A stretch of DNA of 64,000 bases from Methanomassiliicoccales archaeon (GTDB lineage Archaea > Thermoplasmatota > Thermoplasmata > Methanomassiliicoccales > UBA472), in assembly GCA_013415865.1 (NCBI GenBank), contig CP058896.1, positions 1,345,957-1,409,956 of the forward strand, in the 5' to 3' direction. Positions 1 through 64,000 of the stretch are shown here, one piece after another. Every line of letters begins with the position of its first letter. Position 1 is the stretch's first letter. A model generated the notes under the pieces. It saw only the letters and a program-made list of their open reading frames with translations. It ran no database searches and was not told the DNA's origin. Made by a program: the position numbers and the translations under genes.

Positions 1-1083
1 AAGAACCTCCGTGAGATGCGCAAGGAGCTCATGACCTGCACTTACTGCGGGTTCTGCAAGAGCGTCTGTCCGGCATTCGAAGGGATAGGTTGGGACCCGA
101 GCGTGGCGAGGGGCAGGATGGTGCTCTCATACGGCCTGCTCCAAAAAGACATCCCAGCAGACCAGTCCGTCGTAGATGCCCTTTACCAGTGTACGACATG
201 CAAGGATTGTGAAAGGCGCTGCCCATCAAAGGTAAAGGTGGTCGAGGTGGTCGAGAGGGCCAGGAAGGACCTTGTCACTTCGGGTCACATGCTCCCAAAG
301 CACAGGGCGGTCGTAGAGAGCGTCCTCAGGTACGGCAATCCATATGGAGAGAGAAGGAGCGTTAGGGAGGCCCTGAGCAACGAGGCCAAGAAGGCCGAGG
401 TCGGCTACTTCGCAGGTTGCACGGCCGCCTATCGTAACCCAGGGATCGGAAGGGCGACCACATCCATCCTTACAAAGCTCGGCATCGAACACTCAGTGGT
501 GGACGAGGTCTGTTGCGGTTCGGTGCTGCAGCGCATCGGTTGGAACGAGGAGGACGTGACCTCGGTCATGAGAAGGAACATAGGCTCCATTAAAAAGCAT
601 GGCGTGAAGGAGGTGCTTTTCTCCTGCGCAGGGTGCTACAGGATGTTCAAGGAGGAATACCCAAGGTATGTTGATGTCCCATTCGAAGTGAGGCACATAT
701 CCGAGTTCTTGGCGGAGAAGGAACTTGACCTTAAGGGCCTGAGCAAGGTCATAACCTATCATGACCCCTGCCATCTTGGCAGGCATTCTCGGGTATATGA
801 TGCGCCGAGGAAATTGATCTCAAGGATACCAGGTGCATCTTTTAAGGAGATGCCGAGGTCCAAGGAAACATCGAGATGCTGTGGTGGAGGGGGAGGGGTG
901 AGGTCCGCCTATCCGGAGCTCTCCTCGAAGATAGCGGCCAAAAGGGTTGACGAGGCGGCCTTCGCGGACCTGCTCGTGACGACATGTCCTTTCTGCGTGA
1001 ACAACCTGAACGTTGGCAAGGAGACCTCCAACTCCAAGGCAAGGGTGGTCGACCTTGTCGAGCTGATCGACGAGCTTATGTGA
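1..1083 (+). CDS. HdrD/GlcF-like (Fe-S)-binding oxidoreductase subunit (5' end probably outside window)
   Basis: Electron-transfer subunit of the heterodisulfide reductase D / glycolate oxidase F superfamily. Two ferredoxin-type cysteine clusters lie at the N-terminus (CTYCGFCKSVCP near codon 13, CTTCKDCERRCP near codon 65), followed by two CCG-type cysteine-rich domains (VCCGS and ETSRCCGGGGG) that in this family bind a [4Fe-4S] cluster of the HdrB/HdrD kind. The frame is open to the left edge of the window, the first ATG is at base 16, and only a few residues precede the first cluster, so a few codons or an upstream fusion partner may be missing. Its usual partner is a FAD-linked GlcD-type oxidase; one occurs at 48968-50431 but far away. 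The substrate cannot be told from sequence. Confidence 0.85.
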   Translation, partial: KNLREMRKELMTCTYCGFCKSVCPAFEGIGWDPSVARGRMVLSYGLLQKDIPADQSVVDALYQCTTCKDCERRCPSKVKVVEVVERARKDLVTSGHMLPKHRAVVESVLRYGNPYGERRSVREALSNEAKKAEVGYFAGCTAAYRNPGIGRATTSILTKLGIEHSVVDEVCCGSVLQRIGWNEEDVTSVMRRNIGSIKKHGVKEVLFSCAGCYRMFKEEYPRYVDVPFEVRHISEFLAEKELDLKGLSKVITYHDPCHLGRHSRVYDAPRKLISRIPGASFKEMPRSKETSRCCGGGGGVRSAYPELSSKIAAKRVDEAAFADLLVTTCPFCVNNLNVGKETSNSKARVVDLVELIDELM

Positions 1084-1092
1084 GGGGACCAT

Positions 1093-2262
1093 ATGGCCAG
1101 GATGAGGCGGTACTTCACATGGGACGAGGCCCTGGCGGAATGGCGCCGATTCGGTCTGCCTGAGACATTCATTGACAGGAAGAGGATGTCTGGAACGATC
1201 ACGGTCATTGAGGACGACATCAGCAAGGAGGAGGCGGAGTCGCTTGTCTCGTTGGTGAGATCGATGGGCGGCGAGGCGCACATATGCAGAAAGGCCCGCT
1301 CCCCCAAGGTGCTGATCAACGCACAACCATCGTTCTTCGAGAGGATGTCGCTGTCGGCGGAACAGTCCCGCCACGTCTCGGAGATCACCGATGCGATCAG
1401 GAATACCAACGCCGAGCACACTCCACCTGTCCCATATGGGAGAAGGGAGCTAAGGTTCGAGAGGCCCTTGGTGATGGGCATACTCAACGTCACCCCTGAC
1501 TCGTTCTCGGACGGCGGAGAATGCTTGACCAAGGAAGCCGCGGTGAGAAAATTCCAGGAGATGGTCTCGGAAGGGGCCGACATCATCGACATCGGTGCTG
1601 AATCGACAAGGCCCGGAGCGGTGCCGATATCGGAGGACGAAGAGCTCTCAAGGCTATTGCCAGTACTTAGAGAGGTGGTCAGTTCCAAGGTGCCGGTCTC
1701 AGTTGACACAAGGCACGCATCGGTGGCGGAGGAGGCGGTGCGGGCGGGGGCGAGCATCGTCAACGACATCTCCGGGCTGAGGGACCCTGAGATGACCGAG
1801 GTCGTGGCAAGGAGCGGCTGTCCGGTTGTGGCCATGCATATGAGAGGGGACCCCCAGAACATGCAGTCCCTGACCGTCTATGAGGACCTGTTGGGGGACA
1901 TCCATACTGAGCTCGCGAGGATCTTGCAGAGGGCAGAGGCCGGCGGCATCCAAAGAGAGAAGGTGATCCTGGACCCCGGTATCGGGTTTGCCAAGACCAC
2001 CGAGCAGAACCTGGAGATAATCAGAAGACTGGGAGAGCTGAGGTCGTTGGGCAGACCTCTTCTCATCGGTGCATCTAGGAAGCGCTTCATCGGAGAGATA
2101 TCCGGTGGAGGGCCGAAGGAAAGATTGGCAGGTTCCATCGCCGCCGCGGTGATGGCCGTGACGAACGGTGCAAACATCGTCAGGGTCCATGATGTCGCTC
2201 CCACCGTGCAGGCCTTGAAGGTGGCGCACGCGGTGATATCGCCAACGGCCAGACCTTATTGA
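1093..2262 (+). CDS. folP: Dihydropteroate synthase with N-terminal extension
   Basis: Pterin-binding TIM barrel that condenses a hydroxymethyl-dihydropterin pyrophosphate with an aryl amine in folate or methanopterin-type cofactor synthesis. Signature 1 (MGILNVTPDSFSDGG) spans residues 128-142, signature 2 (GADIIDIGAESTRPGA) 161-176, and the catalytic loop GASRKRF ends at 332, with a terminal RVHDV. All core motifs are intact. The roughly 120 residues before the barrel are not part of normal bacterial FolP (about 280 aa) and match nothing I recognise; in archaea the arylamine may be a methanopterin precursor rather than p-aminobenzoate. It starts 9 nt after the preceding gene, so cotranscription is likely, and it converges with the Zn-ribbon gene, overlapping it by 7 bp. 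Confidence 0.88.
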   Translation: MARMRRYFTWDEALAEWRRFGLPETFIDRKRMSGTITVIEDDISKEEAESLVSLVRSMGGEAHICRKARSPKVLINAQPSFFERMSLSAEQSRHVSEITDAIRNTNAEHTPPVPYGRRELRFERPLVMGILNVTPDSFSDGGECLTKEAAVRKFQEMVSEGADIIDIGAESTRPGAVPISEDEELSRLLPVLREVVSSKVPVSVDTRHASVAEEAVRAGASIVNDISGLRDPEMTEVVARSGCPVVAMHMRGDPQNMQSLTVYEDLLGDIHTELARILQRAEAGGIQREKVILDPGIGFAKTTEQNLEIIRRLGELRSLGRPLLIGASRKRFIGEISGGGPKERLAGSIAAAVMAVTNGANIVRVHDVAPTVQALKVAHAVISPTARPY

Positions 2263-2459
2263 CCGAAGAAGACGAAGATGAGCGCCAGGGCGATCATGAG
2301 ACCGACGACCCCTATGAGGAAATAGATGTTCCTGTCCCGCTCCTTCCTAAGCATGGCCTCATGTTCTGATCTGCATCTGTCGGAGCAGAACCTTTCCCCG
2401 ACCTCGATAGGGTCGTCGCACATGACGCAATGGTCATGAGGAGGTAGGTTCTCAGCCAA
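2256..2459 (-). CDS. DUF2116-type zinc-ribbon membrane protein
   Basis: A 67-residue protein with an N-terminal treble-clef/zinc-ribbon motif (CVMC at residues 11-14, CSDRC at 25-29) and one C-terminal membrane span (about 46-65). This is the layout of the archaeal DUF2116 family, whose function is unknown. It starts with TTG four bases after the bioY stop, so it is probably translated from the bioY transcript. The C-terminus overlaps the folP end on the other strand. Confidence 0.7.
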   Translation of the reverse strand: MAENLPPHDHCVMCDDPIEVGERFCSDRCRSEHEAMLRKERDRNIYFLIGVVGLMIALALIFVFFGQ

Positions 2460-2463
2460 CCCC

Positions 2464-3054
2464 TCACCCCTTGGGAGGGACCAATAGCGAGCTTATCGCG
2501 ACCGCCATCGATACCTTAAGCCCATCGACGGCCAGGAAAGGAAGCACGCCGACCAATAACGCCTCGCTCAGGCCCATTCCCAGCATGGTCATCATATGGA
2601 ACACGCCGCATGCGTAGATGATGCCCACCGCCCCGGTCATGGCCATGGTCAGCCTCATAATGTCCAAATTTGTGCTTCTCTCTATGATGGTCCCTAGGAA
2701 CCATGAGGCAAGGACGAACCCTATCAGATAGCCCCCGGTCACGCCCATAAGCGCGGACAGACCGACCATCCCGCTGAACCATCCCAACGATGCACCTAGC
2801 CCAAGGTACATGCCCTGGGCCACTGCCCCATATCGTCCTAGGCATACCGCGCCGACCAGGACCACCAGGACCTGACCGGTGAAGGGAACCGGTGTGAAAG
2901 GAACATTGAAACGGATCTGTGCTGCCAGAGCGGTCAGGAAAGCAAAGAACAGCGCCCCCATTAGCTTCTCCATCAGGCCCGCCTCGCTCCTCCAATGGAA
3001 CAGACCCTCTGACGCCCTGCATCTCAATCGTTCATAGCCGTATGCGATGTTCAT
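2464..3054 (-). CDS. bioY: BioY-family biotin transporter S component
   Basis: Integral membrane substrate-binding (S) component of an energy-coupling-factor vitamin transporter; BioY binds biotin. The sequence shows the family hallmarks: FNVPFTPVPFTGQVL at the start of the core, LGASLGWFSGMVG, GGYLIGF, and about six hydrophobic spans. No EcfA/EcfT genes are adjacent, so it either uses shared ECF components elsewhere or works alone, as some BioY do. The first ATG is used here because an AT-rich box (AACTATATC on the minus strand, near 3085-3095) sits about 30 nt upstream; a second candidate start is Met28, where family similarity begins. Confidence 0.88.
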   Translation of the reverse strand: MNIAYGYERLRCRASEGLFHWRSEAGLMEKLMGALFFAFLTALAAQIRFNVPFTPVPFTGQVLVVLVGAVCLGRYGAVAQGMYLGLGASLGWFSGMVGLSALMGVTGGYLIGFVLASWFLGTIIERSTNLDIMRLTMAMTGAVGIIYACGVFHMMTMLGMGLSEALLVGVLPFLAVDGLKVSMAVAISSLLVPPKG

Positions 3055-3156
3055 CGTGTCTGTGAACCCAAAGGCGCTTGATATAGTTTATCACGGCCGC
3101 TTGAATGATGAGGGTCCGGCGCAACCCTTATTTTTGTCATATGCGATGCGAGGGGC

Positions 3157-3528
3157 ATGTTGGACTGGAAAGTGCTTGGTAAGAAGACGCTGCCCGTTGG
3201 TATACAGGATACCTGGGAATCGAGGATAAAGGAGCTGGCAGCAAAGAAGGAGGACGGAGAAAAGTTCCTTGCGCTGTTCCATAAGGCCGACATCACCTAT
3301 AAGTTCGATACGATACGGGAGCTCCACATATTCCATCTTCAAATGCCACCGACGACGAGCATGGACGAGCTCAACTACATGAAAGATTATATCCAGGCGT
3401 TAAGGAGGGCGGCCAGGTCGCCGATGGTCTCCCTCGAGGGAAAGGAACAGAAGAGCACGGTGGTTATCTCAGGGGATGAGATCGTCAACGAGTATGCCCT
3501 GCGTCATCCTGAGTATATGAAAAAATAA
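3157..3528 (+). CDS. Conserved hypothetical protein, 123 aa
   Basis: A small soluble protein with no family that I recognise. It is basic and helical in its first half (WESRIKELAAKKEDGEKFLALF), with a central hydrophobic strand (FDTIRELHIFHLQMP) and a C-terminal VVISGDEIVNEYALRHPEY segment. There is no signal peptide, membrane span or cysteine cluster. It stands alone on the plus strand between bioY and the trpD-like gene. An AT-rich stretch (CCTTATTTTTG) precedes the ATG by about 30 nt and could be its promoter. Codon use fits the surrounding chromosome. Confidence 0.6.
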   Translation: MLDWKVLGKKTLPVGIQDTWESRIKELAAKKEDGEKFLALFHKADITYKFDTIRELHIFHLQMPPTTSMDELNYMKDYIQALRRAARSPMVSLEGKEQKSTVVISGDEIVNEYALRHPEYMKK

Positions 3529-3549
3529 GGCATGGGCGCGACCGCGGTC

Positions 3550-4665
3550 TCACGCCGATACCTCAGAAATGATCTTTTGGAGCCTTTCGATCTTCTCGCT
3601 GGCATCACCGCTCTGCTGGTGCGAGACCCAGCTCATAAGCTTCTTCAACGCCCTTCCGGAATCGATGAGGTCACAGGCCTTGTGATACCCTTCGACCAGG
3701 TCCGCCGCATGTCCGGTTATGTAGAGGACAGGTGCAGCGTTCAGGCACACTATGTCCCTCCTGGACCCCTTGGCCTCTCCTGACAGGACACGGACCTGTT
3801 CGACCGCCTCGGCCTCCCTATTGAGCTTGCATAGAATGACGTTCTCTTCTGCCTGCTTTATCCCAAGGTCCTTGTATGAGACGGTAAAGGTATTCACCTC
3901 GCCATCGGAGCTCAGTTCCGCCACATATGTGGGCCCCAACGTCGAAAGCTCGTCCAGCCCCCGCCTCCCTTCAGCATCCGTTCCATGTACCACATAGGCG
4001 CGCTTGTATCCTATCTCCTTCATGGTCCTGACGACCGGCAGTAGCATATCTTTTGAGTAGACGCCCCTGACGCCATAGGTAGGCATGGCGGGGTTGGCCA
4101 ATGAACCGGCCATGTTCAGGACCGTACCGAACCTTATCTGCGACAGGATCCTTCCGAGCGCCTGGGGATGCACTTTGCTGCTCATCCCATTGAACATGCC
4201 TATACCTGCGGACTCTATGCTCCTCTTAACCACCTGCACATCACACTCGACATCGACCCCAAGGGCCTCGACGACATCGACGGTCCCGCACCTCGAGGTG
4301 ATCGCCCTAGCCCCATGCTTCGCCATGTAGATCCCGTCCGCGGCCGCTATGATGGATGCGGCGGTGGAGATGTTGAACGTCTTTATCGTGTCCATTCCGG
4401 TCCCGCAATTGTCCACAAGCGGTCCTGAGACCTCGGGCCTCACCTTCATGGTATCTATCTCATATATCGCCTCCCAGCTACCAGCCAGCTCCTCTGGTGT
4501 GGCGCCTTTTGCGGTCATCGCGGCCAAGAAGGCCCCTTGTTGGAGGTCTGGCTGAGAGTTGAGCAATACCTCTCTGAAGAGGTCCCTGGCCTCGGCCCTA
4601 GTAAGGTTCTTTCCTCTGATCAGCGCATCGACCTTGCTTCCAAAATACTTCAAGCTCTCTTCCAT
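3550..4665 (-). CDS. TrpD-like phosphoribosyltransferase (nucleoside phosphorylase / AnPRT fold), divergent active site
   Basis: It has the fold and length (371 aa) of anthranilate phosphoribosyltransferase. The PRPP loop reads CGTGMDTIKTFNIST, then MAKHGARAITSRCGTVD, then FGTVLNMAGSLANPA. True TrpD has GTGGD, KHGNR and LGPLxNPA; the Asn of KHGN and the Pro of GP contact anthranilate and are replaced here by Ala and Ser. No other trp gene is nearby. The enzyme therefore probably transfers ribose-5-phosphate to or from another aromatic or base substrate, or acts on nucleic acid as TrpD2 proteins do. It starts 9 nt after the alcohol dehydrogenase stop and is likely cotranscribed from the double-operator promoter upstream of that gene. 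Confidence 0.72.
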   Translation of the reverse strand: MEESLKYFGSKVDALIRGKNLTRAEARDLFREVLLNSQPDLQQGAFLAAMTAKGATPEELAGSWEAIYEIDTMKVRPEVSGPLVDNCGTGMDTIKTFNISTAASIIAAADGIYMAKHGARAITSRCGTVDVVEALGVDVECDVQVVKRSIESAGIGMFNGMSSKVHPQALGRILSQIRFGTVLNMAGSLANPAMPTYGVRGVYSKDMLLPVVRTMKEIGYKRAYVVHGTDAEGRRGLDELSTLGPTYVAELSSDGEVNTFTVSYKDLGIKQAEENVILCKLNREAEAVEQVRVLSGEAKGSRRDIVCLNAAPVLYITGHAADLVEGYHKACDLIDSGRALKKLMSWVSHQQSGDASEKIERLQKIISEVSA

Positions 4666-4674
4666 CTGAACACC

Positions 4675-5709
4675 TTAAAATCTTGTCACCACTGTCTTCA
4701 TCCCGATCCTTGCCTCTGACCTTACGAATGCCCTCGGCAGCTCCTCCAGAGAGATCTTCTCTGTGATGAGCCAATCCAGGTCCACCTCACCATCCATCAC
4801 CATCCGCACGGCCTCCCGGTCCTGCCTTGATGAGCAGCCATAGGCCCCCACCAGGGCGATTTCTTTGTAATGCAGACCTCTCACATCGAACGGGACCTCG
4901 TAGTTCCCTTTTTTCGGCCCAGAGAAGACCGATATCCTTCCCTGAGGGGCCATGAGCCTGAGCAACCAATTATCGACACGGACCTCGGGGGTCGCCATGA
5001 GGGCCACGTCCACCCCATCGCCTCCGGTCTCATCGATGACCGCCTCTACTATGTCCTCCTTGCCGGGGTCGATCATCCGGTCCACCAACATCCTAGGGAT
5101 GATGCTTCTCCTGCTCTCAAGGTGCTCGGTCATGATCACCTTTCCAACCCCTTTCGCCCTTGCCAATATTGCATGAAGGCACCCGATCGGCCCCCCTCCG
5201 AATATCAGCACCGTGTCACCGTTGCCAACTCTGGCAAGCTCTTGTCCGTTGATACAGCAGGCCAAAGGCTCCGCAAGGGAGACGGCAGCGGCATCGCTCC
5301 CTTCTGGCAAAGGGACGACCCCCCTTGCCATTATGGACTCTTTAGGGAGGGAGACCTTCTGTGCGAATCCCCCGTCCCTGTTGAACCCTAAGATCCCGAT
5401 GTGGAGGCATTGATTGTCTATCCCCCTTCTACAAGGCCTGCATTCCGAGCAAACTATCCCGGGCCATACCTGGACGAGCTGACCCTCCTTTAACTTTTCA
5501 GAATCAGAGATGGAGACCCTTCCGACGATCTCATGGCCGAGGATCCTGGGATAGATAAGGTCCTTATGACCGTTCGCGAGCATCTTGACATCGGTACCAC
5601 AGATCGCGCTGGCAACCACATCGATGACGATCCCGCCCTCAGGGAGGACAGGGTCGTCCATCTCCTCGACCCGGAGATCGTTCGGCCCATGCATGACCGC
5701 AGCCCGCAT
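4675..5709 (-). CDS. Zinc-dependent alcohol/threonine dehydrogenase family enzyme
   Basis: Medium-chain dehydrogenase of 344 aa. Catalytic zinc ligands are visible as CGTD (Cys38) and GHE (His59-Glu60); the structural zinc site is Cys87, Cys90, Cys93 and Cys101 (CSECRPCRRGIDNQC). The Rossmann motif is FGGGPIGC. The reading frame is open further upstream to 5808, but the start at 5709 is preferred: it begins MRAAVMHG as in the family, and a TATA element at 5733-5739 lies 25-30 nt upstream, implying a nearly leaderless mRNA. The substrate is a polyol, threonine or secondary alcohol; it cannot be fixed from sequence. It is regulated by the paired palindromes described separately and followed by the trpD-like gene. 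Confidence 0.82.
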   Translation of the reverse strand: MRAAVMHGPNDLRVEEMDDPVLPEGGIVIDVVASAICGTDVKMLANGHKDLIYPRILGHEIVGRVSISDSEKLKEGQLVQVWPGIVCSECRPCRRGIDNQCLHIGILGFNRDGGFAQKVSLPKESIMARGVVPLPEGSDAAAVSLAEPLACCINGQELARVGNGDTVLIFGGGPIGCLHAILARAKGVGKVIMTEHLESRRSIIPRMLVDRMIDPGKEDIVEAVIDETGGDGVDVALMATPEVRVDNWLLRLMAPQGRISVFSGPKKGNYEVPFDVRGLHYKEIALVGAYGCSSRQDREAVRMVMDGEVDLDWLITEKISLEELPRAFVRSEARIGMKTVVTRF

Positions 5710-5713
5710 CTGA

Positions 5714-5758
5714 GTTGGATATAACATCCAATTATATAAATTGGATGAATCATCCAAT
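5714..5758 (-). promoter_or_regulatory. Double palindromic operator flanking a TATA box
   Basis: Four copies of one heptamer in alternating orientation: GTTGGAT (5714-5720), ATCCAAT (5726-5732), ATTGGAT (5740-5746), ATCCAAT (5752-5758). Together they form two palindromes, RTTGGAT-N5-ATCCAAT, whose centres are 26 bp apart. The gap between them (5733-5739, TATATAA) is a TATA element for the minus-strand dehydrogenase gene that starts at 5709. A dimeric regulator bound at either site would block TBP/TFB or polymerase. The regulator itself is not identifiable in the window. Confidence 0.75.
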
Positions 5759-5804
5759 CCATGAGACCATACTGCCTGACTTCTTGTGAGGGTCCTGGGC
5801 CATC

Positions 5805-6470
5805 TCACCTTGATAAAGGCCTATCATAGATATTCAGTTTCTTGCCATTCGCCATGGCCTTTCTCTTCCATTTCCTATTGTGGGACATAAGGTAGATCAG
5901 CTCGGACATAGGTCTACTTGCCATGAGGTCCGCCGCCTCGTCAGGTACGTCCTGACCATCGGCCAAGGCGTCAGTGGCGAGCTCGAGGGCCTGGGCGGCC
6001 GACCTCCCTTTGCTTCCCACCTCAGCCAAGGTCTTCCCATCAAGCGACATCCCCATCGGGAATCTAAGGCCGCCAAGATATCGGATTCCCACCGATGAAC
6101 AAAAATTTTTGATGATGGCCAGAGACACGTCCAGGTCCCGTGGGTCAGGAGAGTCGCAGTTCCCGATGGCAATGAGCGATGGTCTTTGCCATCCCACCGG
6201 TCGTTCGTCCCTTAAGAGCTCCATCCACCTGATGACGTCCGATGGGAGGGAGTCCATCAAAAGCGGATAACTGAGCACCAAAATATCAGATGTGGCCACA
6301 TCTTCCATCATCCCATCATAGCTCTCTTTGGACCAGATGTCATCCACCAGGTAATGGATGCTGACCGAAAATCCCTTATTCTTCAGGAGGTCCAGCATGT
6401 ACGCTCCCAATGTCGATGATACAGACCCCTCAGTCCTCGGACATCCGACCAGCAAAGTGGCCTTGGTCAT
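5805..6470 (-). CDS. Flavodoxin-fold NAD(P)H/FMN-dependent oxidoreductase
   Basis: A 221-residue alpha/beta protein that starts with the FMN-binding strand-loop of the NADPH-dependent FMN reductase / iron-sulfur flavoprotein superfamily (LLVGCPRTEGSVSS). It has the second signature around VLSYPLLMDSLPS and a C-terminal helical extension rich in Lys and Arg. It lacks the cysteine motif of its upstream neighbour. Its ATG overlaps the stop of the 6467-7042 gene (ATGA), so the two are translationally coupled and may form a hetero-oligomer. The partner redox pathway is unknown. Confidence 0.65.
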   Translation of the reverse strand: MTKATLLVGCPRTEGSVSSTLGAYMLDLLKNKGFSVSIHYLVDDIWSKESYDGMMEDVATSDILVLSYPLLMDSLPSDVIRWMELLRDERPVGWQRPSLIAIGNCDSPDPRDLDVSLAIIKNFCSSVGIRYLGGLRFPMGMSLDGKTLAEVGSKGRSAAQALELATDALADGQDVPDEAADLMASRPMSELIYLMSHNRKWKRKAMANGKKLNIYDRPLSR

Positions 6471-7042
6471 CTGGCCACCTTCATGTTCATGATAGTGGAT
6501 TCGACAAGCTCGCGCACGTTCTTTTCAGGTTCCCCTTTCCAGAGGACAAGGCTTTTTGAATGTCCGCTCCTAAGGGTCCTTCCATTCTGCCTGATGAGCA
6601 TCCTGTACGTCTCCGTCTCCTCACGGTCGATCTCATCGCATACGGCTATCCCAAGCATACTTGGATAGCGATGATATCTGGCCATCCGTTCGACGCCATC
6701 CGCCTCCGCGATGAGATACGGCATCAATATACCGGCCAGACGGTCCAAAGCCCTTTTGATGAGCGATGAATGACCACCGAACGTCATTCTAGATATCAAT
6801 ACCACGATATCCGAGGACATCCAGGCCCGCATGATCTCCATGCCATCATCGTTGATACCACAGATGCCAGGTGACAAGGTCCAACAATCTCTGCAGCCGG
6901 TACAGGGCATCAACTTTCTATCGCCCAATCTGATCATCTCATGGTGGACCTTCCTTTCTGTGAGGATCTCCTCAAGTACTGAAGCAACCCGCTTGGATGC
7001 ATCATCAGGTCCTATGGAACCATCAAGGATCAAAACCTTCAT
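6467..7042 (-). CDS. Iron-sulfur flavoprotein / NADPH-dependent FMN reductase-like protein
   Basis: A 191-residue flavodoxin-fold protein. The N-terminus MKVLILDGS leads into the FMN phosphate loop, and residues PCTGCRDCW resemble the compact cysteine cluster of archaeal iron-sulfur flavoproteins, which bind [4Fe-4S] and FMN. The hydrophobic strand SSDIVVLISRMTFGG is the usual second FMN contact. It is the first gene of a coupled pair (4-nt overlap with 5805-6470) and lies upstream of the dehydrogenase and trpD-like genes on the same strand, although those have their own promoter. Confidence 0.7.
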   Translation of the reverse strand: MKVLILDGSIGPDDASKRVASVLEEILTERKVHHEMIRLGDRKLMPCTGCRDCWTLSPGICGINDDGMEIMRAWMSSDIVVLISRMTFGGHSSLIKRALDRLAGILMPYLIAEADGVERMARYHRYPSMLGIAVCDEIDREETETYRMLIRQNGRTLRSGHSKSLVLWKGEPEKNVRELVESTIMNMKVAR

Positions 7043-7146
7043 CCTGACCGGTCGGAAATAGAACGCTCAAGGACATAACCGTTGGCATCATGGCACGATG
7101 GGTAAAGCATCTCGGTGCCACGAAAGATTGATAATGCCAAGGCACG

Positions 7147-9015
7147 GTGGGCATGGCATTGAGACGCTGTCGTATGATGTCAGGGGCGTTGTTGACCGTA
7201 GCGGTGGTCTTTCTGATAATGGTCGCCCCAATCACGGTCCATATGCCCTTCTCAGGACATTCGTTCAAGGGGGGACAGGCGACCGACGACGATGGATTGT
7301 CTTTTATCGCTGACGACACCGAGGACGGACCAAGCTCATCGGACACTGTGGACGTAAATATTCCACCTCCCCGGTCAAACAGTCTCACGGGTCTGACCAT
7401 GACGATAGATTTCAGCTATATCGATCGAAACGGCCTTTGCACGATCCCATGCGCCGGTGCCCTTGTTATGCTGACCATGATCGGCATAGAAGGGAAGGAG
7501 GATGTGGCCATCTCCTATACAGACTATGAGGGAAGGGCGGTCTTCCACGGCCTTACAAATGGGACATATGTGGCCAACATCTTTACAAAGGACGAAGGGT
7601 ACGTCCAGGTGGTGGGCCCCGAGGGCCAATTATATTCCTGGTCGACCGAGCCCGTCCGTGCAAGCTCTGATGTCATCGTCACATTATCAATAGATGACGA
7701 TTCCAGAGCGGCCTGGTCGTCTTTTACCTCGGTCCGATCAGGTGCGGCCTGGCTTAAGGACAATGTAGACTGGGAGAGAAAGATGGTGACAATTGTATGG
7801 CCTACGGAGGGATTGGCCCATTGTCATGGCGATGAGATCCACTTGCCAGGACCGATGGACTTCTCATCAGATGCCTGGGTCCCAAAGGTCGTGCTCCATG
7901 AGTATGGTCATGCGGTACATTATGCTCTAAGGGGTGACAGCTTCCCCGATTATGAAGGTCCAGAAAAACATTACATCGACAGCGAGACCAATGCAAGGTT
8001 CGCCTTTCTCGAGGGATGGGCCGAGTTCTTCTCGGCCGCGGCGATGGGAGACCCGACATTCGGTGGGTCCTGCATCGAAATGACCATGTTCGCCGACAGC
8101 CTTAGCTCAAATGGTGATTATGGCGATTGGGATGGGAACGAGGTCGAGGGGGCGGTAGCGAACGTCCTATGGGATATTTTTGACGGCATCTCGGAGGACG
8201 ACCACCCTCTCTATCTTCCGTCGGCAAAGGGAGATCAAGTGGACCGTCGATTGCAGGACCTATGGGAAATAATGGTCTCTGAAAGACCAGAGGAGATGAT
8301 GGATATCTGGAGGGCATGGGATAATAAGACATCCTCTTTGGTGGATATCTTCAGGTATGCCAGGTTCGACGTGGACCTTGTAAGGCCGTCGAACCCGACC
8401 GGTTTCGTCTCAAGCCATAAGGTAATGGCCTCATCAAAGGACTCAACGATCAGCATCGCGCTGATTGGTGCAGAGGACGACAGCTCGATGCCCATATGGT
8501 ATTCCATCATCTGGGATGACCGCCCTGATACTGAGCCTGACGACATCGTCGACATATGTTCGGACAGTTTGACCAGCCCGTCCTTGCCTCCAGGTATCTG
8601 GTACCTCCATGTCAGGTCGATAGACTATTCTGGGAACGTGGCCAATGGCACCTTGCACCTTGGACCTTTTCTTATCGAAGAAGGGGCCACTGATATATCG
8701 GACAGCGATGGCCATAGCGGTCTCAACGGCACGCTTCTGATGGACATCCTTATTTTGATCGGGACCATCATGATGGCGGTCATCCTAATCATCATCGTGA
8801 TGAAGATGGTAAGAAGACCCCAGGAGGGCGATGTAGGCATGACCGATTGCCAAAGATCCAGCATCAATATCCATCCCTATACGCATCGTTACGGACCTCG
8901 TGATATCTATTCCATTGACCATCAGATCGGATGCGATGAGAACTTCTGTCCCTATTGTGGGAAAAAGGACCTTCATGGTCTGTTCTGCGCGTACTGTGGA
9001 AAAAGGCTGCGATGA
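7147..9015 (+). CDS. Membrane-anchored zinc metallopeptidase with C-terminal zinc ribbon
   Basis: A 622-residue protein with an N-terminal signal/anchor (hydrophobic about residues 12-32), an extracellular beta-rich region (carboxypeptidase-regulatory-like, near CAGALVMLTM and GRAVFHGLTNGTY), a gluzincin active site HEYGH (residues 251-255) followed by EGWAEFF (from 289, third zinc ligand Glu), a second beta domain (fibronectin-like, around PSNPTGFVSS), a C-terminal membrane span (about 540-562) and a cytoplasmic tail ending in a double CxxC zinc ribbon (CPYCGKKDLHGLFCAYCGK). It is probably an outward-facing protease tethered at both ends. A second Met at residue 3 is an alternative start. 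The substrate is unknown. Confidence 0.72.
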   Translation: MGMALRRCRMMSGALLTVAVVFLIMVAPITVHMPFSGHSFKGGQATDDDGLSFIADDTEDGPSSSDTVDVNIPPPRSNSLTGLTMTIDFSYIDRNGLCTIPCAGALVMLTMIGIEGKEDVAISYTDYEGRAVFHGLTNGTYVANIFTKDEGYVQVVGPEGQLYSWSTEPVRASSDVIVTLSIDDDSRAAWSSFTSVRSGAAWLKDNVDWERKMVTIVWPTEGLAHCHGDEIHLPGPMDFSSDAWVPKVVLHEYGHAVHYALRGDSFPDYEGPEKHYIDSETNARFAFLEGWAEFFSAAAMGDPTFGGSCIEMTMFADSLSSNGDYGDWDGNEVEGAVANVLWDIFDGISEDDHPLYLPSAKGDQVDRRLQDLWEIMVSERPEEMMDIWRAWDNKTSSLVDIFRYARFDVDLVRPSNPTGFVSSHKVMASSKDSTISIALIGAEDDSSMPIWYSIIWDDRPDTEPDDIVDICSDSLTSPSLPPGIWYLHVRSIDYSGNVANGTLHLGPFLIEEGATDISDSDGHSGLNGTLLMDILILIGTIMMAVILIIIVMKMVRRPQEGDVGMTDCQRSSINIHPYTHRYGPRDIYSIDHQIGCDENFCPYCGKKDLHGLFCAYCGKRLR

Positions 9016-9069
9016 TCTGTCCTGGCTCGACCTGACAACTTATTATTGATAAAAAGTGTTCCTGGGCAC

Positions 9070-9522
9070 ATGCGCAGAAAGGATAGGGAAGTGACCGACA
9101 GGGCGGTCATCGACGATGTGATATCCAGTGCAAGGGTCTGCAGGATCGGGCTTGTGGATGGAGAAGAGGCATACATCGTCCCTATGAACTTTGGTTATGG
9201 GGAGGGGTGCCTTTGGTTCCATTCCGCCTTGGAGGGAAGGAAGGTCGAACTCATCAAGAGAAATGGGAAGGCCACCTTCGAGATCGACATCGACCATGGG
9301 CTGGTCATGGACAAGGTCGCGGACAAATGTACCAATCATTATGTCTGCGTCATGGGAAAAGGCCCCATCACCATAGTCGAAGGAGAAGAAAAGATGAAGG
9401 GCATACGCTACCTGATGGCCCATTACACATCAGACAACTACAAGATGACGGACAGGTGCGCGCCCAAGGCCCACATCTTTAAGCTCATCATTGAGTCTAT
9501 GACGTGCAAGAGGAATCCTTGA
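9070..9522 (+). CDS. Pyridoxamine 5'-phosphate oxidase-fold flavin-binding protein
   Basis: About 150 aa, split-barrel flavin-reductase fold of the 5-nitroimidazole-reductase/PNPOx-like kind (MRRKDREVTDRAVIDDVISSARVC..., YIVPMNFGYGEGCLWFHSA, GRKVELIKRNGKATFEID). Members bind FMN, F420 or heme; which one applies here cannot be read from sequence. The frame extends to an ATG at 9046, but the ATG at 9070 is preferred because the family begins with RRKDREV and an AT-rich box (TTATTATTGATAAAA) lies about 25 nt upstream. It converges with the ferredoxin-like gene with no gap. Confidence 0.75.
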   Translation: MRRKDREVTDRAVIDDVISSARVCRIGLVDGEEAYIVPMNFGYGEGCLWFHSALEGRKVELIKRNGKATFEIDIDHGLVMDKVADKCTNHYVCVMGKGPITIVEGEEKMKGIRYLMAHYTSDNYKMTDRCAPKAHIFKLIIESMTCKRNP

Positions 9523-10233
9523 TCAATGATCCATGTTGACCGTCTTTCCTCCCTCGGTCATGACCATGTATGTACGAAGTGGTATCTCCTTTGCTGCGAG
9601 CTCCATTGCCTTTTTAACCAATTTCTTCGAGACACGGCAGCACGGCACCTCCATGTGGAGCAGCGTGACGTCCTTTATGTCATTGGCCTTGAGGATGGCC
9701 GCCAGTTTGTCGACGAACTCGTCATTGTCATCAAGCTTCGGGCATCCGATAAGGACTACTCGGTCCCTGATGAAGTCGCGTTGGATATTCCCACATGCGA
9801 AGGCGGTGCAGTCGGCCGCGATCAGCAACCTCGCCCCCTTAAGGTAGGGAGCGTTTATCGGAACAAGGCGCATCTGGATGGGCCAAGTGCTCAGCTGCGA
9901 GGCATTTTCTCCTGGTGAGGAAGGAGGGATGGACCTGAACTTTCTCGGCCCAGACCCTGGACATGCCTGTATCGGGATGTCGTCGCAGCTCTTCTTCGCC
10001 AAGTGTTCCTTCACGGCCTCCTCATCGAACCCGTCGGCATCCCTTTCGACTATCTCAAGGGCGTTTGTCGGACATTCACCAATGCATGCGCCTAGACCAT
10101 CGCAGAACCTGTCGTTGATGACCTTCGCCTTACCGTCGACGATCTCTATCGCCCCCTCAGCGCATGCCGTCACGCAGTTGCCGCAGCCATTGCAGAGCGA
10201 CTCATCGATCTGAACTATCTTCCTCTTCACCAT
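9523..10233 (-). CDS. Ferredoxin-domain protein with C-terminal 4Fe-4S-associated domain
   Basis: About 236 aa. The N-terminus carries two [4Fe-4S] motifs (CNGCGNCVTACAEGAI and a modified second cluster CDGLGACIGECP), followed by a linker and a C-terminal region with the conserved ADCTAFACGNIQRDF and EVPCCRV segments seen in archaeal and bacterial ferredoxin-like proteins of unknown role. The start at 10233 (MVKRKIV) is preferred over the upstream ATG at 10275: an AT-rich TATA-like box at about 10256-10265 lies 25 nt upstream, so the mRNA would be leaderless. It is divergent from the glycosyltransferase gene. Confidence 0.75.
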   Translation of the reverse strand: MVKRKIVQIDESLCNGCGNCVTACAEGAIEIVDGKAKVINDRFCDGLGACIGECPTNALEIVERDADGFDEEAVKEHLAKKSCDDIPIQACPGSGPRKFRSIPPSSPGENASQLSTWPIQMRLVPINAPYLKGARLLIAADCTAFACGNIQRDFIRDRVVLIGCPKLDDNDEFVDKLAAILKANDIKDVTLLHMEVPCCRVSKKLVKKAMELAAKEIPLRTYMVMTEGGKTVNMDH

Positions 10234-10328
10234 GGTCCTTTCCACGAATCTGCCGATATTAAATACTTTTAACATTTTCGACAGATAGATATGTCAATAT
10301 CTTCATCAGCGCCTGACCAGGTGTCCCC

Positions 10329-11420
10329 ATGGGAGAGAGCCTCAGGATCGTCCAGGTGAACCCTTTCTATTATCCGTTCCGAGGTGGGATAGAGCATCGG
10401 ATACATAACATCAGTAAAAGGCTTGCAACGAAGCACGAGGTTCACGTGCTCACGGCACAGCTCCCAGATACGACACCGAGGGAGATCATTGATGGTTATG
10501 AGGTCGTCAGGCTCCCTTCGAGATTCTATGGGAATTACAATCCTCCTTATGTGTCCACGCCTGGCCTGATGGAGGCATTGGAGGAGCTCAGACCAGATAT
10601 CGTTGATCTTCATTACAGGTGGGCGCCCAGCTATACCAGGCTGGCGAGGAAGTATCAAGGGAGGAAGGTGTTCACATTCCATAACACCTTCGGCGAGGGG
10701 GCCGGGCTGACCAGGCTCCCTTCCCTGGTCAACGATCATTTATGGCTAAAGCATCTGGGCAAATTCGAGAAGGTGGTCTGCATCAGCGAATTCATCAGGA
10801 ACGACCTTATCAGAAGGGGGCTCTGCCAGGAAAGATTGATCACAATACCAAATGGCGTGGACCTGCCAGACGGTGATATTAAAATTGAAGAGAAGGACTT
10901 CATCTTATTCGTCGGCAGGCTTGTTGGGACCAAGGGCCTTCCATACCTGGTCAGGGCGATGAAGCACATTGATTCGAGATTGGTCATCGTCGGGGGAGGG
11001 CCAGAGGAGAAAAGATTAAAAGCGCTGATCTCAAGGACCGGGCTGGGATCGAAGATCGAGATGACAGGAAAGGTCTCAGAAGATCGTAAGAAAGAGCTGC
11101 TGGCTTCCTGTAAGCTTTTTGTCATGCCCTCCCTTTTTGAATCTTACGGGATAGCCGTGGCAGAGGCAATGTCCTATGGTAAGGCGATAGTCGCCACGGA
11201 CGTTGGCGGCCTACCGGAAGTGGTAGGCCAGGGAGGGCTCTTGTGCCGACCGAGAGATGCAACGGACCTGGCAGATAAGGTAAATCAGCTTTTGTCGGAC
11301 GAAAGGGAGAGGATGATTAAAGGAATGGATGCGCGAGAGCATGTTAATAAATTTTCTTGGGACTTTATTGCCAATAAATATGAAGGATTGATAAATCAAA
11401 TGGAACACTTGATATATTGA
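10329..11420 (+). CDS. GT4-family glycosyltransferase
   Basis: A 363-residue GT-B fold retaining glycosyltransferase. The N-domain starts IVQVNPFYYPFRGGIEHR, the classic Pro-Gly-Gly-Glx acceptor loop; the C-domain has FVGRLVGTKGLPYLV, VIVGGGPEEKRL and the nucleotide-sugar EX7E motif in PSLFESYGIAVAEAMSYG. It probably transfers a hexose to a lipid, polysaccharide or glycoprotein acceptor at the membrane. It is the last gene of normal base composition before the low-GC CRISPR island; its final codons already drift toward A+T. Donor and acceptor cannot be assigned. Confidence 0.85.
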   Translation: MGESLRIVQVNPFYYPFRGGIEHRIHNISKRLATKHEVHVLTAQLPDTTPREIIDGYEVVRLPSRFYGNYNPPYVSTPGLMEALEELRPDIVDLHYRWAPSYTRLARKYQGRKVFTFHNTFGEGAGLTRLPSLVNDHLWLKHLGKFEKVVCISEFIRNDLIRRGLCQERLITIPNGVDLPDGDIKIEEKDFILFVGRLVGTKGLPYLVRAMKHIDSRLVIVGGGPEEKRLKALISRTGLGSKIEMTGKVSEDRKKELLASCKLFVMPSLFESYGIAVAEAMSYGKAIVATDVGGLPEVVGQGGLLCRPRDATDLADKVNQLLSDERERMIKGMDAREHVNKFSWDFIANKYEGLINQMEHLIY

Positions 11421-11804
11421 TGCCGAACCTAATTAAAGTAGATTCAAATGGGCAAAATTTTTTATAAAGATTTAATGGATTTTGATATAATGGATAAAAT
11501 AGAAATAATAAAATATAGTATTCATGTTTAAGGTCAAACATGATATTTTATATTTAAATTTATTAATAAAACAAACAATTAGTTAAATCTCATATAAATT
11601 TAATTCATATTAGCATCAAAATCTGCAATATATATAAAAAATATATAATATTATATTATTAATATATATAAAATATGTAAAATTGAACATAAAATAGTAA
11701 AATATTTTAAATGTTACAATCAAATGATATTTTGCTATAAATATGGTTTTACTGTATTAGGAAATTATTAAATCAATCGCATTTTATTCTAATATCAATT
11801 TTCC
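11421..11804. other. 384-bp extremely A+T-rich intergenic region upstream of cas3
   Basis: No gene is visible. The stretch is almost entirely A and T, with many short runs such as TATATAAAAAATATATAATAT (near 11630-11655). It separates the glycosyltransferase gene from cas3 and must contain the cas operon promoter; several TATA-like boxes are possible, so none is singled out. Composition changes sharply at its left end and marks the border of the low-GC island. No direct repeat of the tRNA-Pro 3' end was found here. Confidence 0.8.
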
Positions 11805-14471
11805 ATGAGAAATGAATATTTATTATGGGCAAAGGCGGAGAAAAATAATCCTAACAATTACCATCCTCTTCTTTATCATTTAATAGATTCCTCATCTGTA
11901 GCCTTTGAAATGTGGGAGAGGTGTATATGCAGGTCCACTCGAACTAAAATTTCAAAATTTTTAAATCTAAATGAAAATGAAGCGAGGGCATGGGTAGCTT
12001 TTCTAACAGGTTGCCATGATATAGGTAAAGCAACGCCAGCATTTCAAAAAAAAATTGAAACACTAAAAAGGGAATTAGAAGACAATGGTTTAATTTTTTT
12101 TAATGGAAATCGTCATCATAGCTTACTATCACAGCATATTGTTCAATCACATTTTTCAGGAATAATCGAAAATAATCTTTTAGATATATTTTCAGCTGCG
12201 ATAGGAGCTCACCACGGCATTTATCTTTCGATCGGAGACCTTCAATATATTGATTATAATGATTTAGGAGACAATTCCTGGAGAGAGATAAGATCTTCAT
12301 TTTTGCAAAATCTCTCTGATTTATATTTAGGTGATTGCATCTCGAAACCACATATTCTTGAGCAAGATTTCACAAACCCCTTTTTGATTATTATCAGCGG
12401 TATAATTTCGGTAGCTGATTGGATAGCATCATCTGAAGAATTCTTTCCATACAAACAAGAAATACTATCTCCGAAAGATTATGCTGAAAAATCCAAAATC
12501 CAAGCCAAGAATGCCTTGACTGCACTAAATTGGCCTGAAATCCAAGAATTTCATGTACCAAATACTTTTCGTGAGTTGTTCCCTAAAATTGAGACGCCTT
12601 TCCCTTTGCAGGTCGAGGTGGAAAACATATCAAATATGCTGAGTAGACCAGGCATGGTTATTATCGAAGCCCCGATGGGGGAGGGAAAGACTGAAGCAGC
12701 ATTATATTTAATGGAGAACTGGAATTACAGAACAGGAAATTCTGGTCTATATCTTGCTTTACCAACGATGGCCACTGCAAATCAAATGTTCCAAAGACTC
12801 CAAGATTATTTTTTAAGTATACCGATCACCATAAAACGAAATATTGCATTGGTCCACGGTCACGCCGTCATATCAAATCGCCACCTAACCCTATCAGTGA
12901 CAAATATTCTCGATGAAATTGAAGATTCTCTTTCCATATCAGAGTGGTTTACATATCGGAAGCGGGGTTTATTATCTCCATTTGGAGCAGGTACTATTGA
13001 TCAGACATTTTTAGGTGTGATGCCAACCAAGCACTTTTTTGTTCGATTATTTGGGATGGCTGGAAAGACCGTAATTTTTGATGAGGTCCACGCCTACGAT
13101 GTTTACATGTCTCAAATTTTGGAAAGGGAGTTGGAATGGTTATCCGCTTTAGGATCAAATGTAATAATTTTATCCGCGACTCTCCCTAAGGAACGTTTAA
13201 GCAATCTTATAGCTGCGTATGGGGGTGAAACACACGACTTTTTATATGAAAAATATCCCAGATTAACTATAGTATTGGAAAGTCACACGCAGATGCATCA
13301 TTTCCCTTCTGCTTCTGAGTTAGGAATTAGAAATACATTAAACATCAGTCTTCAATGGTTACCAGATGATATAGAGAAAATAGTTGAAAAAGCTCTACAG
13401 CAAATATCATCCGGTGGATTCATAGCGGTATTATGCAACACTGTGAAGTATGCCCAATCAGTTTATCAGGCCTTTAAATTAGTGATTGAGAAAGATATTG
13501 AAATTTACTTGTTGCATTCGCGTTTTCCTTATGAAGATCGTGCCAACCGTGAAAAAATCTGTTTATCTTTGTATGGTAAAAATGAGAGAGATGCTAATCG
13601 AAAATGTATATTAGTCACTACTCAAATCGTTGAACAAAGCCTTGACTTAGATTTCGATGTGATAATTACACAGCTGGCACCAATTGATTTATTATTACAA
13701 AGATTTGGGAGATTGCATCGCCATGAAAGAAAAAACCGTCCTAAAATCCTTAGAGAGCCGAGAGCATTCATCATCAAACCGCTCGTTAATTACAAAGGGA
13801 AAATTGATTTTGGGGACACTTCGAAAATATATTCTAATTATGTACTCATGCGTACCATGGCCGTGCTCAATAGCCTATCTAAAATAATTATTCCAAACGA
13901 TATTGACAATCTTGTAGAGGCTGTGTACGGTAAAATAGCACCAAAAATGCCTTTGGAATGGTGTGAAGATTTTGAAGTTGCCGAGAAGGAATATTTAAAG
14001 GTAAGGGAAGAGTATAAAGCATTGGCCGAGAAAAATATTATTTTTCCTCCAGACTATCGCGATTTAATATCATTCCCATTGGAATATTTAGAGGAGGACA
14101 ACCAAAATATACATCAATCCCTACAGGCTTTGACAAGAATTAGTTCACCATCAATCAACTTAATTTGTCTGTTTAAAATCGGAACTAATGTGTACGTAGA
14201 TCGTTTCGGTGAAATTTTAGCAGATATTAATGACACCAGCGACAACAATGTCGCTCGATTGCTGTTGCGAGCCGTTTCAATAAATAATCCATATGTGATA
14301 TGCCATTTTAACAAGAATGTAGAAACTCCTGATTCATGGAAAAAAAATGTAATTTTAAAAAATCATAAGCCCCTCATTTTTTCTGAAAACGAAATGAAAG
14401 GCAGATTTACTTATAGGTGCGAAGGCGCGTTCATTATACTCGATGAGGATTTAGGAATACTAATAGAATAG
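11805..14471 (+). CDS. cas3: CRISPR-associated helicase-nuclease Cas3 (type I-E)
   Basis: An 888-residue HD-helicase fusion that degrades DNA recruited by Cascade. The N-terminal HD nuclease shows His71-Asp72 (GCHDIGKATPAF), His105 and His136-His137. The SF2 helicase has Walker A APMGEGKTEA (about residue 290), the DEVH box in VIFDEVHAYDVY (about 425), and motif VI LLLQRFGRLHRH. Length and order match I-E Cas3. It is the first gene of a plus-strand operon, 11 nt before cas8e, and its sequence is far more A+T-rich than the flanking chromosome. Both catalytic domains appear intact. Confidence 0.95.
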   Translation: MRNEYLLWAKAEKNNPNNYHPLLYHLIDSSSVAFEMWERCICRSTRTKISKFLNLNENEARAWVAFLTGCHDIGKATPAFQKKIETLKRELEDNGLIFFNGNRHHSLLSQHIVQSHFSGIIENNLLDIFSAAIGAHHGIYLSIGDLQYIDYNDLGDNSWREIRSSFLQNLSDLYLGDCISKPHILEQDFTNPFLIIISGIISVADWIASSEEFFPYKQEILSPKDYAEKSKIQAKNALTALNWPEIQEFHVPNTFRELFPKIETPFPLQVEVENISNMLSRPGMVIIEAPMGEGKTEAALYLMENWNYRTGNSGLYLALPTMATANQMFQRLQDYFLSIPITIKRNIALVHGHAVISNRHLTLSVTNILDEIEDSLSISEWFTYRKRGLLSPFGAGTIDQTFLGVMPTKHFFVRLFGMAGKTVIFDEVHAYDVYMSQILERELEWLSALGSNVIILSATLPKERLSNLIAAYGGETHDFLYEKYPRLTIVLESHTQMHHFPSASELGIRNTLNISLQWLPDDIEKIVEKALQQISSGGFIAVLCNTVKYAQSVYQAFKLVIEKDIEIYLLHSRFPYEDRANREKICLSLYGKNERDANRKCILVTTQIVEQSLDLDFDVIITQLAPIDLLLQRFGRLHRHERKNRPKILREPRAFIIKPLVNYKGKIDFGDTSKIYSNYVLMRTMAVLNSLSKIIIPNDIDNLVEAVYGKIAPKMPLEWCEDFEVAEKEYLKVREEYKALAEKNIIFPPDYRDLISFPLEYLEEDNQNIHQSLQALTRISSPSINLICLFKIGTNVYVDRFGEILADINDTSDNNVARLLLRAVSINNPYVICHFNKNVETPDSWKKNVILKNHKPLIFSENEMKGRFTYRCEGAFIILDEDLGILIE

Positions 14472-14482
14472 AAGGAGGACCA

Positions 14483-16039
14483 TTGTTGCAGGCCAGTTAT
14501 AATCTCGTTCATGAAAGTTGGATACCTTGTGAGTTATTAGACGGTAAAATAAAATGTGTTAGTTTAGAAGAAATTTTTAACTTTCATGAACAGATATTCG
14601 ATATAAGGCACCATTCCCCATTGGTCAGAATGGCCGTTTATCGTCTGTTGATTACAATCGTAGAAAGATGTGAGGAACCTAGAGATACATTAATGTTGTC
14701 TAAAATCTGGAAAAACGGTCTTGATATTAAAAAGATTATTGACTATCTTAACACTTGGAAACATCGCTTCGACATCTTCGATGAAGAGCGTCCATTTTAT
14801 CAAGTTCCTCAATTCAGAGTAGGTTCACCTACTACAATACGGAAGTTAATGCATGAGAAGGCAAGCCATAATAACGCAACTTTATTCGATCACAGTTTTG
14901 ATGAAGATATTTTTTCAATAAGTCCCGCCGAGTCTGCCTTATTACTATTAGCAAACCAATCTTATGCGGTAGGAGGGGGAAAAAGCTCTACAGCCGATAA
15001 TTTCAGGGACGCACCTTTGGTTGGAAAGGTACCCTTGGTATTAAAAGGGAAAAATCTTGGAGAAACTATCAGACTGAATTTAATCAATTACGACTCTAAG
15101 CAACCAAAGGTATTATTGACAGGGGCCTCGGGGTTTAGTGATTTTGATCTTCCCGCATGGGAGGCAGATCAACCCTCGGCAGCCAGTACGAAGAGAGAAG
15201 TTAGAGGGTTGCTGGATTATTATACCTGGCAGTCGAGAGCTATACGATTACTGCCGGAATTAGGTAATGGTAATATCTCAGTAAGTAGAATGTATTTTTC
15301 CCAGGGGGTTGAACTAGGTGACTTGTCAAAACAAATTATTAGAGACCCTATGGTACCATATGTTTACAACAAGAAGTCAGGCATAAGGCCGGAAAAATTA
15401 GATATCTCAAAATCCCAATGGCGTTCTCTGCCAGCTTTATTGCACTCTGTGCCCGGTCAAATTATAATGCCGAAGACAATCGATACTGTTAGTCTATTAA
15501 TAAATAGAGGGATATTAAAAAAAGATGCTAGATTAGGTCTTGAAATTCTAGGTCTTTATAACAATGAGGCAAAAATTAATCAATGGTCCCAATCGATTAT
15601 ACCTTTACCTTCGAAATTTATTGTGGATAATTCGCTCTTATCTGAAATGGACCTTGCAATAAAAAATTGTGAGGCTGCAGGCAATATATTGAGGAAAGCA
15701 ATAGACAATTTAACTATTAATAATGGTTCGGATGCTAATCATAAACAAATTAAATCATCGAGGGATAGCTTGAATGTGGAAAGGGTTTATTGGTCTAGAT
15801 TGGAGAGTCAATTCTATGAATTGATGGATCAATTAGCCAGTGAAGAATTGCCAAAGGGAGCCCATCAACGGAATGAGATGCTAAAAAAATGGTTTGTTGA
15901 AACAGTCCATAAAAATGCAAAAGAATGTTTTGAAGAATATTCAAGGAGTTTGGAAGTCAATCCAAAGAATCTCAAGGCTTTGGTGACAACAAGATTGAAG
16001 TTTTATAAAAATTTAAAATTGGAAATAAAAAATATTTGA
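14483..16039 (+). CDS. casA: Cascade large subunit Cas8e (Cse1/CasA)
   Basis: A 518-residue large subunit that recognises the PAM and helps recruit Cas3. It opens with NLVHESWIPCELLDGK (family start "NLxxxPWIPV") and contains FDIRHHSPLVRMAVYRLL, FDIFDEERPFYQVPQF and LLLLANQSYAVGGGKSS, all in the usual Cse1 order. It starts with TTG, supported by the strong ribosome-binding site GGAGG at 14474-14478. It sits between cas3 and cse2, as in other I-E operons. Confidence 0.92.
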   Translation: MLQASYNLVHESWIPCELLDGKIKCVSLEEIFNFHEQIFDIRHHSPLVRMAVYRLLITIVERCEEPRDTLMLSKIWKNGLDIKKIIDYLNTWKHRFDIFDEERPFYQVPQFRVGSPTTIRKLMHEKASHNNATLFDHSFDEDIFSISPAESALLLLANQSYAVGGGKSSTADNFRDAPLVGKVPLVLKGKNLGETIRLNLINYDSKQPKVLLTGASGFSDFDLPAWEADQPSAASTKREVRGLLDYYTWQSRAIRLLPELGNGNISVSRMYFSQGVELGDLSKQIIRDPMVPYVYNKKSGIRPEKLDISKSQWRSLPALLHSVPGQIIMPKTIDTVSLLINRGILKKDARLGLEILGLYNNEAKINQWSQSIIPLPSKFIVDNSLLSEMDLAIKNCEAAGNILRKAIDNLTINNGSDANHKQIKSSRDSLNVERVYWSRLESQFYELMDQLASEELPKGAHQRNEMLKKWFVETVHKNAKECFEEYSRSLEVNPKNLKALVTTRLKFYKNLKLEIKNI

Positions 16040-16050
16040 GGTGAGTCGCT

Positions 16051-16554
16051 TTGGAAAAAAAATTCAAAGATGAAAGGTTGTTGTTTGTAGATTTTTTAAT
16101 ATCATTGAAGGAACAAGAAAAACGTAGCCATTTAGCAACTTTACGGAAAGGTACAAAAGGGAATCCAGAAAATATGCCTCAACTTTATCCAATAATATTA
16201 CCTCAATTGCCACCTGGGATGTCTAAATGGAGAGAGAAAGTATATTTTGAGATAGCAGCGTTATTCAGCATGCATCCAGAAATCTCAGACCACGGAAATT
16301 TGGGAAATACGTTTCGCGAATTACAACAAAAGAAAGAAAGCATGAATATAGAAAAAAGATTTGTAGCAATTTTGCGTGCTCACAAGGATGATTTATATGG
16401 CCGTCTTAGGCAGGCCATATCTTTGGCCAAATCTGAAGATATCGGAATAAATTGGTTACAATTATTGGAGGATCTAGAAAATTGGAATGATCGGGACAGT
16501 TATGTGCAAAAAAATTGGGCAAAATCATTTTGGGGGAATGCCAGTTCTTATTGA
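16051..16554 (+). CDS. casB: Cascade small subunit Cse2 (CasB)
   Basis: A 167-residue helical protein with the Cse2 signature near residue 30 (HLATLRKGTKGNPENMP) and the C-terminal WLQLLEDLENWNDRDSYVQKNWAKSFWG that is typical of CasB. It holds the non-target strand in the R-loop as a dimer. It starts with TTG eleven nt after cas8e, with GAGGTGAG upstream as a ribosome-binding site. Position and length fit; sequence similarity in this family is usually low, so operon context adds much to the call. Confidence 0.9.
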   Translation: MEKKFKDERLLFVDFLISLKEQEKRSHLATLRKGTKGNPENMPQLYPIILPQLPPGMSKWREKVYFEIAALFSMHPEISDHGNLGNTFRELQQKKESMNIEKRFVAILRAHKDDLYGRLRQAISLAKSEDIGINWLQLLEDLENWNDRDSYVQKNWAKSFWGNASSY

Positions 16555-16581
16555 TGATTTGAAATTGAGGAGAATGATGCG

Positions 16582-17739
16582 ATGTTTATAGAAATGCACA
16601 TTGTACAGAATTTTGGGCCAAGCTGTCTGAACAGAGATGATACCAACTCCCCTAAAGATTGTGAGTTTGGTGGATATCGTAGGGCTCGTATATCAAGTCA
16701 ATGTTTTAAGAGAGCAATTCGTATGAATGATGTATTTAAGAACACCTTGAAAAACAATCTTGCAGTCAGAACTAAATTGTTACCAAAAAAATTGACGGAG
16801 AAGTTAATTGAAAATGGAAGAGACCCAAGTTCCGCTTCAAAATTGGCGCAAGAAATAGTCAAAAACATATTTGGTGAACTTGATAAGGGAAAGAGTAAAA
16901 CACTTCTGTTTATAAGTAATGAAGAGATAGATTTATTATTAAATATGATAAATGAAAATTGGGACGAACTCGTAAAATTGATGAATGAAAATTCATTAAA
17001 AGAAAATAAGAATGAGAAGAATAATGAAAAAAATTCTTTTGATAAGAAATGCTCCGATCTGATTAAAAAAAGTGAAATCGTCAAAGTATCTCCTGATATT
17101 GCGTTGTTTGGTAGAATGGTCGCAGAAGGAGCGTCTTGGAATGTTGATGCCGCCTGCCAGATTGCTCATGCCATATCTACAAACATCATGAATATGGAAA
17201 TGGATTTCTATGCAGCGGTGGACGATTTACAATCAAAAGAAGATAATGGCGCAGGCATGATGGGAACAATCGATTTCACCAGCGCCTGTTATTATCGTTA
17301 CAGTGCCATCAACATCCCTCAACTAAAAGAGAATTTAAGAGGAGATATTGAACTTTGTAAAGCAACATTGGAGGCCTTTATTAAAGCATCTGTGATAGCT
17401 GTCCCATCTGGGAAACAAACATCCATGGCCGCTCATGACCCACCCAGTCTCGTTTTGATAATTGTTAGAGAGGAAGGGCAACCCACGTCCCTAACAAACG
17501 CATTTGTGAACCCTGTCCATCCAAGTGAAGAAAAATCATTGATCGATCTCAGTATTGATCAATTAGATAAATATGCTGGAAATATTTATGATGTTTATGG
17601 CAAAGATGGGATTAGATTTATTGGTGCATTGGCACTGGGAGACCCCCTACTATACAATCTAATAAGGCACGGAGCAATTAAAGAACCAAATATTGACAGT
17701 TTGTTGAGAAAAGTGGTTGGGGCAATCAAATGGGCGTAA
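16582..17739 (+). CDS. casC: Cascade backbone subunit Cas7e (Cse4/CasC)
   Basis: A 385-residue RAMP protein, six copies of which coat the crRNA. The N-terminus carries FGPSCLNRDDTNSPKDCEFGGYRRARISSQCFKRA with the conserved lysines and arginines, and the C-terminal half has the catalytic-fold motif SPDIALFGRMVAE and VAVPSGKQTSMAAHDPP. Residues about 135-156 form an Asn/Lys/Glu-rich low-complexity insertion, likely a surface loop and probably a result of the A+T-rich base composition. It overlaps cas5e by 10 nt. Confidence 0.93.
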   Translation: MFIEMHIVQNFGPSCLNRDDTNSPKDCEFGGYRRARISSQCFKRAIRMNDVFKNTLKNNLAVRTKLLPKKLTEKLIENGRDPSSASKLAQEIVKNIFGELDKGKSKTLLFISNEEIDLLLNMINENWDELVKLMNENSLKENKNEKNNEKNSFDKKCSDLIKKSEIVKVSPDIALFGRMVAEGASWNVDAACQIAHAISTNIMNMEMDFYAAVDDLQSKEDNGAGMMGTIDFTSACYYRYSAINIPQLKENLRGDIELCKATLEAFIKASVIAVPSGKQTSMAAHDPPSLVLIIVREEGQPTSLTNAFVNPVHPSEEKSLIDLSIDQLDKYAGNIYDVYGKDGIRFIGALALGDPLLYNLIRHGAIKEPNIDSLLRKVVGAIKWA

Positions 17740-18380
17740 TTATCTTAAGGCTTGAAGGTCCGATGCAATCTTGGGGGACCTATAGCCACTTTACCGAGAG
17801 AGATACTGGCATCGAACCTTCAAAAAGCGGGGTCATTGGCATATTATGTGCTGCCCTTGGACGTCCTAGAAATGCCAATCTTGAAGATTTATGTTCTTTA
17901 CGAATGACTGTATTGACGGTTAGGGAAGGGAAGATTGCCAGGGATTTTCATACAACATTAAATGTACCTAAGGCAAATAATCCAAATAGAAAAGATACTG
18001 TCATTTCCAATCGTTATTATCTAGCCGATGCCTGTTTCTTAGTTTTCTTAGAAGGGGATGATGCCTTAGTAAATGAATTGCTTAGAGCGTTAAAGAATCC
18101 CAAATGGGGGATTTATTTGGGAAGAAAATCATTCATACCAAGTGCCCCCGTTCTTTTTGAAGATAAAATTTGGTCAGGCGGAGTTGAACCCGTCGTAGAA
18201 TTCGCGTTAGAGAAATTAAATTTAAAAGATAAAAAAAAGGTAAGAATAATAATTGAATCATCATCTGGAGATGGAGAGCCGCGTTGGGATGTCCCGCTAT
18301 CTTTTGCTAAACGCCAATTTAAAGTCAGATATGTGCGTAATGAATGGAGATATCTCTGTGAAGGCAAGGTGAATAAATGA
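17730..18380 (+). CDS. casD: Cascade subunit Cas5e (CasD)
   Basis: A 216-residue RAMP protein capping the 5' handle of the crRNA. The start LRLEGPMQSWGTYSHFTERDTGIEPSKSGVIGILCAALG is the Cas5e signature. A second conserved stretch is YLADACFLVFLEG and YLGRKSFIPSAPV. It overlaps cas7e upstream and cas6e downstream by 4 nt (ATGA), showing translational coupling throughout the Cascade genes. Confidence 0.93.
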   Translation: MGVIILRLEGPMQSWGTYSHFTERDTGIEPSKSGVIGILCAALGRPRNANLEDLCSLRMTVLTVREGKIARDFHTTLNVPKANNPNRKDTVISNRYYLADACFLVFLEGDDALVNELLRALKNPKWGIYLGRKSFIPSAPVLFEDKIWSGGVEPVVEFALEKLNLKDKKKVRIIIESSSGDGEPRWDVPLSFAKRQFKVRYVRNEWRYLCEGKVNK

Positions 18381-19006
18381 AGTTATTTTTCTCTCAGCTT
18401 TGTTTAAATCCTCGCTGTATGCAGGTGCTTAAGGAAATGGATAATCGATATGAATTACATCGGACCCTAATGAAAGCATTCCCCGAGGCAGAAAAAGGCG
18501 GGCCGGGCAGAGTACTCTTCAGGGTGGAAGGCACTGGAAAATTTGGTGAATGTTCAATTTTGATTCAATCTGAAAAGTGCCCGAACTGGAACAAGATTAC
18601 AGTTCCAGATGATTATTTTTCAATCCCACCTAGGTTTAAAGAAGTAGAATTGTACTTCAACAAGGGAGAGAAATATCGTTATAGAATTTTAGCAAATCCA
18701 ACCATAAAAAGAAATGGAACTCGTCTCGGAATCATTGACGATTCTGAGCAGAGCAATTGGTTAAAACGCAAAGCTGAAAATGGCGGTTTTGAGGTAATTA
18801 GTGAATTGCATACACCCATGGGCTTTATACGAGGCCAAAAAGGGGAAAAACCGATTACTTTAAGCTTCTACGGTGTTCAATTTGATGGTATATTGAGGGT
18901 CCGAGAACCCCAAACATTTATGGCAACTTTAAAATCTGGTGTGGGAACTGCGAAAGGGTTAGGGTTTGGTTTATTGTCTTTAGCCAGGGTGAATGGTAAA
19001 GTATGA
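18377..19006 (+). CDS. casE: crRNA-processing endoribonuclease Cas6e (CasE/Cse3)
   Basis: A 209-residue protein that cleaves the repeat RNA at the base of its hairpin, leaving an 8-nt 5' handle. The catalytic His is visible in DNRYELHRTLMKAFP (His28; His26 in well-studied homologues), followed by GGPGRVLFRVE and the C-terminal glycine-rich loop GVGTAKGLGFGLLSLARV. The predicted cut in the repeat would give a handle GUGAACCN. It overlaps cas1 by 4 nt. Confidence 0.93.
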   Translation: MKLFFSQLCLNPRCMQVLKEMDNRYELHRTLMKAFPEAEKGGPGRVLFRVEGTGKFGECSILIQSEKCPNWNKITVPDDYFSIPPRFKEVELYFNKGEKYRYRILANPTIKRNGTRLGIIDDSEQSNWLKRKAENGGFEVISELHTPMGFIRGQKGEKPITLSFYGVQFDGILRVREPQTFMATLKSGVGTAKGLGFGLLSLARVNGKV

Positions 19007-19926
19007 GGATTCGAGATCTGCACGAGTTGCCCAAATTTCGTGATGGTCTTAGTTATTTATATCTGGAACATTGCCGTATAGACCAATCAGAGAATGCCAT
19101 AGCTTGCAGAGATTTGGAAGGTTTGGTTAAGATTCCCTGCGCATCATTAAGCCTAATAATGCTTGGGCCAGGAACAAGCATAACCCATGAGGCGATTAAG
19201 ACAATTGCAGATAATGGTTGTTTGGTCATTTGGTGTGGGGAAGAGGGGGTTCGATTCTATGCTCATGGTTCAGGAGAGACACGCTCCTCAAGAAGGTTAC
19301 TATTCCAAGCGGAGATGTGTATCGATCCAATAAAAAGGCTTGAGGTCGTCAAACGCATGTATCAGATAAGATTCAAAGGGGAGGAAATCGATGGTCTGAC
19401 AGTGGATGAATTAAGGGGAAAAGAGGGCATCAGGGTAAGAGGTGCATATTATAGAGCAAGTAAAAAATATGGTGTTGAATGGTATGGTAGAAATTATGAA
19501 AGGAAGAACTGGAGCAATGCAGATCCAGTAAATAGGGCTCTTTCAGCAGCTAATTCATGCCTGTACGGTCTATGTCATGCAGCTATAGTTTCCTTGGGAT
19601 ACTCACCGGGATTAGGATTCATCCACACAGGGAAACAATTATCGTTTGTATATGATGTGGCAGATTTATACAAGACTGATTTGTGCATCCCAATTGCATT
19701 TGAAAAAGCTGTAAATCCAGGTCCAACCTTGGAGAGGGATGTAAGAATACGTATGAGAGATTTAATTCGTGAGAATCATTTATTATCCAGAATAGTAGAT
19801 GATATTGAAACCATTCTTGATATCGGAGACGATGAAGAATTATCAGAAAACGATTATGATTCAGATGCAGCTCTCCCTGGGCCTCTATGGAATTATGAAT
19901 CAGTAAAGACGGGCAAACCATGTTGA
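19003..19926 (+). CDS. cas1: CRISPR integrase Cas1 (type I-E)
   Basis: A 307-residue integrase that inserts new spacers with Cas2. The metal-binding triad is present at Glu141 (GKEGIRVRG), His208 (FIHTGKQ) and Asp221 (VADLYKTD), the same numbering as in the E. coli I-E enzyme. The C-terminal tail is rich in acidic residues (DIGDDEELSENDYDSDAA). The gene overlaps cas2 by 7 nt, which would keep the two subunits balanced. Nothing suggests loss of function, so adaptation should be active. Confidence 0.95.
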   Translation: MRIRDLHELPKFRDGLSYLYLEHCRIDQSENAIACRDLEGLVKIPCASLSLIMLGPGTSITHEAIKTIADNGCLVIWCGEEGVRFYAHGSGETRSSRRLLFQAEMCIDPIKRLEVVKRMYQIRFKGEEIDGLTVDELRGKEGIRVRGAYYRASKKYGVEWYGRNYERKNWSNADPVNRALSAANSCLYGLCHAAIVSLGYSPGLGFIHTGKQLSFVYDVADLYKTDLCIPIAFEKAVNPGPTLERDVRIRMRDLIRENHLLSRIVDDIETILDIGDDEELSENDYDSDAALPGPLWNYESVKTGKPC

Positions 19927-20198
19927 TAATGATTTTAGAATCTGTACCTCAGTCTTTGAGAGGAGAATTATCTAGATGGATGATTGAGCCACGTACAGGG
20001 GTTTTTATTGGTAAAGTATCTGGAGAGGTCAGAGACAAACTATGGGACAAATGTTTGGAATCAAAAAAATTTGGGAGCGTCATTCAGATATGGAATTCTA
20101 ATAACGAACAGGGATTCTCAGCGAGAGCTTATGGTTTAAAATCAAAAAAATTTGTCGATTTGGATGGATTAATATTAGTTAAAGACATCGAATCATAA
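19920..20198 (+). CDS. cas2: CRISPR adaptation protein Cas2 (type I-E)
   Basis: A 92-residue ferredoxin-fold protein of the CasE-type Cas2 (Cas2e) clade: MILESVPQSLRGELSRWMIEP with TGVFIGKVSGEVRDKLWDKC, and the C-terminal strand-swapping tail that binds Cas1. It starts inside the end of cas1. The stop codon lies only 31 nt before the first CRISPR repeat, so the array leader must include the 3' end of this gene. Confidence 0.93.
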   Translation: MLIMILESVPQSLRGELSRWMIEPRTGVFIGKVSGEVRDKLWDKCLESKKFGSVIQIWNSNNEQGFSARAYGLKSKKFVDLDGLILVKDIES

Positions 20199-20229
20199 AT
20201 ATTCTAATTTACATAATGTTTATAAATGA
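20195..20229 (+). promoter_or_regulatory. Very short CRISPR leader with TATA-like box over the cas2 stop
   Basis: Only 31 nt separate the cas2 stop from repeat 1. A TATA-like ATAAATAT at 20195-20202 overlaps the cas2 stop codon and would place the start of transcription about 25 nt on, just before repeat 1. A second box, TTATAAAT, lies right next to the repeat and would start transcription inside it. No integration-host-factor site is expected in an archaeon, and none is evident. Confidence 0.5.
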
Positions 20230-22647
20230 GTATTCCCCACATGCGTGGGGGTGAACCGACCGGCCATTCCTATAAATACGTAGGATACGGGTATTCCCCA
20301 CATGCGTGGGGGTGAACCGGAGATGGTGTGGGACCAGATACATAAGATCAACGTATTCCCCACATGCGTGGGGGTGAACCGGATAGATGAGATCGACGCT
20401 GAAGCAAAACGCAGTATTCCCCACATGCGTGGGGGTGAACCGATAGGTGTTATAATTGTCTAGGTCGCCGAGATGTATTCCCCACATGCGTGGGGGTGAA
20501 CCGGTTCGAGATTGTACGATTGGTTTGACGACATAGTATTCCCCACATGCGTGGGGGTGAACCGATGACAGTCAAGTGACACAGCTCAGTTGTCACGTAT
20601 TCCCCACATGCGTGGGGGTGAACCGTAACAGTCAGCACACATAACACTAGTCAATATCGTATTCCCCACATGCGTGGGGGTGAACCGGCACAATTATGGA
20701 GAGCGTCCCATCCAGACTAGTATTCCCCACATGCGTGGGGGTGAACCGCATTGTCCGATGTTAGAAAAAGATATCCAACAGTATTCCCCACATGCGTGGG
20801 GGTGAACCGAGGACCGCATTGCTTCAACGATACGGCATAATGTATTCCCCACATGCGTGGGGGTGAACCGTGGTCATCTCCTGAGAAGGCGTGGAATATG
20901 TCGTATTCCCCACATGCGTGGGGGTGAACCCGAAGTAGTCCTTCAGACACTGGATAGGATTAACGTATTCCCCACATGCGTGGGGGTGAACCGCGGACCA
21001 TTCACATCCCCCTTGCTCAGACAGTCGTATTCCCCACATGCGTGGGGGTGAACCGGTCTACACGACACCTTGGGCGACAAATGGATTTGTATTCCCCACA
21101 TGCGTGGGGGTGAACCGAGGATCGGTCATCATCCAGCATATCATCATCCGTATTCCCCACATGCGTGGGGGTGAACCCGCATCGATAACCGTCAATTATA
21201 CCTGGGAGTTGTATTCCCCACATGCGTGGGGGTGAACCGACCCGCAAGGCGGTGAAGCGATGAGCGAGGAGGTATTCCCCACATGCGTGGGGGTGAACCG
21301 GATGCATATGAGGATAAAACTCATTCGACATTGTATTCCCCACATGCGTGGGGGTGAACCAAGTCCTAGTGGTATCTGGGTATGGAACGGAAAGTATTCC
21401 CCACATGCGTGGGGGTGAACCGAATTGTTCGGATGTCAAGCTGGGCATCAAGCCGTATTCCCCACATGCGTGGGGGTGAACCGATATCTATCATACTTAT
21501 ATCATCTACATTACCGTATTCCCCACATGCGTGGGGGTGAACCGTGGATGGAACGAGCCACCGAGCAAGGCATCAAGTATTCCCCACATGCGTGGGGGTG
21601 AACCGAGTTTATACGCTCCACTTTGAGCTTTCATAAAAGTATTCCCCACATGCGTGGGGGTGAACCGAGGAATGATAGGGGACTCCATCCGAGAAGGGAG
21701 TATTCCCCACATGCGTGGGGGTGAACCATGAAGTTCGGAGGCGCCACCAGCGAGGACTTCCGTATTCCCCACATGCGTGGGGGTGAACCGGGTACTTTCC
21801 ATCTCAAAGACGTCCGACTCCAGTATTCCCCACATGCGTGGGGGTGAACCGGAAAATCTCGTCCTTTGTATAGTATTTGACCATGTATTCCCCACATGCG
21901 TGGGGGTGAACCGTGTATATCATCGAGTCCGAGCGTTGGAACGCGTGTATTCCCCACATGCGTGGGGGTGAACCGGAGCTGCGGCGGGACCTGCATGGCT
22001 CCAACGTGTATTCCCCACATGCGTGGGGGTGAACCGAAATGAACGTATGGATATCGATTACCACGGTAGTATTCCCCACATGCGTGGGGGTGAACCGACA
22101 GAACTCCAAATCGAAGGAACCGGCCCACGGTATTCCCCACATGCGTGGGGGTGAACCGAATATCAGCTGCCTGAACAGCGAGGAGTAGAAGTATTCCCCA
22201 CATGCGTGGGGGTGAACCGGCAATAGAACGGGAGCTCGAGCTGCATAAGAAGTATTCCCCACATGCGTGGGGGTGAACCGAAATCGACCCCCCCTTTTTG
22301 GCGCGGCGCTGCGTATTCCCCACATGCGTGGGGGTGAACCGGTGCAGCCACTCGTTGTCCGGCCTGACCAAGGCGTATTCCCCACATGCGTGGGGGTGAA
22401 CCGAACCATTATCCCTCGGGGAGCGAGGCGCAGTTGTATTCCCCACATGCGTGGGGGTGAACCGATGCCGAGAGAATGTTCGGGACTTTCATGATAGTAT
22501 TCCCCACATGCGTGGGGGTGAACCGAGTAGTATCAATGGTATCGATATGAGGAATATGTATTCCCCACATGCGTGGGGGTGAACCGCCAGCCTGTCCTCG
22601 TACACCTTGAGGAACAATGTATTCCCCACATGCGTGGGGGTGAACCA
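20230..22647 (+). CRISPR. Type I-E CRISPR array, 40 repeats and 39 spacers
   Basis: Forty near-identical repeats start at 20230 and recur every 61 bp (29 intervals) or 62 bp (10 intervals), the last at 22619. Each begins GTATTCCCC and ends GTGAACC; the core CCCCAC-ATGC-GTGGGG is a 6-bp stem with a 4-nt loop, matching Cas6e processing. The first 28 bases show no change in any copy. Position 29 is G in 35 copies, A in three (21333, 21700, 22619) and C in two (20903, 21150), so the true repeat is 28 nt and spacers are 33 or 34 nt. Orientation (leader at cas2, crRNA on the plus strand) follows from the repeat and from the cas genes. I noticed no repeated spacers by eye. Confidence 0.98.
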
Positions 22648-22743
22648 CTTAAAGGTGGGGGGTGTAAGATGATATTTAATGTGCGAATAGGATAGTGACC
22701 TGCCGCTGAAAATTTACGACACCAAATTAATCGATGTTCAAGT

Positions 22744-22815
22744 GGGTCTGTCCGGATTTGAACCGGAGTCACCAGCACCCCAAGCTGGAAGGATACCAAG
22801 CTACCCCACAGACCC
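22744..22815 (-). tRNA. tRNA-Pro (anticodon GGG)
   Basis: A 72-nt cloverleaf on the minus strand: acceptor GGGTCTG/CAGACCC, anticodon stem CCAGC/GCTGG enclosing the loop TTGGGGT with anticodon GGG, T arm TCCGG-TTCAAAT-CCGGA. CCA is not encoded. Its 3' end points at the CRISPR array, 96 bp away, and its 5' side faces the rpo10 gene. Genomic islands often insert at tRNA 3' ends, which may be why the low-GC cas module lies here. Confidence 0.95.
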
Positions 22816-22842
22816 TTGAAAAAATCGGGGTTGATAAAGCGT

Positions 22843-23034
22843 TTAGCCCAGAGGGATAAGCTCCTCGAGCAGGTCCGAGTGCGAGATGATCATGCGCCTG
22901 CAGCAATAGCGCTTCAGGCCCAGGTCGTCCAGCACTTCCTTCGGGTCCTCCCCCATCTGCACCCTCTTGACGAAGGTCTGGTATGAGCTTCCGATGACCT
23001 TGCCGCACGTGAAACATCTCACCGGTATTATCAT
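22843..23034 (-). CDS. rpo10: DNA-directed RNA polymerase subunit Rpo10 (RpoN)
   Basis: A 63-residue zinc-binding polymerase subunit, homologous to eukaryotic RPB10. It starts [15 protein letters not shown] with the CxxC knuckle and has the adjacent Cys pair in [12 protein letters not shown], the atypical CX2C-CC zinc site of this family. It lies 6 nt after rps9, the conserved archaeal order eL18-uL13-uS9-Rpo10. In many archaea rpoK, eno and rps2 come next; here a tRNA-Pro and the CRISPR island follow instead. Confidence 0.95.
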
Positions 23035-23040
23035 GCCTGC

Positions 23041-23442
23041 TCACCTGTAGGACTTCTGCCTCTTCTTTCTGGCACCACGGCCCAGTGGCTTCTTCGGCAG
23101 CTTTCTCCTGATATCGGAGATGAGCATGGACCTGTCGAACTGCTTGACCGCCTTCTCCAGCTCCTCATCGCCGTAGTACTCCACTATCGCCTTTGCGATC
23201 GCGGTCCTTGAGGCCTCTGCCTGGCCCATCACGCCGCCACCGGAAACGTTGACGTCGATGTCCAACTTCGCCGCCTTCTCGCCCAGAAGGACCATAGGCT
23301 CCATTATCTTAAGCCGGGCGAGCTCAGGCTGCCATGCCTCGATCGGGACCGAGTTGATGCGCAGCTTGCCTGTGCCCTCGACGCACACGGCGCGAGCAAC
23401 GGCCGTCTTCCTCTTTCCGCTCGTGTTGATGACCTTTGCCAT
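23041..23442 (-). CDS. rps9: 30S ribosomal protein uS9
   Basis: A 133-residue protein. It has the family start TSGKRKTAVARAV, the glycine-rich VSGGGVMGQAEA and the C-terminal basic tail RRKLPKKPLGRGARKKRQKSYR, whose last arginine contacts the P-site tRNA. It sits in the eL18-uL13-uS9-rpo10 operon, 4 nt after uL13, so translation is probably coupled. Confidence 0.96.
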   Translation of the reverse strand: MAKVINTSGKRKTAVARAVCVEGTGKLRINSVPIEAWQPELARLKIMEPMVLLGEKAAKLDIDVNVSGGGVMGQAEASRTAIAKAIVEYYGDEELEKAVKQFDRSMLISDIRRKLPKKPLGRGARKKRQKSYR

Positions 23443-23446
23443 GTTC

Positions 23447-23872
23447 TCACCTCACCTTGGAGCCCAGGAACTCCGCTACCTCGCCGACGAAGATGTATTT
23501 CTCTGTGTTGATCTTGGTAGCGCTCGGGACCTTCTCGAACTTCATATCCGCGAACTCGGGCGGTACACCGACATAGATCTTGAGCCTCTTATAGGCGGCC
23601 CTTCCATTCGGGCGGTCATAGGGGAGCATCCCTCTGACCATGCGCTTCAGGATGAGGTCAGCACGCCTCGGGTAGAAGGGACCGGAGTGGTCATAACCCC
23701 TGTCCCGCTTCTGCTTATACTTCTCAAAGATCTTATCACGGTCCCCCGTGATGATGGCCTTCTCGGCGTTCACTATGACGACCGACTCACCCTTTACAAG
23801 CTGATGCGCCACGGTGGTCGCAAGCCTTCCTGCCACATGTCTCTCTGCGTCTATATAGATCATCCAGGTCAC
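23447..23872 (-). CDS. rpl13: 50S ribosomal protein uL13
   Basis: A 141-residue large-subunit protein with the archaeal signature MIYIDAERHVAGRLATTVA, VNAEKAIITGD, and the core RRADLILKRMVRGMLPYDRPNGRAA. The ATG at 23872 overlaps the eL18 stop (ATGA); a second ATG three codons on (23863) fits homologues equally well. It is the middle gene of the ribosomal operon. Confidence 0.96.
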   Translation of the reverse strand: MTWMIYIDAERHVAGRLATTVAHQLVKGESVVIVNAEKAIITGDRDKIFEKYKQKRDRGYDHSGPFYPRRADLILKRMVRGMLPYDRPNGRAAYKRLKIYVGVPPEFADMKFEKVPSATKINTEKYIFVGEVAEFLGSKVR

Positions 23873-24228
23873 CTCAGCATCTTGACGCCTGCGCCGTTCG
23901 GCCTCATCTTCACAAGGTCCATCAGGCTGATGCCCTTGCCGCCGGCGGCCGCGATCTTCTTCCTCGCGGACTCAGAGAAATCATATGCAGCCACAGTCAC
24001 CTTCTTGTTGATGCTGCCAGCCCCCAACACCTTTCCGGCCACGACGATGACATCGCCGTCGGTGGTGTATCGCTCCAACTTGCTCAGGTTGACCTCTGCC
24101 CAATTCGCCTTGGGCTTCTCGAGTCTCAGAGCAATGTCTCGCCAGATCTCCGCCCCGTTCTCCCTCGAGGACCTCTTCAGATCATCGATAAGGGCAACCA
24201 GGTTCGGATCAGTCTTCTTTGGTGTCAT
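23869..24228 (-). CDS. rpl18e: 50S ribosomal protein eL18
   Basis: About 119 aa, with the eL18 signatures KTDPNLVALIDDLKRSSRENGAEIWRDIA and VVVAGKVLGAGSINKKVTVAAYDFSESARKKI. The frame extends to a GTG at 24261, but the ATG at 24228 is preferred: homologues start MxxKTDPxL, and a TATA-like TATTTTAAC near 24275-24285 would start transcription at about 24255. It is the first gene of the operon, 100 bp from the helicase gene. Confidence 0.94.
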   Translation of the reverse strand: MTPKKTDPNLVALIDDLKRSSRENGAEIWRDIALRLEKPKANWAEVNLSKLERYTTDGDVIVVAGKVLGAGSINKKVTVAAYDFSESARKKIAAAGGKGISLMDLVKMRPNGAGVKMLR

Positions 24229-24327
24229 TTGTCTGACTCTCCCGACATTGGTAAGCGGCACTAATAGAGAGGGGGTTAAAATACCTTTCCTAGTCAGCAG
24301 CTTGTCAGGGGACGTAGAGCCAGCGCG

Positions 24328-27300
24328 TCATAGCAGATCGCTTCTCGTTTCGTGCTGAGCCGCCCTTATCGCCTCCTCCAATCGCTCCAAGGTCCGCTCC
24401 CTCTCCAGCGCCCAGTCCCTTGACCAGACCCGTACCGTCCGCCAACCAAGGTTATTGAGGACCGCCTCCCTTACTATCTCTCGGTCGCGCACGCTGCGCC
24501 CGGCCTTGTATGATGCCCCATCGCATAATATCCCTAGCAGGAACCTCCCTTCCTTTGAAGGGTCCTTTACCCCCAGGTCCACCTTCATCGATGATGTCCC
24601 AATGCTCCTTACAACGTGATATCCTCTGGCCTCCAGCGCCTCCGCGATGGACTCCTCGAGCTTGGACTGTGGCAACGCGGACCCCTTCGGTGGCATCGTC
24701 TTCGCTCCTCTTGACTCCGCATGGTCGAGGTACTCTTTCAGGAGCACCACACCAGCTGGACCATCCCTTCCGACCTGGATGTCCGACGAGCGGATCGAGG
24801 ACACGACCTTGACGCTCCTCCTCGCCCTCGTGATGGCCACGTTCAACCTCCGAGCCCCGCCTTCCTGGTTCAAAGGCCCGAAGTTCATGGTCATCACGCC
24901 CTTATCGTCCTTTCCATATCCTACAGAGAAGATCATCACGTCCCGCTCGTCCCCCTGTACGTTCTCAAGGTTCTTCACGAAGAAAGGTTCTGGGACGTCC
25001 TCGTCGAACAGTCGTCCAAGATCTGGGTTCTCCTTGATCATCGTCTTGACCTTGTACTCCAATCTGTCCTCAATGGCCTCCTGCTGTGCCTGGCTGAACG
25101 CCACGACCCCTAGCGACAGGTCAGGATGCGAAAGGAATTGCTCTATGACCATGTCCGCCACCACTCCAGCCTCTATCCCATTATCCCTCCTTCCGCCTCT
25201 GTCGTACACACCATCCTTCACATAGATCAGCTCGATCCCCTCTCCATGTTTGCCAGGGTCTGCCGACGGCATGGTGAACAGCTTACCATCATAAAGGGTC
25301 CTGTTCGAGAACGAGATGAGCGGCTCCTGTCTCGACCGGTAATGCCAAAGCAACATCTTCTGCCTCAGGCCGATGGTCCCACAAGCATCGAGGATGCTCT
25401 CCAAATCCTCTAGCTCCCCTTCCCCGTTCATCTCCACAAGCCTGTCAAAGAACCTTGTCGGGGGTAACTGCCTGTTGTCACCCACAATGACGATCTGCCT
25501 CCCTCTCGCTATGCAGCAGACAGCATCCTCTGGGACCACCTGCGAGGCCTCATCGAATATCACGACATCGAACTGAGGTCCATTCACCGGCGGGGCCAAG
25601 AACTGGCTGACCGTTATGGGGCTCATCATCAGACAAGGCTTGGCGACCCTTATCACGGTGGGGCATCTTGCCAGCATCTCTCTCACCGTAGGTCGTCTCT
25701 TCATGCCTCTGAGCCCGTTGAGGTAACCTTCCTCAGAGCGCCATTTATCATCCGAGCTCATCCTCATCTCCCTCAGCCTGGAGTAAAGGATGGAGCGGAC
25801 CCTCGCCCTGGCGACCGAGATCGACTCCTTGTCCAACTGCTTGTACCTGGATACCTTCTCCATATGCTCTGATGAGCTGAACCTGCCCAGCACCGCGTCC
25901 TTCGAATGCAGTTCCTGCAGCCAAAGCTGGAACAACCTCCTCCTGAACATCGCCTTCAGGTCGGACATCTCTGGCCGTCTTTTAACGACCTCGTCGAAGA
26001 GTGCACCGAGACCCTCGTTCCTCAACGTCCTCTCGGCTCTCCTTAGCTCCACCCATTCGCTGAGCTTCGAACTTGCTGCCACATGCTCCGTCGCGAACCT
26101 CATGACCTTATCGATGTCCGTCGACCCATCGAGCCCCCTCAGCCCGTCCGCGAACATGTTACGAGCAGAGCCCAGAGCAAGGTCCAGCTCTCTCATCGCC
26201 TTCAATGCCGCAGGCCCATCTCGGACCACGTCCTCCCTCAGTTCCGCCCCCTCTGCCACCGATGAGGTCCACCGGTCATCGTACCCGGGCATCTCTATGA
26301 AAGCCTTCGTCCACCGGAGCGCCGAGATCATCGGCCCGCTGTCCATCCATAGGTCCTTGTTATATCTGCCGAACCATTCTTCCCCATGTACATCCACATC
26401 GTCCAAGAGGGCCTTGGCACGCTGATATTTCCTGAGCGTTAGGACATCGTTCTTGGCCTCACGGTACCCGATCTTTCCTACAATGGACAGAGACCTGAGG
26501 GCCTGCATGTCCTTGCGATAAGAGCGGTTGAACATCCTCAGGAAGCTCCTATATCGGCCCTCGAACCTTTCCGCATAGGCCGCCCCATCGAAGTCAAGGA
26601 ATTCCCTCTTGTAACGTGAGAGGAGCTGCGACTCGGTCGATGAGACCTCATCTTTGGCGGTCAGCAATCTCATCGCGATGTCCAGAAGGCGTGAGGCCTC
26701 TCCTTTCAAGAACCAGTTCTTTGGTGGTAAAGGCGATGCGCCGGCGGCGGACATCAATGACGCGAACTTGCGATATGCGTCAAGAGATGTCGGGACAGGC
26801 AGTCCAGCTTTAGGGCAGAAGCTCTCAGCGATACCGCGGAGCCTCGCGATCTCTTCTGCGACGTCCTGGAGACGTACGAGCAGGTCGCTCTGCTCGGCGG
26901 GGCCGAGGTCCTTAAGATCGCAGTCCCTCCAGGGATGCGAATCCTGCTGGGTGACGACCGTCTTCAAAGATATCAATCTGGTTATCGCGCCTTCGGCACG
27001 GTCCAGGCGCTCCTGCGTCATATCTAGAGGCTCACGGACATCAAAGAGGAGCTGTGGATGGCCATAGAGCGAGGCAAGCTCGCTGTAAACCGAGAACGGC
27101 GTCATGGCCAACCCCCCTTGAGGGGTATGCAGCGCATTGAAATATGACCTCAGATCCTCCATCACATTCCTAAGCTGGTTGAGCTTGAACTCGTCCTGCC
27201 CGTCGACGACAGGAGGCTGCATCTCGAGCGGTCTCATCATGCTCTCCAGGACATCCTGCTTTCCTGGATTCCCTGAGTGAAGCTCAAGGCAGAAATCGCC

Positions 27301-28365
27301 GAGACCACACGCGTCCAATCGTCTTTTTACAACCTCCAGTGCTGCCATCTTCTCTGCCACGAACAGAACGGTCTTACCTGACGCCAAGGAGTTCGATATG
27401 ATATTGGCTATGGTCTGGCTCTTTCCTGTTCCTGGGGGTCCGATGAGCACCATGCTCTCTCCCCTCATTACCGCATCAACCGCTTCCTGCTGGCTTGAAT
27501 CTGCTTCGAGCACATTGAAAGATCTAAGGGGGTCTGGATCGAGGTTGGTCTGCCCATCATCCAACCGAGGGACCTTGGAAAGGTCACCCGCCAAGGCCCT
27601 CAACAAAGGATGCTCTTTTATCTGCTGGTTGCAGACCTTCATATCATTGTAGATAACGATCTTGGCGAACATGAAGAGGCCGATCATCGGGGCCCCTATC
27701 TGCACGTTCCACCCGGTCCTCCTCATCAGGGCCGACGCCAAGGAATCAAGGTATTTCAAGAGGTCAAAACCTGTCAGATCCTCAGGGGCGGGCGGAAGTT
27801 CTACCCCCATCTCCCTCCTGACCTTCAACACCAGCGCCGGATTGAGGACAAGATCTCCATCAGACATTTGTATGGAATAAGGCGCGACGAGACCCTTCTT
27901 CGATATTTTTATTGGTGCCAACAGAAGGGGGGCCAGATGAACATCGTCCTTATCATCCTTCCATATCAGCGACCCGAATGTGATATATAGGGCATTAATG
28001 CCCCGTTCCCTTTGAAATAGGGCAGACCTCGACCGGAGGTTCTTAAGCACCCTTTCTGTGTTCGGGTTCAAGGTCGAGGGGAGCAACCTATCATCGGTGA
28101 GACCAAGATCGTTATGCAGATCGCACTCCCTTCCACCAGACTGGTCCTCCAAGAAATCGTCCCGCATCTTTTCACATTGAAGGTACATGACCTTTTTCTC
28201 GAGGACGATATCCTCGAATATACGTCTCATCTCTGGATGCTTCAGGACGATCGTCCCGGATTTGGTCAACTTATAGTTGAGAAGCCTGTTCTTCAGGCTC
28301 ATGTCGATTAGCTTTGACTCCCAGTCAGCGATCTTCCGATCAATGGTCGCTCCTTGTTCCGCCAT
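24328..28365 (-). CDS. DUF4011-type SF1 helicase with C-terminal restriction-nuclease-like domain
   Basis: About 1345 aa. The N-terminus (KIADWESKLIDMSLKNRLLNYK) is the DUF4011 signature. The helicase core has Walker A GPPGTGKSQTIANI (about 27415-27450), motif II VVIFDEASQVVPEDA, motif III VGDNRQLPPTRFF and motif VI NVAITRARRSVKVV. The C-terminal 110 residues are a Vsr/DUF559-like PD-(D/E)XK fold (LEESIAEALEARGYHVV, KVDLGVKDP, GWRTVRVWSRDW), but the usual "GIECDG" reads GILCDG. Related helicase-nuclease proteins occur in bacterial defence islands. The frame opens at 28464, but TAATAATTG at about 28401 places the start at 28374 or 28365, and the protein begins MAEQGATIDRKI. It runs toward the ribosomal operon. 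Confidence 0.85.
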   Translation of the reverse strand: MAEQGATIDRKIADWESKLIDMSLKNRLLNYKLTKSGTIVLKHPEMRRIFEDIVLEKKVMYLQCEKMRDDFLEDQSGGRECDLHNDLGLTDDRLLPSTLNPNTERVLKNLRSRSALFQRERGINALYITFGSLIWKDDKDDVHLAPLLLAPIKISKKGLVAPYSIQMSDGDLVLNPALVLKVRREMGVELPPAPEDLTGFDLLKYLDSLASALMRRTGWNVQIGAPMIGLFMFAKIVIYNDMKVCNQQIKEHPLLRALAGDLSKVPRLDDGQTNLDPDPLRSFNVLEADSSQQEAVDAVMRGESMVLIGPPGTGKSQTIANIISNSLASGKTVLFVAEKMAALEVVKRRLDACGLGDFCLELHSGNPGKQDVLESMMRPLEMQPPVVDGQDEFKLNQLRNVMEDLRSYFNALHTPQGGLAMTPFSVYSELASLYGHPQLLFDVREPLDMTQERLDRAEGAITRLISLKTVVTQQDSHPWRDCDLKDLGPAEQSDLLVRLQDVAEEIARLRGIAESFCPKAGLPVPTSLDAYRKFASLMSAAGASPLPPKNWFLKGEASRLLDIAMRLLTAKDEVSSTESQLLSRYKREFLDFDGAAYAERFEGRYRSFLRMFNRSYRKDMQALRSLSIVGKIGYREAKNDVLTLRKYQRAKALLDDVDVHGEEWFGRYNKDLWMDSGPMISALRWTKAFIEMPGYDDRWTSSVAEGAELREDVVRDGPAALKAMRELDLALGSARNMFADGLRGLDGSTDIDKVMRFATEHVAASSKLSEWVELRRAERTLRNEGLGALFDEVVKRRPEMSDLKAMFRRRLFQLWLQELHSKDAVLGRFSSSEHMEKVSRYKQLDKESISVARARVRSILYSRLREMRMSSDDKWRSEEGYLNGLRGMKRRPTVREMLARCPTVIRVAKPCLMMSPITVSQFLAPPVNGPQFDVVIFDEASQVVPEDAVCCIARGRQIVIVGDNRQLPPTRFFDRLVEMNGEGELEDLESILDACGTIGLRQKMLLWHYRSRQEPLISFSNRTLYDGKLFTMPSADPGKHGEGIELIYVKDGVYDRGGRRDNGIEAGVVADMVIEQFLSHPDLSLGVVAFSQAQQEAIEDRLEYKVKTMIKENPDLGRLFDEDVPEPFFVKNLENVQGDERDVMIFSVGYGKDDKGVMTMNFGPLNQEGGARRLNVAITRARRSVKVVSSIRSSDIQVGRDGPAGVVLLKEYLDHAESRGAKTMPPKGSALPQSKLEESIAEALEARGYHVVRSIGTSSMKVDLGVKDPSKEGRFLLGILCDGASYKAGRSVRDREIVREAVLNNLGWRTVRVWSRDWALERERTLERLEEAIRAAQHETRSDLL

Positions 28366-28464
28366 TTCTCCCATTCCTCTCTGAGGATTCATCGAAGGGG
28401 TAATAATTGATTTGTTCCCGAACATCGGATCAAGAATAGGACATCCATGATATCGGATCCTCAT

Positions 28465-28594
28465 CTTATTTCAGAATAAAAACTGGAGAAGCCCGTTTGA
28501 ATTTTATATAAAAAAAAGATTAATAAAATATATAAGCATGGATGTGTTAAATAATACATTCGTCATAGGGTAAAGCCCACCCCGGGGTAGTCTG
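28465..28594 (+). promoter_or_regulatory. A+T-rich promoter region of the AP-endonuclease-like gene
   Basis: The interval between the divergent helicase and AP-endonuclease-like genes. Its left half is strongly A+T-rich, with a TATA box at about 28525-28534 (AATAAAATATATAAGC). It is followed by a small ATG frame of 11 codons (28538-28573) and then CCCCGGGGTAG before the ATG at 28595, which would serve as a ribosome-binding site. The leader would therefore be about 40 nt, unlike the leaderless genes nearby. Confidence 0.45.
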
Positions 28595-29686
28595 ATGATA
28601 CGTTTTGGTCCAGCAGGGATACCTCTTTCTTGTAAAGGAAGGACGTTGAAGGATGGAATCGAGGACGTTCACAACCTAGGCCTCAATGCCATGGAGGTCC
28701 AGATGGTCCGCGTCAATGTCATCGAGAGGATGCCTGATGATGAGGAGGTCGGGATGACCCCTTTGGAGGTCGAGAGCGACCTCATAATCGAGATCATGCG
28801 GACCGTCAAGAAGAAGGAAACGGTCATCACGAACATCAATGAGAAGATCAAGGCCGACGACAGCCTGATCACTCTTGCGTCAGGCCTGGTACAGAACTTC
28901 AAGGAGCTGAAGATCCTCGGAAAAATGGGCAAGGAGCTGGACGTCGAGCTCACGATGCATACCCCATATTATATGGACCTGACCTCAGGCAACGAGCTCA
29001 CGCAGAAGAGCATCGACTCGATCAGGTGGGCGGGCCTATTGACCAACCAGATGGAAGGGACGATGGTCGTATCCCATATCGGTCTTTATGGCGACCCTGA
29101 AAAAATGAGCAAGCGGCAGGCCTACAAGGTCATCAAAGAGAACATAGAGGACATAATGGACTTTTGGAGCAGGAACAAGCTGAAACCTAAGCTTGGCTTT
29201 GAGACCTCAGGAAGACAGGAGGTATTTGGCAGCCTTGAGGAGCTCTTGGAGCTGGCCGATGATGTAGAAGGCATTGTCCCGGTGCTCAACTTCGCCCATC
29301 TCCATGCCAGACAGAACGGTACCCTGAGAGAGCCGCAGGATTTCGGTGAGCTTTTTGATAAGGTCGAGTCCTACGTTGGAGGTCACTTCTACACCCACTT
29401 CGCTGGGGTGGAGCATGAGGGTGGAAATGAAAAAAGGGTCACACCTATCAAAAAAGGTGACCTGAGATTCGAGCCATTGGCCGAGTATCTAGCAGAGGAG
29501 AATCCGGACTGTACCATAATATCGAGCTCCCCTCTTTTGGAGCATGATGCGATGTACATGAAGGTGATCTATGAACGAATCCTGACCAAGAAGGTCTCAA
29601 AAGATTCCAAGGTCGGGAAGAAGGAAAAGCCGAAGGCCAAGGACAACGATTATGATTATGAAGAAAAGGAAGATGATGAGGATTGA
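28595..29686 (+). CDS. AP endonuclease family 2 / endonuclease IV-like TIM-barrel protein
   Basis: A 363-residue TIM barrel of the endonuclease IV-xylose isomerase superfamily. Metal-ligand positions are visible as MHTPYYMDLTS, VSHIGLYGD, GFETSGRQEVFG, NFAHLHAR and FYTHFAGVEHEG, in the same order as endonuclease IV, although ETS replaces the usual ETT. It could nick DNA at abasic sites or be a sugar isomerase. The C-terminal 40 residues are a Lys/Asp/Glu-rich disordered tail (about 320-363). The stop overlaps the TTG start of the following gene, hinting at one operon. Confidence 0.75.
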   Translation: MIRFGPAGIPLSCKGRTLKDGIEDVHNLGLNAMEVQMVRVNVIERMPDDEEVGMTPLEVESDLIIEIMRTVKKKETVITNINEKIKADDSLITLASGLVQNFKELKILGKMGKELDVELTMHTPYYMDLTSGNELTQKSIDSIRWAGLLTNQMEGTMVVSHIGLYGDPEKMSKRQAYKVIKENIEDIMDFWSRNKLKPKLGFETSGRQEVFGSLEELLELADDVEGIVPVLNFAHLHARQNGTLREPQDFGELFDKVESYVGGHFYTHFAGVEHEGGNEKRVTPIKKGDLRFEPLAEYLAEENPDCTIISSSPLLEHDAMYMKVIYERILTKKVSKDSKVGKKEKPKAKDNDYDYEEKEDDED

Positions 29687-30222
29687 AGGAGACTTCTGCG
29701 TTCATCCTTAAAGAGGTCCAATCGGCGATAGAGAAGGTAGATGATTCCAAGATCGATGAGATCGTAGATGCTATCGTTTCCGTGAAGAAGATCTTCATCT
29801 ACGGGGTCGGAAGGTCTGGCCTGGTAGGGAAATCGTTCGCGGTCAGGCTTGTGCAGATGGGTTTGGACGTTCACTTCGTCGGTGACATGACCACGCCAAT
29901 AGTCGAAAAGGAGGACCTCGTCATCATTATCTCCAACACAGGGGAGACAATGTCCGCCGTCCAGACCGCCAACATCGTCAGGAGGATAGGCGCCACAGTC
30001 GTGAGCGTCACATCTTCATATCATTCAAAGCTCGCCATCGCATCGAGCATCGTCCTAGAGATCCCGCCCTGCAGGGATGAGAGGAGGAAACAGCTGGCCC
30101 CTTTAGGGACGCTGTTCGAGGTGGCCACGGCGATCCTGCTGGACTCTCTTGTACCGGTACTTATGCAGAGATTGAACCTCACAGAGGCGTCCTTGCGAAA
30201 AAGGCATGCCATATGGGTGTGA
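29683..30222 (+). CDS. hxlB: 6-phospho-3-hexuloisomerase
   Basis: A 179-residue SIS-domain isomerase that interconverts 6-phospho-3-hexulose and fructose 6-phosphate; in archaea it serves the ribulose-monophosphate route to pentoses. It has the SIS motif IFIYGVGRSGLVGKSFAVRLVQMGL, ISNTGETMSAVQTANIVRRIGATVVSVTS and LAPLGTLFEVATAILLDSLV, the family's C-terminal motif. It starts with TTG overlapping the preceding stop. The partner hexulose-phosphate synthase is not in the window. It converges with the JAMM gene with no gap. Confidence 0.88.
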   Translation: MKETSAFILKEVQSAIEKVDDSKIDEIVDAIVSVKKIFIYGVGRSGLVGKSFAVRLVQMGLDVHFVGDMTTPIVEKEDLVIIISNTGETMSAVQTANIVRRIGATVVSVTSSYHSKLAIASSIVLEIPPCRDERRKQLAPLGTLFEVATAILLDSLVPVLMQRLNLTEASLRKRHAIWV

Positions 30223-30864
30223 TCAGGAGTTCTTCCTCCTCCTTTCCCTTACGGTCTCACCAAAATAAGGGTTCTGGAACTCCTCCCAATATATCGCAAA
30301 GGGCCTTTCTTCCACCGCTCCATCACGGAGATGGAATGCCGCTATCTCAGAGTTGACAGGGTCTATGACCAGGGCAGAATGGTATGGACAATTGAACATC
30401 TTTGCCTGGGTTTCCACATCGGTCGGCGAAAGGAAGCAACCATGACCTGGATGGGAGTGGTACCATCCTACTATGACATAATTGAAGCATGAGTCGTCCA
30501 TCGACTCGAAGAGCTTCTCAAGACCGTCGCGCTCGAACCGTACGCTGACCGAGGTCGCATCGAGGCTTGTAGTTGCGACATCTCTAACGAGGGTGTATGT
30601 TCCTGACAGGTCCTTGTACACCGACCCCAGCATGAATCCCATGACCTCCACCCTCTCCTCCCGCCTCGACAGTGCATGGTTCCGGATCTTTTCCTCGGCC
30701 AACCTGGAAATGTAGAGCTCAAGTCCGTCCTTCAAGGCATCTTTGAAGATCTGCGTGGACCCTTCATTCAGCCATTTATGCGGTCTGCACCTCTCTGGTG
30801 GTGGCCTTGGCCTCGATTCGACCTCTAACATAGTGGATGAAGTGATCGATGGTTTCATCCTCAT
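30223..30864 (-). CDS. JAMM/MPN+ metalloprotease (deubiquitinase) of ubiquitin-like cluster
   Basis: A 213-residue JAB1/MPN protein. The complete zinc-protease motif is present: Glu73 (VEVMGFMLG), His136 and His138 (GWYHSHPG), Ser146 and Asp149 (FLSPTD), as in Rpn11 and AMSH. It should cleave isopeptide bonds or trim the ubiquitin-like precursor. The first ~55 residues precede the JAMM fold and include a Pro/Arg-rich segment (RPRPPPERCRPHK) of unknown role. Its ATG overlaps the E2 stop by 4 nt. It is the last gene of the E1-Ubl-E2-JAMM cluster and corresponds to BilC in Bil systems. Confidence 0.92.
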   Translation of the reverse strand: MRMKPSITSSTMLEVESRPRPPPERCRPHKWLNEGSTQIFKDALKDGLELYISRLAEEKIRNHALSRREERVEVMGFMLGSVYKDLSGTYTLVRDVATTSLDATSVSVRFERDGLEKLFESMDDSCFNYVIVGWYHSHPGHGCFLSPTDVETQAKMFNCPYHSALVIDPVNSEIAAFHLRDGAVEERPFAIYWEEFQNPYFGETVRERRRKNS

Positions 30865-31367
30865 TTCCTTATCACCCTTGGTTGAACGGTCTTTGCCAAT
30901 GGCATCGTTTTGAGGTCGGACCTATTGAAGAATTCTGCCGCCAATGTACAGGATTCTGTCCCAAAAGGGCTTGACCCGTTGGGTGCAAGGAGGAGCGACT
31001 CGATCCCTTTTAGGAAAGTCAAAAGGGTAGAGTTGAAGTTCCAATCATTAAGCAACCTGGTGCAGACATGGCCCCCATCCTCAGGTTGCATTATGTTCGG
31101 ATGAAATATGGGCGTTTTCCAGATGACCAGGGGCTTCTCAAAGGGATATTCCCTTCCGATAATAATCCTGAAACTATGGGAGTAACGATAGGATATCCTA
31201 CCACCTTCAAGCACAGGTCCAGGAAGCTGATTGATCGTCACATCGATCTTCAAGGGGAAATCCGTCAGTTCGGGGTCGGATACATCGATCACTGCCTTGG
31301 TGGCTAATTTGCATGAGGAGATCTCGTTCTTCAACCTGGACCTGAGGATCTCCTCTGGGAGGGTCAT
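30861..31367 (-). CDS. E2 ubiquitin-conjugating enzyme homologue
   Basis: A 168-residue UBC-fold protein. It has YPFEKPLVIWKTPIFHPNI, with the HPN signature at residues 89-91, then GGHVCTRLLNDWNFNSTLL, where Cys102 takes the place of the catalytic cysteine and Trp109 that of the conserved tryptophan. The spacing HPN-X10-Cys and the following helix (LLTFLKGIESLLLAPNG) match eukaryotic E2s. It should accept the ubiquitin-like protein from the E1 as a thioester. It starts inside the Ubl stop codon (ATGA) and ends overlapping the JAMM start. Archaea usually have Ubl (SAMP) and E1 but no E2, so this is a rare gene. It corresponds to BilB. Confidence 0.93.
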   Translation of the reverse strand: MTLPEEILRSRLKNEISSCKLATKAVIDVSDPELTDFPLKIDVTINQLPGPVLEGGRISYRYSHSFRIIIGREYPFEKPLVIWKTPIFHPNIMQPEDGGHVCTRLLNDWNFNSTLLTFLKGIESLLLAPNGSSPFGTESCTLAAEFFNRSDLKTMPLAKTVQPRVIRK

Positions 31368-31600
31368 GCACCGCCCTCGGGGTCTGGTATGAGCTCAAGC
31401 TCGTCTTTGTCAACTATGCCCGCCTCTGCAACGGTCTGTTGCCCTCTAAGGAGCTTCTTGCCTTTTCGTATGACGTAGGCCCCCTCTTCCTTGTTCCAAA
31501 ATGAAGCCGCACCCTCTATGATCTCTTGTACGGTGTTATCCATCTCTAGCTCCATGTCCACCGTGCCGCCGGTCTCGGCGTTCCTTATCTTCAATTTCAT
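31364..31600 (-). CDS. Ubiquitin-like modifier protein ending Gly-Gly-Ala
   Basis: A 78-residue single beta-grasp domain: MKLKIRNAETGG, a short loop and MELEMDNTVQEIIEGAASF (strand 2 and helix), GAYVIRKGKKLLRGQQTVAEAGI, then KDELELIPDPEGGA. This strand-helix-strand order and GKKL...TVAEAGI resemble ubiquitin's GKQLEDGRTLSDYNI. The tail is Gly76-Gly77-Ala78, so the terminal Ala must be removed to expose the di-glycine, a job for the JAMM protein. It is more like ubiquitin than MoaD/ThiS in the GKKL segment. A TATA-like TTAAAAATC near 31632-31640 may give it its own promoter. It corresponds to BilA. Confidence 0.88.
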   Translation of the reverse strand: MKLKIRNAETGGTVDMELEMDNTVQEIIEGAASFWNKEEGAYVIRKGKKLLRGQQTVAEAGIVDKDELELIPDPEGGA

Positions 31601-31672
31601 AAAAATTCACCGTCGGCAAAGGAAAGGTAGGGATTTTTAAGGCACTTTCGATTAGATTCAACATAATGATAA

Positions 31673-32455
31673 TCATGGATGGTTCGGGCAATTTGGATCG
31701 ATGCTGGTCTCGTATTCATCCATCGTGCCTAAAAGACCGTTGTAATACATCACGTTCCTGATGCAGCTGTCCTCCCTTCCAGAGAGGATCTTCAAACCCT
31801 CTCTCACCTGTATCGCCGCTATGACGCTGGTGGTCGTGATCTCTGCGGCCACCCTCCTTTCATGGAAGACAATGTCGGTCCCTGTACAGCTGTAACGTCT
31901 TTCCAGCACCTTGAAATGGCTTCGGTTCATCGCACACTGCAGGCAAGGGGTCTTTGGGGGGATGACCACCTGGACCTTTCCTGAGGAACCGTCGGTGCCT
32001 CCATCGATATAGGGCGACCCAGCATAGTACGAGTGTGAATTCACATGAAGTCTTGCGGCGACATTGTCCAGGCATCCAAAGATCAGGTCATAGTCCTTGA
32101 AAATCTTCCAATCCAGCTCCTCCACACGCCCTTTATGGACCTTGAATCGGACCTCAGGGTTCATCTCGGTAGCCCTCTTCGCCACAACATCAACCTTCAT
32201 GGCCTTGGTCTCGGCATCAATGTCACGGAACATGACACATCGATTGAGATTCGACCTCACCACATGGTCCATATCTATGAGCAAAATATCTTTGATGCCA
32301 GAGAGGACAAGGTCCTTCACCACCTCATTTCCGAGGGCTCCCGCACCGACGACCGCGCATTTCGACCTTTCGATCTTGTCAACATCGAGCCAATCGATCC
32401 TTCTTGACCTATCGAGACGGTCCTTATCTTGGTCCCCTGGTCTTATGCTTCCCAT
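31673..32455 (-). CDS. E1-like (ThiF/MoeB-family) ubiquitin-activating enzyme
   Basis: A 260-residue adenylating enzyme. It has the nucleotide loop GAGALG (37-42), the DMDHVVRSNLNR motif (61-72, Asp and Asn/Arg for ATP), the KAMKVD segment, CLDN at 128-131, a CxxC at 171-174 and a candidate catalytic Cys190 (RRYSCTGTD) before the helix ITTTSVIAAIQVREGLKIL. The second zinc half-site appears as Cys256-His259. It lacks the extra domains of eukaryotic UBA1, as do minimal bacterial E1s. It is the first gene of the cluster, 72 bp upstream of the Ubl gene, and corresponds to BilD. Distinguishing it from MoeB or SAMP-activating E1 rests on the adjacent E2 and JAMM genes. Confidence 0.9.
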   Translation of the reverse strand: MGSIRPGDQDKDRLDRSRRIDWLDVDKIERSKCAVVGAGALGNEVVKDLVLSGIKDILLIDMDHVVRSNLNRCVMFRDIDAETKAMKVDVVAKRATEMNPEVRFKVHKGRVEELDWKIFKDYDLIFGCLDNVAARLHVNSHSYYAGSPYIDGGTDGSSGKVQVVIPPKTPCLQCAMNRSHFKVLERRYSCTGTDIVFHERRVAAEITTTSVIAAIQVREGLKILSGREDSCIRNVMYYNGLLGTMDEYETSIDPNCPNHP

Positions 32456-32552
32456 CTTAGCTCAATTTCATGTGAGGACCGTCGGAGGGATGAAACTTTC
32501 GAGCAGAATATCAAAGGGCGATTCCTAGCAGATCATACACCCAGGATGGATA

Positions 32553-33104
32553 TCACCATATGTGCTCTATCAGGATCCTGATGCCGATCAAGATCAGGAT
32601 AAGCCCGCCTATCATCTTGACCCCTCTACCGACCATCACCCCTAGCTTACCTCCAAAAACGAACCCCGCCGCACAAAAACCGAAGGTCACCGTCCCAATT
32701 ATGATCGCAGGCAATAAGATCGAGGTCTCAAGAAATGCGAAGCTGAGGCCCACCATGAGCGAGTCTATGCTCGTGGCAATGGCCAAAAGGATGGCCATGG
32801 TCAAAGTGACATCCCCATCCCCATCCTCATCCCCGTCCCATGAGTCATAGATCATCTTTATCCCTATGAAACCAAGGAGAAGGAACGCCACCCAATGGTC
32901 GATGCCCATTATGAACTCCTTGAATCCTTGACCGGCGGTCCATCCTAGTATAGGCATCATGGCCTGGAAACCACCGAAAAGCGAGGCCAGCACCATGCCG
33001 GTCCTCATTCTTCTGTTCCTCACTGTCATTCCTTTGACTATGGACACAGCGAACGCATCCATGGCCAGGCCAGTTGCGATGAGGAGAACGGTCAAAATGT
33101 CCAT
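32553..33104 (-). CDS. mntP: Manganese efflux pump MntP
   Basis: A 183-residue membrane protein with six spans and the twin internal repeats of the MntP family (GLAMDAFAVSIVKG in the first half, IATSIDSLMVGLSFAF in the second), whose Asp residues lie in the middle of the bilayer. The loop after span 3 is acidic (DGDEDGDGD). It should export Mn(II). It is divergent from trpS with about 200 bp between them; an 8-bp inverted repeat lies in that gap. No yybP-ykoY-type riboswitch was seen. It is on the same strand as the ubiquitin-like cluster, 97 bp upstream, so it may be read through into E1. Confidence 0.9.
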   Translation of the reverse strand: MDILTVLLIATGLAMDAFAVSIVKGMTVRNRRMRTGMVLASLFGGFQAMMPILGWTAGQGFKEFIMGIDHWVAFLLLGFIGIKMIYDSWDGDEDGDGDVTLTMAILLAIATSIDSLMVGLSFAFLETSILLPAIIIGTVTFGFCAAGFVFGGKLGVMVGRGVKMIGGLILILIGIRILIEHIW

Positions 33105-33300
33105 CTGTACACCGGTATGTTCAACCAGACCGATGATGATTGTATTTGGATATTTTCATCATCAGGCTCACCGGCCGAGGAGAGCGATAAGCCCACAGGT
33201 ATATTATCATCGGAGACCGGTTCTTGGTTGTTGTGAGGTCTTGACCCCTGTAAAAAGCTTTTATTAAAGCCATTGCGTTCCAGAACCCACCGGTAAGAGC
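33105..33300 (-). promoter_or_regulatory. mntP/trpS divergent promoter region with inverted repeat
   Basis: A 196-bp gap. CCGATGAT at 33130-33137 is the inverse of ATCATCGG at 33206-33213, and similarity extends over about 15 bp each side. The left copy overlaps a TATA-like AAATACAA (minus strand, about 33138-33148) that would serve mntP, so a metal-sensing repressor could act here. A second A+T-rich box (CTTTTATTAAAG, about 33261-33272) lies before trpS. Confidence 0.35.
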
Positions 33301-34419
33301 ATGAACGATTTCAAGGTCACTCCTTGGGAGGTCACGGGCGACATCGATTATGACGAGCTGATCGTAAGGTTTGGAACGAAGCGAGTGGACGATGAGCTCC
33401 TGGCCCGTTTTGAGAAGTATGGACCTTTACATCCACTTCTAAGGCGCGGGATAGTATACTCCCAGAGGGATATGGAATGGATATTGGACCAGTACGACAG
33501 GGGGAACAAGTTCTTCCTATATACAGGCAGAGGGCCTTCGGGCCATATCCATCTGGGCCATCTCATGCCCTGGATATTCACTAAGTACCTGCAGGACACC
33601 TTTGGCGCCAATCTCTATTTCCAGATGACCGATGATGAGAAGTTCTTGTTCAACGACAGGCTCACATTGAAGGAGACCAAGGCCATGGCGTATGAGAACG
33701 CCCTCGACGTCATAGCGTTGGGCTTCGATCCAAAAAAGACCAAAATAATCGTCGATACAGAATGCATCAAGACCCTCTACCCCATGGCCCTGGAGGTCGC
33801 GAAGAGGGTGACATTCTCCACCGCCCGTGCGGTGTTCGGGTTCGAGAACGACAACAATCTTGGGGAAATATTCTATACCAGTGTCCAAGCGGCCCCTTGC
33901 TTCATGGAGAAGATATTATATGACAGGGACACACCGTGCGTCATCCCATGCGGGATAGACCAGGATGCGCACTTCCGCGTGACGAGGGACGTCGCCCCGC
34001 TGCTCGGCCTTCCAAAGCCAGCACTGCTCCATACAAAGATGTTCCCTGGACTTACCGGAGGGGACAAGATGTCATCATCAGTGCCCGGTAGCACGATCTA
34101 CACCCTTGACACACCTAAGGAAATAAAGAAAAAGATAGGGAACGCATTCACCGGTGGGGCCGTGACCGTCGAAGAACAGAGAAGGAACGGTGGAAGGCCA
34201 GAGGTCTGCTCGGTCTTCAAGTACAATTTCTATCTCTTTGAGGAGGATGACAGGGCGGTAGACGACCTAGCGGACAGGTGCCGGAAGGGGGAGATACTGT
34301 GCGGGGAGTGCAAGAAGACCCTGACCGAGCGGATCATCAAGTTCTTGGATGCGCATCAGGAACGCAGGGAGGCCGCGAAGGACCGTCTAGATGACTTCAT
34401 GCTGAGGGAGCGATGCTGA
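33301..34419 (+). CDS. trpS: Tryptophanyl-tRNA synthetase
   Basis: A 372-residue class I synthetase of the archaeal/eukaryotic type. The ATP-binding HIGH element is GPSGHIHLGHLMPW and the KMSKS element is KMSSS. The body has FTKYLQDTFGANLYFQMTDDEKF and CGIDQDAHFRVTRD. Its length fits archaeal TrpRS. The stop overlaps the start of the TrmO gene by 7 nt, so the two are cotranscribed. Confidence 0.95.
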   Translation: MNDFKVTPWEVTGDIDYDELIVRFGTKRVDDELLARFEKYGPLHPLLRRGIVYSQRDMEWILDQYDRGNKFFLYTGRGPSGHIHLGHLMPWIFTKYLQDTFGANLYFQMTDDEKFLFNDRLTLKETKAMAYENALDVIALGFDPKKTKIIVDTECIKTLYPMALEVAKRVTFSTARAVFGFENDNNLGEIFYTSVQAAPCFMEKILYDRDTPCVIPCGIDQDAHFRVTRDVAPLLGLPKPALLHTKMFPGLTGGDKMSSSVPGSTIYTLDTPKEIKKKIGNAFTGGAVTVEEQRRNGGRPEVCSVFKYNFYLFEEDDRAVDDLADRCRKGEILCGECKKTLTERIIKFLDAHQERREAAKDRLDDFMLRERC

Positions 34420-34802
34420 CCATCAGACCGATCGGTCATGTGAAAAACGGAATCAATGGTCCGGCAGACTTCAAGGACCAGGTCTCAGAGATAGTGATAG
34501 ATGAAGCGTTGCAGGACGGTCTGTTCCGCTTGGAACGCTCGGACCGGATCATCGTGATATTTGTCTTTGACAGGAACATAGGGAATGATTTCAAGCTCAG
34601 GCTCCATCCAAGGGGTGACCGTTCCATCCCCGAGGTCGGGGTCTTCGCATCGAGGTCGCCCTTCAGACCGAACCCTATTGGTGTCACTGAGGTGGAACTT
34701 TTATCAGTGAAGGGCAACGTGCTTACCGTGAAAGGTCTTGACGCATTCGATGGGACCCCGGTCCTGGACATAAAGCCAGCCGAAGCTTGGGACGGCAGAT
34801 AG
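34413..34802 (+). CDS. trmO: TsaA/TrmO-type tRNA m6t6A37 methyltransferase
   Basis: A 129-residue YaeB/TsaA-like beta-barrel protein. It has RPIGHVKNGI, VFDRN, LRLHPRGDRSIPEVGVFASRSPFRPNPIGVTEVEL and LDAFDGTPVLDIKPA, the signatures of the AdoMet-dependent enzyme that adds a methyl group to t6A37 in some tRNAs. Sitting between trpS and pheS supports a translation role. This is a minimal single-domain form without the C-terminal extension of bacterial TrmO. Confidence 0.88.
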   Translation: MLTIRPIGHVKNGINGPADFKDQVSEIVIDEALQDGLFRLERSDRIIVIFVFDRNIGNDFKLRLHPRGDRSIPEVGVFASRSPFRPNPIGVTEVELLSVKGNVLTVKGLDAFDGTPVLDIKPAEAWDGR

Positions 34803-34830
34803 AAATATCGAGGAGCTTTTTCCCCCACAT

Positions 34831-36351
34831 ATGAACGCCTCGCAGCTCTTGGAAGGCCTTAGTTTCACCGAGCGGAAGGTCCTGTTGACGCTGAACCAGC
34901 TGAACGGCTCCGCCACGCCGGAGAGGATCTACGAGGTGGGGGCGTTCCAGCACACAGCAGAGGTCATGAACGCCTCCTCTTGGCTCCAGTCCAAAGGATT
35001 GATCGAGGTAATGGAAAGCGCGAAAAAGTGGTACTCCCTCAGATCGAAGGAGGTGCTAGAGAAGGGCCTCCCTGAGAGAAGGGCACTGCAATTGATAGCT
35101 AAGAACGGTGGAAGGGCGACTGTCCCGCAGCTGGAGGAGGGCCTAGGGAAGCCCGACGCATCGCTGGCGATCGGTTGGTTGAAGAGAAAGAACCTTGTCA
35201 CATTCGAGAAAGGAAGCGGACCGGCCACGATTTTGCTAAATGAGCTGGGCATGAAAGCCCTGACATCGGATATGCCAGACGAGGCGGTGCTCAAAATGCT
35301 CGCTGAGAAGGACGTATGCGAGACCGAGCTCGATATGAACATAATCGCTCAGCTGAAGACGCGCCAGGACCTGATCGTCGAAAAGCTGGTCATCTCCCGC
35401 TCCTTTTCCATAAGCGACCTCGGCAAACAGATAATATCAATGGGCATCGAGCTGAAGGAAGAGGTCGCACAGCTCACCCCAGAGCTCATCCAGACAGGCA
35501 AATGGAAAGATGTAGCGTTGAGAAAATACGACATCAGGACCTTTGCTCCCGCGCTTTACGCCGCAAAGAAGCATCCGATCACGCGCATCGGTGATGAGAT
35601 CAGGAGGATATTCATCCAGATGGGGTTCACGGAGATAGAAGACGAATTCGTCCAAGCAGCGTTCTGGAACATGGACGCGCTCTTCACACCTCAGGACCAT
35701 CCGGCAAGGGATATGCAGGACACTTTCTATGTGAAGGACCCTGCGAAGTTGGACCTTGAGGACGAGGCTGTCGTCGAGAAGGTCAAGGCCGCGCACGAGA
35801 ACGGCGGGGACACAGGGTCCCTCGGTTGGCGCTACAGATGGTCCAGGGAAGAGGCAGAAAAGGCTCTTTTAAGGACCCACACGACGGTCAACACAATAAG
35901 ATATCTTGCGAAGAACCCAGACCCCCCGATCAAGGTCTTCAGCATCGGGAGGATATTCAGGAACGAGGCGATAGATGCCACGCATCTCCCTGAGTTCATG
36001 CAGATCGAAGGGATCATAATGGAGGAGGGCGCGAGCTTTGACATGCTCGTCAAGGTGCTGAGAGAGTTCTATAGTCGAATGGGGTTCGACATCATCAGGT
36101 TCAGACCAGGCCCGTTCCCATACACTGAACCGTCCCTTGAGATAGAGGTCTACTACAACGGCAAATGGATGGAGCTGGGCGGCGCAGGGGTCTTCAGGCC
36201 TGAGGTCATAGCCCCCCTTGGCATAAGGCATCCTGTGTTGGCTTGGGGCCTGGGCTTCGAGCGTTTGGCGATGTTGCGTTGGAACTTGAAGGACATCAGA
36301 GAGCTTTATATCAGCGATGTCGACACTCTCAGGTCGAGCCCGATATTCTGA
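34831..36351 (+). CDS. pheS: Phenylalanyl-tRNA synthetase alpha subunit
   Basis: A 506-residue class II synthetase subunit of the archaeal/eukaryotic type. An N-terminal winged-helix region (about 1-200: TERKVLLTLNQLNGSATPERIY, ALQLIAKNGGRATVPQLEEGL) precedes the catalytic domain with motif 1 near HPITRIGDEIRRIFIQMGF, motif 2 FSIGRIFRNEAIDATHLPEF and motif 3 GAGVFRPEV...LAWGLGFERLAML. The beta subunit is not in the window. It converges with the winged-helix/TPR gene, overlapping by 23 bp. Confidence 0.95.
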   Translation: MNASQLLEGLSFTERKVLLTLNQLNGSATPERIYEVGAFQHTAEVMNASSWLQSKGLIEVMESAKKWYSLRSKEVLEKGLPERRALQLIAKNGGRATVPQLEEGLGKPDASLAIGWLKRKNLVTFEKGSGPATILLNELGMKALTSDMPDEAVLKMLAEKDVCETELDMNIIAQLKTRQDLIVEKLVISRSFSISDLGKQIISMGIELKEEVAQLTPELIQTGKWKDVALRKYDIRTFAPALYAAKKHPITRIGDEIRRIFIQMGFTEIEDEFVQAAFWNMDALFTPQDHPARDMQDTFYVKDPAKLDLEDEAVVEKVKAAHENGGDTGSLGWRYRWSREEAEKALLRTHTTVNTIRYLAKNPDPPIKVFSIGRIFRNEAIDATHLPEFMQIEGIIMEEGASFDMLVKVLREFYSRMGFDIIRFRPGPFPYTEPSLEIEVYYNGKWMELGGAGVFRPEVIAPLGIRHPVLAWGLGFERLAMLRWNLKDIRELYISDVDTLRSSPIF

Positions 36352-37612
36352 TCCCTGCCTTTGAGGCATGCTCTTTCGCCTTGTCTTTCATCCCTAGTGC
36401 CTCATAGGCCTTGAACATGGTCTCATGGATGAGCCTCTTGTCCCCTGGTCTGGCCATGCCCAAGGCCTTGCTCAGATATTTGACCGCCTCGCTCGGAGAG
36501 CCCTGCCTCAGTAACAGATTCCCGGTCATGTAATATATCATCTCGATGGCGTCCGGGTCCTGTCTCACGGCCTCATGGTGCATCAGGCCATCCAACCTCG
36601 CACGGGCCTCCTTCTGCCTGCCAACAATGCTCTCCGCCTCGGCCATCAAGCACTCAAGTTGGACGTCCACCCTCCCTCCGAAAAGCTGAAGAGCATCGGT
36701 CATGACAGGTATTGCCAGCGCAGCCTCTCCCGAGTCCATCAGTACTTTTGCCCTGAGCCTTAGGCCTTCGACCTTCAGGTCGATGTCGTCCGATGATGTC
36801 ATTTGCTCTGAGATAGCCATCGCCGCTTTCCGGTCGCCCACTGCCCTTGCCGTCTCACCTCTTGCCCGTAAAACCTTCGGACCGTATCTTTCTGAACTTG
36901 TTGGTACCTCCATGAGGAGGGATAGCAGGTCGGGGTCCTTGTTCTCCAACAATATCGTCGAACGACTGGCGACCAACATCTCGGCCTCTTTTATCCTTCC
37001 TGAGCGGAGCAGATGATAGAGCCTCTCCCGGTAATCCCCTTCCTCGAGCCAATGGTCAGCGGCGGCCGAGTGATACTCTCTAAGGGCATCAGCATCCAAC
37101 ATCGCCTGTATCGCTTTTCTTAGCTGTTCCGGCAGCTCAACCCGTCCTATCTTGTCCTCTGGGAAAAGAGAGATGGTCGTCTCGGGCAACCAGCAGCGCC
37201 GGAACTTCTTCCTATAGACCGATGCCATCCCGAGCACCGGCCTGAACTCCTCGGCGGTCGATTCCCACAGTTCCGGCCCCTTGCACTTCTTGAGGTCTAA
37301 AAGCGGGGCGATCTCGATGCCTTGGCCCTGTATGTAATCCTTAAGGTTCTTGGCCCTCTTCTCACCGGCCTCGGTCAGATAATAGACCTTCCTCTTTGTC
37401 GGACCCTTTTTGATGTGGGACATCTTCTCAAAGACATCGCCGTGCTCTTTGAGCTTCTTCAGCTCTATCGCCGCATGCGCCCTAGAGATACGTATCGCCT
37501 CTGCTATGCCGTCCTGGCTTACCTCTGGAGGGGCATCAAAACTGTCAATGTACTTCGAATATTGAGCTAGGTGCAGGATTATCCGCTCGCCTACGGTGAC
37601 CGCGCTTACCAT
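36329..37612 (-). CDS. Winged-helix and TPR-repeat protein
   Basis: About 427 aa. The N-terminal winged helix (VTVGERIILHLAQYSKY..., DGIAEAIRISRAHAAIELKKLKEHGDVFEK, KRKVYYLTEAGEKRAKNL) resembles archaeal MarR/ArsR-like regulators. The rest (about 190 on) is made of helical hairpins of TPR type (LRARGETARAVGDRKAAM, LRLRAKVLMDSGEAALAIPVM, MTGNLLLRQGSPSEAVKYLSKAL). It may be a regulator whose TPR part binds a peptide or partner. The start at 37612 is preferred to 37657 because it begins MVSAVTVGERI. It is divergent from dtdA. Confidence 0.65.
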   Translation of the reverse strand: MVSAVTVGERIILHLAQYSKYIDSFDAPPEVSQDGIAEAIRISRAHAAIELKKLKEHGDVFEKMSHIKKGPTKRKVYYLTEAGEKRAKNLKDYIQGQGIEIAPLLDLKKCKGPELWESTAEEFRPVLGMASVYRKKFRRCWLPETTISLFPEDKIGRVELPEQLRKAIQAMLDADALREYHSAAADHWLEEGDYRERLYHLLRSGRIKEAEMLVASRSTILLENKDPDLLSLLMEVPTSSERYGPKVLRARGETARAVGDRKAAMAISEQMTSSDDIDLKVEGLRLRAKVLMDSGEAALAIPVMTDALQLFGGRVDVQLECLMAEAESIVGRQKEARARLDGLMHHEAVRQDPDAIEMIYYMTGNLLLRQGSPSEAVKYLSKALGMARPGDKRLIHETMFKAYEALGMKDKAKEHASKAGIRISGST

Positions 37613-37734
37613 GATGACCGCTCCCTCAGAGATATCGGGTACCAATAGGGACATCATTACAGTTACGTTACCAATGGTGGACCTTGATAATAACTGGCAA
37701 AAGGATTATCGGTCACGATGGGATTCGTTGTTCC

Positions 37735-38571
37735 ATGATCCTAATGATCGCCAGTCACGGCGACATCGCCGGGATGAACATCCTTCAAAGATTGCAAGAG
37801 GCAACCTCTTGGACGAAGGAGGCCGAGTTCCGAGGAAATCCGGTCCTGAGGAACGGCGACCTTCTGTTGACCATGAGCGAAACCCCGCATCTTCATGCCG
37901 ATAACATCGACAGGGAATTTGCCCTTGATACAGGGTCCGACATCTCTGAGGTTGTCTTTCTCTCAAAGCACAAGGCGGCCTCTGGGATCAGGACATTGAC
38001 CGTTCACCCTATAGGTAACTACCACAAGGCGGAGTTCGGAGGAAGGGATGGCGAGCTTGTTCCAACCAGCCCCTCGACCATGAGCGGATTGCTAAGGGCC
38101 CTGACAAGGCACGCCATCGGTCTCCCCTTTAAGGTATCTTACGAGGTCACGCATCATGGACCTTGGCTCGAGACCCCCTCTCTCTTCATAGAGATAGGGA
38201 GCGCCGAAGAGGATTGGGGGCACAAAGAGGCCGCCATGGCCATCGCCTCGAGCCTGCTCTCATTCGAGCGAAGGGACGACAAAGTGGTCATCGGGGTCGG
38301 TGGAGGGCATTATGCCCCTAGGTTCACTGAACTGACACTATCGAAGAAGGTATCCTTTGGGCATATGGTCCCTGGCCACGCCCTCGACCGTGCGGACGAC
38401 AAAGAGATAGCCGCCATCCTTAAAAGGGCCGCCATGGCGAGCGGTACGGAGAACGTCTACATCCACAGAAAGTCATTCTCTGGGACTATGGCCAGGAAGG
38501 TCAAGGAGGTCGCGACCAACATGGGCATGCATGTCATAGAGAGCAGCGATCTGCCGGACCTTCTCACCTGA
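37735..38571 (+). CDS. dtdA: D-aminoacyl-tRNA deacylase
   Basis: About 278 aa of the archaeal/plant DTD2 class, which removes D-amino acids from mischarged tRNA. Visible signatures: ILMIASHGDIAGMNI, VFLSKHKAASGIRTLTVHPIGN, VTHHGPWLETPSLFIEIGS (metal-binding HHG), GVGGGHYAPRFTE and GHMVPGHALD. The frame opens at 37684, but the ATG at 37735 is the family start. It is divergent from the winged-helix/TPR gene. Confidence 0.93.
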   Translation: MILMIASHGDIAGMNILQRLQEATSWTKEAEFRGNPVLRNGDLLLTMSETPHLHADNIDREFALDTGSDISEVVFLSKHKAASGIRTLTVHPIGNYHKAEFGGRDGELVPTSPSTMSGLLRALTRHAIGLPFKVSYEVTHHGPWLETPSLFIEIGSAEEDWGHKEAAMAIASSLLSFERRDDKVVIGVGGGHYAPRFTELTLSKKVSFGHMVPGHALDRADDKEIAAILKRAAMASGTENVYIHRKSFSGTMARKVKEVATNMGMHVIESSDLPDLLT

Positions 38572-39259
38572 CGCGCTCGATATCCTCCTCATCAAGACCG
38601 TCCTCTGCGGACGCTGCATCATCTGATAATACCGCATTGCAATAAGGGCATATGGGTGAATCATCAGGTACCTCTTCTCCGCATAAAGGGCATTGAAGAT
38701 GTCCGAACCCCATGGCGCTCTCTGATGGGGGAGCATGTGTCATTCTGATAGAGCTGCGTGACGTGGGCCGGAGCGATGTTCTTTCACGCGCATCGAGCAC
38801 GAACATGAGCGCCCCCACCCAGGAGAACATCATACCGAATATGCCCAGATAAGGGCCCGCACCATAAATGAAGCCATCCTTTCCTAAAAAATCAGACTCC
38901 ATCATGATCAAGGTGACCGCCAGGAACACGATCATAAGGACGTTCAGCACAACAAGGGGTATGGCCCACGGAAGCTTCCTCTCCCTTGGCCAGTCCGAGC
39001 TCCTCAGCAGGATCGCCGACATCATCGCACATATGAGTGCAAGGAGCTGCATCACCAATGTGACCAGATAGGCCCTGCTCTCATCGATCATCTCAAAGAC
39101 CGATAGGTCATTGCCCCCGCCGGCGACCCAAGGAACGAGGGCCGAGGCCCCCATGAAGATGCCACCAACCGCCCCGAGCAGAGCTCCGGCCTCGGTGAGG
39201 TCATCGACCTTCCCTTTTCGGTCCATCCTAGGGGCCCTTTTCCAGCTTTTCCCATCCAT
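38564..39259 (-). CDS. Membrane protein with C-terminal zinc ribbon
   Basis: About 231 aa. Four hydrophobic segments (LLGAVGGIFMGASALVPWV, LVTLVMQLLALICAMMSAIL, AIPLVVLNVLMIVFLAVTLI, YLGIFGMMFSWVGALMFVL) are followed by a cytoplasmic tail with a zinc ribbon (CPLCGEEVP...CPYCN). I recognise no family. The start at 39259 follows a TATA-like ATAAAATAAT (39281-39290) by about 27 nt and so would be leaderless; longer and shorter starts (39304, 39226) are possible. Its gene overlaps the 3' end of dtdA and lies 41 bp after pyrH. Confidence 0.6.
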   Translation of the reverse strand: MDGKSWKRAPRMDRKGKVDDLTEAGALLGAVGGIFMGASALVPWVAGGGNDLSVFEMIDESRAYLVTLVMQLLALICAMMSAILLRSSDWPRERKLPWAIPLVVLNVLMIVFLAVTLIMMESDFLGKDGFIYGAGPYLGIFGMMFSWVGALMFVLDARERTSLRPTSRSSIRMTHAPPSESAMGFGHLQCPLCGEEVPDDSPICPYCNAVLSDDAASAEDGLDEEDIERVR

Positions 39260-39300
39260 CGGGCGGAACATGCAGGTCGGATAAAATAATGCTATCGTGC

Positions 39301-39984
39301 TCAATCTCCGATGTAGGTCCCTTTCACCTCTTGACCTAGCACGGCCTTTCTAAGCTCGTCAATGTCCCTGCCATTTATTATGTAGATGGGTATCTTGTTC
39401 CTCATCGCGATCTCCGCACCTAACCTGTCAAAGACGTCCGATGGGCCCGCGCCATGGGCCCCTTTGTTGACCAATTCATAGAGTGCCTTGAAGGTCATCC
39501 TTGAGATGCGCCTGGCATCAGGGTGTTTCTTGGGATCTGCGGTATAGGCCGCGTCCACAGAGGTGCCGTTGACTATCCTGTCGGCCCCTGCGGCCTCTGC
39601 CACCATCGCCGAGACCGCATCGGTGGTATGCCCTGGGCAGGTCCCGCCCATGACCACGACCTTCCCCTCAACGGATGCGCTCACAGCCTCTTCTGGCGTG
39701 GTGGGCATGCAATTGACGGCGACATCCCCCAGGGCCATCTGGAGAAGTCGGGCATTGAGCCTGGTGACACCTATCCCCAGCTCATCCAGCTCATCGACCG
39801 GACGGCCCAGCTCTCTTGCAGTGGAGATATAATACCTGGCGATCTTCCCCCCTCCACACACGATGAAGATCCTCCTCTCTTCACACAGGTCCCTGATCAG
39901 GTCCGCGACCTTTCGAAGAAAAATATGATCATCATCGCCTGGAATGAGGATCGAACCGCCCAACGAGATGACGACAGTGTCCAT
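39301..39984 (-). CDS. pyrH: UMP kinase (archaeal type)
   Basis: About 227 aa, amino-acid-kinase fold. It has VISLGGSILIPG, FIVCGGGKIARYYI, GIGVTRLNARLLQMALGD and VVMGGTCPGHTTDAVSAMVAEAAGADRIVNGTSVDAAYTADPKK, which are archaeal UMP kinase signatures; it phosphorylates UMP to UDP. The start at 39984 (MDTVVISLGG) is preferred over the ATG four codons earlier. The start faces the aRF1 gene in a divergent arrangement. Confidence 0.94.
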   Translation of the reverse strand: MDTVVISLGGSILIPGDDDHIFLRKVADLIRDLCEERRIFIVCGGGKIARYYISTARELGRPVDELDELGIGVTRLNARLLQMALGDVAVNCMPTTPEEAVSASVEGKVVVMGGTCPGHTTDAVSAMVAEAAGADRIVNGTSVDAAYTADPKKHPDARRISRMTFKALYELVNKGAHGAGPSDVFDRLGAEIAMRNKIPIYIINGRDIDELRKAVLGQEVKGTYIGD

Positions 39985-40049
39985 GTGCCACACCAATAGC
40001 TTTAATAGGGTAATCCTTTCTCCCTAAAAAACCATAAGGTCGTCATATA

Positions 40050-41294
40050 ATGCCAGAGAATGTACAGGGCGAGCCGCTAACGGACCGCCAGAAATATGAT
40101 TTCAAAAGAGATCTGGAAGAGATCCGCTCTCTAAAGGGGTGGGGGACCGAGCTCATATCGGTCTATGTGCCGCCCACCAAGCAGATCTCCGACGTCGCAG
40201 CTTATCTCCGCGAGGAGTTCTCACAGGCCTCAAACATCAAATCACAGGGCACCCGAAAGAACGTGCAGGGGGCCATACAGTCTATTCTCGCTCGGTTGAA
40301 ATACTTCAAGGCCCCCCCGACCAACGGTGTGATCTTCTTCGTCGGGGAGGTCGTCACAGGCAACAATCAGACACGTATGGTCCAGTACACTCTGATACCG
40401 CCCGAGCCGATCACAACGTTCATTTACAGGTGTGATTCGGACTTTTACCTCGAGCCTCTTCAGGACATGCTCTTGGACAAAAAGGTCTATGGCCTGATAG
40501 TCATCGACCGGTCGGAGGCCACCCTGGGTATACTCAGAGGCAAGAGGATCACGGTCGTCAGGAACTTCGACTCTCTTGTTCCGAGCAAGCATAGGATGGG
40601 CGGTCAATCTGCCCAACGTTTCGAAAGGCTCATCGAGATAGCTGCCAATGAGTTCTTCAAAAAGGTTGCGGACATGGCCACAGAGGCGTTCCTTAACCTT
40701 CCGGGGCTCCAAGGGATCTTGATAGGAGGCCCTGGTCCTACCAAGGATTACTTTAATGAGTCTGGCTATCTCCATCACGAACTTCAGAAGAAGGTCATCG
40801 ATACCTATGACATCGGTTACACTGATGAATATGGCCTAAAGGAGCTGGTGGAGAAGGCGAAAGAGTCATTGGCCGACCTGGACCTGATGAGGGAGAAGCG
40901 CCTGGTCCAAAGGCTCTTGGAGGAAGTGAGGAAGAACGAAGGAAGCCTGGCAACCTATGGGGAGGACGAGGTGAGACATGCGACCATGATAGGTCAGGTG
41001 GACACCCTTCTGATCTCGGAAGCTCTCAGGAAGCGGAGGATCGAGATCAAATGCCCTTCATGCGGATTTGAAGGAAAGTTGACCGTGCCAAAGACACCAG
41101 AAATCCCACAGTGCCCAAAGTGCCAGCAGCCTTCAGAACTTGTCTCGGACGTTGACCTTGTCGATGAACTATTTGAACTCGCAGATAGCATGGGCACGAA
41201 GGTCGAGCTGATCTCATCCGAGTCAGAGGAGGGAGAGATGCTCTTAAAGGCCTTTGGTGGACTGGCCGCTATATTGAGGTTCTCAACGAGCTGA
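40050..41294 (+). CDS. prf1: Peptide chain release factor aRF1
   Basis: A 414-residue archaeal release factor. The stop-codon-reading NIKS motif is present (ASNIKSQGTRKNVQGAI) along with the peptidyl-hydrolysis motif GILIGGPGPTK and a C-terminal zinc-ribbon-type minidomain with CPSCGFEG and CPKCQQP. All hallmarks of eRF1/aRF1 are intact, so it should recognise all three stop codons. It is followed 6 nt later by argS, suggesting an operon. Confidence 0.96.
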   Translation: MPENVQGEPLTDRQKYDFKRDLEEIRSLKGWGTELISVYVPPTKQISDVAAYLREEFSQASNIKSQGTRKNVQGAIQSILARLKYFKAPPTNGVIFFVGEVVTGNNQTRMVQYTLIPPEPITTFIYRCDSDFYLEPLQDMLLDKKVYGLIVIDRSEATLGILRGKRITVVRNFDSLVPSKHRMGGQSAQRFERLIEIAANEFFKKVADMATEAFLNLPGLQGILIGGPGPTKDYFNESGYLHHELQKKVIDTYDIGYTDEYGLKELVEKAKESLADLDLMREKRLVQRLLEEVRKNEGSLATYGEDEVRHATMIGQVDTLLISEALRKRRIEIKCPSCGFEGKLTVPKTPEIPQCPKCQQPSELVSDVDLVDELFELADSMGTKVELISSESEEGEMLLKAFGGLAAILRFSTS

Positions 41295-41299
41295 TACAA

Positions 41300-43015
41300 A
41301 TGGACCCGATGCAATCGTTCGCAGATGAGGCGCGCAGGTTGACCGAAGAGGCCTTGATGAGGGCAGGGACAGAGGTTATGCTGGAGATCGAGAGACCGCC
41401 CGCTGGGGTGGCCGACTTTGCCGTCCCGTGCTTCCCCCTGGCGAAGAGATTGAAGAGAACACCTGTTGTCATCGCGGAGGAGATGGTCCATGCGATGCCC
41501 AGATCTGAAAAGTTCTCTAAGATATGGGCTGAGAAAGGGTATGTCAATTTCAGGGTCAACGAGCCGATGCTGGCCAAGATCACAATCAGAGCGGTCCTTA
41601 ACGAGAAGGAGGGATATGGCACCTGTGAGAGAAAGATGCCGAAAGTGCTGCTAGAGCATACCTCGGTGAACCCTACTGGCCCGATACATGTGGGAAGGGC
41701 GAGAAATCCTCTCATTGGTGATACTCTTGCACGTTGTCTTAGACGGGCGGGCTATGACGTCACGACCGAGTACTATGTCAACGACGTTGGGAAACAGGTC
41801 GTCCTGCTCTCATGGGGCCTCAACAATGTGCCTGAATCAGAAGTGCCACCATCGGAAAGGGAAAAGGTTGACCATAGGCTCGTAGGTTATTACCAGAAGG
41901 CGAACCAGATGATGGAGTCCGATCCTGAAGTGAGCAAGCAGATATCGGACATGTTGGTCAGGTTCGAAGCAGGGGATGCAAGTATAATAGAGCAGGTCGG
42001 CGAGACGGCAGAATTGATGCTCCAGGGGATAAGGGTGAGCCTTGAAAAGGTCGGCGTCAGGATCGACCAGTACACCTGGGAATCCAAGTTCATTCTGGAC
42101 GGTTCTGCAAAGCAGGTGGTCTCTAAGCTCAAGGCATCCCCTCGGTGTCATGAGGAGAACGGTGCATCCTATCTAGAGCTTGAAGAGCTGGGAAACCAAG
42201 GGAAGAGCACGAAGTTCTTCTTCACAAGGAGCGACGGGACGACACTTTACACAACAAGGGACCTCGCCTATCATCTTGACAAGTTCAAAAGGGCGGATAT
42301 CTGTATAAACGTCCTTGGGGAGGACCAGAAGCTCGGCATGACGCACCTTGTCTCCGCGCTCAAGATACTTGGGGAGGAACGGGCCCCTGAATGCGTCTTC
42401 TACTCCTTTGTCTCATTGCCAGAGGGCAGGATGTCGACGAGGAAGGGCGTCGTGGTGTATCTCGACGACCTGATCGACGAGGCCGAGGACAGAGCATTGG
42501 AGGAGGTCAGGAAGCGCAGGTTCGACATCTCCGAGGAAAAGATGTTCGAGATAGCCAAGATGATCGGGCGAGGGGCGATAAGATATAACATCATACGCGT
42601 CCAGGCTGAGAAACAACTGGTGTTCCAGTGGGAGGACGCGCTCAATTTCGAGGGCAACAGCGCCCCATTCCTCCAATACGCGCACGCACGTTGTTGCAGC
42701 ATCCTGCGTAAGGCAGGAACGTTCGATAGGGGTGCCGACACTGCTCTCCTCACGCATGATTCGGAGAAAAAGTTAATCCGTGTCATATCTCTATTCCCCA
42801 GCATCATCAAGGAGGCGGGGGAGAAGAGGAAGATCCATATTCTCCCGGCGTTCGGCCACGAGCTGGCGTCGGCCTTCAACCAGTTCTATGGCTCCGTGCC
42901 CGTGCTCAGGTCAGGAGAGCTAGAGGCCGCGAGGCTTTGTCTGGTCGAGGCGACGAGATGGACGCTCCGCAACGTCCTTGACACGATGGGCATCGCAGCC
43001 CCGGAGGAGATGTGA
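41300..43015 (+). CDS. argS: Arginyl-tRNA synthetase
   Basis: A 571-residue class I synthetase. It has the HIGH element HVGRARNPLIGDTLARCLRRAGYDV, the Arg-specific VNPTGPIHVGRA context, YHLDKFKRADICINVLGEDQK and the ArgRS variant of KMSKS, RMSTRKGVVVYLDDL. The N-terminal Arg-tRNA additional domain (about 1-90) is present, with the DALR anticodon domain at the C-terminus (ALNFEGNSAPFLQYAHARC to the end). It ends in a 1-nt overlap (TGATG) with the GNAT gene. Confidence 0.95.
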   Translation: MDPMQSFADEARRLTEEALMRAGTEVMLEIERPPAGVADFAVPCFPLAKRLKRTPVVIAEEMVHAMPRSEKFSKIWAEKGYVNFRVNEPMLAKITIRAVLNEKEGYGTCERKMPKVLLEHTSVNPTGPIHVGRARNPLIGDTLARCLRRAGYDVTTEYYVNDVGKQVVLLSWGLNNVPESEVPPSEREKVDHRLVGYYQKANQMMESDPEVSKQISDMLVRFEAGDASIIEQVGETAELMLQGIRVSLEKVGVRIDQYTWESKFILDGSAKQVVSKLKASPRCHEENGASYLELEELGNQGKSTKFFFTRSDGTTLYTTRDLAYHLDKFKRADICINVLGEDQKLGMTHLVSALKILGEERAPECVFYSFVSLPEGRMSTRKGVVVYLDDLIDEAEDRALEEVRKRRFDISEEKMFEIAKMIGRGAIRYNIIRVQAEKQLVFQWEDALNFEGNSAPFLQYAHARCCSILRKAGTFDRGADTALLTHDSEKKLIRVISLFPSIIKEAGEKRKIHILPAFGHELASAFNQFYGSVPVLRSGELEAARLCLVEATRWTLRNVLDTMGIAAPEEM

Positions 43016-43506
43016 TGGTTGAGATAAGGGCATTGAAGGAAGGCGACCGTGGACACCTGAGGGCCTTGGAACTGTTCTGCATTAGGGAATACCTCGAGGC
43101 CTCGTTGAACAAGGATTGGGACAACATACCGCAGGACCTGATGGACCAGCTAGGTGCCTCTTCAAAGGGCTCGTTCGACCATTATCTCAAGAACGGGTTA
43201 TGCTATGTGGCGGTCGAGGAAGGTCAGATAATCGGTTTTGTCTTCTCTCAGATGCTCGATTATGTCAACAACGTTCAGAAGGTCCTTTGGATAGAGAGCA
43301 TAGCTGTCCATCCAGACCACAGGAGGAAGGGGGTAGGATACAAGCTCCTGAAGAAGGTCTCTATGGAGGCGAAGAAGAAAGGAGCGAAGGCGGTACAGAG
43401 CATAATCATGCCCGACCTCGTCTCTTCGGTCATGCTGCACAAGAAGCTCGGGTTCTTCATGGACGGACGCAAGGTCGCCTTCCTTGACCTGGAGTCCGTG
43501 CAGTGA
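43015..43506 (+). CDS. GNAT-family N-acetyltransferase
   Basis: About 163 aa with the acetyl-CoA motif VHPDHRRKGVGYKLLKKVSMEAKKKG and a C-terminal acceptor strand (KKLGFFMDGRKVAFLDLE). The substrate is not evident; RimI-like protein N-termini or small amines are possible. The ATG at 43015 overlaps the argS stop; a GTG one codon earlier is also open. It is the last gene of the aRF1-argS operon. Confidence 0.8.
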   Translation: MVEIRALKEGDRGHLRALELFCIREYLEASLNKDWDNIPQDLMDQLGASSKGSFDHYLKNGLCYVAVEEGQIIGFVFSQMLDYVNNVQKVLWIESIAVHPDHRRKGVGYKLLKKVSMEAKKKGAKAVQSIIMPDLVSSVMLHKKLGFFMDGRKVAFLDLESVQ

Positions 43507-43510
43507 TCGA

Positions 43511-44236
43511 TCAGGGGATGCAATAAGCCCCCCCGATGGACCTTTTCACCTCTTCTTTCTCGAACGGGGTCAGACACCCTCTTATCGGTCTTTTCCCTAG
43601 CCCAGAGGCAAACCCTTCGACCAATGCCTGCTTGACGGCGTCGACAGGCACATCCCTTCTAAGCTCTTGCACGACCGTGGTCATTTCGTCGGCGCTTCTA
43701 ACTGGACGTCCTTCCCTTGGCCTTAACACCCTCATCATCAGATCAAGGTCGGTATCGACCAACAAGGTACCGTGATGGAGCACCGCCCCATGCTTGCGCG
43801 CCTGCGCGCTCCCTGAGATCTTTCTACCTTTGACGACAATATCATTCAGGCTCTTCCACTCCGCACCTATGCCCAGGGCCTGAAGGGCCTGGACGACGCA
43901 GCGACAGAACAACTGATAGGAACCAAGAGGGTTCTCAGGTACCTCATTGGTGGGAAGTATGACCGAGAAGATCACCTGCCCTGGGTCGGTATAGATGGAA
44001 CTCCCACCACTGGCTCTTCTGATGATGGATATGCCCATCTCCGACGCGATCTTTACATCTACTGTCGATGAGACATCCTGAAAGTAGCCGACGGATATCG
44101 TCGGCCTTGACCTTCGGTAAAGATGCAAGGTGTCAGGCACTTCGCCGACGCCCCTTGCCAACAGCATCGCGCTGTCCAAGGCGACGGTGTACGCCGGGTC
44201 GGCCAGGTCCGTGTCTATGACCCGCAGGATGGACAT
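43511..44236 (-). CDS. Lipoate-protein ligase A-family enzyme
   Basis: A 241-residue BPL/LplA-fold protein: DTLHLYRRSRPTISVGYFQDV, IIRRASGGSSIYTDPGQVIFSVIL (the RRxSGGGxVxHD-like ligase loop), SLNDIVVKGRKISGSAQARKHGAVLHHGTLLVD with the catalytic Lys (KISG). It may attach lipoate or octanoate, or a related acyl group, to glycine-cleavage H-like proteins; a C-terminal partner (LplB) is not seen nearby. It converges with the GNAT gene with a 4-bp gap. Confidence 0.85.
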   Translation of the reverse strand: MSILRVIDTDLADPAYTVALDSAMLLARGVGEVPDTLHLYRRSRPTISVGYFQDVSSTVDVKIASEMGISIIRRASGGSSIYTDPGQVIFSVILPTNEVPENPLGSYQLFCRCVVQALQALGIGAEWKSLNDIVVKGRKISGSAQARKHGAVLHHGTLLVDTDLDLMMRVLRPREGRPVRSADEMTTVVQELRRDVPVDAVKQALVEGFASGLGKRPIRGCLTPFEKEEVKRSIGGAYCIP

Positions 44237-44264
44237 ATCCTCACGACATATTCAGAACGTGGTC

Positions 44265-45425
44265 TCAGGTGACTATCTCGTCGACCCTCTCCTCAAGTAT
44301 CGCCCGACGTACCTCCATGGCAAGCCTCCGGCCGGTGCTCATGCTGCGCCTCCAGAGCGAATTTCCATAGGCATGACCCAAGTTCATATGCACGTTCGTC
44401 CCACCGCCGATCCGGGGTGCCACATCGTATATGAAGAAGTTAAGGTCCTTGTCCACACAGGTCTGCAGACAGAAAGGACCGATTATACCTGGCTTGAAAT
44501 GTCTTTCCGCCGCCCTAACATACTTCTCAGCGAGCTCGAACGCGTTCTCCAGCAACGACTCCCTCATCGTCGCAGAGTTGTGACCACAGACCGTGTACTC
44601 CGGGATGCGCTGGCTCTCGTTGAGCTCCAGCTGTTGTGCCGCCGGGAGCCTCACGAAACCGTCGAGAGAGGTCTCAAAACGCCAATCTATCCCCAGCAGC
44701 TCGATCCTCGAGCCCCTCTCTTCAAGAGGGGAGTAGAAGAAATCCAGGTTGAAGACCGGCCCTATGACATACTCCTCCATCCTGGCATGCTGCAATGAAC
44801 TCTCCTCTATGACACCATCGGCAATGAGCTTGGATGATTTCCTCACATATTCTTCGAACGAGGATGCCGTGAAGAAGCCCCTCTCCAGTTTCTTTTTCGC
44901 ATGGTGCAGTTTGATGATCGTGAGCTTGTCGATGTCCTCAGGCCTCTCGACCTTCTTAGGGGCAGGGAGCCCTGCCTGCTCAAGGAGCCAATAATAATCC
45001 TTCTCACCACCACGGTCCTCGCTCCTGAGCAGGTTCCTGCTCCCTACGATAGGAACGTCGAAATCATTCTCGACGGCATCTATCCCACAATATGATGTGA
45101 ATGACCTGTTCGGTACGAAAAGCACATTATTCGCGAGCAACATCTTCCTTATCTCAGGGGACGTCGCCTCCTTGAACTTCTTCATCATGATCGGCTCATC
45201 GACCAACCCCCTCCTGACACGTCCGTCCGGGTCCCTCATCGCCCTGAAGTAATGTGAATAGGTCCTGTCGCGCCCCTCCTGGCATAGGGCGACCGTCATG
45301 AACCCCTCCTCGATGGCACCATCACATACATCTAGTGCAGAATGCGATGCCAGCACTCCTATCTTTGCTTTCTGCAGGTCGTATTTCTTCAGATGTTCGA
45401 GGATGACGTCGCGGTCGATCATCAT
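44265..45425 (-). CDS. purP: FAICAR synthetase (purine biosynthesis) PurP
   Basis: A 386-residue ATP-grasp enzyme that formylates AICAR using formate and ATP, the archaeal route in place of PurH. Signatures: KIGVLASHSALDVCDGAIEEGF at the N-terminus, VPNRSFTSYCGIDAVEN, VPIVGSRNLLRSEDR, then the ATP-grasp core YVIGPVFNLDFFYSP and the metal-binding RIGGGTNVHMNLGHAYGNSLW. It is followed 28 bp downstream by the lipoate-ligase-like gene on the same strand. Confidence 0.94.
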   Translation of the reverse strand: MMIDRDVILEHLKKYDLQKAKIGVLASHSALDVCDGAIEEGFMTVALCQEGRDRTYSHYFRAMRDPDGRVRRGLVDEPIMMKKFKEATSPEIRKMLLANNVLFVPNRSFTSYCGIDAVENDFDVPIVGSRNLLRSEDRGGEKDYYWLLEQAGLPAPKKVERPEDIDKLTIIKLHHAKKKLERGFFTASSFEEYVRKSSKLIADGVIEESSLQHARMEEYVIGPVFNLDFFYSPLEERGSRIELLGIDWRFETSLDGFVRLPAAQQLELNESQRIPEYTVCGHNSATMRESLLENAFELAEKYVRAAERHFKPGIIGPFCLQTCVDKDLNFFIYDVAPRIGGGTNVHMNLGHAYGNSLWRRSMSTGRRLAMEVRRAILEERVDEIVT

Positions 45426-45478
45426 TATTCGCCCCTTTCATCTAGGACATACAGCTGCAAGTAATAAATCCTACCCGC

Positions 45479-46711
45479 TCAGGCGATCCCCAGGAGCAGT
45501 ATGCATCCCATCAGGGCCGCCGCACCTATGAAGTCGATCGATGACGAGGTAAAGGGGATGCTGTGGTCATCAGGGTCCAGCGAGAACCTGAACGCAACCG
45601 TGGCCACATAATAAGATATCAGGTTCAGGATTGAAACTGTGATCAGGCCTGCCAACAGGCTGAGCGCGACAAGCTCTGTCAAGGGAGGTGGCGAGAGCCC
45701 GATCAACCATGCGACCACATATGTGCTTACACCGACCAAGGTGAAAACATAGAGCGCAAATATGTAGATGATGGCAAAGTTCTCTAAGGCCTCGGTGCCT
45801 GGGAATCTCCTAGGCTCCAGCGTACCCATATGCAGCATGGAGCTCAGCCTAGAGGTCAGTATGCCCCCAAGGGAATTTGCATCCTCCAGGAACGGCGGTA
45901 TCATGACAAATATTGCTGGCACAAGGACTATCGATTCGAGTTGATGCTCTATGGTCAGTCCGGCCCCGATGTCCATGATTGTGCATATTATGAGAGCGGG
46001 CATAGAGTGCACGAAGATACGCCTGGCCTCGCCAGCCTTCCTCCTGTAATTTGCGATCGCAACGACCGATGCCACCAGCAGTGATATGACCGCGAAGATC
46101 TCAACCGTCCAATATGAGATATCGCTCCCCCAAAGGACAAAGAGGGCCGCAACGAACAGCATGGGTAGGGTAAGCACGTCCCCGGCCGCGGTGATGATCG
46201 GGGCCGATACGTTATCTATGTCCCAACCTCGGTAATAACCTAATCTGGCAATGAAGATGGTTATTGCCAGTAGCATCAGGCCGGCCAGGACCCCCCCGAA
46301 TACCGATATGAAAATGAACTGTTCCAATGGGATGCTTGAGAACCCGAAGAGCTCTGAGACCAACTTGGCCATGACCCCCATCAGGACCGACATGACGAGC
46401 GTCAGTGCAAGCGAAGATTCCATGTTGTTCCTTATGGTCCCCCCTTTCCTGAACGACATCTCGAATGTACCAACATGCATGGAGGTCCCTAACCTGCTCC
46501 CCAATGCACCGAAGATATTCCCACGCATGCCGATCGCTGGCGGGATCAAGACCATAAGCCCTGGCAGCAGCTCAAGGGTGTCCGTCATAAATCCCAAGGT
46601 GGCACCAGCGAACAGGTCCCCTATTGACGATATCATCAGGGCGAAGAACCCAAGGTAGAACGTTCCCCTATTTCGGGAAATGAATGTTCTGAACCTCCCG
46701 TCCTTTATCAT
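45479..46711 (-). CDS. MgtE-like (SLC41-type) divalent cation transporter
   Basis: About 410 aa with two MgtE-type integral membrane domains, each with the conserved ion-pore segment (PAIGMRGNIFGALGSRLGTSMHVG in the first; FLEDANSLGGILTSRLSSMLHMG in the second, where the usual Gly-rich core is altered). It lacks the soluble N- and CBS domains of bacterial MgtE. It probably moves Mg(II) or similar ions across the membrane. The frame extends to 46867; the start at 46711 (MIKDGRFRTF) is preferred. It is divergent from two PhoU-TrkA_C proteins that are its likely regulators. Confidence 0.85.
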   Translation of the reverse strand: MIKDGRFRTFISRNRGTFYLGFFALMISSIGDLFAGATLGFMTDTLELLPGLMVLIPPAIGMRGNIFGALGSRLGTSMHVGTFEMSFRKGGTIRNNMESSLALTLVMSVLMGVMAKLVSELFGFSSIPLEQFIFISVFGGVLAGLMLLAITIFIARLGYYRGWDIDNVSAPIITAAGDVLTLPMLFVAALFVLWGSDISYWTVEIFAVISLLVASVVAIANYRRKAGEARRIFVHSMPALIICTIMDIGAGLTIEHQLESIVLVPAIFVMIPPFLEDANSLGGILTSRLSSMLHMGTLEPRRFPGTEALENFAIIYIFALYVFTLVGVSTYVVAWLIGLSPPPLTELVALSLLAGLITVSILNLISYYVATVAFRFSLDPDDHSIPFTSSSIDFIGAAALMGCILLLGIA

Positions 46712-46873
46712 GTCTGGAGACCTTTTAATACTGAGAAGATAGGTTGTATAAGATAATTGACGACGGCCCTTGGCAGTGGAAATTGCAATATATCTAAATG
46801 TCCATGAAAAGGTCGTCCCACCGGAGAGATGAGACATTTGCCAAGCACAGACCGAGACCATGGTCATTCCGAG

Positions 46874-47479
46874 ATGGCCAGGAAGTCCGTGAGAGAGATA
46901 CTTACTGACATGAAGGACATCTCTGAGCTCATGGTCGACCTATCCTATGCGGCGATCATGTTCGACAGTCGAGAGATATCAGAGGAGGTACGGAACCTTC
47001 AACGGCAGATGGAGCGCCTCAACCATGAGATAAGGACGAAGGCCATGCTCTCGGCCAGGACCTATGCTGATGCAGAAAAGCTATCTGGTCTTCTTCAGGT
47101 CGCGTCAGCCGCAGAGAACATGTCCTATGCGGCGGTCAACATCGTGAACCTGGCACAGTGCCAGACAGACAAGAAACCATTCCTCAGGTTCGTCCTCAAG
47201 GAGGCAGAGGAGAAGATCGGCAGGCTTGTGGTGTCTGAAAGCTCAGACATGGTCAACAGGACGTTGGCCGACATGAGCGTGGAGTCGGAGACCGGAATGC
47301 GCATCATCGCCATAAAGCGAGGAAGACGATGGATCTACGACCCAGAAGGGAACGTCTCCTTGAAGGCAGGGGACACCTTGATAGTCAGGGGGACCGAGGA
47401 TGGCTATGAGATGCTCCGCAAGCATGTCATGGGCGAGCAGAAGTGGCCAGAGCAGGCGCCTAAGGAGAGGGAGAGCTGA
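46874..47479 (+). CDS. PhoU-TrkA_C domain regulatory protein 1
   Basis: About 201 aa. An N-terminal helical PhoU-like domain (REILTDMKDISELMVDLSYAAIMFDSREISEEV) is joined to a C-terminal RCK/TrkA_C domain (RIIAIKRGRRWIYDPEGNVSLKAGDTLIVRG). Such proteins regulate cation channels or transporters. The start at 46874 (MARKSVREI) is preferred over an upstream ATG at 46829. It lies divergent to the MgtE-like transporter and is followed by a paralogue whose start overlaps its stop by 1 nt. Confidence 0.82.
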   Translation: MARKSVREILTDMKDISELMVDLSYAAIMFDSREISEEVRNLQRQMERLNHEIRTKAMLSARTYADAEKLSGLLQVASAAENMSYAAVNIVNLAQCQTDKKPFLRFVLKEAEEKIGRLVVSESSDMVNRTLADMSVESETGMRIIAIKRGRRWIYDPEGNVSLKAGDTLIVRGTEDGYEMLRKHVMGEQKWPEQAPKERES

Positions 47480-48048
47480 TGGACGAGCTTGAAGAAATGT
47501 TGTTGGAGCTCAAGGACACGTCGGAGCTCATGATAGACCTTGCCTATTCATCGCTCTTGTACAACAACAGGGAGATCGCCGAAGAGGTCCAGATAATGGA
47601 GGAATGGCTTGATGAGCTGGCGAACAAGATCCAGATGCAGGCCATATCCGGGGTCATGAAGGACGGGGATGTGGACAAGGCGTTCATTATGGTCAAGATG
47701 GCCGCGTCCGTGGAGGAGATATCTGACGCGGCGATGCAGATCGCGGATGTCGTCCTCAAAGGGGTAGAACCTCATCCAGTGATATCCCTTAGCATCAGGG
47801 AGGCAGAGACCATAGTCACAACGGCCCAGGTCTCGGAAAATTCAGACCTGGCCAATAAGACGCTCGGGCAGGTCAAGCTTGCCAGCATCTCGGGGATGTG
47901 GGTCGTTGCGATCAAAAGGGACCGCAGATATATTTACGGGCCTGATGAGAACACGGAGATACTGCCGGGGGACCTGTTGTTCGCGCGAGGCCCTTATGAC
48001 TCGGAGGAATGGTTCAGGGACCTGGCGTCAGGAAAAGAGAGATTGTAG
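47479..48048 (+). CDS. PhoU-TrkA_C domain regulatory protein 2
   Basis: A 189-residue paralogue of the previous gene with the same two domains (MLLELKDTSELMIDLAYSSLLYNNREIAEEV; MWVVAIKRDRRYIYGPDENTEILPGDLLFARG). The pair may form a heterodimer. Stop and start overlap by 1 nt, so translation is coupled. Both probably sense or regulate through the neighbouring MgtE-like transporter; no DNA-binding domain is visible. Confidence 0.82.
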   Translation: MDELEEMLLELKDTSELMIDLAYSSLLYNNREIAEEVQIMEEWLDELANKIQMQAISGVMKDGDVDKAFIMVKMAASVEEISDAAMQIADVVLKGVEPHPVISLSIREAETIVTTAQVSENSDLANKTLGQVKLASISGMWVVAIKRDRRYIYGPDENTEILPGDLLFARGPYDSEEWFRDLASGKERL

Positions 48049-48091
48049 TAAGGACACCTCTCTGATGTGATGATGTTTGAATAAGATATGG

Positions 48092-48164
48092 TAGCCCCGA
48101 CCAGATTCGAACTGGTGTCGCAGGATCCAGAGTCCCGCATGATTGACCGCTACACTACGGGGCT
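48092..48164 (-). tRNA. tRNA-Gln (anticodon CTG)
   Basis: A 73-nt minus-strand cloverleaf: acceptor AGCCCCG/CGGGGCT with discriminator A, anticodon stem CGGGA/TCCTG around loop CTCTGGA (anticodon CTG), T arm ACCAG-TTCGAAT-CTGGT. The sequence closely follows the archaeal tRNA-Gln pattern. CCA is not encoded. It lies between the PhoU-TrkA_C gene and adk. Confidence 0.93.
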
Positions 48165-48248
48165 GTGTGCATCCCCCTAAAAATGCTCCCTCTTTTTAAT
48201 CCTTTCCTTCGAGGGCCCAGGAAAGAAATGGTGTTTGGATAAGTGGTT

Positions 48249-48881
48249 TCATTTTGTCCTGAGGACCTTGACGATCCTTTCAAAGACCTCGGGTATCTCC
48301 CCCTCACCATTGACCGTCCTCAGGACCCCTTTGTCCTTATAATATTTCGTCAATGGCAACGTCTTCTCCTTATAGGTCTTCAACCTTTCTCTTACAGTCT
48401 GTTCCGTGTCATCGCTCCTTTGGTAGAGCTCGCCTCCGCACTTGTCGCACTTGCCTGCCTGCTTCGGCGGATTGAACTCCAGATGATAGACGGCCCCGCA
48501 TCCCTTGCAGGAGCGTCTTAAGGTGATCCTCTTCACAAGGTTCTCCTCATTGACCTCGATGTCGATCGCCAGGTCGACCTTTGTGAGGGCATCCAGCTGC
48601 CTGGCCTGCTCCAGCGAGCGAGGGAACCCATCAAGGAGCACCGGTCCTTTCGTCGAAGCGAGCTTTTCTTTCATGAGCCCTATCACGAGGGCATCAGGTA
48701 CAAGCTTTCCGGCGTCCATGTATCCCTTCGCCTCCAGCCCAAGAGGGGTCCCAAGGCGGACGGCCTCCCTGAGGAGGTCACCCGTTGAGATCTTGACGAA
48801 TCCCATCTCCGCGACTAGCCTCTCGGCCTGGGTCCCCTTGCCACAGCCTGGAGGTCCAAGAAGAACGATCTTAAGGTCCAT
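48249..48881 (-). CDS. adk: Adenylate kinase (zinc-LID type)
   Basis: A 210-residue nucleoside-monophosphate kinase of the long bacterial-like form. P-loop GPPGCGKGTQAERL, AMP site STGDLLREAV and GFPRSLEQARQL, and a zinc-binding LID (CKGCGAVYHLEF...CDKCGG). Converts AMP and ATP to two ADP. Most archaea have short unrelated AdkA enzymes, so this LID form may be an old acquisition; composition is normal for the region. Confidence 0.95.
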   Translation of the reverse strand: MDLKIVLLGPPGCGKGTQAERLVAEMGFVKISTGDLLREAVRLGTPLGLEAKGYMDAGKLVPDALVIGLMKEKLASTKGPVLLDGFPRSLEQARQLDALTKVDLAIDIEVNEENLVKRITLRRSCKGCGAVYHLEFNPPKQAGKCDKCGGELYQRSDDTEQTVRERLKTYKEKTLPLTKYYKDKGVLRTVNGEGEIPEVFERIVKVLRTK

Positions 48882-48967
48882 GTCGGTAAAATCCTGTTAT
48901 CGTTTATATCGTTTTCATTAATACCTATTTGACTTTCGAAATTTTGCCCCGCTCCGAGGGTTTTTTA

Positions 48968-50431
48968 ATGATGACCTCTCATGCACAGGAAGGTGAGCAT
49001 CTGCGCCCTGAGATTCTGAGAGAGCTTCGGGACATCGTCGGCGAGGATAACGTGTCAACGAGAGTGGCCGACCTTTACACCTATGGATTTGACGCGTCGA
49101 TACATCACAGGAGCCCTGATGTGGTCATCAGGCCACGGACCACGGAGGAGGTAAGCAGGGTGGTGAAGATCGCGAAGAACGAAAGACTCCCGATAGTGGC
49201 AAGGGGCGGGGGAACAGGGCTTTGCGGGAGCGCGGTCCCGCTAAGGGGCGGCATAGTGCTCGACATGACAAGGATGAACACGATAAAGGAGGTGCGGGTG
49301 GAGGACCTGTATTGCGTGGTCGAGGCAGGCGTGGTCTACGACCGCTTGAACGAAACGCTCTCCCCTCACAAATTCTTCTTTCCAACCTCTCCAGGGAGCG
49401 GTGAGGCCTGCACCATCGGAGGCATGGTCGCGACCAACGCCTCAGGGATGAGGGCCGTCAAGTATGGAGCGACAAGGGATTACGTCCTTGGGCTCGAGGT
49501 CGTGCTGGCGGATGGAAGCGTGATAAGGACCGGTACAAGGACGATAAAGAACTCATCAGGATATCAGCTGGAGAGGTTATTCGTTGGGAGCGAAGGGACC
49601 CTCGGGATCATCACCGAGGTCACATTGAGGATCGCACCAAAGCCCAGGTCGGTCGCCATGGTCATGGCTGGATTCAGGACATTGGAGGATGCTGGACGCT
49701 GCGTCTCCAAGATTATCGCCACACCGCTGCTCCCCTCGGCCACGGAACTCATGGACAGGACATGCATAGAGGCGGTGAACAAGACGATGAACGCCGGTCT
49801 TCCGGACTGCGATGCCTTGTGCATGATAGAGGTCGACGGGGAACCGGAGATAGTTGAGAAAGAGGCAGAAAGGGTGCTCAGCGTTGTGAATGAGATCGGG
49901 GCGGTCAGCGTGGAGCTCACACACGACCCAAAGGTGATGGCCAGATGGACCAATGCCCGAAAGTCCGTGATGGCGTCCCTGAGCAGGTTCGGCGATAAAC
50001 TGGTCTCCGTCTCCCTAGCAGATGACATGGCCGTCCCCATATCTAAGATACCTGATGCGGTGGTGGCCTTCCAGGGGATAGCTGAGAGGAACAAAGTCGT
50101 CATCGGGACCTATGGTCATGCGGCCGATGGGAACCTTCATACCAAGATGTTGCTCGACCCCGAGTCCGAACTGTCCTGGAGGAACGGAGAGAATGCCGTC
50201 AGAGAGATCTTCACAAAGGTGATCGAGCTCGGTGGGACGGTCACGGGGGAGCATGGGATAGGGATATCAAAGGCGCCGTTCCTCAAACAGGAAAGACCGA
50301 CCGCCCTTGCCACTATGAAAGCCCTGAAGAAGGCCTTAGACCCCGACGGCATACTCAACCCTGGGAAAATGTTCGAATGGGAAGGGGGCATCATCAGGAT
50401 GCTGCGATACCCATGCAATGACATCAGCTGA
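48968..50431 (+). CDS. GlcD-type FAD-linked oxidase
   Basis: About 487 aa, FAD-binding-4 and FAD-oxidase-C domains: VVIRPRTTEEVSRVVKIAKNERLPIVARGGGTGLCGSAVPLRGGIVLD for FAD, the SPGSGEACTIGGMVATNASGMRAVKYGATRDYVLG segment and a C-terminal GEHGIGISKAPFL with the catalytic His. Such proteins oxidise 2-hydroxy acids (glycolate, lactate). Natural partner is an Fe-S subunit such as the one at the window start, though not adjacent. Start at 48968 or 48971; a TTG at 48929 is less likely. A TATA-like TTTATATC is at about 48903. Confidence 0.88.
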   Translation: MMTSHAQEGEHLRPEILRELRDIVGEDNVSTRVADLYTYGFDASIHHRSPDVVIRPRTTEEVSRVVKIAKNERLPIVARGGGTGLCGSAVPLRGGIVLDMTRMNTIKEVRVEDLYCVVEAGVVYDRLNETLSPHKFFFPTSPGSGEACTIGGMVATNASGMRAVKYGATRDYVLGLEVVLADGSVIRTGTRTIKNSSGYQLERLFVGSEGTLGIITEVTLRIAPKPRSVAMVMAGFRTLEDAGRCVSKIIATPLLPSATELMDRTCIEAVNKTMNAGLPDCDALCMIEVDGEPEIVEKEAERVLSVVNEIGAVSVELTHDPKVMARWTNARKSVMASLSRFGDKLVSVSLADDMAVPISKIPDAVVAFQGIAERNKVVIGTYGHAADGNLHTKMLLDPESELSWRNGENAVREIFTKVIELGGTVTGEHGIGISKAPFLKQERPTALATMKALKKALDPDGILNPGKMFEWEGGIIRMLRYPCNDIS

Positions 50432-51094
50432 TCAGAGCGTTATGATCTCCCAGGCCACCATCAGCAATATGGCCGTAACGATGACGACCACGATGTAGAC
50501 CGGTATGTTCCATTTCACGACCTTCGAACCGTCCAAAGGAGGTATCGGTAGCAGGTTGAATATCGCCAAGAACAGGCTGAGGACGGCCAGCATGTTAAGG
50601 GCAAGCCCGAGCGTGCTATCAGAACCTATCACCAGCCAGATGGCAAGGAAAACTGTCCCGATGATGATGTTGGTCATCGGCCCCATGAGGCTTATCTGAC
50701 CGTACTGTTTCTTGGTGATCTGGCCTTGGATATATACAGCTCCCGGGGCCACAAAGAGGAAACCGAGGAACGCGGTGATGAAACCTAGCAGAAAGCCCAT
50801 GGGATACATCCTGAACTCCGCCCAGGCGCCATATCTTTGCGCGACGGCCTTGTGGCCGAGCTCGTGGATGAGGAACCCTAAAATCACCGCCGTCGCCGAG
50901 ATCGCAACGGTTATCATGAGACCATCGTATGTCCCGACGTCGGGCCACGATACGACCGTACCATAGAACAAGATGGTGAAGATCGCGGTCATCGCAATCA
51001 CAGAAATTATTATCTGCCTCACCTCATCCCGGCCGAAGCTGACCCTCCCATAACCATCTGGTATCTGAATGACGTCTACTCCGTTCAATCTCAT
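50432..51094 (-). CDS. Site-2 protease (M50) family membrane metallopeptidase
   Basis: A 220-residue protein with five or six membrane spans, the HELGH zinc motif (FLIHELGHKAVAQRYG) in the third, and the C-terminal NLLPIPPLDGSKV motif that supplies the third ligand, typical of S2P/rhomboid-like M50 proteases. It may cleave transmembrane regulators. No PDZ domain is visible. Convergent with the GlcD-type gene, sharing no overlap. Confidence 0.88.
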   Translation of the reverse strand: MRLNGVDVIQIPDGYGRVSFGRDEVRQIIISVIAMTAIFTILFYGTVVSWPDVGTYDGLMITVAISATAVILGFLIHELGHKAVAQRYGAWAEFRMYPMGFLLGFITAFLGFLFVAPGAVYIQGQITKKQYGQISLMGPMTNIIIGTVFLAIWLVIGSDSTLGLALNMLAVLSLFLAIFNLLPIPPLDGSKVVKWNIPVYIVVVIVTAILLMVAWEIITL

Positions 51095-51263
51095 CTTCTC
51101 GCTTCAAAGCACATTTCCAGAGGTCGTAGATAAACCTTCTTCGCCCGACCGACGTCTGTGTATCCTGACCTGCGCATATAATTTTCAAAAACATCGATAT
51201 CGGCCCCCGACGTTCCTATGGCATATCTTTTTGTACGGACACATTGGATAGGCGGTCCGTAAC

Positions 51264-53174
51264 ATGAACCAAAGGCTGCACGGCAAAGCGATGTTCCATT
51301 GGTGCGACGTCTGTAACACCTTGCTGCTGGAGGACACATGCTCGAAGTGCAGGACCAAGGGAAGGGAGTTCCTGGTCTCTCTTCCAGGGGACATAAGGCC
51401 TGCCCTGAGGCGGGGCCATGAGGTCGTTTCCTCTTTGTTCATGCACCACTTCGGGACCGACCATTTCCTGAGGGGAAAGCTGATCTTTCTGAACAAGATA
51501 GCCGGGGAGGACCGTTCTGACGAGATAGTGGTGGACGGTCATGTGGTCGCTGCCATGCGGTTCGACCTCAAGGAGAACGATTTCTTCCTGGAGCTCAGGG
51601 CACCAGGCTCGGCCTTTGTGAGGCCTACGGCCACGAAAGGTTTGGTGAGGGCTTCAAGGACCGAGGGCCATCTGAAGGGCAAGAAGCTCGACGCTAAGGA
51701 CCTCATTGAGGTCAAAGGTGATTTCGAAGCAGGGGACCCGTTGGTGGTCGTCGTTGGAAATATGATATGCTCGGGCGTGGCGAAGGTATCGAGCGACAGG
51801 CTGGCATCATCTGAGAAGGGAGTCCTGGTGAGGGATATCGCCCCACAAGGCCTGTCCCCATCCGGAAAGAGAACCGGAAGGGACGATTTCGTTGCTTCGA
51901 ACAAGGACCATCTTGAGAAGATGGAATCAAAGGCAGTGAGCGACATCAGATCGTTCATCGGCAACAAGAGGAAGCCCGTCTCCGTCTCGTTCAGCGGAGG
52001 GAAGGACTCCCTCGCGGCCTATGGCCTTCTGAAGAGGGCCCATGAGGATTTTGATATGATATTCATAGACACTGGTATAGAGTTCCCTGAGACAGTGCGT
52101 TACGTCAACAGGTTCGCGGAGGCGGAACATGGACGGCTCAACGTGGCGAAGGCAGGCAATGCGTTCTGGGAACAGGTCGGGCAGTTCGGGCCCCCGGCCA
52201 AGGATTTCCGTTGGTGCTGCAAGGTGTGCAAGCTGGGCCCGGTGACGGACCTCATCCAGGCAAAGTACCCACAGGGTACTATCACCGTCGAGGGGAACCG
52301 CGCCCTGGAATCGTTCAGCAGGTCAAAGATAGGTTTTGTCGAGAGCAACCCGTTCGTTCCGAACCAGACGATATTGAATCCCATCAAGGATTGGAATGCG
52401 GCCGAGGTCTGGGCGTTCATCTGGTGGAAAGGCCTCGAGTTCAATCCGCTCTATGAGGAGGACTTCGAGCGCATAGGATGTTATCTGTGCGCCTCCTGCC
52501 TGGGCTCTGAATGGAAAGAGACTGCGAGGATAGATCCAGAGCTCTATGTCAAATGGGATGAACACCTCAGGAAATGGGCGAAGACCATAGGGACGAGCGA
52601 GGATTACGCGAAGTACGGTCTCTGGAGGTGGAAGGTGTTGCCACCTAAGATGCAGAGATTGGCCGAGGAGGTCGGTCTGAAGGTACCTCAGATGCGCACG
52701 GACCGCTTGGACCTTAAGACCACAAGGGGCCTTTCTCTCTGCCTCACTGGAGGTTATTCGATGGAGGGCGTCCTTACTCTCCCAAGGAAGAGGGACTTCA
52801 CAAGGGTCGCAGAGTCTCTTAAGACAGTAGGCAAGGTCAAGCACTCCCCAGAGTTCGAGATCGCGATGGTGAAGGACAAAGAATGCACTCTCAAGGTGTT
52901 CGGAGGAGGGCAGATCGTCGCCACAGGGCCGACATCTGAGAAGACCCAGAGGTTCTTCGAGAGGGGGGTGAAGGCGCTCCTCAAGGCCCAGCTCTGCACG
53001 CGCTGCGGCATCTGTGTGAAGCAGTGCAGGCAGAGGGCGATAAGGATCGAGGACAGCCCCGTCATCGATCAGGAGAGATGCGTCCAGTGCGGCAGATGCG
53101 ACGAGGCGTGCGTCGTCGCTCACTACTACGATAAACTGGTGACGAAGAGCGGGGCACAGGGTCACACATCTTAA
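51264..53174 (+). CDS. PUA / PAPS-reductase-like / ferredoxin fusion protein
   Basis: A 636-residue fusion. In order: an N-terminal zinc ribbon (WCDVCNTLLLEDTCSKC), a PUA-like RNA-binding region (about 130-205, EIVVDGHVVAAMRF...VRDIAPQGLS), an ATP-PPi loop SFSGGKDSLAAYGLL (about 250) with WCCKVCKLGPV and CYLCASC of the PAPS-reductase fold, and two [4Fe-4S] ferredoxin motifs at the C-terminus (CTRCGICVKQC and CVQCGRCDEAC). Similar proteins occur in methanogens and may act in sulfur transfer to tRNA or cofactors. The tRNA link is suggested by the PUA domain only. Confidence 0.85.
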   Translation: MNQRLHGKAMFHWCDVCNTLLLEDTCSKCRTKGREFLVSLPGDIRPALRRGHEVVSSLFMHHFGTDHFLRGKLIFLNKIAGEDRSDEIVVDGHVVAAMRFDLKENDFFLELRAPGSAFVRPTATKGLVRASRTEGHLKGKKLDAKDLIEVKGDFEAGDPLVVVVGNMICSGVAKVSSDRLASSEKGVLVRDIAPQGLSPSGKRTGRDDFVASNKDHLEKMESKAVSDIRSFIGNKRKPVSVSFSGGKDSLAAYGLLKRAHEDFDMIFIDTGIEFPETVRYVNRFAEAEHGRLNVAKAGNAFWEQVGQFGPPAKDFRWCCKVCKLGPVTDLIQAKYPQGTITVEGNRALESFSRSKIGFVESNPFVPNQTILNPIKDWNAAEVWAFIWWKGLEFNPLYEEDFERIGCYLCASCLGSEWKETARIDPELYVKWDEHLRKWAKTIGTSEDYAKYGLWRWKVLPPKMQRLAEEVGLKVPQMRTDRLDLKTTRGLSLCLTGGYSMEGVLTLPRKRDFTRVAESLKTVGKVKHSPEFEIAMVKDKECTLKVFGGGQIVATGPTSEKTQRFFERGVKALLKAQLCTRCGICVKQCRQRAIRIEDSPVIDQERCVQCGRCDEACVVAHYYDKLVTKSGAQGHTS

Positions 53175-53203
53175 ATAGATATGCGCGCCTCAGAGGAATT
53201 CAG

Positions 53204-53926
53204 ATGGATTTTGTCATGTTGTTGGCAGGGGTGCTTGGCATAGGTCCAGCGCTCGGACTGATGTTCTTCACATTCTCTAGTTATACATATCCCAAAGTAG
53301 ACAGGCCTTTCTTTGACGATAGGAAGGTCTTTGGCATGCTCACGCTCGGTCTGGTCCTGGGGGTCATTCTGGCAACGGTCAGACTTTTCTTCAACATGGG
53401 CGACCCGGTCATAGCGGTCCTTTACGCTCTTCTGGTACAGGCCGTGATGCTCGTTATACTGATGCTCAAGCGATTCGCGCTGCGCCTGGACACGGCATTC
53501 TATGGGATGGCGTTGGGCCTCGGCATTGGGGCAACGATGGCGTTCTCATTGAGCTATCGTTCTCTGACCGATTTCCTTGACGATACCTCGATCGAGGGTT
53601 TCGCGCTCATTGCGGCCTGGTCGTTCCAGATAGTGTTCATCAACGCCTCGACCGGAGCGATCATCGGCATAGGGAGCGCGAGGGGCGAGCCATGGTATCA
53701 TTTTCTAAGGGCATTGGTCATCCAGGCAGCCTACTACCTCCTCCTCCTTCCTCTTTACAACAACCTCGAGCCGGCCATCATAGTTGTCACATTCGTCCTT
53801 GCAACGGTCTTCTCGGTGTATGTCTATTGGTACGTCCATAGGAAGGCCATACCTGACATCGTGAATGAGGCCCTGAGGAGGATGAAGAAGGAAAAGAAGA
53901 AGGTGAAATGGCAGAAAGAGGTATGA
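53204..53926 (+). CDS. Multi-span membrane protein of unknown function
   Basis: A 240-residue protein with about seven hydrophobic spans (LAGVLGIGPALGLMFFTF, MLTLGLVLGVILATVRLFF, YALLVQAVMLVILML, MALGLGIGATMAFSLSY, ALIAAWSFQIVFINASTGAIIGI, LVIQAAYYLLLLPLY, IIVVTFVLATVFSVYVY) and a basic C-terminal tail (RRMKKEKKKVKWQKEV). The spacing of polar residues is reminiscent of PrsW-type membrane proteases, but the key Glu pairs are not clear, so no function is assigned. It starts 29 nt after the PAPS-reductase gene. Confidence 0.6.
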   Translation: MDFVMLLAGVLGIGPALGLMFFTFSSYTYPKVDRPFFDDRKVFGMLTLGLVLGVILATVRLFFNMGDPVIAVLYALLVQAVMLVILMLKRFALRLDTAFYGMALGLGIGATMAFSLSYRSLTDFLDDTSIEGFALIAAWSFQIVFINASTGAIIGIGSARGEPWYHFLRALVIQAAYYLLLLPLYNNLEPAIIVVTFVLATVFSVYVYWYVHRKAIPDIVNEALRRMKKEKKKVKWQKEV

Positions 53927-53941
53927 GCCCCACTGCGGGGC
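53927..53941. terminator. GC hairpin between convergent genes
   Basis: GCCCC at 53927-53931 and GGGGC at 53937-53941 enclose a 5-nt loop right after the stop of the membrane protein gene and 25 bp from the end of pdaD, which converges. There is no U-tract in either direction, so it is only a candidate transcription terminator or mRNA 3' end structure. Confidence 0.3.
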
Positions 53942-53966
53942 CTATCGACAAAATTGGCAACGGGTT

Positions 53967-54437
53967 TCAGAACTCTACGAAGACCAAAGCGCCCAGGCAT
54001 GTGCCATAATGGTCCATCGGGATCGATAGCTCCTCCATGGCATAATTGATCCTGTTAAGCTCGACATCGCGTAGGTTAGCCATCTCGTTCATCTTCCACT
54101 CCAGGACCTCCTTCAATGCCTTTTTGGTACCGTGCATGTGGCCCTCGGCGACGTACCCTCCTTGTCCGTCCTTCCTTGTGGCATAGGCTATGCCTGCAGA
54201 GATCATCTCGCCCTCTCCCCCTCGCATCTGGGCGAGGACGCAATGAGTGATGGCGCCCATCGGCAGCTCTCGCGGGGCCACCTTCCTTGCACCGATCGGA
54301 AGGATAGAAGAGACAGAGACGAGATTGAGCTCACCTATTTTGGCCTTCATCAAGGCCTGGTCGAACGCGTTGAGGTCAGAGACCTTGCTCACGGCGGATC
54401 CTGACGTGACGAAGAACTTCTTTGGGACTAGGTTCAT
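53967..54437 (-). CDS. pdaD: Pyruvoyl-dependent arginine decarboxylase
   Basis: A 156-residue self-cleaving enzyme. The processing site is SVSSILP: cleavage between Ser43 and Ser44 turns Ser44 into the pyruvoyl group. Other conserved parts are GSAVSKVSDLNAFDQALMKAKI, LPMGAITHCVLAQMRGGEGEMISAG and HYGTCLGALVF. It makes agmatine from arginine for polyamines, and agmatine is also needed to modify tRNA-Ile2. It follows the V4R-DUF835 gene by 56 bp on the same strand. Confidence 0.95.
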   Translation of the reverse strand: MNLVPKKFFVTSGSAVSKVSDLNAFDQALMKAKIGELNLVSVSSILPIGARKVAPRELPMGAITHCVLAQMRGGEGEMISAGIAYATRKDGQGGYVAEGHMHGTKKALKEVLEWKMNEMANLRDVELNRINYAMEELSIPMDHYGTCLGALVFVEF

Positions 54438-54493
54438 CGTGCGAAGTAAATTGATGTTGCGATTTAAGGATTTGCCCAGGATCCATTTTCAGC

Positions 54494-55432
54494 TCAGACG
54501 CTCTTCAGCTCTCTCTCCAGAAGGGCGACCTCCTTCTGGTTCATCGTATTGGGGCTTATAGGCAGGAGAAGGATCCCATCCGTTGTCGAGACGTTCTCGT
54601 TAAGCAGCTGAACGAACTTCAGCACCTTGACAAAGTTGTTCTGGCTTATGAGGTACTCGATCCCGCTCAATAGGACGATGGCCTTAGGCGTGGTATCAAG
54701 GAAGTTCTTGACCTCGCTGTAGATGAGCGGTATGTTGGTGGGCTCCCTTGTATATTTCTTCTCTCTCTCGAAGGACAGCCAAAGGAACGGTATGTGGTCG
54801 ATGCCATACTTCTTCTTGATCTTCTCCGGGTACTCTCTGGCTATGATCATCCCTCTCCGTCCCAATGACACCTGCTCAAGGAATATCTCGTAGGCCTGTG
54901 CGGTGTCGTCCATCTGCATAAGGTACGAATTACCGTCGACGAGGATATGCTTCTTTTCTGGACGGAAGGTCATCTTCGGCTCATCGTCCGGGAAAGCCAC
55001 CGAGGGTGTCAGGATGTGCACGCAACGTAACGCTCCATCGGACATGCAAGAGACCTCCTTGGAATCGTAGCGCCTCTTGACCAGCGTTGAAATGATACCA
55101 GTGAGGTACCCTCTTGTGAAGTCGCAGGTGTGGCCGTTGTTCGCCTCGACAGATTCCCCGAAGGTAATGACCATCTCGCTCTCGGTGATGAGGTCGATCT
55201 CTATCCTGCTGAGCCCGGTCTCGGACCATATCTGCTTCAGGACGTCCTTTAAGCCGTCGATGCCATCACAATCGATTCCCAAGGTCCTTACCAGACCCAC
55301 ACCGCACCTGTAACCGAACCGTTCGAGCGTCTCAGGCGACGTGGCACCCTCAATGAGGTCCAGCTCTTCCCTGAGGTCCCTCAGGGCAGAACCGGGCATG
55401 ACAAAGAACGGACGGGCCTTCCTCTCCATCAA
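54494..55432 (-). CDS. V4R-DUF835 domain protein coupled to small GTPase
   Basis: A 312-residue protein. The N-terminal ~150 residues resemble a V4R small-molecule-binding domain (GATSPETLERFGYRCGVGLVRTLG, TCDFTRGYLTGIISTLVKRRYDSKEVSCMSDGALRCVHIL). The C-terminal ~140 form DUF835 (YLMQMDDTAQAYEIFLEQVSLGRRGMIIAREYPEKI, AIVLLSGIEYLISQNNFVKVLKF), a RecA-like module common in Thermoplasmatota and methanogens. Its ATG overlaps the stop of the GTPase gene (ATGA), so both are probably one signalling unit. Confidence 0.78.
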   Translation of the reverse strand: MMERKARPFFVMPGSALRDLREELDLIEGATSPETLERFGYRCGVGLVRTLGIDCDGIDGLKDVLKQIWSETGLSRIEIDLITESEMVITFGESVEANNGHTCDFTRGYLTGIISTLVKRRYDSKEVSCMSDGALRCVHILTPSVAFPDDEPKMTFRPEKKHILVDGNSYLMQMDDTAQAYEIFLEQVSLGRRGMIIAREYPEKIKKKYGIDHIPFLWLSFEREKKYTREPTNIPLIYSEVKNFLDTTPKAIVLLSGIEYLISQNNFVKVLKFVQLLNENVSTTDGILLLPISPNTMNQKEVALLERELKSV

Positions 55433-55938
55433 CAGCCACCTACCATCTTCTTTGCCATCATGGCGAAGGCCTCGTTGACCCCCTCACCTGTCTTGGCGCT
55501 CGTAAATATGAACGGGTTCCCGACGAGCGATTCGATCTCTTTCATTTTCTGCTCTGAGACGGTGATCGGAAGGTCTTTCTTGTTCGCCAAGGGAATTATC
55601 GGTATGTCCCCGACCACGTCATTAAGGTCCTTTATCCAATCTGCGAGCCTATCTAGGGTCTCGGGCCTGGTCACATCGCAGACGACGAAGGCCCCATTGC
55701 TCCCAGAATAATAAGTTGAATGCAACGAGACCTGCGATTTTTGACCTAGGATATCCCAGATCATCATCGTCAGCTCGATGTCGTCCACCACGGTCACCTT
55801 CTTAGTGACCTTGGCACCGAAGGTCTGCAGATAATCATCTGAGAATACATCTAATACATATCTCCTGACAAGGCTTGTCTTGCCGACAGCGCCCTCGCCA
55901 AGGAGGCTGACCTTCTTGATGAACTTGCGCTTCTGCAT
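55429..55938 (-). CDS. Rab/Ras-like small GTPase
   Basis: A 169-residue GTPase with full eukaryote-like motifs: P-loop GEGAVGKTS (14-22), switch I Thr39 (QTFGAK), switch II WDILGQ (61-66, with Gln66 in the Ras Gln61 position), NKKD (119-122) and TSAK (146-149). The C-terminus ends Gly-Gly-Cys, like Rab tails that are lipid-modified in eukaryotes. It is upstream of, and overlaps, a V4R-DUF835 gene. Small Rab-like GTPases of archaea are often paired with roadblock or sensor proteins. A role in sensing or cell polarity is plausible but not established. Confidence 0.88.
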   Translation of the reverse strand: MQKRKFIKKVSLLGEGAVGKTSLVRRYVLDVFSDDYLQTFGAKVTKKVTVVDDIELTMMIWDILGQKSQVSLHSTYYSGSNGAFVVCDVTRPETLDRLADWIKDLNDVVGDIPIIPLANKKDLPITVSEQKMKEIESLVGNPFIFTSAKTGEGVNEAFAMMAKKMVGGC

Positions 55939-56026
55939 CCCAGTGGTTACAACGGTTACGGTAAATATAAGGATTTACGTATCAAATCCAGCAGATGATA
56001 AATCCTTGAACCTCCCGTGGTTCATC

Positions 56027-56803
56027 TCACCCATATAGGAAGGACGTGTCCGCAGGCTTCTTCGGCTGCTTCATGCTCTCGATCGCGGCCTTCATCCCCT
56101 CCTCTATGGACTCAGCCTCCTTCAGCAGCGGAACTGGGTCGATCTTCAGCTCGGGCAGCATCTTGCCGATTATCTCCAGGAGCTTCGCCGCCCCCCTTGC
56201 GTCAGGTATCTCGGCCTTGGCAGGCCCCAGGAGACAGATCACATCGGTGTTGAGCCTCTCGCCCTCGGCCAATAACATACCAGATATCCCAGTGACCATG
56301 CCCTCTTGCATCGCTCTTATCTGGTAACTATCCATTATCTCCCTGGTCCTTTGTGAGGTGCCGATACCAAGCGGCTGTACCTCATCCCCAGGAGCGTTGA
56401 TACCTTCCAACGTTACGATATAATCGACGCCCTTGTGTTTCCCCCATTCGATTATAACATCAGCGAGCCTCCTGATGAGCTCAGGTTTTGGCATGAACTC
56501 AGCAAGTATTACGACTATCTGATCGCATCTTTCACCCCCCAGCCCATCGCAGGACCTCTTCCCTGCATAGATCCTTACTGGATGCGTCGGTATGCCGTCC
56601 TGCAAGATCGCATAGGGCGGGAAATCATCTGAAACTATGGTCGCAATCCTTTCAAGTTTCATGGTCCGGACCATGTAATTCGCGGCGATGGAGCTGACAA
56701 GTCCGATGCTTGGAAATGCCACGACCAAGATGCAATTCGACAGATGAGCGTCCTTGAACTCATGCAGGAACATCCCGCCATAATCCACAATGTGCGCGCC
56801 CAT
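56027..56803 (-). CDS. PAC2-family protein (proteasome assembly chaperone-like) with HbYX tail
   Basis: About 258 aa of the ATP-grasp/PAC2 superfamily: VAFPSIGLVSSIAANYMVR, VSDDFPPYAILQDGIPTHPVRIYAG, VVILAEFMPKPELI, LEGINAPGD and GISGMLLAEGE. The last three residues, Leu-Tyr-Gly, form a HbYX motif (hydrophobic-Tyr-any) like those by which proteasome regulators PbaA/PAC dock on 20S rings. The frame extends to 56857, but MGAHIVDYGG at 56803 is preferred because a TATA-like box lies about 40 nt upstream. Confidence 0.82.
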   Translation of the reverse strand: MGAHIVDYGGMFLHEFKDAHLSNCILVVAFPSIGLVSSIAANYMVRTMKLERIATIVSDDFPPYAILQDGIPTHPVRIYAGKRSCDGLGGERCDQIVVILAEFMPKPELIRRLADVIIEWGKHKGVDYIVTLEGINAPGDEVQPLGIGTSQRTREIMDSYQIRAMQEGMVTGISGMLLAEGERLNTDVICLLGPAKAEIPDARGAAKLLEIIGKMLPELKIDPVPLLKEAESIEEGMKAAIESMKQPKKPADTSFLYG

Positions 56804-56917
56804 ATTCCTCACTAATTGATGGTTACCGGCATCCCTTGATATAAAATAAGATGTCAATTATCTTATTCTTGGCTCAAAGCTAAGAAATATCTTACCGCGT
56901 GATACACTGTCGTGGTC

Positions 56918-58189
56918 ATGGAAAAGATAACTATCCATCAAACTGACGGTGGTATCCCTGTAATATCTGAGAGGACGCCATATTTCAGATCGGCAGCGAT
57001 CTCCGTCAACGTCCTTGTGGGATCGAGGGACGAGGATAAGGAAAAATGCGGGATAGCGCACCTTTTGGAGCACATAATGTTCAAGGGGACCAAGGACCAA
57101 AGCGCCAAGCAGATAGCTGATATGATCGAGGGCGCGGGCGGCGAGCTGAACGGCTTTACCACGAAGGAGCTCACATCATATCATGTATTCTCATTGGACG
57201 AGACTATAGATGTCGCGGAGGGCCTGCTCACCGACATGATGCTCCACGCCTTGATCGATGATGAGCATGTCGATCTTGAGAAAAGTGTGGTCACGCAGGA
57301 GATCAGCATGTTGGAGGACGAACCAGAGGAGTTCGCAGGCGTCCTCCTTGACCGAACGGCATGGCGCGGGCATCCTATGTCATATCCTGAGGCAGGGAAC
57401 ATAGAAGGGGTCAGGTCCATCACTCCAGACGATCTTCGCGCCTTTTATGAAAGGCATTATCGAAGGCCAAACGTCTTCATCGTCGCATGCGGGAACATTG
57501 ATGTTGGTCAGGTGAACAGATGGGCATCAATGAGCTTTGACGGCATCCCCCGGTCAAAGGACGTCAGGAAAAGGACCCCTCCGAGGTTCCATTCCTCAAT
57601 AAACGTTTTCCCTAAGGAAGGGGAGCAGGTATATGTTGATATGGGGTTCCCATCTTACGCCGCAAGCCATGAGAACAGGCATGCCGCCTCGCTCGCAGCC
57701 ATCATATTAGGGGCCGGCACGAGCTCAAGATTATATCAGCGTATAAGAGAGGAAGAGGGGCTGGTCTATCAGATCCATATGTTCCCGCAGACATACAGTG
57801 ATTGTGGTCTTATAGAGACCTACTTCTCATCATCTGTCGAGAATGCGGAGAAGGTTGTGAACCTTTTCGCAGAGGAGATCAGGGAGTTCAAGACCGAAGG
57901 TCTGAACCGTGGCGAGCTTGAAAGGGCCAAGCGATGGGTCAAAGGCATGTTCGTAAGGAAGCTGGAGAGCTCAGAGAACAGGATGTATTGGCTTGCAGAG
58001 AGCTACACCCTCACCGGTAAGGTGAAGACAATAACCGAGATGATAGAGGAGTTCAACAAGGTGACAGAAGAAGCGGTGCTCCAGGCCGCCGATGACCTGA
58101 TGAAGGTCAGCAAATTCTGCGTGGCGCTACATGGGCCAGAGAAAGAATGTAAACAGCTGGCAATGAAGATGAAAGGGATGGACTTCTAA
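56918..58189 (+). CDS. M16-family zinc metallopeptidase
   Basis: About 424 aa, pitrilysin type. The inverted zinc motif HLLEHIMFKGT (HxxEH) is followed by GGELNGFTTKELTSYHVFS, the further Glu in the M16 active site and GNIDVGQVNRWASMSF. A single M16 unit of this length forms dimers or acts with a partner chain. It resembles mitochondrial-processing-type peptidases. Start at the ATG 56918; a GTG at 56912 is also open. Divergent from the PAC2 gene. Confidence 0.9.
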   Translation: MEKITIHQTDGGIPVISERTPYFRSAAISVNVLVGSRDEDKEKCGIAHLLEHIMFKGTKDQSAKQIADMIEGAGGELNGFTTKELTSYHVFSLDETIDVAEGLLTDMMLHALIDDEHVDLEKSVVTQEISMLEDEPEEFAGVLLDRTAWRGHPMSYPEAGNIEGVRSITPDDLRAFYERHYRRPNVFIVACGNIDVGQVNRWASMSFDGIPRSKDVRKRTPPRFHSSINVFPKEGEQVYVDMGFPSYAASHENRHAASLAAIILGAGTSSRLYQRIREEEGLVYQIHMFPQTYSDCGLIETYFSSSVENAEKVVNLFAEEIREFKTEGLNRGELERAKRWVKGMFVRKLESSENRMYWLAESYTLTGKVKTITEMIEEFNKVTEEAVLQAADDLMKVSKFCVALHGPEKECKQLAMKMKGMDF

Positions 58190-58192
58190 ACC

Positions 58193-58663
58193 TCAGACCT
58201 CCTTTCCCTCTACAAGGTCCAGGACGGTCTGTACCGCCTCCGGGATGGCAGACTCCACCTCGGGCGTCATCCTGTCGCTCACGGTCCAAACGTCATTGAC
58301 CTCGACGGCGACGAAAACGACCTCCTTAGGGAAACGTTGCGGTTCCAATTGTCTTCCTAAGGCTATGGTGGTACCGATGTTCACCTCGTGAGGGTTCACA
58401 CCGTGCACCGTCGCCTCAAGACTGTCCTCGCCAAGGACCATGACCTTACCAGGCGGAAAGGCCCCGGTAAGGATCGCATCTACAACGATGACCCTTTCAT
58501 GGTCCAACATGACCTCGATCAGGTCCAGCCCGCTGACGCTCGCTTCTTCGAGGTCGACGCCGCGGACATCCATCTTCCTGAGCTCATTCACCACTCGGAA
58601 CCCGAGGGCGTCATCGGTCACGAACGGGCTGCCTATTCCAAGGACTAGGACCGGGGCCTTCAT
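58193..58663 (-). CDS. Hydrogenase maturation protease family
   Basis: About 156 aa of the HyaD/HycI fold. VLVLGIGSPFVTDDALGFRVVNELR carries the metal-binding acidic pair; GLDLIEVMLDHERVIVVDAILTG supplies a third ligand. It should trim the C-terminus of a [NiFe]-hydrogenase large subunit after metal insertion. No hydrogenase is in the window. The frame extends to 58834, but MKAPVLVL at 58663 is the family start. Divergent from the LysR-type regulator and converging with the M16 gene. Confidence 0.85.
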   Translation of the reverse strand: MKAPVLVLGIGSPFVTDDALGFRVVNELRKMDVRGVDLEEASVSGLDLIEVMLDHERVIVVDAILTGAFPPGKVMVLGEDSLEATVHGVNPHEVNIGTTIALGRQLEPQRFPKEVVFVAVEVNDVWTVSDRMTPEVESAIPEAVQTVLDLVEGKEV

Positions 58664-58781
58664 CGGATGACCTCGAACGTGCCTGCAGTAAAAAGGGTTT
58701 CTATCAATGCATCGCTTAAAAATTGCTGCGGCCGTAGAGTTCTGAAATCTGATATATAACCGGTCGAAGTTATTCATTCCC

Positions 58782-59591
58782 GTGAAGCTGGAACCGGCCG
58801 TCGCGCTCGTAGTCAACGACAGGTCCCTGACCACCCATCAGCTCGAGGTCATCGAGGCCATATACGAGACCGGCAGCCAGAAGGCCGCGGCAAAGAGATT
58901 GGGCATCTCGACGCCAGTGCTGCACAGATATCTACATCAGGTCGAGGCGAAGGTGGGGATGGAGCTTGTCAGGGCAGGGCCCAAAGGGACGGTGCTGAAT
59001 TCTACCGGGGAGGAGATCGCTAAAGAGTTCATCGCGCTCAAGGCAAAGCTGAGGCAAACTGGCAAGGTCGTTGTCGGCTGCACCGTCATCACAGAGGAGC
59101 TGGTCCTGTCCGCCCTTTCCTCGGTCATCGGGCCAGAGGACTATGACCTCATCATATCGACCGATGAAAGGAACATGAGGGACTTCAAGGCCAGGATGAT
59201 GGACCTGGTGGTGCTCGACGACCCTCTTTATGCTTATGACATGGACGATATTCTTTGGGAAGAGGTCGCCGAGGACCGCATGCTACATGTGGAAAGGGGC
59301 CTGGCCTATGGGGTATATCAGTTCGGCGCACAGCGCATCGGTTTCAGGTACCTGGACACAAAAGGTGTGCAATATCGCTTGGAGAGGAAGGAGCACTCCC
59401 TATCATCATTGATCAGGTCCAACATGAGCTTTTTCGTCAATGAGAGCCTTGCCATGAGGAAAGGCCTGGACCTCAAGAGTTCGACAGACCCCGACCTTCT
59501 GAAGCATAAGATCTTGGCCGTCTATTGGTCAGAATCCCCCAAGATTAATATGCTGTTGAGGGAGATGTCAAAACGGACACTTCGAAATTGA
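58782..59591 (+). CDS. LysR/ModE-like transcriptional regulator
   Basis: A 269-residue protein with an N-terminal LysR-type winged helix (LTTHQLEVIEAIYETGSQKAAAKRLGISTPVLHRYLHQVEAKVG) and a C-terminal ligand-binding-like region with VVVGCTVITEELVLSALSSVIGPEDYDLIIST. It starts with GTG at 58782, 25 nt after a TATA box (ATATATAA, 58752-58759), so the mRNA would be leaderless. It precedes hdrC and is divergent from a hydrogenase maturation protease, so it may respond to an energy-metabolism signal. Confidence 0.78.
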   Translation: MKLEPAVALVVNDRSLTTHQLEVIEAIYETGSQKAAAKRLGISTPVLHRYLHQVEAKVGMELVRAGPKGTVLNSTGEEIAKEFIALKAKLRQTGKVVVGCTVITEELVLSALSSVIGPEDYDLIISTDERNMRDFKARMMDLVVLDDPLYAYDMDDILWEEVAEDRMLHVERGLAYGVYQFGAQRIGFRYLDTKGVQYRLERKEHSLSSLIRSNMSFFVNESLAMRKGLDLKSSTDPDLLKHKILAVYWSESPKINMLLREMSKRTLRN

Positions 59592-59674
59592 ATTACCTAT
59601 TAAGGTAATATACGAAGGTTCGTTGTAATCTATTAATATAACCTGATCCACGGTGCCGAGGCAGGTGGAAAGAA

Positions 59675-60274
59675 ATGGCATTTACCTTTTTAGGTAAAAT
59701 AAGGAGCTTTTTCAAGCAGGATTTAAATACGAACGCACCGGTGACAGGACCCAAGGTGGACTCAATGTCAAATATTAGGGAACCTGACATGGCATTTGCC
59801 GAGGCGGTCAAGAAGGCCGGCGGCAAGACGCTAGACCTCTGCTACCAGTGCGGGACCTGCACGGCATCCTGCCCTTCGGGGAGAAGGACGGCGTTCAGGA
59901 CAAGGCAGCTGATCCGCAAGGCCCAGCTCGGATTGAAAGATGACATTCTCGGAAGCGACGAGCTGTGGATGTGCACGACCTGTTATTCCTGTGTCGAGCG
60001 CTGCCCGAGGGACGTCGAGATCGTCGACATCATATTGCTGATGAGGAACATGGCCGTCCAGAAGGGATACATGGCGGAGGCCCATAAGAAGATCGGTGCC
60101 TCCTTGATGAAGGTCGGAGCGACCGTGCCCTTCGGCGATGACATGAGGAAGCTACGGGCCGACATGGGCCTTCCAGCCAACCCGCCGACCACTGCTGGTA
60201 ATGAGAAGGCCATGGAGGACTTCCGCAAGATTATGAGGAGAACCGGATTCGACAAGCTCTTAGGAGGGAACTAA
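59675..60274 (+). CDS. hdrC: Heterodisulfide reductase subunit C
   Basis: A 199-residue iron-sulfur protein with two [4Fe-4S] motifs: CYQCGTCTASCP (Cys56, 59, 62, 66) and CTTCYSCVERCP (Cys100, 103, 106, 110). It passes electrons to HdrB for reduction of the CoM-S-S-CoB heterodisulfide or a related disulfide. The ATG follows a ribosome-binding GGTGG and lies 84 bp after the regulator. HdrA is not next to it, so it works with an HdrA or other donor elsewhere. hdrB starts 1 bp after its stop. Confidence 0.92.
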   Translation: MAFTFLGKIRSFFKQDLNTNAPVTGPKVDSMSNIREPDMAFAEAVKKAGGKTLDLCYQCGTCTASCPSGRRTAFRTRQLIRKAQLGLKDDILGSDELWMCTTCYSCVERCPRDVEIVDIILLMRNMAVQKGYMAEAHKKIGASLMKVGATVPFGDDMRKLRADMGLPANPPTTAGNEKAMEDFRKIMRRTGFDKLLGGN

Positions 60275-60275
60275 G

Positions 60276-61127
60276 ATGGGACAGAAATACGGATTCTTCC
60301 TCGGATGCATCGCACCGCTCAGATACCCTGGTATCGAGAAGGCCACCAGGACGATATTCAAGGAGCTCGGTTACGACCTAGTGGACCTGGAAGGCGCCGG
60401 TTGCTGCCCTGCACCCGGTGTGGTCAGATCCTTCGATGAGGCAACCTGGCTGGCATTGGGCGCAAGGAACCTCGCCATCGCCGAGAAGCAGGGCGTCGAC
60501 ATCATGACGATATGCAACGGCTGCTATGGCTCGCTCTACGACGTGGCCCATATGCTGCATGAGGACCATGCAAAGCTGAAGAAGGTCAACGAGATCCTCG
60601 CCGAGGTAGGCCTGCACTACTCTGGTAAAACAAAGGTCCGCCACTTCGCAGAGGTGCTCTACAACGAGGTCGGAGCAGAGAAGGTCAAGTCGAAGGTCAA
60701 GAACCCGTTGGCATTGAATGTTGCGGCCCACTACGGCTGCCACTTCGTGAGGCCAAGCAAGATAAAGCACATCGATGACCCTGAGAGACCGCACATCCTC
60801 GATGAGCTCATCGAGTGGACCGGGGCCAAGAGCCTGAACTACAAGGACAAACAGATGTGCTGCGGCTCTGGTGGCGGTGTGAGGAGCAGGAACGCTGCCC
60901 TCGCGGCGGAGTTCACGGCCGAGAAGCTCAAGAACATAAAGGCGGCAGGGGCCAATTACATAATCGACGTCTGCCCGTTCTGCCACCTGCAGTTCGACAG
61001 GTCCCAGATGGACATAAAGGGATACGACATACCGGTCGTACATCTGGCGCAGCTGTATGGCCTCGCCTTTGGCATGCCAAAGAACGAGCTTGGTCTTGAG
61101 GCGCACCAGGTCAAGGTCAACTTCTGA
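60276..61127 (+). CDS. hdrB: Heterodisulfide reductase subunit B
   Basis: A 283-residue catalytic subunit with two CCG domains (LEGAGCCPAPGVV with CNGCYGSL; HYGCHFVRPSKIKH and CCGSGGGVRSRN). In the family these bind a noncubane [4Fe-4S] that reduces the heterodisulfide. Its position after hdrC confirms the pair. A small gene follows 5 nt downstream. Confidence 0.94.
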   Translation: MGQKYGFFLGCIAPLRYPGIEKATRTIFKELGYDLVDLEGAGCCPAPGVVRSFDEATWLALGARNLAIAEKQGVDIMTICNGCYGSLYDVAHMLHEDHAKLKKVNEILAEVGLHYSGKTKVRHFAEVLYNEVGAEKVKSKVKNPLALNVAAHYGCHFVRPSKIKHIDDPERPHILDELIEWTGAKSLNYKDKQMCCGSGGGVRSRNAALAAEFTAEKLKNIKAAGANYIIDVCPFCHLQFDRSQMDIKGYDIPVVHLAQLYGLAFGMPKNELGLEAHQVKVNF

Positions 61128-61132
61128 AGAGG

Positions 61133-61420
61133 TTGAACTTGCACAAAGCTCATCTGGTCGGGGTCTACAATCACGCTGAGCTTCCTGAGGAGCTGCAAGG
61201 CTTCGTCAGGTTCCAAGCCCATCGGGAGAAGTATGATCCTAAGAACGAGGACAAGGTCGCCGTTCTTCAGATAGTCGGCACCACCTCCTATTATCCTATT
61301 TTTATAGACAAGATCGAGAGCCTGGCCCCGGTTGAAAAAGGTCTGAAGGAGATAGACGCAGAGCTGGATGAGGTCTCACGGGTCTCGTTGGACCGCGTCC
61401 TTCAGGAAAAACATAAATAA
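61133..61420 (+). CDS. Small protein downstream of hdrB
   Basis: A 95-residue protein starting with TTG five nt after hdrB, with AGAGG upstream as ribosome-binding site. It contains FVRFQAHREKYDPKNEDKVAVLQIVGTTSYYPIFIDKIESL and a helical end. I recognise no family. Its operon place suggests an accessory role for HdrCB. No cysteine and no membrane span. Confidence 0.55.
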   Translation: MNLHKAHLVGVYNHAELPEELQGFVRFQAHREKYDPKNEDKVAVLQIVGTTSYYPIFIDKIESLAPVEKGLKEIDAELDEVSRVSLDRVLQEKHK

Positions 61421-61576
61421 AAGTGGTCCTACAAAATTTTACGGATTTCGTAGCCAAGAACCATCTGGCCTATTATTCAGATATATATGATAATAATCCT
61501 CCTTCTAAGAAATCTATTAATAGGAACATTCTTTTCCCACCTTGCCTTGAGCACAATTTGATGGAGAGACATTCAC
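61421..61576 (+). promoter_or_regulatory. Promoter region of the eS1 gene
   Basis: 156 bp without a gene. A TATA-like box ATTAATAG at about 61514-61521 and a further A+T-rich stretch (TATATATGATAATAA, about 61481-61495) lie upstream of the eS1 ATG at 61577. GGAGAG 10 nt before the ATG is a weak ribosome-binding site. Confidence 0.4.
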
Positions 61577-62320
61577 ATGGCTACCGATAACAAAAAGGCT
61601 GCAAAGCCCGCCGCGAGGAAGGTCAAGGACAAGTGGAAGGCGAAGGAGTGGTACAAGCTCTATGCCCCTAAGATGTTCAATCAGGTCCTTCTCGGCGAGA
61701 CCCCGAGCTCGGACCCCGCGAACCTTTTGAACCGTGGGGTCGATGCAACGGTCCACGACCTCACTGGCGACTTTTCCAAGATGCACGTCCTCCTGAAGTT
61801 CAAGGTCAGCGAGGTTCGCGGTTTCGATGCCCACACCGTGTTCGTTGGCCAGGACCTGACGAGCGATTACATCCGCCGCCTGACAAGGAGGAAGAGGACC
61901 AAGACCGACCATGTCATAGATGTGCGCACGAAGGACGGATACCTTCTGAGGATAAAGCCGATGAGCATTACCGAGAAGAGAATCCAATCCTCTCAGGAGA
62001 CGGCTGTACGCACGCTCATGACCGAAGAGCTGAACCGCATGGGCGCTGAGATGGCTCTCTCGGATATGGTAAAGAGCATCATAACAGGAGAGATGGCCAA
62101 GAGGCTATCCACTGTCAGCAAGGTCATAGTGCCGATAAAGAGGGTGGAGATCCGCAAGACCGAGGTGCTCGAGATGGGCGTGGGCGGTCAGGACACCCCC
62201 ATCGTCTCGCAGGTCGAGGAGGTCACCGAGGAGACCGTCGAGGCAACAGAGCCTTCTACCGAGGCGACCGCGACAGAGTCAGAGGTCATCGAGGAACCAT
62301 CCGAAGAGAAGGAGCAGTGA
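61577..62320 (+). CDS. rps3ae: 30S ribosomal protein eS1 (S3Ae)
   Basis: A 247-residue small-subunit protein. KDKWKAKEWYKLYAPKMFNQVLLGETPSSDPANLLNRGVD is the S3Ae signature, followed by RRKRTKTDHVIDVRTKDGYLLRIKPM. The C-terminal 45 residues are a Glu/Thr-rich acidic extension (VEEVTEETVEATEPSTEATATESEV) with no counterpart in short homologues. A tRNA-Met lies just downstream. Confidence 0.95.
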   Translation: MATDNKKAAKPAARKVKDKWKAKEWYKLYAPKMFNQVLLGETPSSDPANLLNRGVDATVHDLTGDFSKMHVLLKFKVSEVRGFDAHTVFVGQDLTSDYIRRLTRRKRTKTDHVIDVRTKDGYLLRIKPMSITEKRIQSSQETAVRTLMTEELNRMGAEMALSDMVKSIITGEMAKRLSTVSKVIVPIKRVEIRKTEVLEMGVGGQDTPIVSQVEEVTEETVEATEPSTEATATESEVIEEPSEEKEQ

Positions 62321-62332
62321 ACGATAAACAGT

Positions 62333-62442
62333 GCCGGGGTGGCTCAGCCTGGTGGAGCGTCGGACTCATAGGGAGTTAAGAGACACCACACCCTCGCTCC
62401 GAGGAAATCCGAAGGTCATGGGTTCAAAGCCCATCCCCGGCA
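62333..62442 (+). tRNA. Elongator tRNA-Met (anticodon CAT) with 36-nt intron
   Basis: Exons form acceptor GCCGGGG/CCCCGGC with discriminator A, anticodon stem TCGGA/TCCGA and a loop CTCATAA whose anticodon is CAT (62367-62369). The intron (about 62371-62406) follows position 37 and would be cut from a bulge-helix-bulge by the archaeal splicing endonuclease. The T arm CATGGG-TTCAAAG-CCCATC supports elongator Met rather than initiator; tRNA-Ile2 (agmatidine) has the same CAT but different identity elements. CCA is not encoded. Confidence 0.9.
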
Positions 62443-62547
62443 CCTACCTTTGATCTCTTTTCTAGGCCTATTTGCCCTAGTACAATGCTCTGTATCTATG
62501 GTCAGTTTCAAGTACTGATCGCATCAATGCACTGAAAAGGTGCACAG

Positions 62548-63744
62548 TTGAGACTTATAATATATACTGGCAAGGGCGGCGTTGGCAAGACCTCGATATC
62601 GGCCGCAACCGCCATCAAGTGTGCGAGGATGGGATATAAGACCATAGCGGTCAGCACAGATTCCGCTCACTCCCTCGCAGATTCGCTTGACATCGAGCTC
62701 TCGGGCGAGGTGAAGAGGGTCGAGAAGAACCTATACGCGATCGAGATCGACGTCCTGCATGAGATGGAGACAAGATGGAAGGAACTGGGAAAGTACTTCT
62801 CGGATTTCATGGAATCCCAAGGGCTGGACCCGATCAACGCCAAGGAGATGGCGGTGTGGCCTGGGATGGAGCTTATGTCCGCTCTTTTCTATGTCGAGGA
62901 GTTCTACAAGACCAAAGAGTATGATGTTGTCGTGATGGACACCGCCCCGACGGCCGACACCCTCAGGCTCCTTAGCTTCCCGGAGGTGTCTGACTACTAT
63001 TTCGAGAAGGTCTATCGGATATTCAAGAACCTCATAAAGCTGGCACGTGCGACCGTCGGGAAGTTCATGAACGCGCCCCTCCCTTCGAACGCCTTCTTGG
63101 AGGACATAGAGAGCATAAGGGACAGGATGAAGCTTGTCAGGGACATCCTCCAGGACCCAGAGATAACATCCATCCGCCTGGTTCTGAACCCCGAAAAGAT
63201 GGTGATAAATGAGACGAAAAGGGCCTTTACCTACCTTTCGCTCTATAACCTGACCGTCGAGGCCATCGTGATCAACAGGCTCCTTCCTGAGGACAGCTAT
63301 GATCAATATCCAAGGGAAAAGGTCGAGGAGCAAGAGAAGTACATGGAATTGATCCAAGAGTCCTTCGGTCCTGTCAAGCAGCTGAGGTCGTACCTTTTCA
63401 AGACGGAGGTCGTCGGAAGGGATGCATTGAAGATACTAGGGGACAACATATTCGGCAAGGAGGACCCTTCGCAGATCTATTCGACGGAGAAATCCATGCT
63501 CATATACAGGGAGAATGGTATGGATATAATATCGCTCAAGCTCCCCTACACCGAGAAGCCCGAGGTAGAGTTATATAAATCGAACGATGTGTTGATAGTA
63601 AAGGTAGGATGGTACAAACGCTCGGTCGTCCTCCCTTACGCATTGGTAAGGAAGAACACAACAAGAGCGGAGTTCAAGGACGGGCGTCTGCTCGTCTATT
63701 TTGAGGAGGAGGAAAAGGATGCCGAGGAGCAGAAAGAAGTCTGA
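62548..63744 (+). CDS. ArsA/Get3-family ATPase with C-terminal HSP20-like domain
   Basis: A 398-residue P-loop ATPase. The ArsA/Get3 P-loop is TGKGGVGKTSISAATA (residues 6-21), followed by AVSTDSAHSLADSL and VVMDTAPTADTLRLL. The C-terminal ~80 residues form an alpha-crystallin/HSP20-like beta sandwich (LKLPYTEKPEVELYKSNDVLIVKVGWYKRSVVLP), the ArsA-HSP20 layout of archaea. It may aid membrane-protein or metal handling. It starts with TTG and overlaps the next gene. Confidence 0.85.
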   Translation: MRLIIYTGKGGVGKTSISAATAIKCARMGYKTIAVSTDSAHSLADSLDIELSGEVKRVEKNLYAIEIDVLHEMETRWKELGKYFSDFMESQGLDPINAKEMAVWPGMELMSALFYVEEFYKTKEYDVVVMDTAPTADTLRLLSFPEVSDYYFEKVYRIFKNLIKLARATVGKFMNAPLPSNAFLEDIESIRDRMKLVRDILQDPEITSIRLVLNPEKMVINETKRAFTYLSLYNLTVEAIVINRLLPEDSYDQYPREKVEEQEKYMELIQESFGPVKQLRSYLFKTEVVGRDALKILGDNIFGKEDPSQIYSTEKSMLIYRENGMDIISLKLPYTEKPEVELYKSNDVLIVKVGWYKRSVVLPYALVRKNTTRAEFKDGRLLVYFEEEEKDAEEQKEV

Positions 63745-64000
63745 GGGGCCTATGGAAGAGGAGGGGCCGCAGGTCGAAGAGGATGAGGGGACTGTTATGG
63801 ACAGTTTCATCAACGCAGAATCCTCGCAGCACCTCCTGAAATCGGGATTGGAGTTCGTCCAGGCGGTCGAGAAGGCGATACCAAAGCGATCGGTGCCCAA
63901 GGAGGTCAAAGTCCACATTCACAACATCGAGAAGGAGGTCCTTCTCATGGGGCGTGCCCTGATCGATTGGAAGATCAAGGAGATCGAAAGGAGGACCACC
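63719..64000 (+). CDS. Partial gene after ArsA (truncated by window end)
   Basis: Ninety-four codons up to the window edge: MPRSRKKSEGP, an acidic segment (EEEGPQVEEDEGT), then an amphipathic helical region (VMDSFINAESSQHLLKSGLEFVQAVEKAIPKRSVPKEVKVHIHNIEKEVLLMGRALIDWKIKEIERR). It overlaps the ArsA-like gene in another frame, so it is probably coupled. I recognise no family with certainty; a charged small protein that follows ArsA in several archaea is a likely relation. Confidence 0.55.
   Translation, partial: MPRSRKKSEGPMEEEGPQVEEDEGTVMDSFINAESSQHLLKSGLEFVQAVEKAIPKRSVPKEVKVHIHNIEKEVLLMGRALIDWKIKEIERRTT

Follow-up and report, generated by a model that had tools for sequence, protein, structure and literature searches.

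In bacteria, riboswitches govern most B12 genes, and the control of archaeal B12 genes is, to our knowledge, largely open. Rodionov and colleagues, writing in J Biol Chem in 2003, are reported to have proposed an archaeal 'CBL-box' bound by a hypothetical B12 regulator, so that the idea of a DNA-level archaeal B12 regulon already dates from then. Methanomassiliicoccales were described after that proposal. Here, we report a 17-bp palindrome from this order which, like the CBL-box as reported, is a DNA signal rather than a riboswitch, lies upstream of B12 biosynthesis and transport genes and has a hypothetical regulator; it differs in its restriction, within the phylum searched, to Methanomassiliicoccales, and we liken the two in concept, not in consensus. 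Its gene set (cbi/cob, btuFCD, cobalt transport and ribonucleotide reductase) is also that of the bacterial cobalamin riboswitch (Rfam RF00174 and relatives). In contrast to the riboswitch, however, the cis element is a DNA palindrome placed over the core promoter, and Rfam searches returned no riboswitch at the gathering score in loci L020-L024, L076 and L083, none at E<=1 in window positions 3000-8000, and neither a riboswitch nor any other regulatory RNA in the regulon loci of the home genome (G000). The Nur (nickel) box of the Fur family is likewise a 6-5-6 palindrome with TTG...CAA ends and a metal-linked regulon, but the core bases of our motif are GAT/ATC and Fur is absent from several site-rich genomes. 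Archaeal ThiN-domain thiamine repressors, the subject of a title cited in PMC8305020, are similar to the factor proposed here in being archaeal protein repressors tied to a cofactor pathway and different in that the cofactor is another one.

The motif was noticed in the window, a 64,000-nucleotide stretch of the home genome, as a 45-bp element at 5714-5758 (GTTGGATATAACATCCAATTATATAAATTGGATGAATCATCCAAT). Direct reading of the sequence revealed two perfect TTGGAT-N5-ATCCAA palindromes with a start-to-start distance of 26 bp. The predicted proximal operator at 5714-5732 (GTTGGATATAACATCCAAT, GTTGGAT-ATAAC-ATCCAAT) lies between the TATA box and the start codon of the dehydrogenase gene, and the predicted distal operator at 5740-5758 (ATTGGATGAATCATCCAAT, ATTGGAT-GAATC-ATCCAAT) adjoins the TATA box on its upstream side and covers the BRE position. 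Between them, the dehydrogenase promoter carries its TATA box on the minus strand at 5732-5740 (TTTATATAA). On the plus strand this reads TATATAA at 5733-5739, with its centre at 5736 exactly midway between the palindromes, as the original prediction had stated. Read along the minus strand, the order is palindrome, TTTATATAA, palindrome, five bases and ATG (5709). The palindromes thus overlap either BRE/TATA or the TATA-to-start interval, as core-promoter operators do, and they are the only copies without mismatch in the 64-kb window. With 27 bp between TATA centre and ATG, archaeal promoter geometry predicts a leaderless or nearly leaderless dehydrogenase mRNA starting at or next to the ATG.

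Downstream of the element, the minus strand encodes a zinc-dependent medium-chain dehydrogenase of 344 aa (4675..5709), whose homologs support a start at ATG 5709 and not in the longer frame from 5808, and, after a gap of about 10 bp, a TrpD-like phosphoribosyltransferase paralog of 371 aa (3550..4665) as the second gene of the operon. Elsewhere in the window, a plus-strand gene run at 11805-19926 begins with an 888-aa, Cas3-like HD/DEAD helicase and is probably a CRISPR-Cas type I operon.

A search for further copies, suggested along with the original prediction, yielded nine exact palindromes in the home genome (1.82 Mb, one contig) and none of the reversed-pattern control, against a chance expectation of 0.09 (zero order) to 0.32 (first order) calculated from window composition. 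The refuting outcome named with that prediction, a genome lacking other copies, thus did not occur. Across the order, the motif was present in 55 of 61 genomes with 294 copies, compared to a single reversed-pattern match; G025, G028, G031 and G054 are among the genomes that lack it. No copies were found in 23 sampled genomes from other orders of the same class, and the remaining members of the phylum showed the motif at background only, several of these matches being the anticodon arm of tRNA-Ser (TTGGATTGCTAATCCAA). Tandem copies among 84,980 species genomes came mainly from Methanomassiliicoccales, together with a few actinobacteria and two other records. The actinobacterial copies (L125, L140-L143), tandem TTGGATYGNCGATCCAA-like palindromes spaced 30-35 bp, have a GC-rich centre and apparently represent an unrelated operator. 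Sites with two mismatches were near background (60 versus 30 in the control) and, apart from passing mentions, were left out of the analysis. A symmetric variant, ATGGAT-N5-ATCCAT, occurs twice in the home genome, at L025 4022 (G000:C1:194621) and at L026 3977 (G000:C1:222576), the latter upstream of a corrinoid-protein-like ORF (3267-3899). Since the same variant serves as the distal site in the dehydrogenase promoter of genome G049, these two may belong to the regulon as weaker sites.

Pooling 184 distinct sites gave the consensus A-R-TTGGAT-G-WWW-C-ATCCAA-Y-T. Symmetric preferences thereby extend beyond the searched bases, with A-R before TTGGAT, G/T after it and A/T in the middle three positions, so that the full box is approximately aRTTGGATG-WWW-CATCCAAYt. 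Its half-sites would lie one helical turn apart, a spacing that fits a winged-helix homodimer. A gene begins no more than 200 bp away from 178 of 212 distinct sites, mostly at 10-60 bp. The palindromes are far from chance expectation, real, strongly conserved and, as the genes behind them show, functionally coherent.

The nine sites of the home genome are spread over seven places. Besides the two sites at the dehydrogenase-trpD-like operon (5714-5758 of the window), two sites 34 bp apart lie between the divergent siroheme synthase/hemA and cbiT-cbiL-cbiF-cbiG operons, and single sites precede cobT, the btuFCD-cobD-cbiB-cbiZ-cobS-cobY cluster, cobQ (fused to a cysteine-rich domain) and a gene for a secreted beta-propeller protein that is followed by DUF4430 and CbiQ-type ECF transporter genes. 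The ninth site is an uncertain member; set in AT-rich DNA, with methanol methyltransferase mtaCB 537 bp downstream of it, it may be non-functional. At this locus (L022; G000:C1:587700-598700), the mtaC-like corrinoid protein gene adjoining mtaB (3679-4458, minus strand) contains a mid-gene in-frame TAG (CTCTGCTAGAAGAACATG). As members of the order use TAG for pyrrolysine, this is probably a pyrrolysine codon.

Sites in the other genomes additionally lie ahead of cbiA, cobN, cbiM, Fur genes and the genes for dockerin-repeat btuF-like proteins, a ribonucleotide reductase, an amino-acid/amine permease, a CfbC-like NifH/NifD fusion and the radical-SAM enzyme CbpB. A conserved palindrome is thus found upstream of both B12 synthesis and B12 uptake genes in several genomes, and the theme common to its targets is cobamide and cobalt, which the original prediction lacked. 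Because some targets in other families (the permease, CbpB and Fur) do not belong to B12 biosynthesis, the signal could be cobalt or the wider corrinoid status instead of cobamide itself. The palindrome precedes CbpB, a radical-SAM peptide maturase, in three genomes (L111 6189-7613, scored by TIGR04163 'cobopeptide', and its homologs L081 6077-7549 and L089 4443-5912), which ties CbpB to the B12/cobalt regulon.

A single dehydrogenase ortholog was detected in each of 34 of the 61 genomes, in families f1, f3, f4 and f6; none was found in f2 and f5 among these genomes. The trpD-like gene came next on the same strand in all 30 loci inspected, and a site with at most one mismatch lay within 110 bp of the dehydrogenase ATG in 29 of them, the G024 locus having none. 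Overall, the dehydrogenase promoters contained 44 sites in 4,500 positions, compared to 0 in the other 110,568 positions of the same loci. Four layouts were observed: twin sites 26 bp apart with the TATA box between them in the genus of the home genome; twin sites about 66-74 bp apart flanking an A/T-rich TATA-like stretch in family f6; one site just after TATA; and one site just before TATA (G004, G005). The twin layout around one TATA box, which had been called rare, is indeed rare but not unique, as it recurs with wider spacing at the same operon in f6. In the congeners G001 and G002, both palindromes, the 26-bp spacing and the TATA region are kept while the upstream flank is not alignable, and TTTAWATAA or TTTAAATAT is retained at the TATA position in G001, G002, G004 and G005. 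Genome-wide recurrence, order-wide conservation, core-promoter position and invariant gene order together lend strong support to the assignment of the pair as operators of the dehydrogenase and trpD-like genes.

Of the two enzymes, the dehydrogenase belongs to the zinc MDR proteins; its nearest named relatives are threonine 3-dehydrogenases, scyllo-inosose dehydrogenase and other polyol dehydrogenases, and its scores fall well short of all NCBIfam cut-offs. The second gene passes the model for TrpD (anthranilate phosphoribosyltransferase) with 275 bits against a cut-off of 199. In TrpD, KHGNR marks the acceptor site and further motifs are those for phosphoribosyl diphosphate. The operon paralogs have KHGAR in place of KHGNR (seven of seven compared) and GTGMD in place of GTGG, and keep the remaining phosphoribosyl-diphosphate motifs. 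A canonical trpD is located elsewhere in the home genome (G000:C1:347141) and in each compared genome with the dehydrogenase-trpD pair. KHGAR and the separate canonical gene rule out that the second gene is the genome's tryptophan trpD; it is a paralog, a point that also goes beyond the original prediction. Judging from its motifs, we take it to be an active phosphoribosyltransferase that would use another acceptor, and its place in the B12 regulon suggests a role in cobamide assembly or salvage.

We consider it very probable that the palindromes are operators of a homodimeric winged-helix-type factor that runs an order-wide cobamide/cobalt regulon and represses the dehydrogenase-trpD promoter; we infer dimeric binding, repression rather than activation, and a cobamide or cobalt signal. 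One dimer would sit over the BRE side of TATA and another in the TATA-to-start interval, and both together would exclude TBP/TFB and RNA polymerase. Shortage of cobamide (or cobalt) would then release the factor and switch on the dehydrogenase and trpD-like genes along with the cbi, cob and btu genes. Occupancy on either side of TATA would most simply mean repression, and two sites a tighter version of one. The dimeric regulator of the original prediction is consistent with these data, and its tight repression is suggested by geometry. Were the factor instead an activator recruiting TBP/TFB at low cobamide, the distal site would be well placed, since BRE and the DNA just before it are where archaeal activators bind, and G004 and G005 keep only this site. 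Most dehydrogenase loci, however, have a site between TATA and ATG (13-19 bp from the ATG), where a bound factor should block polymerase, and order-wide most sites centre 10-60 bp from the start codon, which makes activation improbable. That the palindromes are structural (a cruciform, terminator or repeat element) is hardly credible: they are perfect inverted repeats between two genes, but sites occur at promoters of functionally related genes and abut TATA boxes, further bases in the flanks and centre are conserved symmetrically, and no copies were found elsewhere in 110 kb of dehydrogenase loci.

A metalloregulator sensing cobalt (or nickel) rather than cobamide, which B12 genes would follow as the main cobalt sink, is possible, though on balance we regard it as unlikely. 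Sites before CbiM-type cobalt transporters, the Fur-CbiM pair of G049, the ECF CbiQ-type transporter and CobN are in its favour, as is the similar TTG-N-CAA, 6-5-6 layout of the Nur box. Most sites, on the other hand, are at genes for the corrin ring, the nucleotide loop and corrinoid uptake, and the Fur protein is not the common regulator, as no Fur match was obtained in the site-rich genomes G023, G029, G032, G044, G053 and G060, which have 6-11 palindrome copies each. A Fur gene is itself a target in G035 and G049: the palindrome is at the start of Fur-family genes at L110 5994-6449 (G035) and at L035 1058-1513 (G049, followed by cbiM), possibly forming a regulatory cascade for cobalt uptake.

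Several other regulator candidates were likewise set aside. The dual-AsnC/Lrp protein divergent from a site in the home genome has no full-length relative in G060 and G044 (9-11 sites), and the conserved wHTH protein L234 is also present in motif-less genomes, so that its profile is uninformative. Fusions of a SAM methyltransferase and an ArsR-type HTH (L197 2872-4014 and L199 14699-15826) have a palindrome 25-150 bp upstream and adjoin btuF-like genes in some f2 genomes; they are patchily distributed, with close relatives mainly in f2 and f6, and are apparently targets. Small ArsR proteins are of several unrelated types with no site nearby. A weak lead is an ArsR-type HTH protein with a C-terminal V4R-like domain (L231 952-1701; G000:C1 near 858020), found in the three motif-rich genomes compared (orthologs in G029 and G060) and as a diverged copy in motif-less G025. 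V4R scored 30.8 bits against a cut-off of 31 in the ortholog L224, and the protein is possibly a tetrapyrrole-sensing regulator. Neither for archaeal B12 regulators nor for the palindrome sequence did the literature searched offer anything usable.

Tentatively, and with less than even confidence, we propose that a new protein repressor governs cobamide metabolism throughout the order and that the dehydrogenase/TrpD pair catalyses a hitherto unrecognised step in cobamide synthesis or salvage in the families that have it (f1, f3, f4 and f6, not f2 and f5); the pair might, for instance, supply a phosphoribosyl or side-chain precursor. The order-wide 17-bp motif offers a direct handle on the regulator and assigns the dehydrogenase and the TrpD paralog to the B12 pathway. 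For methylotrophic methanogens, which rely on corrinoid methyltransferases in their energy metabolism, it defines a B12/cobalt regulon.
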